From Longimicrobium sp. (GTDB lineage Bacteria; Gemmatimonadota; Gemmatimonadetes; Longimicrobiales; Longimicrobiaceae), in contig DASVWD010000009.1 of the NCBI GenBank assembly GCA_036389795.1, forward strand, positions 1 to 34,862: DNA of 34,862 bases. Direction: 5' to 3'. The first letter of the stretch is position 1; each line of letters opens with the position of its first letter. Shown here one piece after another: positions 1 through 34,862 of this stretch. A program made the translations under genes and the position numbers. The notes under the pieces are model-generated. The model made no database searches and was not told where the DNA came from. It saw only the letters and a list, made by a program, of their open reading frames with translations.

Positions 1-99
1 CTGGCGTACAACCTGAGGCGGGTGTTGAACCTGCTTGGGGTGGAGTGTCTCCTGGAGGTGCTGAGGAGCGGTAAAATGCCCGTTCCGCAGCCGATCTGA
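1..99 (+). CDS. Transposase, C-terminal fragment (IS1182/IS5-like DDE)
   Basis: The window opens inside a reading frame of 32 residues that ends in TGA. It begins LAYNLRRVLNLLG, which resembles the last helix of DDE transposases of the IS1182/IS5 superfamily. The catalytic core would lie left of the window, so it cannot be said whether the element is intact. The sequence after the stop contains no gene and has a stretch near 230-250 (TTTTCACACGGTCTGGG) that could be the element's terminal inverted repeat, but the other end is not visible. The family call rests on a short motif only. Confidence 0.6.
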   Translation: MAYNLRRVLNLLGVECLLEVLRSGKMPVPQPI

Positions 100-272
100 G
101 CCGTTTGCGTCGTCTTCAAGGCTCCAGAGGAGCGGGTTCTCCCTCCAGACGCATCTGAGACGCTGCTCAGGCCGCTCACCCCGAATTTCGCGTCTCGCTC
201 TTCTTGAAAACCGTCGCAACTCCCAGTCGCGGAGGTTTTCACACGGTCTGGGCCTGATCCTGACGGCTCTTC

Positions 273-335
273 TCACACGGAGAAACAGAGGAACGGAGAA
301 CTGCGATGTCTCTTTTCCTCTGTTTCTCTGTGTGA
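273..335. repeat. ACGGAG-type palindrome, copy 1
   Basis: A 20-nt arm at 273-292 (TCACACGGAGAAACAGAGGA) pairs with 316-335 with a single G-T wobble, leaving a 23-nt loop. The left arm and the loop start (AACGGAGAACTGCG) match the palindrome at 34619-34689, and a more diverged relative lies at 23024-23094. It is a dispersed palindromic family. The copy may act as a terminator, but it has no T-tract. Confidence 0.8.
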
Positions 336-383
336 ACCTTCTAATACCACCTTCCGAAACCGACTGTGCATTCCACACACGAA

Positions 384-579
384 GTCATCCTGAGGGAGCG
401 TCCGCGCGTAATTCACCCCCGCGCCAATGGTTGGACGCGACCGAAGGATCTACTCCGCGTATCTGGTGGCCAGGTGCAGTGCGCAGAAGCCGGCCTCGCT
501 CCGGGGTGAGTAGATCCTTCGGTCGCCGCCAAGCGTCGTTGCCGAGGCAGGTTCGGCGCAGCGGCTCCCTCAGGATGAC
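384..579. repeat. GTCATCCTGAG-type long palindrome
   Basis: The outer arms GTCATCCTGAGGGAGC (384-399) and its exact complement (564-579) pair over 16 bp. Inner arms at 437-455 and 508-526 pair perfectly over 19 bp (GCGACCGAAGGATCTACTC). Between them the sequence is less symmetric. A fragment with the same GTCATCCTGAG start is at 34723-34735. It resembles a non-autonomous palindromic repeat (MITE- or REP-like). It lies just downstream of the NamZ-like gene's stop, so transcripts of that gene would fold here. Confidence 0.8.
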
Positions 580-625
580 ATCTTCTTTGCACAATCGATT
601 GCAGAATCTGGTATAATCTCGTCGA

Positions 626-1939
626 TCACCCCGCCGGGTACAGGCGGTACCTGGCGATGCGCCGCTCCCAGGCCGCGTTCTCGCGCTCCCAGCGGGCGTA
701 GATCGTGCGCGGGTCCTCGCCGCGGCGCACGGCGGCCGGGGCCCACTCGCTCCCCAGCATCTGCAGCATCGGCCCCATCCCCAGGCTCCGGGGGTTCATC
801 CGGTAGATCTCGGAAAGGAACACCAGCGCCGTCAGCACCGGCTTGTAGGCGTCGCGGTCGGTGACGTACAGGCGCACGCCGTGGCAGCGCTCGTTGCGGA
901 ACTGCATCCACCCGTCGCCGCGCGGCGTCCAGTCGGCCTGCTCGAAGCGCACGCCCGGCAGGTTGTAGCGCCGCACCCGCCGCAGCAGCTCGGCCCCGTC
1001 CACGTACGGCGCGCCCACGTAGCTGAACGGCGCGCTCGTCCCCCGCCCCACGTTCAGGTTGGTGGTCTCCAGCATCACCAGCCCCGAGAAGCTGAGCGCC
1101 GCGTCCAGGCTGCGGATGTTGGGCGACGGGTTCACCCACGGCAGCCCCGTCTGGTCGAACCAGCGCCCCCCGCGCCACCCCTCCACCGGCACCACCGAGA
1201 GGCGGGCGCCGATGCGGTACTCGGCGTTCACGTAGCGCGCCAGCTCCCCCGCCGTCATCCCGTGGCGCAGCGGCACCGGGTACGCCCCGGTGATCAGCGG
1301 CCCGCGGCGGCGCATCTCCCACTGCATCAGCGGCCCCTCCACCCGCGCCGTCACCGGGTTGGGCCGGTCGAGCACCACGAAGGGGATCCCCCGCCGCGCC
1401 GCCTCCTCCATGGCGAAGGTCATCGTCCACACGTAGGTGTACGGCCGCGCCCCGATGTCCTGGATGTCGAAGAGCAGCACGTCGATCCCCCGCAGCATCT
1501 CGGGCGTGGGCCGCTCCGTGGCGCCGTAGAGCGAGTAGACGGGGAGCCCGGTCTTGCGGTCGCGCGCCGTGCCGATCCGCTCGCCGCCGTCGATGCTGCC
1601 GCGGATGCCGTGCTCCGGCCCGAAGAGCGCCACCAGCCGCACCCCCGGCGCCGCGAAGAGCACGTCCACGGCGCTCCTCCCGTCGCGGGTGACCGCCGTG
1701 TGGTTGGTGATGAGCCCCACGCGCCGGCCCCGCACCAGGTGCAGCGAGTCGCGCAGCAGCACCTCGATCCCCGGCACCGGCACCCCCTCGTCGGCGTGCG
1801 CCGGGGGACGGACCGTGTCGGCGGGGAGCGTGGGGAGGGGCGCGGGCCCCGGCGCGGCGCCGGGGCGGGCGACGGACAGCAGCGCGGCCAGCAGGGCGGC
1901 CGGGAGCGCGGCGGCGCGCAGGAGCGGGACGGCGGTCAT
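626..1939 (-). CDS. NamZ-like exo-beta-N-acetylmuramidase (DUF1343), secreted
   Basis: A protein of 437 residues in the DUF1343 family, whose characterised member NamZ removes terminal MurNAc from peptidoglycan fragments. Visible family motifs are GLITNHT (75-81), LFGPEHG (105-111), FDIQDIGARPYTY (157-169), DRPNP (191-195), MTAGELA (228-234) and, near residue 280, LPWVNPSPN. The start at 1939 was chosen because it gives a clean hydrophobic signal peptide (MTAVPLLRAAALPAALLAA); the longer frame to 2107 adds a low-complexity Arg/Pro/Ser stretch. No strong ribosome site is visible. The product is probably exported and acts in cell-wall recycling or scavenging. Its downstream end runs into the long palindrome at 384-579. 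The family assignment is firm; the exact substrate is inferred. Confidence 0.92.
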   Translation of the reverse strand: MTAVPLLRAAALPAALLAALLSVARPGAAPGPAPLPTLPADTVRPPAHADEGVPVPGIEVLLRDSLHLVRGRRVGLITNHTAVTRDGRSAVDVLFAAPGVRLVALFGPEHGIRGSIDGGERIGTARDRKTGLPVYSLYGATERPTPEMLRGIDVLLFDIQDIGARPYTYVWTMTFAMEEAARRGIPFVVLDRPNPVTARVEGPLMQWEMRRRGPLITGAYPVPLRHGMTAGELARYVNAEYRIGARLSVVPVEGWRGGRWFDQTGLPWVNPSPNIRSLDAALSFSGLVMLETTNLNVGRGTSAPFSYVGAPYVDGAELLRRVRRYNLPGVRFEQADWTPRGDGWMQFRNERCHGVRLYVTDRDAYKPVLTALVFLSEIYRMNPRSLGMGPMLQMLGSEWAPAAVRRGEDPRTIYARWERENAAWERRIARYRLYPAG

Positions 1940-2217
1940 CGGTGTCAATGCGGGTAGAGCGGTGTGTCGCGGGACGGCGGGCGTACGGCTGCCGCCGTGG
2001 GACCATGGCCGGGCGACGGTGGGGGCCGTGCGGCTCGGGCTGGAGGCGTGGCTCGGCGACGCGGCGGGAGCCGGTCGCTCACGGATGAGTCGGTGGAGTC
2101 GGCGCACCCGGACGGCGCCGCCGGTGCGGCGGCTACGCTACGGAGTGGCCGGTCGAAGGGGAAACGGTGGCGCCGGCTCGCCGCCGGCGCGCTCGAGGAT
2201 ATGCGGCTGGCGCGCTT

Positions 2218-2805
2218 CTACCGGCGCGCGCGGCGGAAAGGTCCGGCCCGCCCGGGCTCGGGAGCGGATCCTTCGCTCTCCCGGTCGAGCGGCTCGAGCA
2301 GCGCCCCGATTCCGCTCAGCAGACGCGGGAAGGACTCCTCGAAGCGCTCCGGCGTGGTGAAGTCCGTGCTGAACCGGTCGCGCAGGAAGGGAGGCACTTC
2401 GACCGGCTCCACCAGGAACACCAGGGTGGGAACGTAGTGCTCCGCGAGCTCCGCCCGGGCGGCGTCCGGCAGCTCCGTCCGCACCCATTCGGAAGCGGCG
2501 GAGTCGTGGGAGAGGACCACGGCCAGGTACTCGACCTCGCCGATCACCGCCGCCAGCTTCCCGCGCAGCGACTCGCCCGCCCCGACCTCCGCCTCTTCGG
2601 CCCAGGCCAGCACGCCGTGCTCCCGCAGCCGCTCCGCGATCTTCCGGGCGAAGAAGCGGTCGCGCGGGCCGTGGGCCAGGAAGACCGAGACCCTGCGCTC
2701 GCGCGTGCGGACCGGGCCCTGCCGGTGGCGCTCGGCGTACTTCCCCCGCACGCCCGTGCTGAAGTCGTACTCGGCGCGCAGCTCGGGATCAGGTTCCTTC
2801 TTCAT
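2218..2805 (-). CDS. TIR-domain protein with N-terminal GVRGKY motif
   Basis: A 195-residue protein. Residues 39-150 form a TIR domain: VSVFLAHGPRDRFFARKIAERL as the first strand and helix, W68 and GESLR (77-81) typical of bacterial TIRs, and SEWVRTEL (105-112), where E111 aligns with the catalytic glutamate of NAD-cleaving TIR domains such as SARM1. The region before it (11-30, AEYDFSTGVRGKYAERHRQG) matches a short motif seen in small antitoxin-like and uncharacterised proteins. The C-terminus is charged and low in complexity. Start 2805 is preferred because CAGGA precedes it and the upstream start at 2865 adds unsupported residues. It lies 100 nt after the MoxR-like ATPase gene on the same strand. 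The role is unknown: it could be NAD hydrolysis in defence or simply protein interaction. Confidence 0.85.
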   Translation of the reverse strand: MKKEPDPELRAEYDFSTGVRGKYAERHRQGPVRTRERRVSVFLAHGPRDRFFARKIAERLREHGVLAWAEEAEVGAGESLRGKLAAVIGEVEYLAVVLSHDSAASEWVRTELPDAARAELAEHYVPTLVFLVEPVEVPPFLRDRFSTDFTTPERFEESFPRLLSGIGALLEPLDRESEGSAPEPGRAGPFRRARR

Positions 2806-2905
2806 ACGTCCTGCGTTCGCGGCGCGCGGCCGGGCGGGCGCTGATGATACGAAGAGGAACTCCATCCGAATCTAGCGGCGCTCCGGGGGAAAGGAAGCCT
2901 TCGCC

Positions 2906-4372
2906 TCAGAACACGTCGCTGCCGCCGAAGCTGAAGCCGCCGGAGCCGCCGCCCTTCCCCTTCCGCTCGGGGCGGGCGCGCGAGTAGGTGCCGCTCTCGG
3001 CCCGGCTGATCTTGCGGTGCGCGGCGAGGCCCTCCAGCAGCAGTTCGGCCGCCGCAACCGTCACCCCCAGGTCGTCCTCGTCGAAGAGGCCCGCCTCGCG
3101 CAGCGCCTCCACCAGGCCGGGCACCCCCTGGAGCCCCTGCAGGCACGCGTCGGCGCCGGCGCCGTCGGAGATCTGCAGCACGCCGCCGTGGTCGAAGTGC
3201 TCCACCACGTCGCCCAGGTCGTCGGCGTCCCAGGTGCGGTCGAAGAGGTCGCGCGCGGCGGCCGCGATCAGGTCGCGGGCGATGGCGTCGGAGCCCTGCA
3301 GCTCGCCCTCGTACTCCAGCTCCATCTTCCCGGTGATGGAGGGGAGCGCCGCGTACACGTCGGCCACGCGGGGGACGATGCGCCCCTCGCCCGCCGCGAG
3401 CGCCCGGCGCTCGGCGTTGGAGACGGCGGTCTCCAGCACCGAGATCGGCATGCGCTGGCTGACGCCGCTCCTCCGGTCGATGCGCTTGTCGTCGCGCGCC
3501 AGGAACGCCACGCGCTCCACCAGCTCGGCGATGAAGGGGGGCACCTCGACGGGGACGCCGTCGCGCCGGAGCCACGCCTCCTGCCGGGTGATGGCCATCC
3601 CCTCCTCGGGGGTGCGCGGGTAGTGCGTCTGGATCTCGGCGCCGATGCGGTCCTTGAGCGGGGTGATGATCTTGCCGCGCGCCGTGTAGTCCTCGGGGTT
3701 GGCGCTGAAGACCATCATCACGTCCAGCGGCAGGCGCACCGGGTAGCCCTTGATCTGGACGTCGCCCTCCTGCAGCACGTTGAAGAGCCCCACCTGCACC
3801 TTCCCCGACAGGTCCGGCAGCTCGTTGATGGCGAAGATGCCGCGGTTGGCGCGCGGGAGCAGCCCGAAGTTGATGGTGAGCTCGTCGGAGAGGAGGTGCC
3901 CGCCCCGCGCGGCGCGGATCGGGTCCATGTCGCCGATCAGGTCGGCCACGGTCACGTCGGGGGTGGCCAGCTTCTCCACGTAGCGCCGGTCGGGGCCGAT
4001 CCACTCGATCGGGGCGTCGTCGCCCGCCTGCTCCACCAGCTGCCGGCCGTGCTTGGAGATGGGGGCGAAGGGGTCGTCGTTGGTCTCGGTGCCGGCCAGC
4101 ACGGGGACCAGAGGGTCCAGCAGCCCCGTGAGCTGGCGGATGATGCGGCTCTTGGCCTGCCCGCGCAGCCCCAGCAGGATGAAGTTCTGCCGGGCCAACA
4201 CGGCGTTGACGATCCCCGGCACCACCGAGTCCTCGTACCCCACGATCCCGGGGAAGAGGGTGCCGCCCGCCTTCAGCCGCGCGATCAGGTTCTCGCGCAG
4301 CTCGGTCTTGACGGAGCGGGTGCGGTAGCCGGCGGCGCGCAGGGCGCCGAGGGTGGTGGGACGCTGCGACAT
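2906..4372 (-). CDS. MoxR / Mg-chelatase-like AAA+ ATPase
   Basis: A 488-residue AAA+ ATPase of the magnesium-chelatase subunit I/MoxR-like group. Walker A is GLRGQAKS (68-75), Walker B is IFAINE (179-184, with N in place of the usual D), sensor 1 is at N225 in VFSANPEDYT, and the arginine-finger region is PLKDRIGAEI (238-247). The C-terminus is a Gly/Ser-rich tail ending GGSDVF. Such ATPases normally work with a von Willebrand factor A (VWA) protein as a metal-insertion or chaperone-like remodelling pair. No VWA gene is adjacent here; the next gene on the strand encodes a TIR protein. A sigma-70-type promoter lies about 85 nt upstream (4465-4493). The enzyme class is clear; the substrate is unknown. 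Confidence 0.9.
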   Translation of the reverse strand: MSQRPTTLGALRAAGYRTRSVKTELRENLIARLKAGGTLFPGIVGYEDSVVPGIVNAVLARQNFILLGLRGQAKSRIIRQLTGLLDPLVPVLAGTETNDDPFAPISKHGRQLVEQAGDDAPIEWIGPDRRYVEKLATPDVTVADLIGDMDPIRAARGGHLLSDELTINFGLLPRANRGIFAINELPDLSGKVQVGLFNVLQEGDVQIKGYPVRLPLDVMMVFSANPEDYTARGKIITPLKDRIGAEIQTHYPRTPEEGMAITRQEAWLRRDGVPVEVPPFIAELVERVAFLARDDKRIDRRSGVSQRMPISVLETAVSNAERRALAAGEGRIVPRVADVYAALPSITGKMELEYEGELQGSDAIARDLIAAAARDLFDRTWDADDLGDVVEHFDHGGVLQISDGAGADACLQGLQGVPGLVEALREAGLFDEDDLGVTVAAAELLLEGLAAHRKISRAESGTYSRARPERKGKGGGSGGFSFGGSDVF

Positions 4373-4464
4373 CGTGCCTCGCGGGGGTACTGCCTGCGCC
4401 GGGCGGCCACGCGCGCGCCGGCCCCGGCGGGGCGCGGCGCGTCGGCGGTGGCGGGGATGCGTGA

Positions 4465-4493
4465 AGGCTACCGGACCCCGCGGGGGGAGTCAA
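4465..4493 (-). promoter_or_regulatory. Sigma-70-type promoter for the MoxR-like ATPase gene
   Basis: On the minus strand, TTGACT (4488-4493) and TAGCCT (4465-4470) are separated by exactly 17 nt. The start of transcription would be near 4458, leaving a leader of about 85 nt before the ATG at 4372. Other genes in this window have similar TTGNNN-17-TANNNT pairs at similar places, which supports the call. Confidence 0.55.
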
Positions 4494-4551
4494 GCGGGTC
4501 CCCAGGCGCGCCGGCTTCGACCGGCGCACCTGGACCGGGGAAGGCGAATCT

Positions 4552-6885
4552 CTACGGCGTCTGCGAAGGGCAGTCGCTGCACCACGGGATGACGGTCACC
4601 GTTCGGGGCGAGACCGACGGTACGCCCGGAAGCCGCAGCGTCAGCGTGAGCCCCTGAACCCAGGGACTCGCGCGGGTGGTGCGCAGCGGGTAGCTCGCGA
4701 CCGACCAGACATACAGACCGTAGTAATCGAAGCTCCAAGGAGACGGCGGGAAGAGCACCGTGCTCCCGCCCTCGAGTGCAGCCGGATAGTCCGCGGTGAC
4801 TTCGGGAAGCGTGTGGTCGATAACGGGATTGCCGTAGCGGTCGCTCACGCCGATCCGGATGCCCAGAGGTTCGCAGGTGCCCCGCCACATGGGGTCGGGA
4901 GACGTAGATGCCAGCGGCCTCACCGTGTCGGCCCGCACTTCGTGCCAGTGGCAAGGAAACCGCAGGTTGTATCCGTGATTTTGCGCCATCAGAATCAGGA
5001 ACCCGGCTGGCGCGCCAGGATCGAGCAGTATGGAGTCCGCCGCTTCAAGGTGACTCCCATCGGGCCAGGTTCCCGAGACCGACAGCGTGGCTCTGCGGGA
5101 GAGGTCGAGATAGGGATGCGGGTAGTTGGGGGTCAATCTCGTCCGGAGCGTCCACGCGACGCTGGCGCCGCCCGCCGCGTCGGTGATCGCCACCATGTCG
5201 CTCAACGCGCCCGACGCCTGGAGGTCCAGCCTCACCCCGGCGACCGGCGTCCCCTCCTCATCGGTGGCCGTGAACGAGTACCGGAGCGTGGTGCCGACCA
5301 CGGCGGGCTCCCCCAGAGCGCCGTTCTCTCGATCGATGCTCAACCTGTAGCGCGTCTGCGCTTGGTTGACCTCCGCGTATACCACGTTGGCAAAGGCTGC
5401 GAGCACGCGGAGGGTGGCGAATGACCCCGGCCCGGGGAGCGTCCAGGCAACGCTCGCCGTGCCGGTGGCATCCGTGGCCGCCGATGTCGGATTCACGGTT
5501 CCGGGAAATCCGGTGAAGCGGATTTGCAGTCCGGAGACGGGCCCGCCTGCCTCGTCGAGAGCCGTGACCCGGTAACGGACGGTGCTGCCGGGCGGGAGGG
5601 ATACTTCCGCGCTGCCATCTTCGCGCTCCAAGCGCCACCGGATCCTCTTCAGCGCCTGCTGTACCTGCGCATAGGTGCTCCAGTCGTCCGGCGCACGGAC
5701 GTAGAGCGTAGCCGTAGACCCCGACCACGGGAGCGTCCAGTCGACGCTCGCGATACCTGCAGAGTTGGTGGTGGCTCCTTGCGGCCTCACGTCTCCCGGC
5801 CATCCGCTGAAGTAGACAGTCACCCCGGGAATGGGCTGGCCGGTGTCGTCAAGCGCCGTGACCCGGTAGCGCACGGTGCTTCCGGCCAGTGCGGGTGTTT
5901 CCGGACTGCCCTCGTCGCGCTCGAAACGCCACTGGAAGTCCCGCGCGTCCTTCAGCGCCTGGCGCGCCTGGGCGTAGGTTACCCTTCCGTCCGGCGCAGT
6001 GACGGAGAGCCAGGCCGCGGCCCTCGAGTTCGGGAGCGTCCATGCGGTGCTCGCCGTCCCCGCGGAGTCGGTGGAAGCCGTCTCCGGCCGCACTCTGCCC
6101 GGCGACCCGCTGAAGAGTAGCGCAAGTCCCGCGACGGGCCGGCCGGTCTCGTCCAGTACCGTGACCCGGTAGCGCACGGTGCTGCCGGGCATCGCGGCTA
6201 CTTCCGCGCGGCCGTCCTCGCGCTCGAGGCCGAACCAGTACCGATTGCTCGTCACCTCCACGTCGGCGCTGGCGCTCATCCCGGGGCCGGTGACCGTCAG
6301 CGTCGTCCTACCCTGGCCGCGCGGCACGATCCGGATCGTGCACGGGTCTCCTGGAAGCGGCGCGTAGACGGCGACAGCCACCGAAGAATCCGACTGGAAC
6401 TGCAGCGGCACCTGGCCGCAGACGCTGGTCCCACTCGCGGCGCTGCGCGCGGTGAAGTGCACGTAGCTCGGGCTCAGCGCCCACATGTCTGCGCGGATGA
6501 CGCCGCCCGGCGGCGTCTCCAGCGCGAGCTCGCCGAGTGCGCCCCAGGAGACGTGGAGCCGAACCGCGCTCCGCAAATCACGGAAGAAGGCGGTGATCTC
6601 GGCCGTACCCGGCCCGTGCGGCGTCACCAGCCCCATGGAGTCGACGGAGGCCACTTCGGGACGGTCGGACCGGAAGCCGACCCGGGCGTCGGGCAGCGCG
6701 TTTCCGCGCGCATCCACCACGACCGCCGTAATGCGGAAGGTGTCGGCGACGAGGACGGAGCGCTCCGCGGGCGAATCGACGCGGATCGCGCTCGCCAGCA
6801 CCGCCGCGCTCGGCGCGTCCCGACAGGCGCCGAGAACGAACGAGAGCGCCGCCACCGCGGTGAGCTGGACAGGTAGGCCTGACAT
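4552..6885 (-). CDS. Lipoprotein with tandem bacterial Ig-like repeats
   Basis: A 777-residue surface or periplasmic lipoprotein. The signal peptide ends in the lipobox LGAC (C21). Residues 33-112 look like a BIG2-type Ig domain (RITAVVVDARGNALPDARV, then VASVDSMGLVTPHGPGTAEI). From residue 216 there are four repeats of about 98 residues (216-310, 317-413, 416-510, 513-610) with the pattern GSTVRYRVTALD, then D.AGTAS.AWTLP; the first three are joined by TYAQ..QALK-type linkers. The C-terminal 170 residues are unique. A strong ribosome site, GGGAGGT (6891-6897), sits upstream of the ATG. Ig-repeat proteins of this type are adhesins or cell-surface stalks; no ligand can be predicted. The preceding NUDIX gene is more than 300 nt away and probably separate. 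Confidence 0.88.
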   Translation of the reverse strand: MSGLPVQLTAVAALSFVLGACRDAPSAAVLASAIRVDSPAERSVLVADTFRITAVVVDARGNALPDARVGFRSDRPEVASVDSMGLVTPHGPGTAEITAFFRDLRSAVRLHVSWGALGELALETPPGGVIRADMWALSPSYVHFTARSAASGTSVCGQVPLQFQSDSSVAVAVYAPLPGDPCTIRIVPRGQGRTTLTVTGPGMSASADVEVTSNRYWFGLEREDGRAEVAAMPGSTVRYRVTVLDETGRPVAGLALLFSGSPGRVRPETASTDSAGTASTAWTLPNSRAAAWLSVTAPDGRVTYAQARQALKDARDFQWRFERDEGSPETPALAGSTVRYRVTALDDTGQPIPGVTVYFSGWPGDVRPQGATTNSAGIASVDWTLPWSGSTATLYVRAPDDWSTYAQVQQALKRIRWRLEREDGSAEVSLPPGSTVRYRVTALDEAGGPVSGLQIRFTGFPGTVNPTSAATDATGTASVAWTLPGPGSFATLRVLAAFANVVYAEVNQAQTRYRLSIDRENGALGEPAVVGTTLRYSFTATDEEGTPVAGVRLDLQASGALSDMVAITDAAGGASVAWTLRTRLTPNYPHPYLDLSRRATLSVSGTWPDGSHLEAADSILLDPGAPAGFLILMAQNHGYNLRFPCHWHEVRADTVRPLASTSPDPMWRGTCEPLGIRIGVSDRYGNPVIDHTLPEVTADYPAALEGGSTVLFPPSPWSFDYYGLYVWSVASYPLRTTRASPWVQGLTLTLRLPGVPSVSPRTVTVIPWCSDCPSQTP
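5056..6240 (-). repeat. Four tandem Ig-like coding repeats
   Basis: The DNA for residues 216-610 of the lipoprotein contains four in-frame repeats of about 295 nt. The first three share long identical blocks such as GGSTVRYRVT and the QALK linkers. The fourth (GTTLRYSFTATDEEGTPVAG) is more diverged. This is consistent with expansion by unequal recombination, the fourth copy being the older. Confidence 0.8.
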
Positions 6886-7200
6886 GGAGCACCTCCCTCG
6901 TGGACTTCGGTCGGTACCGCCTCTAAGCCATACCGGAGTCTTTTATGGGAGAGAGGTGCGCGCTCCGTTCGGTGCGCGTCTTTTTAGACAATATACTGAA
7001 AGGAAGTCTTATTCCCTATAGTGACGAATGTGAGCGTCGAGACCGCCGCGTTCGAATTCGGATTTCGCGCGCACCACCGCTTACCTCCCGGCGGTCGGGC
7101 GCAAGGAGCGCACGCGTGTGCTGGGGGGCGTGGGTAACGGGACAGGGAGAGGAAGCTGAAGCCGCGGCGGGCGGCGCCGCTCGTCTGTTTCGCCTGAAGA
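6886..7200. other. Spacer between NUDIX and Ig-repeat genes with an AT-rich patch
   Basis: No gene is supported. The stretch around 6978-7022 is markedly AT-rich for this genome (it contains TTTTTAGACAATATACTG and TTATTCCCTATAGTG) and includes the small inverted repeat GTCT/AGAC. It is the likely place for the Ig-lipoprotein promoter, but no -35/-10 pair with normal spacing could be found. An alternative-sigma promoter or a regulator site is possible. Confidence 0.35.
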
Positions 7201-8097
7201 TCAGGCGGGAGGCGGCACCACGATCGAGACGCCGCCGGGGTCGCGGCGCATGCGGGGGAGGATGGTGGGGACGGGGGCGTCTTCCAGCGCGGCGCGCAGG
7301 GCGCCGAAATCGGCGAAGGACGCGAGCTGCTCCAGGGTGCGCACGGTGGGCGGCAGCAGCTTCATCTGCCCGGCGCGGAAGCGCTCGACGGCCTCGCGCG
7401 GGGGGAGCCACACCGCGTCGGTCATCTCCGCGTCGTGCACCTCGCAAGCCGCGTCCTCGGGCGCGCGCGCGGCGAAGAAGCGGGTGTCGTAGCGGCGCGG
7501 CTCGGGCTCGGGGGTGATCCAGTGGGCGATGTAGACCAGCGCGTCGCCCATGAGCCGCAGCCCGTTCCCCACCGCCACGTCGCGGAGCGAGACGACGTCG
7601 TTCAGCAGCGCCCGGCGCGCCACGGCCATGCTCTCGGCGTCGTGGAGCTGGGTGGGGCCCTCGGGATCGGGGCGCGCCAGCAGGATCCCCGTCTCCTCGA
7701 ACGCCTCGCGAATGGCGGCGGCCACGTACCCCAGCGCCTCGGCCGCATCGACTTCCAGCCGCTCCGCCCACTCGCCCGGGGTGGGGCCGTCGAGCCGGTC
7801 GGCCACCTCGCCGCTCGAGTCGCGCGGGTCCACCACGCCGCCGGGGAAGACCCACGCCCCGGCCGCGAAGCCGCTCCGCTTGTGGCGCCGGAGCAGCAGC
7901 GCCTCCAGCCCGCCCCCGCCCTCGCGCAGCAGGACCACGGTGGCGGCGGGGCGCGGGGGGACGGGCACCAGCGCGGGGTCGTCCACCTTCTCCGCGAACC
8001 CGGGGGGAAGGCTCTCCTCCGGGATCAGGAAGACGCTGGGGTCGCCGGTGGCGCGGCGCGCGGACGAGGCGGCGGACTGCGGGCGGTCGTCGGACAC
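7201..8097 (-). CDS. NUDIX hydrolase, NUDT19-like
   Basis: A 298-residue NUDIX protein. The substrate-binding strand is AWVFPGGVVD (81-90) and the catalytic helix is REAFEETGI (130-138), which supplies the metal-binding glutamates. About 40 residues lie between the GG and the REXXEE half of the box, more than the canonical spacing. Such an insertion is characteristic of the NUDT19 (RP2p) branch, whose members hydrolyse CoA or CoA esters. The C-terminal half carries the family's conserved TRFFAARAPE and DAVWLPPREAVERF segments. A sigma-70-type promoter lies 40 nt upstream (8139-8167). The exact substrate is inferred from family; another NDP-X is possible. Confidence 0.88.
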   Translation of the reverse strand: MSDDRPQSAASSARRATGDPSVFLIPEESLPPGFAEKVDDPALVPVPPRPAATVVLLREGGGGLEALLLRRHKRSGFAAGAWVFPGGVVDPRDSSGEVADRLDGPTPGEWAERLEVDAAEALGYVAAAIREAFEETGILLARPDPEGPTQLHDAESMAVARRALLNDVVSLRDVAVGNGLRLMGDALVYIAHWITPEPEPRRYDTRFFAARAPEDAACEVHDAEMTDAVWLPPREAVERFRAGQMKLLPPTVRTLEQLASFADFGALRAALEDAPVPTILPRMRRDPGGVSIVVPPPA

Positions 8098-8138
8098 GGG
8101 CCGTCGCGGGCGAAAGGTCCTGTCTCGGGAGCACCGAC

Positions 8139-8167
8139 AGCATAACCGGACCGGAAGGGCGAGGCAA
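8139..8167 (-). promoter_or_regulatory. Sigma-70-type promoter for the NUDIX gene
   Basis: On the minus strand, TTGCCT (8162-8167) and TATGCT (8139-8144) are spaced by 17 nt. The transcript would begin near 8132, giving a leader of about 35 nt to the ATG at 8097. Confidence 0.6.
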
Positions 8168-8172
8168 ACCGG

Positions 8173-8362
8173 GCCCCCTCCCCCGTGCGGTCCCCGGTTG
8201 CTCGCTCCTCGCAGCCAGAGGACGCGCTCCCCTCCCCCGCTGCGCGGTAGAGGGGAAACACCTCGGCGCTGCGCGCGACGAAACTACGTGCGGGATGCGG
8301 TTGAAGCCGCGTAGGGTTTGCGAGGCTTTCCGTGGTTCCAGCGGGCGGGTTCACCCGCTCGC
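8173..8362 (+). repeat. Dispersed structured element with TTCA-capped hairpin, copy 1
   Basis: Homologous to 27913-28115 in the same orientation. Shared blocks include ACACCTCGGCGCT, GTTGAAGCC, GCGAGGCTTTCCGTGGTTCC and the cytosine-rich left end. The right end is a hairpin: GCGGGCGGG (8341-8349), loop TTCA (8350-8353), CCCGCTCGC (8354-8362), nine pairs including one G-T. A second small hairpin with a TGAA loop (GCGGT/GCCGC) sits at about 8298-8311. It does not code for a protein. It could be a mobile palindromic element or an RNA. Confidence 0.75.
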
Positions 8363-8647
8363 ACCCCGGCGCTCGACGGTGGAGCTCAAGAGACAGGCCC
8401 CCGTATCCGCCGACTCGACGCCGTCCGATTTCCTGCCGATCAGACAGGATGGTTCATGCCTGAATGATTGCATTCCGCCCTTCCGGCAGTCGGGCCGCGG
8501 GCGCACGCAAGTGCAGGCGGGACGCGGGTTTTCCAGGGCACGCGCGGCGGATTGGGGGGTATCCCGTCTCCGGCAAGGGAAATGCTGAGCGACCGGTCCA
8601 GCGGCCGCCCCACGCCGGGGCGGCGACCGGATTGAAAGGAATATCCG

Positions 8648-11329
8648 ATGAGCGAGAGAACGACGCTTCCGGTCCTCCCCCTGCGGGAGACCGTGATCTT
8701 CCCCGGGACCGCCGTGCCGATCTCGGCCGGGCGCCCGGGGACGCTGCAGGCCATCGAGGCGGCGCTCGCGGGCGACCGCCGTATGCTGGCCGTGGCACAG
8801 AAGGAGAACCGCGACGAGGTGGAGGCCGACAACCTCTACAACGTGGGCACCGTGGTGCGCATCGCCCAGGTGCAGCGCGGCGGGGGCGGGGTGCAGCTGC
8901 TGATCCACGGCGAGCACCGCGCCCTGGCGCTGCAGTACCTGCCCACCCCCGACCGGGGGCTCAGCGCGCACGTGCGCGAGATGACGGACCTGGAGCCGGT
9001 GAACGCCGAAGACCCGGCCTTCATCGCGCTGTACAAGGAGCTGCGCGACCGCGCGGCCGAGCTGGGGAAGCGGCGCGGCATCCCCGCCGAGATGCTCCAG
9101 CAGTTCATGGAGGGGATCACCGACCCCGGCCAGTTCGCCGACCTGGTGGCCTTCTACGTGGAGATGGACACCACGGCCAAGCAGAAGCTGCTGGAGGTGC
9201 TCTCGGTCGAGGAGCGCCTGCGCTCGCTGCTCCTGATCGTGCAGCGCCAGCTCACCCTGATCGAGGCGCAGGAGGAGATCCAGGCGCAGGTGCAGGAGGA
9301 GCTGGGCGAGCGCCAGCGCGAGATGCTGCTGCGCGAGCAGATGAAGGCGATCCAGCGCGAGCTGGGCGAGGAGGACGAGGGGCGCGAGATCGAGGAGCTG
9401 CGCGAGAAGATCGAGTCGCTGGAGCTCCCCGAGGCCGCGCGCGAGGAGACGCTGCGCGAGTTGGGGCGCCTGGAGCGCACCAACCCGCAGAGCGCCGAGT
9501 ACCAGGTGATCCGCACCTACCTGGAGTGGGTGACCGACCTGCCCTGGAACACGCGCACCGACGACCACCTGGACCTGGTGGCCGCCGAGGAGATCCTGCA
9601 CGAGGACCACTACGGGCTGGAGGACGTGAAGGACCGCGTCCTCGAGTTCCTGGCCGTGCGCCAGCTGGCCGCCCGCCGCGCCGCGGCCGAGGCGAAGGAG
9701 GAGGCCGTCCACGAGGCCGAGCTGGAGGGCGGCGCGCTGGAGGCCGAGGTGCTGGAGGCCGCCGCCGAGGCGGGGCTCGTCCCCGACGCGGAGGCTTCCC
9801 AGGCGGAGACCGACGCCGCCGCCGACGGCGAGGGCGTGGAGGAGAAGATCGAGAAGCAGGTGACCGAGGCCAAGGCGCGCGCCACGGCCAAGGGCCCGAT
9901 CCTGCTGTTCGTGGGCCCGCCGGGCGTGGGGAAGACCTCCATCGCCAAGTCGATCGCGCGGGCGCTGGGGCGCAAGTACGTGCGCATCGCCCTGGGCGGC
10001 GCGCGCGACGAGGCCGACATCCGCGGCCACCGGCGCACCTACGTGGGGGCCATGCCGGGGCGCATCATCCAGGCGCTCAAGCAGGCCAAGAGCCGCAACC
10101 CGGTGCTCCTGCTGGACGAGGTCGACAAGCTGGGCGTCAGCCTGCAGGGCGACCCCTCGGCGGCGCTGCTGGAGGTGCTGGACCCGGCGCAGAACCACGA
10201 GTTCACCGACCACTACCTGGGCGTGCCGTTCGACCTGTCGGAGGTGCTCTTCATCGCCACGGCGAACTACGCGCAGAACATCCCGGCGCCGCTGTACGAC
10301 CGCATGGAGGCGGTGGAGTTCCGCGGCTACACCGAGATGGAGAAGAAGGAGATCGCCAAGCGCTACCTCCTCCCGCGCCAGGAGCAGGAGAACGGCCTGG
10401 AGCCGGGCGAGTTCGAGGTGACCGAGGAGGCGCTGCAGGCGGTGATCGCCGAGTACACGCGCGAGGCGGGGGTGCGCCAGCTGGAGCGCGAGATCGGCAA
10501 GCTGGCCCGCAAGGCGGCGCGCCGCATCGCCTCGGGGAGCCTGAGCATCGTCTCGGTCGACGAGGAGCGGGTGAAGGAGTTCCTGGGCCGCACCAAGGTG
10601 CACCCCGAGCGGGCCAACCGCGAGGACCAGGTGGGCGTGGCCACGGGGATGTACTACACCCCCACGGGCGGCGACATCATGTTCATCGAGGTGAGCGCGC
10701 AGACCCGCACCGCGCAGAGCACGGCGGCCGCGGCGGCCGAGAGCGAGGGGACCTCCGCCGGCTTCGGCAACCTGGTGCTCACCGGCCAGCTGGGCGAGGT
10801 GATGAAGGAGTCGGCGCGGGCGGCGCTCACCTATGCGCGGGCCAACGCGGTGCGCTACGGGATCGACCCGCGCAAGGCGTGGGGCTCGGAGATCCACATC
10901 CACGTGCCGGCGGGGGCGATCCCCAAGGACGGTCCCTCGGCGGGGGTGGCGCTCACCGCGGCGCTGGTCTCGGTCCTGAGCGGCACGCCGGTGCGCGCCG
11001 ACGTGTCGATGACGGGCGAGGTGACGCTCACCGGCCGGGTGCTCCCGATCGGCGGCGTGAAGGAGAAGCTGCTGGGCGCCTGGCGCGCGGGGATCCGCAC
11101 CATCGTGCTCCCGAAGGAGAACGAGGCGGACCTGGACGACCTGCCGCGCGAGGTGGTGGAGCAGATGGAGGTCCACCCCGTGGAGTCGATCGACCAGGCG
11201 CTCTCGGTGACGCTGCGCGGCGCCAGCTTGAGCGAAGGGAAGCTGCTCTTCCCCGAGCTGCCGCTGCCGCCCGCCATCCAGGGCGGACGCGGGCTGGAGG
11301 GCGAGGTGCGGATGCACGGGGGACGGTAA
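8648..11329 (+). CDS. lon: Lon ATP-dependent protease
   Basis: An 893-residue Lon of the bacterial LonA type, degrading misfolded and regulatory proteins in the cytoplasm. The N-terminal substrate-binding domain opens LPVLPLRETVIFPGTAVPI. AAA+ motifs are Walker A GPPGVGKT (near 422) and Walker B LLLDEVDK. The protease domain has S764 in KDGPSAGVAL and K807 in GGVKEK, spaced 43 residues apart exactly like E. coli S679/K722. Unusually, about 70 Ala/Glu-rich residues (342-413) separate AVRQLA from the KGPILLFVGPPGVGKT block, where E. coli has only a few. A smaller insertion, AAAAAESEGTSAGFG, sits at the start of the protease domain. Ribosome site AAAGGA. The transcript ends at the hairpin 11382-11412. 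Confidence 0.97.
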   Translation: MSERTTLPVLPLRETVIFPGTAVPISAGRPGTLQAIEAALAGDRRMLAVAQKENRDEVEADNLYNVGTVVRIAQVQRGGGGVQLLIHGEHRALALQYLPTPDRGLSAHVREMTDLEPVNAEDPAFIALYKELRDRAAELGKRRGIPAEMLQQFMEGITDPGQFADLVAFYVEMDTTAKQKLLEVLSVEERLRSLLLIVQRQLTLIEAQEEIQAQVQEELGERQREMLLREQMKAIQRELGEEDEGREIEELREKIESLELPEAAREETLRELGRLERTNPQSAEYQVIRTYLEWVTDLPWNTRTDDHLDLVAAEEILHEDHYGLEDVKDRVLEFLAVRQLAARRAAAEAKEEAVHEAELEGGALEAEVLEAAAEAGLVPDAEASQAETDAAADGEGVEEKIEKQVTEAKARATAKGPILLFVGPPGVGKTSIAKSIARALGRKYVRIALGGARDEADIRGHRRTYVGAMPGRIIQALKQAKSRNPVLLLDEVDKLGVSLQGDPSAALLEVLDPAQNHEFTDHYLGVPFDLSEVLFIATANYAQNIPAPLYDRMEAVEFRGYTEMEKKEIAKRYLLPRQEQENGLEPGEFEVTEEALQAVIAEYTREAGVRQLEREIGKLARKAARRIASGSLSIVSVDEERVKEFLGRTKVHPERANREDQVGVATGMYYTPTGGDIMFIEVSAQTRTAQSTAAAAAESEGTSAGFGNLVLTGQLGEVMKESARAALTYARANAVRYGIDPRKAWGSEIHIHVPAGAIPKDGPSAGVALTAALVSVLSGTPVRADVSMTGEVTLTGRVLPIGGVKEKLLGAWRAGIRTIVLPKENEADLDDLPREVVEQMEVHPVESIDQALSVTLRGASLSEGKLLFPELPLPPAIQGGRGLEGEVRMHGGR

Positions 11330-11334
11330 CTTCC

Positions 11335-11366
11335 AGTACGGAAGTACGGGAGTACGAAAGTACGAG
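11335..11366 (+). repeat. 8-bp AGTACG array after lon
   Basis: AGTACG occurs at 11335, 11343, 11351 and 11359, a strict 8-nt period with unit RAGTACGR. The array starts 5 nt after the lon stop codon and reads in the sense direction. It is inverted relative to the array at 11477-11506, with a terminator hairpin between them. Confidence 0.9.
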
Positions 11367-11381
11367 CACCACGTGCAGAAA

Positions 11382-11420
11382 GAGCCCCCGGAGGCGAGTC
11401 CTCCGGGGGCTCCTTTCGTT
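11382..11420. terminator. Bidirectional terminator between lon and the beta-barrel gene
   Basis: GAGCCCCCGGAGG (11382-11394) pairs perfectly over 13 bp with 11400-11412 around the loop CGAGT. CTTTCGTT follows on the plus strand and TTTCT on the minus strand. It lies midway between two convergent genes and is flanked by inverted AGTACG arrays. Confidence 0.9.
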
Positions 11421-11476
11421 CGGCGGCGGGACGAGGCGATGTCTCCGCGCGCCTGCGCTAGCCTTCGCACCGACCC

Positions 11477-11506
11477 CGTACCTTCGTACTCTCGTACTTC
11501 CGTACT
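11477..11506 (-). repeat. 8-bp AGTACG array after the beta-barrel gene
   Basis: On the plus strand CGTACY occurs at 11477, 11485, 11493 and 11501, which is AGTACG-type on the minus strand with an 8-nt period. It begins 5 nt after the stop codon of the minus-strand beta-barrel gene, in that gene's sense direction. Confidence 0.9.
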
Positions 11507-11511
11507 TCAGT

Positions 11512-12285
11512 TCACAGGCTCTCCCGCGAGGTCCACGTGCCGGAGGCGGGGACCGGGGGCGGGGGGGTGGTCGCGGCGGGCGTAGCCGGCTCGTCCTCGT
11601 CGCCGCGCAGGCGGAACTGCCAGCCGACGGAGACCTGCCAGCCGCTCAGGTCCAGGTCGCGCGGCCAGTTGGCGGGGAGCCGCTCGGAGGCGGCCTCGGG
11701 GAGCTCCCAGTCGACGCTCTCGAAGCTGCGCCAGCGGTAGCCGGCCTCCACGAAGAGCCCGCGCGGCTTCAGCAGGTAGATCCCCGCCGAGACGCCGAAC
11801 TCGAAGGTCTCGGCCTCCAGCTCGTACTCCACGCCCTCGGGGTCGTAGCCGCGCGCGTGCCACAGCGTGGTGAGCCCGAAGCTGGCGCCCACGTACGGGT
11901 CGGCGATCCCCAGCCCCAGACGCTCGGGGAGCGAGGCGTACGCGGTGATGGTGGGGAAGGCGCGCAGGGAGCCGTGCAGGTCCAGCGTGGGCTCGGCGGC
12001 CTCGAAGCCGCGCAGGAAGCTGGTGCCGAGCCCCAGCTCCAGGTCGGCGCCGCCCACGGAAGGGAGGTCGATCAGCACCTCGGCGGCCATGCCGCAGATC
12101 CCGATCCCCAGGCAGTCGCCCTCCCGCGCGCGCAGCTCGCCGGAGCCGGGGATGTGGCTCCCCTGCAGCGCCACGGTGATGCTGTTGACCTCGTCGAACA
12201 GCTCGGTGAGGAAGTCGAACTGGGCGTAGGCGGGCGTGGCCGCCAGCACGCCGGCCAGGGCGAGGAGGGGAACGGCTCGCTTCAT
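11512..12285 (-). CDS. Probable outer-membrane beta-barrel protein
   Basis: A 257-residue exported protein. The signal peptide MKRAVPLLALAGVLAATPAYAQ has a clean AYA cleavage site, which sets the start at 12285; upstream in-frame sequence is Arg/Pro-rich and not credible. The mature part alternates polar and hydrophobic residues (DLELGLGTSF, VGASFGLTTLWHARGY, LFVEAGYRWRSF, GWQVSVGWQFRL), typical of small outer-membrane barrels of about eight strands. Two cysteines, CLGIGIC, may form a disulphide in a loop. After the last strand comes a Pro/Thr-rich tail, so the usual terminal aromatic residue is missing. No specific function is recognisable. The gene converges on lon and shares its terminator region. 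Confidence 0.78.
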   Translation of the reverse strand: MKRAVPLLALAGVLAATPAYAQFDFLTELFDEVNSITVALQGSHIPGSGELRAREGDCLGIGICGMAAEVLIDLPSVGGADLELGLGTSFLRGFEAAEPTLDLHGSLRAFPTITAYASLPERLGLGIADPYVGASFGLTTLWHARGYDPEGVEYELEAETFEFGVSAGIYLLKPRGLFVEAGYRWRSFESVDWELPEAASERLPANWPRDLDLSGWQVSVGWQFRLRGDEDEPATPAATTPPPPVPASGTWTSRESL

Positions 12286-12781
12286 CGGGGGAACGGTCCG
12301 GGAGACGTGCGGGGGAGAAAAAACGACGCGCCGGCGGGTGCCGGCGTAAGCGGTTGGGCGCGTGGAAGATGCGCGAAAGCGGCGCGCGGGGCAAGGGGGA
12401 CGGAGGCAGGGAAGGAGGCCGGGGGCGGCTGAAGCCGCGGCAACCACCGCAGGAAGCCTCGCAGACTGCGCGAGGCTGCGGGGCCGGCATCGGCGCGGGG
12501 GATCGGGATCGAAGCGGGGGCCGCCACGCGCGCGGAAGGCCGCGGCGGCGGTGTGTTCCCACAAACCTGGGCGGAGTGAGACCCGCGCGCGTGCGCCGGG
12601 GCGGCGGACCAGGGAGAGGGCGGGCGCGCGGGGCTCACGGAGCGGGCGCGGAGACCCCGCAAGCCGGCGGCCCGGCGGGACGCGCCGGCGAGGAGGCTCC
12701 GCGCCCCCGCGCAGGAGACAGGCGGACACGGGGTTTCGTCCGCCTGGCTCCGGAGCGGCACCGGAGCCCGCACAACGAGAC
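12286..12781. other. GC-rich spacer upstream of the beta-barrel gene
   Basis: No credible gene: frames through it encode Arg/Pro/Gly-rich low-complexity peptides. It contains a hairpin CGCCGGC/GCCGGCG near 12330-12347, a diverged inverted copy of the structured repeat (12425-12477), and no convincing promoter. Confidence 0.5.
12425..12477 (-). repeat. Structured element, diverged third copy
   Basis: Read on the minus strand this segment has GCGAGGCTTCC, then GTGGTT, and ends in GCGGC-TTCA-GCCGC (12425-12438), the same order as the right ends of the copies at 8173-8362 and 27913-28115. Its left side forms another hairpin, AGCCTCGC/GCGAGGCT (12455-12462 with 12470-12477). Similarity outside these blocks is weak. 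Confidence 0.5.
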
Positions 12782-12815
12782 GAGCCCCGGTCCGCAGTTT
12801 CGCGGACCGGGGCTC
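12782..12815 (-). terminator. Terminator after the subtilisin-like gene
   Basis: GAGCCCCGGTCCGC (12782-12795) pairs perfectly over 14 bp with 12802-12815 around a 6-nt loop. It lies 43 nt past the stop of the minus-strand protease gene. The T-richer side (CTTTGCTTC) is on the plus strand, so it may stop transcription both ways. Confidence 0.75.
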
Positions 12816-12858
12816 CTTTGCTTCGTCCTCACCTCGGAGACGAGACCGACCACCCGGA

Positions 12859-14271
12859 TCAGTTCCCCGAGACGGCGCGGTAGGCGTTGATCACGCCGTA
12901 GCCCTCCTCGGAGTGGCGGCTCGGGTAGTACTGCGCCGTCTGCCACAGGCGCTGCCGGAGCTGGTCGCGCGTGAGCGCGGGGTTGCGGCTCCACACCAGC
13001 GCGGCCACCGACGAGACCACCGCGGTGGCGTTCGAGCTGCCGCCCATGCTCACCACGTCGCCCGTGTACCGGCCCGTGCTGGGGACGTCGAGGTACGCGG
13101 TGAGCTCCACGTCGCTGCCGTGGTGGATGCCGCAGGGCACGCCGCCGCCGGGGTAGGTGACGCCGGTGACGGCCACCACCTCGGGCATGTCGGCCGGGAA
13201 CACCACGTTGCTGTCCAGGATGCCGTCGCCGCACCCGGAGGTGCCGGCCGCGCCGAAGAAGAGCACGTCGTAGTTGTAGTGCCAGTACTCGATCTCGTCG
13301 GACACCTGCCACCACCAGTTCAGGCTCTCCCACGCCATCGCGATCACCCACGAGCCGTACTGCAGGGCGCCGCGCACGCCGTACTTGGCGTCGCTGCTGG
13401 AGACGGCGGCCACCCCGTTGGCGTGGCGCACGCTCACCAGGTTGGCGCGGTAGGCGATGCCGCCCACGTTCTGCCCGTCGCGCGGCGCGGCGATGATGCC
13501 GGCCATGCGGGTGCCGTGGCCGCACTCGTCGTACGCCGAGGTGAAGGTGGGCGAGACGTACAGGAGGCGGAGGCTGCGCCCGGCGCTCTCACCGCTGGTG
13601 AAGGTGCTCATGAACTGCCCCTGCGCCGACGACAGCCCGGTGTCGATCAGGCCGATGGTGACCCCGGCGCCGCTGGAGAGCGTCCAGGCGGAGGGGATCC
13701 CCATGGCGGTGAACTTCTGCGAGTAGACGTCGCCCGAGGCGGTGTACTGGCGGTCGCCCGTCCACGGGTCGCCCCAGCTGCATCCGCCCACGCCGGCGTG
13801 GCTGTTCAGGTCGCCGGCGGCCATCACCGGCTCCACGTAGTCCACGAAGCCCAGCCTGCGCACGGCCCTGAGCGCGTCCACGCTCGCCAGCCGCACCTTG
13901 AGCGTGGGCAGCAGGGTGTCGCGCTGCAGGAGCGTCACGCCCTGCTGGGCGAGGACGGCGCGGCCGGCCTGGCTCCAGGTGGGCGCGTCGACCAGCACCT
14001 TGCCGCGGTAGAAGCCGCGCGGCGCGCCCGGCGCCTTGAGGCCCACCGTGGCCACCCCGCCGCCGGCGGCGACGTGCTCCCACAGCGCCTCGTCGGTGAA
14101 GTCCACGAAGGTGCCCGGCCGCTCCTGGGCGCGGGTGGGGATCTGCCCCTCTACGCGCGCGGCCGCGGGGGCGGCCGGCGGGGCGAGCGGGGTCTGGCTG
14201 TCGTCGGAGCACGCGGCGAGCGCGAGCAGCGCGGCCGCGGCGAGCGGGGCGGTGAGACGGAAACGGACCAT
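12859..14271 (-). CDS. Subtilisin-like (S8) serine peptidase lipoprotein
   Basis: A 470-residue exported protease. The lipobox LAAC (C21) follows a short hydrophobic stretch. Residues about 40-150 form an N-terminal prodomain-like region (RLASVDALRAVRRLGFVDYVEP). The catalytic triad is D210 (GLIDTG), H252 (CGHGTRMAG) and S413 (GSSNATAVVSS). The usual oxyanion-hole asparagine (AAGN) is replaced by threonine: AAGTSG, T344. Cysteine pairs such as C164, C250, C347 and C380 suggest disulphides outside the cytoplasm. Ribosome site GAGGA lies 6 nt before the ATG and a sigma-70-type promoter is at 14364-14392. The product is probably a cell-envelope endopeptidase; the specificity is unknown. Confidence 0.92.
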   Translation of the reverse strand: MVRFRLTAPLAAAALLALAACSDDSQTPLAPPAAPAAARVEGQIPTRAQERPGTFVDFTDEALWEHVAAGGGVATVGLKAPGAPRGFYRGKVLVDAPTWSQAGRAVLAQQGVTLLQRDTLLPTLKVRLASVDALRAVRRLGFVDYVEPVMAAGDLNSHAGVGGCSWGDPWTGDRQYTASGDVYSQKFTAMGIPSAWTLSSGAGVTIGLIDTGLSSAQGQFMSTFTSGESAGRSLRLLYVSPTFTSAYDECGHGTRMAGIIAAPRDGQNVGGIAYRANLVSVRHANGVAAVSSSDAKYGVRGALQYGSWVIAMAWESLNWWWQVSDEIEYWHYNYDVLFFGAAGTSGCGDGILDSNVVFPADMPEVVAVTGVTYPGGGVPCGIHHGSDVELTAYLDVPSTGRYTGDVVSMGGSSNATAVVSSVAALVWSRNPALTRDQLRQRLWQTAQYYPSRHSEEGYGVINAYRAVSGN

Positions 14272-14708
14272 CGGGCATCCTCGCTGGAACGGTGGAACAA
14301 CAGAAACGCGGGCAGCGATGTGTGCCCGCGAGGGGGTGGAGACTGGCTGTGTCGTATGCCCCTAAGATAATGCCGCGGGGCCATTTGCGCAACTCGTGCG
14401 CCGTCGCGCGGCATCCCCTCCCGACCCCGGCGCGCGGCTCGCGCGTCGCTCCCGCGCGCGTCCGGCGGCGGTCGGGCGATAACCACGCCGGGCTTGCACG
14501 GTGGTGATTTCGCCGATCGGTTCCGCTCCCTCCGTCCACCGGGAGGAGACGCGGCGAGCGCCTTTCACCCGTTCGTCCGCCCTGCCGTTTTCGGCCTGGT
14601 CCTGCGGGCGGCCGCGTGCCCCCCGCCGCCCGCGCCGCACCCGGTCCCCTGCCGGCCTCCGGGAGGGCCGCCGCCCGGGCGGCGCGGGTCCCCGGCCCCG
14701 CGCCGGGC
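14272..14708. other. Spacer between S8 protease and CHAT protease genes
   Basis: Both flanking genes are on the minus strand. The spacer contains the S8 gene promoter near its left end (14364-14392) and otherwise only GC-rich sequence. No hairpin with a T-tract was seen after the CHAT gene's stop, and no small gene is supported. Confidence 0.5.
14364..14392 (-). promoter_or_regulatory. Sigma-70-type promoter for the S8 protease gene
   Basis: On the minus strand TTGCGC (14387-14392) and TATCTT (14364-14369) are spaced by 17 nt in an AT-richer patch. The predicted start is near 14357, giving a leader of about 85 nt. Confidence 0.6.
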
Positions 14709-17201
14709 TCACCGCCAGTCGCCGAAAAGGACGAACGGCGCCCAGAAGCCGGGGTGGCCGAACTCCGGGTCTTCCTGGAGCGCCCGCTGCGCGAGCCGCA
14801 TCGACAGGTCCTTCGGGTGGCCCTGCGAGAGCGCCTGGTAGAACTGGGCGAAGAACTCGCGGGCCGACTGGTCCTCCACCGGCCACAGCGAAGTGACCAC
14901 GCTGGGGATCCCGGCGGCCGCGGCCGCGCGCGTCAGTCCGGCCAGCTCGTCGCCGGGGTAGCGCTTCGCCAGCCCCGTCACGCACCCGCTGAGCGTGAGC
15001 AGGCCCGCCGAGATCCGGCTTTCCATCAGGTCTTCCGCCGTCACCCGCCCGTCCGCCATCTCGACGCCGGAGAGGAGGGGGTCGAGCGGGTCGTACACGC
15101 CGTGGGAGGCGACGTGCACCACCGCCAGGTCCGGCGGCGCGTCGAGTAGCGCCGCCCGCGTGGCCCTGCTCCCCAGCAGCGGCGCGACTCCCAGGCGGGC
15201 CGCGACCCCGACGGCCTCGAGCTCCGCGCCGGGAAGGTCGCGGGTGGGGTTGCCGAGCACCCGCGCGGCCCCCTTCCGCAGCGCCGGACGGGCGAGCCCC
15301 AGGCACACCGGGAGGAACGCCGCCGAGGGGAGGACGCTGAGCGCGGCGGACTCGGCCAGGTACACCCGCTGCGGACCTTCCCCGGCCGGCCGGAACCAGG
15401 TGGCGCCGAAGGAGACGTAGTGGAGGGCCCCGTGCGGGACGATCAGCAGCCGCTCCATCGGCCGCAGCACGTCCCACACCGGCCCGAAGAGGAGGTGGAA
15501 GAGCACCTCTCCGGTCGGGACTCCCTCCACCCGCGTCGTCAGCTCGGTGCGGAACCGCTCGACCAGGTCGCCCAGGTCGAACCTGCCGAGCCGGTTGACG
15601 GTCAGCGCGGGCATCCCTTCGCTCGTCAGCACGAACACCGCGAGGTGGTCGCCGGGGCCCGCGAAGAACTCCACCACCGCCGTCTTCGGCGGGATCGCCC
15701 GGAAGAGCGCGTCGTGGCCCGGCAGCGTGTCGGTAACGGCGGCCGCCCGCGGCCCGGCGGAGCGGATCTCGGCCCGCAGCCGCCGCAGCTCCTGCAGCAG
15801 CGGCCGCGCCCGCTCGCGGTCTCCGTCCCGCAGCCCGGTGAGCTCGCGGGCCAGCTGCTCGCGCCGCTCCAGCAGGGGGTCCCCCGCCACGCTGCGCTGC
15901 AGGCGCTCTGCGCCCAGCGCGTCGAGGAAGGCGCGGGCCCGCGCGCGCTCGCTGAAGTAGAACGCGTTCCAGCGCTGGGAGAGCGTGGCGCTGAGCAGCA
16001 GCCCCTCAGCGTACAGGTCCTCTTTGTTCCAGAGGAGCTGCTCGCGCTCCTCGGGGCGGCCGATGCCGGTCCGCAGCAGCTCCACGGCTTCCGCGGCCTG
16101 CGCATACGCCGGGAGGACCTCGTCGTTCAGCGCGCGGGCCGCCTCGCTCGCGTCGGCGGCGCCCCGCACGGTGGCGGCGCGCGCGCGCGCCTTCAGCCAG
16201 AGCCCGCGCCACAGGAGCTCGACCAGGCCGAGCGCCTCCGCCTCGTCCACCACCTTCGAGGCGCGCGCGAGCGCGGCTCGCGCGTCTCCGCGCGACAGCT
16301 CCGTCTGGGCGAGGTTGAGGTCGCCGCGCAGGGCGTAGGCGGCGTTCCCCACCTGCCGGTGCAGCGCCTGGGCCTCCTGGTGCAGCCGGCGAGCCTCCGC
16401 GTGGTCGCCGCGCTTCGCCGCCACCACGCCCAGGCTGGAGAGCGTGCTGGCGATGGCGTCCTGGTTGCCGATGCGGCGGTAGAGCGAGAGCACCGACTCG
16501 AAGCCGGCGCGCGCGAGCTCGACCTGTCCCTTCTCGTCCAGCTGCACGGCCAGGTTGCTCAGCGCGTCGGCCGCCTCCTTGAGGAACCCGCCCTTCTCCG
16601 CCTCGGCGAGCGCTTCCCGCAGGTAGGCGTCGGCCGTTTCGAGGTCGCCGCTCGTCTGGTAGACCAGGGCCAGGAGGTTCAGGTCGTTGGAGAGCGCCCG
16701 GACGTTCCCGGTCCGGCGGTCGAGGTCGATGGCGCGCGCCAGGGTCTCCCGGGCGGCCTCCAGCTTCCCCTGTTCCAGGTAGAGGGCGGCCAGGTTGGCC
16801 AGGATGTCCGAGAGGAGCACGGGCGCCCACCGCTCTCCCTCCGTCATCCGTTCGGCCTCGCGGAGGTGCCGCTCGGCCGCGGCGAACTCGCCGGCCTGGG
16901 TGGCCACGATCCCCTGCTCCATGCGCAGGGCGGCCAGGACCATGCCGCGCACCTCGGGCGGCACGGCGTCGATCCCCGCTTCGACCGCCTGGAGGGCGGC
17001 CCGCGCCTCCCCGGCGCGCCCCGCCTCGCGCAGCCACGCGGGCTTCTGCACCAGGATCGTGGCCAGGAGCCCCGCGTCGCCGGCCTCGCGCGCCAGGGCT
17101 TCGGCCCGCGCGAGCTGGTCGAGCGCACCCCGCAGGTCGCCCCCCAGCCACGTCTGCGTGGCGGCGAGAAACGACGCCACCGCTTCCTCTTTCTCCGTCA
17201 T
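14709..17201 (-). CDS. TPR-repeat CHAT-domain protease (caspase-like)
   Basis: An 830-residue protein. Residues about 1-420 are tetratricopeptide-like helical repeats (LAALYLEQGKLEAARETLARAI at 137-158; LSNLAVQLDEKGQVELARAGF at 214-234). A charged linker (430-480) follows, then a CHAT domain (about 500-830) with the caspase-type dyad H700 (HVASHG) and C740 (LSGCVTG). It ends in the family motif FWAPFVLFGDWR. No signal peptide is seen, so it is probably cytoplasmic. CHAT proteases with TPRs include Csx29 of the type III-E CRISPR complex and proteases of gasdermin systems, but no CRISPR, cas or gasdermin gene is nearby. It is divergent from the amidase gene. A good TTGACC lies upstream near 17258 without a convincing -10. 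Confidence 0.93.
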   Translation of the reverse strand: MTEKEEAVASFLAATQTWLGGDLRGALDQLARAEALAREAGDAGLLATILVQKPAWLREAGRAGEARAALQAVEAGIDAVPPEVRGMVLAALRMEQGIVATQAGEFAAAERHLREAERMTEGERWAPVLLSDILANLAALYLEQGKLEAARETLARAIDLDRRTGNVRALSNDLNLLALVYQTSGDLETADAYLREALAEAEKGGFLKEAADALSNLAVQLDEKGQVELARAGFESVLSLYRRIGNQDAIASTLSSLGVVAAKRGDHAEARRLHQEAQALHRQVGNAAYALRGDLNLAQTELSRGDARAALARASKVVDEAEALGLVELLWRGLWLKARARAATVRGAADASEAARALNDEVLPAYAQAAEAVELLRTGIGRPEEREQLLWNKEDLYAEGLLLSATLSQRWNAFYFSERARARAFLDALGAERLQRSVAGDPLLERREQLARELTGLRDGDRERARPLLQELRRLRAEIRSAGPRAAAVTDTLPGHDALFRAIPPKTAVVEFFAGPGDHLAVFVLTSEGMPALTVNRLGRFDLGDLVERFRTELTTRVEGVPTGEVLFHLLFGPVWDVLRPMERLLIVPHGALHYVSFGATWFRPAGEGPQRVYLAESAALSVLPSAAFLPVCLGLARPALRKGAARVLGNPTRDLPGAELEAVGVAARLGVAPLLGSRATRAALLDAPPDLAVVHVASHGVYDPLDPLLSGVEMADGRVTAEDLMESRISAGLLTLSGCVTGLAKRYPGDELAGLTRAAAAAGIPSVVTSLWPVEDQSAREFFAQFYQALSQGHPKDLSMRLAQRALQEDPEFGHPGFWAPFVLFGDWR

Positions 17202-17376
17202 CGATCCGCGACCCCTGCTCGCTGGTCCCCGCCGCCGGCCGGAGCGAATGGATGCGCGCGCGGACGCGGGGGGTCAACCAGGATCACCTCCAGGTCCGCC
17301 CGCCTCCCGGCGCGCGGCTTGCACCCGCACCGGGCGCGGAGCGGGACCGGCTTCGACCCGACACTCGGAGACCCGT

Positions 17377-18966
17377 TTGATCAGCCTGCACATCGTCCGC
17401 GGTTTCGCCGTCTTCACCGCGATCGTGGGGACCGCGGCCGCGTGCACCCCGCCGCGCGCCGGGCCCACCCCGGCCCCGGCGCCGCGCGCGCCGCAGCCGC
17501 TGCCGTACCGGCCGCTCTCGGAGGGGCTGCCGCCGATCCCCGAAGTCACCGCGCCGCTCGCCATCGACGTGGTCCACCCGGGGCAGGGCGACCCGCGCCC
17601 GGCGGTGGACTCCACCTTCGTCTACGGCTCGGTGGGGACGGGCGGGGCGGCGCTGGTGATCAACGGGGTGCAGGTGCCGGTGGCGCCGAACGGGGCCTTC
17701 ATCGCCTACCTCCCCCTCCCGGTGGACGGCACCTGGCGCCTGGAGGCGTTCCGCGGCGAGGAGCGCGCGGAGGCGAGCGTGAGCTACCGCGCCCCCGGGT
17801 CCGCCGCGCGCGACTCCGTCGCCGCCGCCGCGGCCGCGCTCCCCGAGGGCGCCTTCCCCGGCCCGCGCGCGGCCGTGATCGTGGGCGGTGCGGACACGCT
17901 GGCGACGGGCTCCGACGCGGTGCGGGGGCTCGCGACCGCGGGCGGCACCACGCGCTGGTTCTTCCCCCGCGGCGCGCGGGTGCAGCTGGTGGAGCGGCGG
18001 GGCGGGGAGTACCGGGTGCGGCTGGACACGGCGAGCGCGTGGATCGACACCTCCGCCGTGCGCCTGGAGACGGGGCCCGCGCCCCCGGTGGCCGTGGACA
18101 TGACCACCGCCACGCTGGCGCCGTCGGCCGACGGGGCGGAGCTGCGGATCGCGGCCGGGTTCGCGCCGTTCCAGGTGCGGGTGGACAGCGCCACGGTGGA
18201 CGTGACCGTCTACCGCGCGGGCCCGGCGCGGATCACGCCCAGGCTGAACGACTTCGTGACCGGCGGCGGGATGGAGGCGGCGGGCCCGGGCGCCACGCGG
18301 GCGACCGCCACCCTCTCGCGCATCCCCTGGGGCTACCAGGCGTTCTACGAGCCGGGCGGCACCCTGGTGGTGCGCATCCGCCGCCCGCCGCCGATCGACG
18401 CGGCGGCGCCGCTGCGGGGGATCCGCATCGTGGTGGACCCCGGCCACCCGCCCGCGGGAGCGACCGGGCCCACGCGGCTGCGCGAGGCCGACGCCAACCT
18501 GCAGATCGCGCTGCGGCTGGCCGAGAAGCTGCGCGCCGCCGGCGCCGAGGTGCTGATGACGCGCACGGCCGACGTGCCGGTGGAGCTGGGCGAGCGCACG
18601 CGGATGGCGGTGGCGGCGAACGCGCACCTGCTGGTGTCGGTGCACAACAACGCGTTCGGCGAGGGGCAGAACCCGTTCCGCCTGCACCACACCAGCACGT
18701 ACTACTTCCACCCCTTCTCGGCCGAGCTGGCGCGCGCGCTGAACCAGGAGATCGCGGCCGTGGTGAAGATCCCCAACCGGGGCGCCCTCTTCAACAGCCT
18801 GGCGCTGGTGCGTCCCACCTGGATGCCCACGGCGCTCACCGAGTCGCTGTTCATGCCGATCCCCGAGCAGGAGGCCGCGCTGCGCGACCCGCAGCTCGTC
18901 GACCAGCTGGCCGCCGCGCACGCCCGGGGGATCGAGGCGTTCCTGCGGGCGCGGGCGAACCGCTGA
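17377..18966 (+). CDS. N-acetylmuramoyl-L-alanine amidase (Amidase_3), probable lipoprotein
   Basis: A 529-residue peptidoglycan amidase that cleaves the bond between MurNAc and L-alanine. The start is a TTG at 17377: GGAG (17367-17370) lies 6 nt before it and translation gives a signal sequence ending in AAAC (C23); there is no ATG or GTG in a better place. A middle segment (RGARVQLVERRGGEYRVRL) resembles an SH3-type wall-binding domain. The C-terminal catalytic domain has zinc ligands H357 (VVDPGHPP), E370 (LREADANL) and H423 (SVHNNAF) and catalytic E489 (LTESLFMP). Family assignment is firm; the lipoprotein status is likely but the lipobox is not ideal. An AGTACG array begins 5 nt after its stop. 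Confidence 0.92.
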   Translation: MISLHIVRGFAVFTAIVGTAAACTPPRAGPTPAPAPRAPQPLPYRPLSEGLPPIPEVTAPLAIDVVHPGQGDPRPAVDSTFVYGSVGTGGAALVINGVQVPVAPNGAFIAYLPLPVDGTWRLEAFRGEERAEASVSYRAPGSAARDSVAAAAAALPEGAFPGPRAAVIVGGADTLATGSDAVRGLATAGGTTRWFFPRGARVQLVERRGGEYRVRLDTASAWIDTSAVRLETGPAPPVAVDMTTATLAPSADGAELRIAAGFAPFQVRVDSATVDVTVYRAGPARITPRLNDFVTGGGMEAAGPGATRATATLSRIPWGYQAFYEPGGTLVVRIRRPPPIDAAAPLRGIRIVVDPGHPPAGATGPTRLREADANLQIALRLAEKLRAAGAEVLMTRTADVPVELGERTRMAVAANAHLLVSVHNNAFGEGQNPFRLHHTSTYYFHPFSAELARALNQEIAAVVKIPNRGALFNSLALVRPTWMPTALTESLFMPIPEQEAALRDPQLVDQLAAAHARGIEAFLRARANR

Positions 18967-18971
18967 AGGGA

Positions 18972-19001
18972 AGTACGAGAGTACGGGAGTACGAAAGTAC
19001 G
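18972..19001 (+). repeat. 8-bp AGTACG array after the amidase gene
   Basis: AGTACG occurs at 18972, 18980, 18988 and 18996 with an 8-nt period, starting 5 nt after the amidase stop codon in its sense direction. It can pair with the inverted array beginning at 19040 to make a long stem across the intergenic space. Confidence 0.9.
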
Positions 19002-19039
19002 GGATCGGCGCGGGTGCCGGTCCCCGATGCCGAAGTCCA

Positions 19040-19107
19040 CGTACTCACGTACTTTCGTACTCTCGTACTTCCGCACTTTGACTTTCGCACTCACTCACTC
19101 ACGCACT
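19040..19107 (-). repeat. Inverted 8-bp array abutting the MDR gene start
   Basis: CGTACT lies at 19040, 19048, 19056 and 19064 and CGCACT at 19072, 19086 and 19102, so the unit switches from GTAC to GCAC part-way. The array ends 7 nt before the MDR start codon, leaving no room for a ribosome site. Unlike the other copies it is antisense to the neighbouring gene. Confidence 0.85.
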
Positions 19108-19114
19108 TCAGTTC

Positions 19115-20095
19115 ATGAAAGCCATCGTCATCGCCCGCCCGGGCGGCCCCGAGGTGCTGGTCCAGGAGGAGAGGGAGGTCCCCCAGCCGGGGCCGGGGGA
19201 GGTGCGCGTGCGCGTGCACGCCTCGGCGCTCAACCGCGCGGACCTGCTGCAGCGCCGCGGCGCCTACCCCGCGCCCCCCGGCGCCCCGGCCGACGTGCCG
19301 GGGCTGGAGTACGCGGGCGAGGTGGACGCCGTGGGCGAGGGCGCCGGCCTCTGGGCGGTGGGGAACCGGGTGATGGGGATCGTGGGCGGGGGCGGGCACG
19401 CCGAGTTCGTGGTGGTGCACGAGCGCGAGGCGATCCGCGTCCCCCAGAACCTGTCGTGGGAGGAGGCCGCGGCGGTCCCCGAGGCGTTCCTCACCGCCTA
19501 CGACGCCCTCTTCCGCCAGCTCGACCTGAAGATGGGCGAGCGGCTCCTGATCCACGCCGTGGGGAGCGGCGTGGGCACGGCCGCCGTCCAGCTCGCCCGC
19601 GCCGCCGGGGCGACGACGATCGGCACCTCGCGGACGCCGGAGAAGCTGGCGCGCGCCGCGGAGCTGGGGCTGGAAGTGGGGATCGACACGGAGCGCGAGG
19701 ACCTGGCCGAGGCCGTCAACCAGGCCACCTACGGCAGCGGCGTGCACGCCGTGCTCGACCTGGTGGGCGGCAGGCTGCTGGAGGCCAGCTTGCGCGTCCT
19801 GGCGCTGCGCGGCCGGGTGATCGTGGTGGGCACCACCGCGGGGTCGAAGGCCGAGATCGACCTGGGGGTGCTGCTCCGGCGCCGCCTGCAGATGATCGGC
19901 ACCGTGCTGCGCAGCCGGCCGCTGGAGGAGAAGATCGCCCTGGCGCGCGAGTTCTCGGGCTCGGTGCTCCCCCTCCTCTCCTCGGCCCGCATCCGCCCCG
20001 TGGTCGACACCGTCTTCCCCTTCTCCGACATCCGCGAGGCGCACGAGCGGATGGAGGAGAACGCCAGCTTCGGGAAGATCGTGCTGAGGTGGTAG
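19115..20095 (+). CDS. NAD(P)H quinone oxidoreductase, MDR family (PIG3-like)
   Basis: A 326-residue zinc-free medium-chain dehydrogenase. The N-terminal GroES-like fold has KAIVIARPGGPEVLV and SALNRADLLQRRGAYP, a stretch typical of the TP53I3/PIG3 quinone oxidoreductase branch. The cofactor-binding Rossmann motif is HAVGSGVGTAAVQLA (near 149-163), followed by IGTSRTPEKL, where the residues suit NADPH. The family C-terminus is FPFSDIREAHERME..ASFGKIVL. There is no recognisable ribosome site because an inverted repeat array runs to within 7 nt of the ATG, so translation may be leaderless or weak. It probably reduces quinones or enones; the true substrate is not known. Confidence 0.92.
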   Translation: MKAIVIARPGGPEVLVQEEREVPQPGPGEVRVRVHASALNRADLLQRRGAYPAPPGAPADVPGLEYAGEVDAVGEGAGLWAVGNRVMGIVGGGGHAEFVVVHEREAIRVPQNLSWEEAAAVPEAFLTAYDALFRQLDLKMGERLLIHAVGSGVGTAAVQLARAAGATTIGTSRTPEKLARAAELGLEVGIDTEREDLAEAVNQATYGSGVHAVLDLVGGRLLEASLRVLALRGRVIVVGTTAGSKAEIDLGVLLRRRLQMIGTVLRSRPLEEKIALAREFSGSVLPLLSSARIRPVVDTVFPFSDIREAHERMEENASFGKIVLRW

Positions 20096-20097
20096 GA

Positions 20098-20135
20098 AGT
20101 GCGAAAGTGCGAGAGTGCGAAAGTGCGAGAGTACG
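20098..20135 (+). repeat. 8-bp AGTGCG array after the MDR gene
   Basis: AGTGCG lies at 20098, 20106, 20114 and 20122, with AGTACG at 20130, an 8-nt period beginning 2 nt after the MDR stop codon in the sense direction. It forms an inverted pair with 20235-20279 around the hairpin at 20175-20207. Confidence 0.9.
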
Positions 20136-20174
20136 GATGCGGGTGACGAGCCGGTCGTCCGAAATCCCGCGAAC

Positions 20175-20207
20175 GCGAAGGGGAGCCCACCGTGGGCTCC
20201 CCTTCGC
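20175..20207. terminator. Bidirectional hairpin between MDR and metalloprotease genes
   Basis: GCGAAGGGGAGCCCAC (20175-20190) and 20192-20207 are exact complements over 16 nt, separated by one base, so the real loop is a few bases of the stem top. No long T-tract follows. It lies midway between the convergent genes, as the 11382-11412 hairpin does between lon and its neighbour. Confidence 0.8.
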
Positions 20208-20234
20208 TCACCTACCTGGTGCGATCATGCGGTT

Positions 20235-20279
20235 CGACTTTCGCACTGTCGCACTTTCGCACTTTCGCACTCTCGCACT
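20235..20279 (-). repeat. 8-bp AGTGCG array after the metalloprotease gene
   Basis: On the plus strand CGCACT lies at 20242, 20250, 20258, 20266 and 20274, with a degenerate CGACTT at 20235. On the minus strand this starts 4 nt after the metalloprotease stop codon, in its sense direction. Confidence 0.9.
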
Positions 20280-20283
20280 TCCC

Positions 20284-22863
<2,580 letters not shown>

Positions 22864-23023
22864 GGTTTTCCAGCGTTGGGGGACGAGAGGAAAAGAACGG
22901 ACGGAATGTATACAGTATTCCACCCGTGGCAACTGTCACCCGAACTGCTACATCGGTGGCGGAGCCTCTTACGACACGCGAGCGGGGCACCTCGTTGGCG
23001 GCGCGAAACGACGACGAGCGCAC

Positions 23024-23094
23024 CTCACCCGGAGGACCCGGAGGACCGCGCGTCGAAAGCGGCTGCTCCGCGTACTCCGTGTCCTCCGCGTGAG
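23024..23094. repeat. ACGGAG-type palindrome, diverged copy
   Basis: CTCACCCGGAGGACCCGGAG at 23024-23043 pairs imperfectly (about 23 of 27 positions) with the segment ending CCTCCGCGTGAG at 23094. It has the same outer CTCAC..CGGAG layout as 273-335 and 34619-34689 but is GC-richer and more diverged. Confidence 0.6.
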
Positions 23095-23391
23095 CCGATC
23101 CGTTCCGATTCCCATCACCTGAATCCCCGGCCGGCGCCGCAACGTATGGACGCGCCGCGAACCGGGGGACGCGGACGCCTCCGGTCCTGCGCGCGAGGCA
23201 GGAACGGGCCCGGGGCTGCCATTCCGGCACGGCCCGACCCGGCCGACCAGGACGCCGGGAGAAAGGCCCGGCGGTCCGGAAGATGCACTCCCGCGGCACC
23301 TTCGGGGAAGACCCGAAAGGGCGTGGAACCTTGCGGGAAAGCGGCGGTATCCAGCCTGTGCGGAACGGCGCCGCGGCGCGCGTTCTACCGG

Positions 23392-23420
23392 TTGACGGCG
23401 CGGGGAGACGGGACTACCTT
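23392..23420 (+). promoter_or_regulatory. Sigma-70-type promoter for the sigma factor gene
   Basis: TTGACG (23392-23397) and TACCTT (23415-23420) are separated by exactly 17 nt. Transcription would begin near 23427, leaving a leader of about 340 nt before the ATG at 23765. Confidence 0.55.
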
Positions 23421-23465
23421 GTGCGCCCCCGCGGACCGGCCGGGAGCACGGCACACCTGAAAGAT

Positions 23466-23532
23466 TTGCGCGTTTCGCAATGGACTTCCCCGCAGCACGA
23501 CCGGAGCAGCTCCGGCCCGGCACCCGCCGGGC
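23466..23532 (+). promoter_or_regulatory. Cluster of hairpins in the sigma factor gene leader
   Basis: Three consecutive stems follow the predicted transcript start: TTGCG/CGCAA (23466-23480), CCGGAGC/GCTCCGG (23501-23515) and GCCCGGC/GCCGGGC (23515-23532); the last two share one base. They could control translation or termination, or simply reflect high GC content. No known riboswitch is recognised. Confidence 0.35.
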
Positions 23533-23764
23533 GCCGGGCCGTGCGCATGCCGCCGGGAGTGCCGGCTGTCTGGAGGGAGGGCGGGAATAGAGGCGTGGGC
23601 GAGGGTCCCGCGCCGTCCGTTCCCCGCCCGGAGCAACCCGCCCCGGGCGGTTTCGTTTCGGCGGAGGTTTCAGGCAGAGGTTTTGCAGGCCCGTGACGGT
23701 TCGCCCTGGTTCCGGAAAGCCCGGAAAGCGGCGGTCCGTCGGAGCGGATCATACGACTGACGAC

Positions 23765-24682
23765 ATGGCTACGGCAGCGCGCAAGAGCACGGCGGGACGC
23801 AAGCGCAAGCGCACGGCGCCCCGCCTGGACACCGAGTTCGGCCTCCCCTCGGAGGACCAGTCCAGCCTCGACCAGTACCTCAAGGAGGTGAGCACCCACA
23901 AGCTGCTCACCCCCGCCGAGGAGATCGAGCTGGGCCGCCGCGCGCGCGCCGGCGAGGAAGCGGCCATCAACGAGCTGGTGCGCGCCAACCTGCGCTTCGT
24001 GATCTCGGTGGCCAAGAAGTACCAGAACCGCGGCGTCTCGCTCTCCGACCTGATCCAGGAGGGGAACGTGGGGCTGGTGACCGCCGCGCGGAAGTTCGAC
24101 CCGGACCAGGGGGTGAAGTTCATCTCCTACGCCGTGTGGTGGATCCGCCAGGCGATCCTCTCGGCGCTGGCCAACCAGGGGCGCAGCGTGCGCGTGCCGC
24201 TCAACCGCGCCAGCGACCTGGCCAAGATCTTCCGCGAGCGCGAGCGGCTGAAGCAGGAGCTGCGGCGCGACCCCACGCCGCAGGAGCTCTCCGAGGCCAC
24301 GGGGCTCAGCCCCGAGATCGTGGAGAGCCTGCAGACGCTCAACGCCGCCGAGATCCGCCTGGACGCGCCGATCGGCGACAGCGACGACAGCCAGCTGATG
24401 GACCGCTTCATCGCCGAGGAGGCGATCGTCACCGAGGACGAGGTGGAGGAGCGGCTCCTCTCGGAGCGGATCGACCGGGCGCTGGGCACGCTGCAGCCGC
24501 GCGACGCCAAGGTGCTCCGGCTGTACTTCGGGCTGGAGGGCGGGCGCGAGCACACGCTGGAGGAGATCGGCGACATCCTGGGCGTCACCCGCGAGCGCAT
24601 CCGCCAGCTCCGCGACCGCGCGCTCAAGCGCCTGCGCGAGGGCGAGATGGGCGAGGCCCTGGCCTCCTTCGCGGCCGCATGA
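23765..24682 (+). CDS. Sigma-70 family RNA polymerase factor (RpoD/group 2-like)
   Basis: A 305-residue primary-type sigma factor. A basic, Lys/Arg-rich N-terminus (ARKSTAGRKRKRTAPR) precedes region 1.2 (SLDQYLKEVSTHKLLTPAEE, 34-53). Region 2 contains NLRFVISVAKKYQNRG, DLIQEGNVGL and the -10-recognising SYAVWWIRQAI (121-131). Region 3 is about 143-215, and region 4 has the helix-turn-helix TLEEIGDILGVTRERIRQL (264-282). Region 1.1 is absent, so it is shorter than a typical RpoD and could be the housekeeping factor of this lineage or a group 2 factor. The ATG at 23765 lacks a clear ribosome site; a GTG at 23693 in frame is the alternative (329 residues). It is followed by a strong terminator. 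Confidence 0.93.
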   Translation: MATAARKSTAGRKRKRTAPRLDTEFGLPSEDQSSLDQYLKEVSTHKLLTPAEEIELGRRARAGEEAAINELVRANLRFVISVAKKYQNRGVSLSDLIQEGNVGLVTAARKFDPDQGVKFISYAVWWIRQAILSALANQGRSVRVPLNRASDLAKIFRERERLKQELRRDPTPQELSEATGLSPEIVESLQTLNAAEIRLDAPIGDSDDSQLMDRFIAEEAIVTEDEVEERLLSERIDRALGTLQPRDAKVLRLYFGLEGGREHTLEEIGDILGVTRERIRQLRDRALKRLREGEMGEALASFAAA

Positions 24683-24712
24683 CGGCTCGCCGGCCCGTCG
24701 GACTCGGATTCG

Positions 24713-24751
24713 GGGCACCCTTCCGTCCGGAGGGGTGCCCTTTGCTTTCTT
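24713..24751 (+). terminator. Rho-independent terminator of the sigma factor gene
   Basis: GGGCACCCTTCC (24713-24724) and GGAGGGGTGCCC (24729-24740) form a 12-bp stem with one G-T pair and a 4-nt loop, followed by TTTGCTTTCTT. It is the most canonical terminator in the window. Confidence 0.92.
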
Positions 24752-24754
24752 CCG

Positions 24755-24792
24755 AGTGCGAAAGTGCGAGAGTGCGAAAGTGCGAGAGTGCG
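24755..24792 (+). repeat. 8-bp AGTGCG array between the sigma factor terminator and rsgA
   Basis: AGTGCG occurs at 24755, 24763, 24771, 24779 and 24787 with a strict 8-nt period. It is sense to both neighbours but lies beyond the terminator, not directly after the stop codon. Confidence 0.9.
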
Positions 24793-24810
24793 CCTGCGGC
24801 GGGGCGGCTC

Positions 24811-24845
24811 CTGGGCACTGGGCACTGGGAACTGGGCACCGGGCG
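24811..24845 (+). repeat. 7-bp CTGGGCA array ending at the rsgA start codon
   Basis: Five 7-nt units (CTGGGCA, CTGGGCA, CTGGGAA, CTGGGCA, CCGGGCG) run from 24811 to 24845 and touch the ATG at 24846. No separate ribosome site exists, so repeat copy number would change the rsgA leader. Confidence 0.85.
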
Positions 24846-25757
24846 ATGCTGACCGGCACGGTGCTGCGCGCGCAGGGGGGCGTCTACGAGGTGGAGACGC
24901 CCGGCGGCGTGCTGGAGGCGGTGCTGCGCGGGCGGCTCAAGCGCGAGGAGCGCACGGGCGAGAAGGTGGTGGTCGGCGACCGGGTGGACGTGGAGCCCGA
25001 AGCCTCGGGCGCGCAGACGGTGTGGGCGATCCAGCGCGTGCACGACCGCAGCACCCTGCTCGCCCGCCGCGCCCCGGGGAAGGCGCCGCGCCCCAAGCCG
25101 ATCGTGGCCAACGTCGACCAGGTGCTGGTCGTCTTCTCGGCCGCCCGCCCCGCGCCGCACCTGCGCATGCTCGACCGCTTCCTGGTGATCGCCGCCGACG
25201 CCGGGATCGAGCCGCTGATCGTGGTCAACAAGACCGACCTCACCGGCGAGGACGAGGCGCGGCGGACGTTCGCGGCGTACGGGAAGGCGGGGTACCGCGT
25301 GCTGTTCGCCGCCGCCAAGCGGGGCGTGGGCGTCGAGGAGCTGCGCGAGGCGCTCTGCGGGCGGCTCTCCGCGCTCGCCGGCCCCTCGGGGGTGGGGAAG
25401 TCGAGCCTGCTGAACGCGCTGCAGCCGGGGCTGGGGCTCCGGGTGGCGGCGGTGAGCGAGGCGGTGAACAAGGGGCGGCACACCACGGTGACCGCGCAGC
25501 TCATTCCCCTGGAGTGCGGCGGCTGGGTGGCCGACACGCCGGGACTGCGCGAGCTGGGGCTCTGGGAGATCGACCGCGATAACCTCCAGTTCTACTTCCC
25601 CGAGTTCGAGCCGCTGCTGGGCGGGTGCCGCTACCCCACCTGCACGCACGTGCACGAGCCCGGCTGCGCCGTCCGCGCCGCCGCCGAGGCCGGCACGGTG
25701 GACCCCGGCCGCTACGACAGCTACCGCCGCATGATGACCGGCGAGGACGAGGAGTAG
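24846..25757 (+). CDS. rsgA: Ribosome small-subunit GTPase RsgA
   Basis: A 303-residue circularly permuted GTPase that helps mature the 30S ribosomal subunit in the cytoplasm. The OB-fold N-terminus starts LTGTVLRAQGGVYEVET. The G motifs appear in permuted order: G4 NKTD (128-131), G1 GPSGVGKSS (179-187) and G3 DTPG (230-233). The C-terminal zinc-binding domain has C261, C266, H268 and C274 (CRYPTCTHVHEPGC). The start at 24846 matches the family; a longer reading from 24735 would translate the terminator and two repeat arrays. Normal length for the family. Confidence 0.96.
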   Translation: MLTGTVLRAQGGVYEVETPGGVLEAVLRGRLKREERTGEKVVVGDRVDVEPEASGAQTVWAIQRVHDRSTLLARRAPGKAPRPKPIVANVDQVLVVFSAARPAPHLRMLDRFLVIAADAGIEPLIVVNKTDLTGEDEARRTFAAYGKAGYRVLFAAAKRGVGVEELREALCGRLSALAGPSGVGKSSLLNALQPGLGLRVAAVSEAVNKGRHTTVTAQLIPLECGGWVADTPGLRELGLWEIDRDNLQFYFPEFEPLLGGCRYPTCTHVHEPGCAVRAAAEAGTVDPGRYDSYRRMMTGEDEE

Positions 25758-26040
25758 CGGCGAGCCGCGGAAAACTTTGCCGGATGCCGCCGCGGCCGCC
25801 TCGCGAAGCCCCGCCGGCCGCTCCCGCCAATCGACCCAGGTATAGAATCTGCAACGAGTTAACAGCCCTCGCCGGCTCCTTGTGACGCCGCCGGGGGCTC
25901 GCGCGTCTATGCGGCACACTCGACCGCGACGGCCGTTTGGCTGAGCCCCCGCACCCGGGGAGCGGCCCGGCGGAGACCGTCGTGGAGCGAAGGGGGCACG
26001 GCCGGGAGAGCCGGCGAACACATCAGCGGAGAAGACGAAG
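25758..26040 (+). other. Leader region of the DUF4382 lipoprotein gene
   Basis: No gene. TATAGAAT at 25841-25848 may be a -10 element, but no -35 is seen at normal spacing. GGAG about 9 nt before the ATG (in CAGCGGAGAAGACGAAG) is a good ribosome site. Confidence 0.4.
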
Positions 26041-26961
26041 ATGCTGAAGCACGGCAAGAAGGTTCTGCTCCCGCTCGCGGCGCTGGCGATCGCCGCCTGC
26101 GACGGCGGGGGGACCGGGAGCGACAGCGCGCGGGTGACGATCCGGCTGCACGACGCCCCGGGCGACCTGGCGCAGGCGTGGGTCAAGATCGACCGCATCT
26201 ACTTCCAGGGCACCTCGGACGCCGACAGCCTCTCGGGCCGCTTCGACCTGATGAGCACGCCCACCGGGTGGATCGACCTGATGACGCTGTCGGGCGGCAG
26301 CTTCGCCACGCTGGTGAACGGGGTGCCCGTGCCGGCGGGCTCGTACTCGCAGCTGCGCTTCGTGGTGTGCGACGCGTACGTGGTGACCGACGCCGGCCAG
26401 GTGTTCGCCACCAGCGGCGCCGACCTCCCCGCGGGGGTGACGGCCACGGGGACGCTGCAGCTGCCGAGCACCTGCTCCAGCGGCTTCAAGGTGAAGCTGC
26501 CGGACGGCGGGATCACGCTGGAGAACGCCTCGACCATCCTGTCGGTGGACTTCGACGTGAGCCAGAGCTTCGGGCACCAGGCCGGCAACTCGGGGCGCTG
26601 GGTGATGCACCCGGTGCTGAGCGCCACCGAGATCGGCTTCAGCGGCGGGATCGGCGGCACGGTGGCGGTGGCGCAGGGCGTGGCGCTGCCCACCTGCGGC
26701 GGCGCGGCGGTGAACGTGACCCAGTTCGTCCCGCAGGCGACCGCGGGGACCACCACCGTGTCGGCCGTGGTCAACCCGGCGGGGGCGTACTCGCTCGCGG
26801 TGGCGCCCGGCACCTACACCATGGGGTACGCGCCGGAGATCACCTTCACCAACGGCGACTCGCTGACCTTCGTGGCCGCGGCCACGCCGCCCAGCGTGAC
26901 GGTGGCCTCGGGCGGCGCGGTGACGTCGAACTACAGCATCACCGCGGCGACCTGCCACTAA
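26041..26961 (+). CDS. DUF4382 lipoprotein
   Basis: A 306-residue exported lipoprotein with lipobox IAAC (C20). Residues about 30-195 match the DUF4382 pattern: RVTIRLHDAPGDLAQAWVKIDRIYFQG, then WIDLMTLSGGSFATLVNGVPVPAGSYSQLRFVV and, later, ILSVDFDVSQSFGHQAGNSGRWVMHPVL. The C-terminal third (from about 205) looks like a carboxypeptidase-regulatory or transthyretin-like beta domain (INPAGAYSLAVAPGTYTMGY-type). DUF4382 proteins are surface or periplasmic with unknown function. It is a single-gene unit closed by the hairpin at 26987-27020. Confidence 0.88.
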   Translation: MLKHGKKVLLPLAALAIAACDGGGTGSDSARVTIRLHDAPGDLAQAWVKIDRIYFQGTSDADSLSGRFDLMSTPTGWIDLMTLSGGSFATLVNGVPVPAGSYSQLRFVVCDAYVVTDAGQVFATSGADLPAGVTATGTLQLPSTCSSGFKVKLPDGGITLENASTILSVDFDVSQSFGHQAGNSGRWVMHPVLSATEIGFSGGIGGTVAVAQGVALPTCGGAAVNVTQFVPQATAGTTTVSAVVNPAGAYSLAVAPGTYTMGYAPEITFTNGDSLTFVAAATPPSVTVASGGAVTSNYSITAATCH

Positions 26962-26986
26962 AGCGCTCCCGCGGGGGATCGCTGAC

Positions 26987-27020
26987 GAAGCGGCAGCCGG
27001 GACTTCCCGGCTGCCGCTTC
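26987..27020 (+). terminator. Hairpin after the DUF4382 gene
   Basis: GAAGCGGCAGCCGGGA (26987-27002) pairs perfectly over 16 nt with 27005-27020 across a 2-nt centre. The following sequence has few Ts, so it may stop RNA polymerase weakly or protect the transcript's end. Confidence 0.75.
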
Positions 27021-27081
27021 CGTCATGTCCCTCATCCGCCCCCGGCTTGCCGGGGCGCGCGGGGCGCCGCATCCTTCAGGC

Positions 27082-27513
27082 ATGAACGATCGTGGAGAGG
27101 CGTCGCCGGAGCTGCTGCCGCTGCTGCTGCGCGCGGGTGTGGCGGTGCACGAGCGCCTGGAGCGCAGCCTGCTGCCGTGGAGCCTGTCGCTGGCCAAGCT
27201 GCGGGCGCTGCAGCAGCTGGCCGAGTCGCCGGAGGGGCTGCCGCTGGGGCAGCTGGCGGAGCGGCTCTGCTGCGTGAAGTCGAACGTGACGCAGCTGGTG
27301 CAGCGGCTGGAGGCGGACGGCCTGGTGCGGCGCGAGACCGACTCCGGGGACCGGCGCTGCGTGCGGGCGGTGATCACCGAGCGGGGCCGGAAGAGCTTCG
27401 AGCGGGCGAGCGGCGCGCGCGAGGCGGCCGAGCGCGAGGTGCTGGAGCGCCTGGCGCCGGACGAGCGGGCGCGGCTGGTGGCGCTCCTGGCGCGGCTCGC
27501 GGCGGAGGAGTGA
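27082..27513 (+). CDS. MarR-family transcriptional regulator
   Basis: A 143-residue winged-helix repressor-type protein. The DNA-binding region runs about 38-102: LAKLRALQQLAESPEGLPLG, then LAERLCCVKSNVTQLVQRLEADGLVRR as helix-turn-helix plus recognition helix, and DSGDRRCVRAVITERG as the wing. Vicinal cysteines C63-C64 at the turn and C93 in the wing could sense oxidants or metal, by analogy with redox-sensing MarR proteins. The ATG at 27082 was chosen because the upstream in-frame ATG (27025) gives an unlikely extension starting next to the DUF4382 hairpin. The next gene starts 2 nt after this stop, so the pair is an operon. Confidence 0.88.
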   Translation: MNDRGEASPELLPLLLRAGVAVHERLERSLLPWSLSLAKLRALQQLAESPEGLPLGQLAERLCCVKSNVTQLVQRLEADGLVRRETDSGDRRCVRAVITERGRKSFERASGAREAAEREVLERLAPDERARLVALLARLAAEE

Positions 27514-27515
27514 CG

Positions 27516-27788
27516 ATGGGCTACGGCTACAACCCCGACCCGTCGGCCTGGGCCGACGAGCGGCTGGACGAGGAGTTCCCCCTGGGCGACGGCACCGCCG
27601 ACACGGGCGCCACGGTCTGCTGCCCCTACTGCGGCGAGGCGGTGGACATCGTGCTCGACCCCGGCAGCGGCGCGCGCCAGGAATACGTGGAGGACTGCGA
27701 GGTGTGCTGCCGGCCGTGGCAGGTGTCGGTGGCCTACGCGCCGGACGGGACGGCGGAGGTGGCGGTGGAGGTGGCGGACGGTTTTTGA
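27516..27788 (+). CDS. CPXCG-motif cysteine-rich zinc-ribbon protein
   Basis: A 90-residue protein with two cysteine knuckles, CCPYCG (35-40) and CEVCC (61-65), the arrangement of the CPXCG family, a probable zinc ribbon. The N-terminal 30 residues are acidic. The start is fixed by GGAGGAG overlapping the end of the MarR gene, with the ATG 2 nt after that stop, so translation is probably coupled. Coupling to a cysteine-bearing MarR regulator suggests a shared metal or redox response, which is inference. The stop codon is directly followed by an AGTRCG array with no gap. Confidence 0.85.
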   Translation: MGYGYNPDPSAWADERLDEEFPLGDGTADTGATVCCPYCGEAVDIVLDPGSGARQEYVEDCEVCCRPWQVSVAYAPDGTAEVAVEVADGF

Positions 27789-27870
27789 GGTACGGAGTAC
27801 GAGGTACGGAAGTACGAAACAAGTGCGTGAGTGCGGAAGTGCGTGAGTGCGTTCAGCCGCGCTCACGCAC
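27789..27870 (+). repeat. 8-bp AGTACG/AGTGCG mixed array with terminal hairpin
   Basis: GGTACG/AGTACG units (27789-27816) with irregular spacing are followed by AGTGCG at 27822, 27830, 27838 and 27846 with an 8-nt period. The array starts on the base after the CPXCG stop codon. Its end, GTGCGTGAGTGCG, pairs (12 of 13) with CGCGCTCACGCAC ending near 27870, so here the array itself makes a hairpin. Confidence 0.85.
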
Positions 27871-28408
27871 CGTCGTTTTGTCAGCAGACCGCGGCTCCGG
27901 CGGCTGCGCCGCGGGGCCCTCTCCCCCGCGCGCCCTGGTCCGCTCGTTCCTCGCGGACGAAGGGCGCGCTCCCCTCTCCCAGACTGCGGGAGAGGGGAAC
28001 ACCTCGGCGCTTCGCGCAACGAACCGGGCACCGCGCGACGTGCGGTTGCGCAGTTGAAGCCTCGCGGGGTTTGCGAGGCTTTCCGTGGTTCCAGCGGGTG
28101 TCTTCAGGCACCCGCGACGGCGGCGCCCGCCACGAACCCCGCGTGAGGGATGCGCGCCCGGAGGGCCGGGACGCGGGCGCGCCGGGGGGTTGGGCGCGAC
28201 CGTGGCCCGGCGCGGTTGGGCACAGTCGTACCGTGCCCTACCGCGCGCGCAGCCCGGCCCGGAGCGCAGCGGAGGGACACGCCCGAACCTCGCGGTTCGA
28301 ATCGGCTCGCGGTCCGGAAAACGCATCGTCCGAAGCGCAAACGGTGCGGGTTGAACGGGTTTTGCTTAGGTTGGACGCCGAACCCACCCGGACGGAGAGG
28401 ACCGGCCC
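27871..28408. other. Spacer before the SixA gene
   Basis: No gene is supported. It holds the structured element copy 2 (27913-28115) and GC-rich sequence to 28330. A possible promoter region near 28345-28372 (GGTTGAACGGGTTTTGCTTAGG) lacks a standard -35/-10 pair. GGAGAGGA before the ATG at 28409 is a good ribosome site. Confidence 0.5.
27913..28115 (+). repeat. Dispersed structured element with TTCA-capped hairpin, copy 2
   Basis: Homologous to 8173-8362. The right-end hairpin is GCGGGTGTC (28094-28102), loop TTCA (28103-28106), GGCACCCGC (28107-28115): nine pairs with one G-T. Compared with copy 1 several stem pairs changed on both sides while pairing and loop were kept. The shared GCGAGGCTTTCCGTGGTTCC box precedes it. 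No coding frame is conserved between copies. Confidence 0.75.
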
Positions 28409-28924
28409 ATGAAACTGCTCGTCATCCGCCACGCCATCGCCGAAGACCGCGACGAGTGGGCGTTCAGCGGCAAGCCCGACGCGGAGCGCCCCCTGACCCG
28501 CGACGGGCGCGACCGCATGCGCCGCGCGGCCAACGGGATCGCGCTGGAGGCGCCGCGGCTGGACCTGATCGCCACCTCGCCGCTGGTGCGCGCGGTGCAG
28601 ACGGCCGAGATCGTGGCCGACGAGTACGACGGGAAGGAGCTGACGGTAGTGAACGAGCTCTCGCCCGAGTGCGCGCCCGAGACGCTCCTGCCCTGGCTGC
28701 GCTCGCACGAGCCCGACACCACCATCGCCGTGGTGGGGCACGAGCCGCACCTGGGGTTCCTGCTCGGCTGGCTGCTGACGGGGCGCCACGAGAGCTTCGT
28801 GGAGCTGAAGAAGGGCGCGGTGGTGCTGCTGGAGTTCGACGACCCGCCGGCGGCGGGGAACGCCACGCTGCTGTGGGCGCTCCAGCCGGGGCAGCTGCGC
28901 AGGCTCCGCAAGAAGGAGAAGTAG
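28409..28924 (+). CDS. SixA-type phosphohistidine phosphatase
   Basis: A 171-residue histidine phosphatase. The catalytic motif is LLVIRHAIAED with R7 and H8; other conserved positions are R61 (SPLVRAVQTAEI) and H111 (VVGHEPHLG). It is near the normal short length of SixA, which removes phosphate from histidine on phosphotransfer domains. The next gene, encoding a CHAD-CYTH protein, starts 7 nt after its stop. SixA and CHAD genes are often neighbours in bacteria, pointing to a shared role in phosphate or polyphosphate metabolism. A good ribosome site GGAGAGGA is present. Confidence 0.92.
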   Translation: MKLLVIRHAIAEDRDEWAFSGKPDAERPLTRDGRDRMRRAANGIALEAPRLDLIATSPLVRAVQTAEIVADEYDGKELTVVNELSPECAPETLLPWLRSHEPDTTIAVVGHEPHLGFLLGWLLTGRHESFVELKKGAVVLLEFDDPPAAGNATLLWALQPGQLRRLRKKEK

Positions 28925-28931
28925 CGAGAAC

Positions 28932-30338
28932 ATGAGGACGCCGGCCGAGCTGCTGGACCTGCCGGTGGAGCGCAGCGCCCGCTGGCTGGCGCTGCGCTTC
29001 CTGGAGGAGGCGGCGGCCGCGCACGCCCGGCTGGACGACGCGGACGACACGGAGGCGCTGCACGACTTCCGTGTGGGGCTGCGCCGCCTGCGCAGCACGG
29101 TGCGGGCGTACCGGCGCTGGCTGGGCGGGAGCCTCGGCCGCAAGGACCGCCGCCGCCTGGGCGCGCTGGCCGACGCCACGGGGGCGGCGCGCGACGCGGA
29201 GGTGCACATCGCCTGGCTGGAGCCGCGCGTGGAGAAGCTCTCCGGCGCGGAGCGGGCCGGGGCGGAGGCGTTCCTGGAGGAGCTGCGCGAGGAGAAGGCC
29301 GACGCCGAGGCCGACCTGCAGCGCGAGGTGGCAAGGGACTTCCCCCGCGAGCGCTGGCGGCTGGCCCGGCGGCTGCGCTTCTTCCGCGTCGAGGTGGAGC
29401 TGGACGACCCCGCGGGCGGGCCGCTGCTGGGTGCGGTGCTGGGGCGGCTGATCCGCGAGCAGGCGGACGAGCTGGAGCGGCACCTGGCGCACGTGCGCGC
29501 GCTGCAGCACCAAGAGGAGGCGCACCGGGCGCGCATCGCGGCCAAGCGGCTGCGCTACCTGATCGAGCCGTTCCAGGACGAGATCGAGGGCGGGCGCGAC
29601 GCCGTCAAGCAGCTCAAGAAGCTCCAGGACGTGCTCGGCGACATGCACGACGCCGACGTGCTGCTGGCGCGCGTGGCCGCGGAGCTGGCGGACGCGCCGG
29701 AACCGGCCGAGGGCGAGGAGGACGGGGCGGCGGGCCTGCGCGCGCTGGCGAAACTGCTGGAGCGCGAGCGCCAGGAGCGCTTCGACGAGCTGCAGAGGCG
29801 CTGGCTGGACGGGCAGGGGGCGGAGTTCTTCGCGTCGGTGCGCGAGATGGGCAGGCGCGTGGCGAGCGCGGGGCACCCGAACCGCGAGATCGAGCGCAAG
29901 TTCCTGCTCAAGCGGATGCCGCGCCTGGACGGGCTCCCCGTCGTCGTGCTGGAGATCGACCAGGGGTGGCTCCCGGGCGAGCGGCTGGCCGAGCGGCTCC
30001 GGCGCACGCGCACGGACGGCGCGGTGCGCTACTTCCGCACGGTGAAGCTGGGGGCGGGCACCAGCCGCTTCGAGCTGGAGGAGGAGACCGACGAGCGCAC
30101 CTTCCGCCGCCTCTGGTCACTCACCAAGGGCAGGCGCGTGCGCAAGCTGCGCTACCGGGTGCAGGAGGGCGACTTCACCTGGGAGATCGACCGCTTCCGC
30201 GGCCGCAGGCTGGTCCTCGCCGAGGTGGAGCTGCCCACGGAGGACACCGAGGTGCTCCCGCCCGCGTGGCTGCGGCGCCTGGTGGTCCGCGACGTCACCG
30301 GGGAGCCGGAGTACGTGAACATCAACCTGGCGAGGTGA
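28932..30338 (+). CDS. CHAD-CYTH domain protein
   Basis: A 468-residue protein. Residues about 10-310 are a helical CHAD domain, rich in Arg/Lys and His, with signature stretches LHDFRVGLRRLRSTVRAYRRWL (43-64) and HRARIAAKRLRYLIEPF (198-214). CHAD domains bind polyphosphate. Residues about 317-468 are a CYTH triphosphate-tunnel domain: the ExExK motif EIERK (319-323), then RLRRTR, YFRTVKLG, EEETDE, RKLRYRV and LAEVEL. In the well-known ygiF-type arrangement CYTH precedes CHAD; here the order is reversed. The gene is directly after sixA, and the AT-rich HEPN-like gene begins 20 nt after its stop. It probably acts on inorganic triphosphate or polyphosphate; enzyme activity is unproven. Confidence 0.9.
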   Translation: MRTPAELLDLPVERSARWLALRFLEEAAAAHARLDDADDTEALHDFRVGLRRLRSTVRAYRRWLGGSLGRKDRRRLGALADATGAARDAEVHIAWLEPRVEKLSGAERAGAEAFLEELREEKADAEADLQREVARDFPRERWRLARRLRFFRVEVELDDPAGGPLLGAVLGRLIREQADELERHLAHVRALQHQEEAHRARIAAKRLRYLIEPFQDEIEGGRDAVKQLKKLQDVLGDMHDADVLLARVAAELADAPEPAEGEEDGAAGLRALAKLLERERQERFDELQRRWLDGQGAEFFASVREMGRRVASAGHPNREIERKFLLKRMPRLDGLPVVVLEIDQGWLPGERLAERLRRTRTDGAVRYFRTVKLGAGTSRFELEEETDERTFRRLWSLTKGRRVRKLRYRVQEGDFTWEIDRFRGRRLVLAEVELPTEDTEVLPPAWLRRLVVRDVTGEPEYVNINLAR

Positions 30339-30358
30339 ACCCGCTTAGCAGGAGTTCT

Positions 30359-31717
30359 ATGAAGCTGGAGTTACACCCTTCTGCGCAGAAGGCCTTTGAT
30401 GAGCAAGCGGCGGGTTTCCGTACAACCCTGTCAACCACCCTCATTGATCAAGAAAATGAGGGCACAGGCCGTGTATTCTCGAATCTTTATATCGATGGTG
30501 AAATCTCAGAAAAAGATGTTATCGGACCGATAACATCCTCGCGAACGAATGCCTTCGGCGAGGAAATCGCGCGGTTTCTGTACACTCCGGAGGGGGTTGT
30601 TGGAATTGAGGGTGAAGCGTTTCGAGATCTAAGAAGACTTGCTGAGAAGATCCAACGGACTCCTGATCTCCGTGACGCCGTTTCTGTAGAAACTGTTTTC
30701 TCAAAGCTGTTCGAATGGGTCTGTGCGTCTGAAACTTTCGGTGACAGTCACGCGAGTGCGACTTCCTTTGTTTTGCGCGAATGCGAGAAGTCTATTAGCA
30801 CATATAGACTGTTGATACCTATCTACGAACTCTTCCTGGAAGAGCCGTTGCAGATCGGAAGAGTCGTACTGAGACCCCTTACCGGAGACGAAATAGACGA
30901 TTGGCTACGGCAGATAAGCTCGTCGCATCCAGAGATGACATCTACGTTCGAGACTGAGATCAACCGGAAGCGTAAGGAGATGCAAGGGAGGGCTGTTGCC
31001 GAAGTAAGCATTGTAGCTGAACGCCAAAGGGCTGAAGAGATAGCGCATGCGCAAACCTCCGATTCCCTTGCTTTACTGCGGCTATTCTCACGAGCCGCAT
31101 TCGAGCCCACAGAGACTTCGTTCTGCGTTCCTCTGGGCCGGCAACATGTTGAGGTATCAAGACATATCCTTTTCCAAAATGGGGATTATATAGGTGAATC
31201 GTCAAAGATCACCAATGTGGGGTCCGGAATGTTCTGGACGATTAATCGTGAGGTCAGTCATATCATCTTAGACGCAGGTTTGAGAATCTTGAGTAATCTG
31301 TTGATCTCGCCTTCACTCACAGACTTTGAACAAAAGTTACTTGACTCGGTATTTCTCTACTCTCGAGCAACGCTTCAGAGCGAACTTTCAGAAAGGCTCT
31401 TGTACATCGTTGTGGCATTGGAATCCTTTATGTTAAGGAACAATTCCGAGCCCATCCTAGGGAACGTTGCGGAACGGGTCGCGTTTACGATTGGACGAAG
31501 TTCAGAGGAGCGAAGACAAATTTCGAGGGACATAAAAGCCGCCTACGACCTGCGCAGCCGATTTGTTCACCATGGACATGCATCGGATGACCTTGCATGT
31601 ATGCGCACGTTCATGAGGCATGCGCATACCTGTCTAACAACTCTGGTCGCTAACTGTCACAGGTTCAAAACCCGTGATGAACTATTCGAAGTACTGGAGG
31701 AACGTAAATTTGCATAA
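30359..31717 (+). CDS. HEPN (ApeA-like) domain protein, AT-rich, probably acquired
   Basis: A 452-residue protein read from ATG 30359 with AGGAG (30350-30354) just before it. Codon use is unlike every neighbour: AT-rich codons (TTT, ATA, AGA, TTG) and an estimated 45% GC in a high-GC genome. Residues about 335-450 resemble the ApeA-type HEPN domain: LYIVVALESFMLRNN, then IKAAYDLRSRFVHHG, whose R399 and H404 make the RX4H nuclease motif of HEPN RNases. Residues 1-330 are helical and unrecognised; no transmembrane segment is obvious. ApeA-like proteins include anti-phage defence factors, so a role in defence by RNA cleavage is possible but inferred. Its end overlaps the start of the M16 gene. 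Confidence 0.75.
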   Translation: MKLELHPSAQKAFDEQAAGFRTTLSTTLIDQENEGTGRVFSNLYIDGEISEKDVIGPITSSRTNAFGEEIARFLYTPEGVVGIEGEAFRDLRRLAEKIQRTPDLRDAVSVETVFSKLFEWVCASETFGDSHASATSFVLRECEKSISTYRLLIPIYELFLEEPLQIGRVVLRPLTGDEIDDWLRQISSSHPEMTSTFETEINRKRKEMQGRAVAEVSIVAERQRAEEIAHAQTSDSLALLRLFSRAAFEPTETSFCVPLGRQHVEVSRHILFQNGDYIGESSKITNVGSGMFWTINREVSHIILDAGLRILSNLLISPSLTDFEQKLLDSVFLYSRATLQSELSERLLYIVVALESFMLRNNSEPILGNVAERVAFTIGRSSEERRQISRDIKAAYDLRSRFVHHGHASDDLACMRTFMRHAHTCLTTLVANCHRFKTRDELFEVLEERKFA

Positions 31718-34586
31718 GCTAGCTAATGCTCACGGCGCATCGCTCGCGCGAATTGTTATTCCATTCGCAATATGGACGGCTCTGGCTTCTTCTGCCGTTG
31801 TCGCGCAGACGGCGCCCGCCCGGCCGGCCGCCGCCGCCGACACGCTGCTTCCGAGCGACACGACGGTGGTCGTCGGGAAGCTGGCGAACGGGCTCACCTA
31901 CTACGTGCGCAGGAACGCGGAGCCGCCGGCGCGGGCGGAGCTGCGGCTGGTGGTCAACGCCGGGTCGCTCCTGGAGGACGAGGACCAGCGCGGGCTGGCC
32001 CACTTCGTCGAGCACATGGCGTTCAACGGCACCCGCCGCTTCGCCAAGCACGAGCTGGTGGACTACCTGGAGTCGGTGGGGATGCGCTTCGGGCCCGACG
32101 TGAACGCCTACACCAGCTTCGACGAGACCGTCTACATGCTCTCGCTCCCCACCGACTCGGGCGGGGTGCTGGAGAAGGGGCTCGACATCCTGGAGGACTG
32201 GGCGGCGGGGATCACCTTCGACACCGCCGAGGCGCGCAAGGAGCGCGGGGTGGTGATCGAGGAGTGGCGCCTGGGCCGCGGCGCGGGCGCGCGCATCCGG
32301 GACAAACAGTTCCCCGTGCTCTTCGCCGGCTCGCGCTACGCGGAGCGCCTGCCGATCGGCGACGTGGAGACGCTCGGGAGCTTCGACCTCGAGGCCCTGA
32401 CGCGCTTCTACCGCGACTGGTACCGGCCCGACCTGATGGCCGTGGTGGCGGTGGGCGACTTCGACCCGAAGCGGGTGGAGGCGATGATCCGCGAGCGCTT
32501 CGGGCGCATCCCGGCGCGCGCGAACCCCCGCCCCCGCCCCGCCTTCCCCGTCCCCGGACACGCGGAGCCGCGCTTCTCGGTGGCGACCGACCCCGAGGAG
32601 CAGTCGACGTCGGTGAGCGTGGTGCGGATGGTCCCCTCGCGCGTGCGGGCCACGCGGTCGGCGTACCGCCAATCCATCGTGGAGTCGCTCTACGCGGGGA
32701 TGCTGGACGACCGGCTGAACGAGATCACCCAGCGTCCCGGGGCGCCGCTGGTGGGGGTCTCCTCCTTCCGCGGCTCGCTGGTGCGGCCGGTGGACGCCTA
32801 CTACCTGTCCGCCCAGGTGCCGGAGGGCGGGGCCCAGCGCGGGCTGGCGGCGCTGCTCGCCGAGGCGGAGCGCGCGGCGCGGCACGGCTTCACGCCGCCC
32901 GAGCTGGAGCGCGAGAAGGCCGACCTGCTGCGCTCCTGGGAGCAGATGTACGCGGAGCGCCGCAAGACGCCGTCGGCGGCGTTCGCGGGGCAGTACGCCG
33001 GGCACTACCTCTACGGCGGGCCGCTGCTGGACGTGGCCACCGAGTACGAGCTGCACCGCGCGCTCCTGCCGGGGATCGCGCTGGCGGAGGTGGACTCGGT
33101 CGCGCGGACGGCGCTGGCGCGCAGCGGGCGGACGGTGCTGGTGAGCGGGCCGGCGAGCGCGCCGGCGCCCTCGGAAGCCGCGCTGGCGGCGCTGGCGGAC
33201 TCGGTGGCCTCCGCGCCGGTGGAGGCGTACGCGGAGGCCGTGTCCGACGCGCCGCTGCTGGCCCGGAAGCCCGCGCCGGGGCGGGTGGTGGAGGAGCGGA
33301 AGGTCCCCGAGATCGGGGTGACGGAGTGGCGGCTGGCCAACGGGGTGCGCGTGGTGCTCAAGCCCACCGACTTCAAGGAAGACGAGATCATCCTGGCCGG
33401 CCGGAGCCCCGGCGGCGAGTCGCTCCTGCCGGACTCGGCGCACCTGTCGGCCGCGACGGCCTCGGCGGCGGCGCAGGTGGGGGGCGTGGGCGAGCTCTCC
33501 ATCGTGGACCTGCAGAAGCGGCTGGCGGGGAAGACGGCCGTGGCGGGGGTGTACGTGGACGACCTGGGCGAGGGCATCTCGGGATACGCCGGCCCGCGCG
33601 ACGCGGAGCTGATGCTGCAGCTGGTGCACCTCTACTTCACCGCCCCGCGGCGCGACAGCGCGGCGTGGGAGGCGTACCGCGACCGCGCGCGGACCATGCT
33701 GGCCAACCGCGGCGCCAGCCCCGAGGCCGCCTTCTTCGACACGCTGAGCGCGGTGCTCACGCAGAACCACCCGCGCGCGCGGCCGCTCTCGCCGGCGAGC
33801 TTCGACTCCATCTCCCTGGACCGCTCGCTGGCCGTCTACCGCGAGCGCTTCGCCGACGCGGGCGACTTCACCTTCTACCTGGTCGGGGCGTTCGACCCCG
33901 ACTCGCTCAAGCCGCTGGTCGAGACGTACCTCGGCGGGCTGCCGTCGCAGGGGCGGAAGGAGACGTGGCGCGACCTGGGGATCCGCGCGCCGGCGGGGGT
34001 GGTGACGCGTACGGTGCGGCGCGGGGTGGAGCCCAAGGCCAGGACGCAGATCGTCTTCCACGGCCCCGTGGAGTTCGACCGGCGCACCGTGGTGCTGCTG
34101 CGGACTCTGGGCGAGGCGCTGGAGATCCGCCTGCGCGAGCGGCTGCGCGAGGACCTGGGCGGCACCTACGGCGTCTCCGTCGCGGGCTCGGCGGAGCGCG
34201 ACCCGCGGCCGGGGTACCGCTTCGTGGTGGAGTTCGGGTCGGCGCCGGAGCGGCTGGACGAGCTGGTGCGGGTGGTGTGGGCCGAGATCGACTCGGTGAA
34301 GGCGCGCGGCGTCCCCGACAAGGACCTGCAGAAGGTGCGCGAGGCGCAGCGGCGGTCGCGCGAGGTGGACCTGCGCGAGAACCAGTACTGGCTGGGCGCG
34401 CTGATGACGTACGACCGCTACGGCTGGGACCCGCGCCAGATCCCCGCCACCCCGCTGTCGGCCTCCTTCACCTCCGCCGACCTGCAGGCCGCCGCCCGCC
34501 GCTTCCTCGACCCGGGCCGCTACGTGCAGGTGTCGCTGGTGCCCGAGACGGCGCCGCCCGCGCGCGCCGCGCCGGACCGCCGCTGA
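31710..34586 (+). CDS. M16 family zinc metallopeptidase (insulinase/pitrilysin-like), secreted
   Basis: A 958-residue M16 peptidase. The likely start is TTG 31710: GGAGGA (31696-31701) lies 8 nt before it, and TTGCATAA overlaps the stop of the preceding gene. The alternative ATG at 31674 adds 12 residues without a ribosome site. A signal peptide follows (IVIPFAIWTALASSAVVAQ). The zinc motif is HFVEH (H98, E101, H102), with the third-ligand region ERGVVIEEWRLG. It has the four-lobed length of family members with two M16 repeats; the second (MVPS, then VGELSIVDLQ onwards) keeps the fold but not the motif. Bases 31718 to about 31800, coding the signal region, are AT-rich like the gene before; the rest has normal high GC. 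It probably degrades peptides outside the cytoplasm. Confidence 0.9.
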   Translation: MHKLANAHGASLARIVIPFAIWTALASSAVVAQTAPARPAAAADTLLPSDTTVVVGKLANGLTYYVRRNAEPPARAELRLVVNAGSLLEDEDQRGLAHFVEHMAFNGTRRFAKHELVDYLESVGMRFGPDVNAYTSFDETVYMLSLPTDSGGVLEKGLDILEDWAAGITFDTAEARKERGVVIEEWRLGRGAGARIRDKQFPVLFAGSRYAERLPIGDVETLGSFDLEALTRFYRDWYRPDLMAVVAVGDFDPKRVEAMIRERFGRIPARANPRPRPAFPVPGHAEPRFSVATDPEEQSTSVSVVRMVPSRVRATRSAYRQSIVESLYAGMLDDRLNEITQRPGAPLVGVSSFRGSLVRPVDAYYLSAQVPEGGAQRGLAALLAEAERAARHGFTPPELEREKADLLRSWEQMYAERRKTPSAAFAGQYAGHYLYGGPLLDVATEYELHRALLPGIALAEVDSVARTALARSGRTVLVSGPASAPAPSEAALAALADSVASAPVEAYAEAVSDAPLLARKPAPGRVVEERKVPEIGVTEWRLANGVRVVLKPTDFKEDEIILAGRSPGGESLLPDSAHLSAATASAAAQVGGVGELSIVDLQKRLAGKTAVAGVYVDDLGEGISGYAGPRDAELMLQLVHLYFTAPRRDSAAWEAYRDRARTMLANRGASPEAAFFDTLSAVLTQNHPRARPLSPASFDSISLDRSLAVYRERFADAGDFTFYLVGAFDPDSLKPLVETYLGGLPSQGRKETWRDLGIRAPAGVVTRTVRRGVEPKARTQIVFHGPVEFDRRTVVLLRTLGEALEIRLRERLREDLGGTYGVSVAGSAERDPRPGYRFVVEFGSAPERLDELVRVVWAEIDSVKARGVPDKDLQKVREAQRRSREVDLRENQYWLGALMTYDRYGWDPRQIPATPLSASFTSADLQAAARRFLDPGRYVQVSLVPETAPPARAAPDRR

Positions 34587-34618
34587 CCGGCGACGGGCGG
34601 AGATCCGTAACTGCATGT

Positions 34619-34689
34619 CTCACACGGAGTCAACGGAGTCAACGGAGAACTGCGGAGGTTCTCTGTTGACTCCGTTTACTCCGTGTGAG
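34619..34689 (+). terminator. ACGGAG-type palindrome after the M16 gene
   Basis: Arms 34619-34648 and 34660-34689 pair over 30 nt with one mismatch and one G-T pair around an 11-nt loop. The motif ACGGAGTCA is itself repeated within the arm. It lies 33 nt after the M16 stop and may end the transcript, although no T-tract follows. It belongs to the same family as 273-335 (shared CTCACACGGAG and AACGGAGAACTGCG). Confidence 0.75.
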
Positions 34690-34862
34690 TCCCCTCCGCA
34701 GAAATCAGAGTCCTGAGGTAGATGTCATCCTGAGTCTACCACCGCGCTGCGCGCGACCACGGAGGATGAAACGGGTGTGGGAGCATAAATTGGGCGGGTG
34801 GCGTCGGCAAAGAGGTCGGTAAGCTCATTGGTGCGAGAGAGCCCGTTCCTGAGTCAGACCCG
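34690..34862. other. Right-end spacer with a GTCATCCTGAG fragment
   Basis: No gene is supported up to the window's edge. TCATCCT (34725-34731) and AGGATGA (34763-34769) are inverted, a shortened relative of the palindrome at 384-579. The rest could belong to a feature beyond the window. Confidence 0.4.

Follow-up and report, generated by a model that had tools for sequence, protein, structure and literature searches.

A recently acquired solo HEPN-domain gene between the CHAD and M16 genes of a Longimicrobium genome and its proposed role in abortive infection

The stretch of Longimicrobium sp. DNA analysed here (the window, 34,862 nucleotides) consists for the most part of genes that look like housekeeping genes. 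One gene behind the sixA-CHAD pair stands out by its base composition. It encodes a protein of 452 amino acids with a C-terminal HEPN domain (Table 1), and the locus raises the question of where this gene came from and what its product might do. A sequence-only reading had described it as an ApeA-like gene on an AT-rich island, possibly a one-gene defence system.

Table 1 Coordinates of the features discussed, given as positions in the window
Feature	Position	Strand	Basis
sixA-like histidine phosphatase gene, ancestral flank	28409..28924	+	PF00300 E 1.2e-12; syntenic in siblings
CHAD-CYTH gene, ancestral flank	28932..30338	+	PF05235 E 4e-36; C-terminal 155 aa match 2fbl/3typ; syntenic
Low-GC block, acquired DNA	30310..31793	.	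Maximum-likelihood change points, GC 0.489 vs 0.73; missing from syntenic siblings
AGGAG, probable ribosome-binding site of the HEPN gene	30350..30354	+	Sequence, spacing to ATG 30359
HEPN-domain protein gene, 452 aa	30359..31717	+	ORF (ATG 30359, TAA 31717, 452 codons) and translation; leave-one-out HEPN profile E 3.6e-16
N-terminal region, residues 1-309, presumed sensor/regulatory	30359..31285	+	No library match; AlphaFold unreliable
C-terminal HEPN domain, residues 310-452	31286..31714	+	AlphaFold of residues 300-452; profile matches to ApeA
Codon of E355, invariant acidic residue	31421..31423	+	Invariant in alignments A1, A3, A4, A6
RX4H motif R399-S-R-F-V-H404, predicted RNase active site	31553..31570	+	Conservation; end of predicted helix 382-405
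M16 peptidase gene, ancestral body	31710..34586	+	PF00675/PF05193; sibling proteins; probable TTG start 31710

The edges of the low-GC block were fitted as maximum-likelihood GC change points, with 2-log-unit intervals of 30303-30345 on the left and 31771-31811 on the right, which bears out the sharp fall at about 30345 and the recovery at about 31800 that had been noticed from the sequence. The GC content of this block of about 1.5 kb is 48.9%, whereas 1359-bp windows outside of it have a mean of 73.1% (sd 2.0) and a minimum of 66.7%. As the sequence-only reading had it, there is one gene in the island: a single open reading frame fills the block. At the composition of this gene the chance of 452 codons staying open is about 5e-11, and the two other forward frames contain 22 and 30 stops across the same interval. 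Its GC3 is 0.50, against 0.97-0.99 in sixA, CHAD and M16. We found no integrase, tRNA or convincing edge repeats marking the block and no second copy of the HEPN gene in the host genome (7.5 Mb).

The comparison with nine other genomes of the genus shows that sixA-CHAD-M16 is a conserved gene order. The CHAD gene is present in eight of the nine siblings, and in six (G001, G002, G004-G007) M16 is the next gene, with a short gap in between; the two genes are on separate contigs in G009, and in G008 the same gap holds an unrelated island of about 13 kb. None of the nine siblings has a full-length copy of the HEPN gene, and none has it at the CHAD-M16 junction. Since CHAD is directly followed by M16 in six siblings, the conserved order was interrupted here by insertion of the HEPN block, as had been supposed. 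No sibling carries the gene, in spite of the synteny of its flanks, and it is therefore foreign and recently acquired; conservation in relatives with matching composition, which would speak for an ancestral gene, was not seen. The HEPN block and the G008 island together mean that foreign DNA has entered the CHAD-M16 gap at least twice, and the gap is thus an insertion site common to both genomes. The junction offers a clean comparison of a filled with an empty site for a lone defence-like gene entering a housekeeping cluster. The island in G008 (L049, G008:C104:68500-83200) carries a tyrosine integrase (12266-13600), a MobA-type relaxase (6106-8376) and HNH endonucleases.

The insertion also affected the gene downstream. 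The right end of the block lies about 75-80 bp beyond the HEPN stop codon, within the 5' end of the M16 coding sequence, whose probable TTG start is preceded by GGAGG nine bases upstream. The signal peptide of the sibling proteins is encoded in high-GC DNA, whereas here it is encoded in the low-GC block (31710-31799). Because GC3 is 0.40 in codons 1-30 and 0.99 in the remainder, we assign the first 30 or so M16 codons, which encode the signal peptide, to the acquired block. Apparently, the insertion put its own sequence in place of the export signal of this conserved host gene, and it also appears to overlap the start codon.

The HEPN gene starts 20 bp downstream of CHAD on the same strand, and its stop overlaps the likely M16 start by 8 bp. 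Since it follows CHAD so closely, has an AGGAG of its own and runs into the M16 start, it is probably read in one transcript with its neighbours, as far as the arrangement of the sequence tells; no promoter-like or terminator-like site was found. Such an arrangement would fit a housekeeping or stress-response RNase without a phage role, one that might, for instance, work with the sixA-CHAD operon and act on the host's RNA during stress. However, the foreign composition, the absence from all siblings, a patchy distribution and divergent N-termini (see below) make this reading decidedly improbable. The gene might also be inert cargo, that is, a decaying or unexpressed mobile gene. Its composition is not adapted to the host, so it arrived recently, and a relative in G008, 31% identical and at another locus, has an in-frame TAG (L002 793-1989) just upstream of its HEPN part and is probably a decayed copy. 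The gene studied here, in contrast, has 452 fully open codons, an intact catalytic set and a good ribosome-binding site, and we regard inert cargo as quite unlikely.

By profile, conservation and a confident structure prediction, the C-terminal domain is a genuine HEPN domain. The leave-one-out HEPN profile scores the protein with 62.8 bits, while only one of 2000 shuffled controls was reported at all, the best single-domain score being 7.3 bits. In an alignment of 23 proteins from siblings, Chloroflexota, Bacillota, Pseudomonadota and one archaeon, E355, Y396, S400 and H404 are invariant, R399 is present in all but one and V403 is nearly invariant. The motif reads exactly as it had been given from the sequence, with R399 and H404 as its ends. 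RNases of the HEPN superfamily have RX4-6H as their active site (PMC3710099), and the polar residue that the superfamily criterion requires after the arginine is S400. AlphaFold predicts residues 300-452 as a helical bundle (mean pLDDT 89.7, pTM 0.85) with helices at 343-358 (containing E355), 366-378, 382-405 and 412-431, all with pLDDT of about 90. In this model R399 and H404 are not far apart, which would have spoken against the earlier reading, but share the end of a single helix that is predicted with confidence; the predicted positions of both residues and of E355 are those expected of HEPN active-site residues (PMC3710099). In one relative (L006 394-1848, from G396) the motif arginine is lost (YDAASKAVH), and its HEPN domain is possibly inactive.

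Foldseek with the model of the HEPN domain ranked a HEPN toxin first, although weakly (E 0.37, probability 0.72), and the toxins 8xeh, 8xdj and 8yuf are among the best, likewise weak, fold matches. The protein could accordingly be the toxin of a toxin-antitoxin pair of the HEPN-MNT kind, now alone or neutralised by a gene at another place or by its own N-terminal half. However, neither an MNT gene nor another small partner adjoins it, the neighbours being CHAD-CYTH and M16, and the matched toxin chains have about 130 residues, whereas here there are 310 residues more and an overall length of about 320-470 amino acids is kept among the relatives. We therefore hold a toxin to be unlikely.

The closest relatives of known structure are the ApeA proteins. 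When a HEPN-only profile built without ApeA was compared with the PDB, ApeA structures were the only matches below E 0.01 (Ec2 3.3e-5, Ec3 9.6e-5, Ec1 0.006; Ec4 followed with 0.08), and a whole-length family profile searched against all PDB sequences also had ApeA on top (E 2.5e-4) and nothing else below E 0.01. The profile alignment places YDLRSxxVH on ApeA YRTRNLIVH, so that the R and H of RX4H are aligned, and the ALE helix on ApeA A(I/L)ESL. Like ApeA (Ec1-Ec4ApeA, PDB 9hxb-9hxn; PF18739), the protein has an N-terminal part of about 300 residues followed by a C-terminal HEPN domain. On the other hand, Pfam PF18739 (HEPN_Apea) and the PADLOC ApeA models do not match it at E 10, and at E 0.05 the curated ApeA models miss all 23 aligned proteins. 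Ec2ApeA has about 110 residues (376-489) between the helix with the conserved glutamate and the RX4H helix that are without counterpart here, where 43 residues separate E355 from R399. The proteins also differ in size (452 versus 593 aa), and the N-terminal part has no detectable sequence similarity to ApeA, the model of residues 1-300 being unreliable. The N-terminal domain of ApeA is about 300 aa long and mostly beta (PMC3710099), and the title of a 2026 preprint (reference 19 of PMC13405049) has deoxydinucleotides as activators of ApeA. Because the curated models miss both the protein and all 23 aligned proteins, we do not call it a member of ApeA. Judged by sequence profiles, it is related to ApeA in its HEPN core and stands outside ApeA as currently defined. 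Of the earlier label "ApeA-like", the relationship of the core and the profile match to HEPN thus stand, but the insert, a recognisable ApeA N-terminal domain and a match to the curated models are wanting.

The N-terminal region was described at first as an unrecognised stretch of about 330 residues, and it has stayed so. Residues 1-310 have no match in Pfam, PADLOC, NCBIfam or the PDB, nor does the whole protein, and a PHROGs scan returned a single match without significance (E 0.13). In the full-length AlphaFold model residues 1-300 did not fold, and Foldseek with this unreliable model was uninformative. Compared pairwise or by profile with the N-termini of the relatives, the region does not rise clearly above shuffled controls. 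N-termini are shared only between close pairs of relatives, while the HEPN part does align; this is as expected of sensor domains in an arms race, and the N-terminal region may act as a sensor. A conserved nuclease behind varying front parts is known from AbiJ and CARF-HEPN proteins (PMC3710099) and from Tha (PMC11087260). A likeness seen by eye between the N-termini of L059, L057/L061/L054 and the G008 relative (PLxxF...IxIRxLT) was dropped, as neither shuffles nor hhalign supported it.

Relatives of the HEPN part are scattered. In the phylum, the HEPN was found in 19 of 395 genomes, and 13 more loci came from a scan with one genome for each species, including Zixiibacteriota, Sphingomonas, Chloroflexota, Bacillota, an archaeon and Bradyrhizobium. 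A genome scan with the single 452-aa protein as query found no relatives, and none were found in phage records or in a scan of viral contigs. A tblastn search of plasmids returned proteins annotated as "HEPN domain-containing protein" that belong to the same HEPN subfamily (351-465 aa; e.g. WP_108674974.1 from Priestia megaterium; best E 2e-7) but align only over residues of about 270-442. The Priestia relative adjoins restriction endonuclease and STAND-TPR genes, the latter without counterpart in our locus; the Agrobacterium one adjoins TIR and GIY-YIG genes and an integrase, the Cupriavidus one a phage abortive-infection gene, and the Cronobacter relative lies on a plasmid with a tail-fibre gene. 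Among the neighbours of the 13 loci PADLOC reported a type I methyltransferase, a Pycsar cyclase and MADS-like genes; many housekeeping genes are found there as well. In scans made without a control set, these neighbourhoods are suggestive of defence. The STAND/TPR gene of Priestia lies 32 bp downstream of the HEPN gene (L008 4248-8581), and the two possibly form a two-gene defence unit.

Taken together, the protein is rather probably a solo sensor-HEPN RNase of abortive infection, i.e. a stand-alone defence protein of two parts. That no partner of a recognised kind adjoins the gene agrees with the one-gene organisation suggested earlier. By analogy with characterised HEPN enzymes, it would dimerise, and two R399/H404 pairs would make up one metal-independent active site. 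The RNase would stay inactive as long as the N-terminal region of about 310 residues, as the sensor of infection, has not met a phage-derived cue; once triggered, the enzyme would cut cellular RNA (tRNA or mRNA), and growth would come to a halt before the phage multiplies. The nearest case worked out so far is Tha from Staphylococcus aureus prophages, an RNase that needs H270 and is triggered by phage tail proteins (PMC11087260). Both have an N-terminus that cannot be assigned, with poor AlphaFold confidence, and a C-terminal RX4H HEPN domain; Tha, likened here by description and not by direct sequence comparison, differs in its length of 301 aa, its location on prophages and its inhibitor gene ith. 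Another possible point of contact is DzbB of the Dazbog system (PADLOC PDLC03836), whose model is matched by two proteins of the 23-member alignment (E ≤ 0.05, best 6.4e-4) but not by the 452-aa protein itself.

If the proposed defence role is right, the protein joins the solo HEPN defence class as a new member, one that is so far unprofiled. This HEPN branch spans bacteria and archaea and is missed by the Pfam and PADLOC models, the 452-aa protein also by NCBIfam, and defence surveys therefore probably undercount it. A more far-reaching idea, that the branch is distinct and combines a conserved RNase with ever-changing N-terminal sensors, with a novel sensor fold and phage trigger in the present protein, is tentative and rather doubtful.

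Some minor observations concern other genes of the window. In the CHAD-CYTH gene, the CHAD domain comes first and is followed by the CYTH-like domain, for which no Pfam CYTH match was reported; its counterpart 2fbl/3typ is a CYTH-fold protein. The familiar domain order is CYTH-CHAD, the opposite of that found here. Some other proteins of the window give PADLOC cross-matches that are not tied to particular genes. A gene on the reverse strand (14712-17201) encodes a protein of 830 aa with kinesin-light-chain-like TPRs, whose C-terminal part resembles a CHAT protease by eye (VVHVASHG ... LTLSGC).
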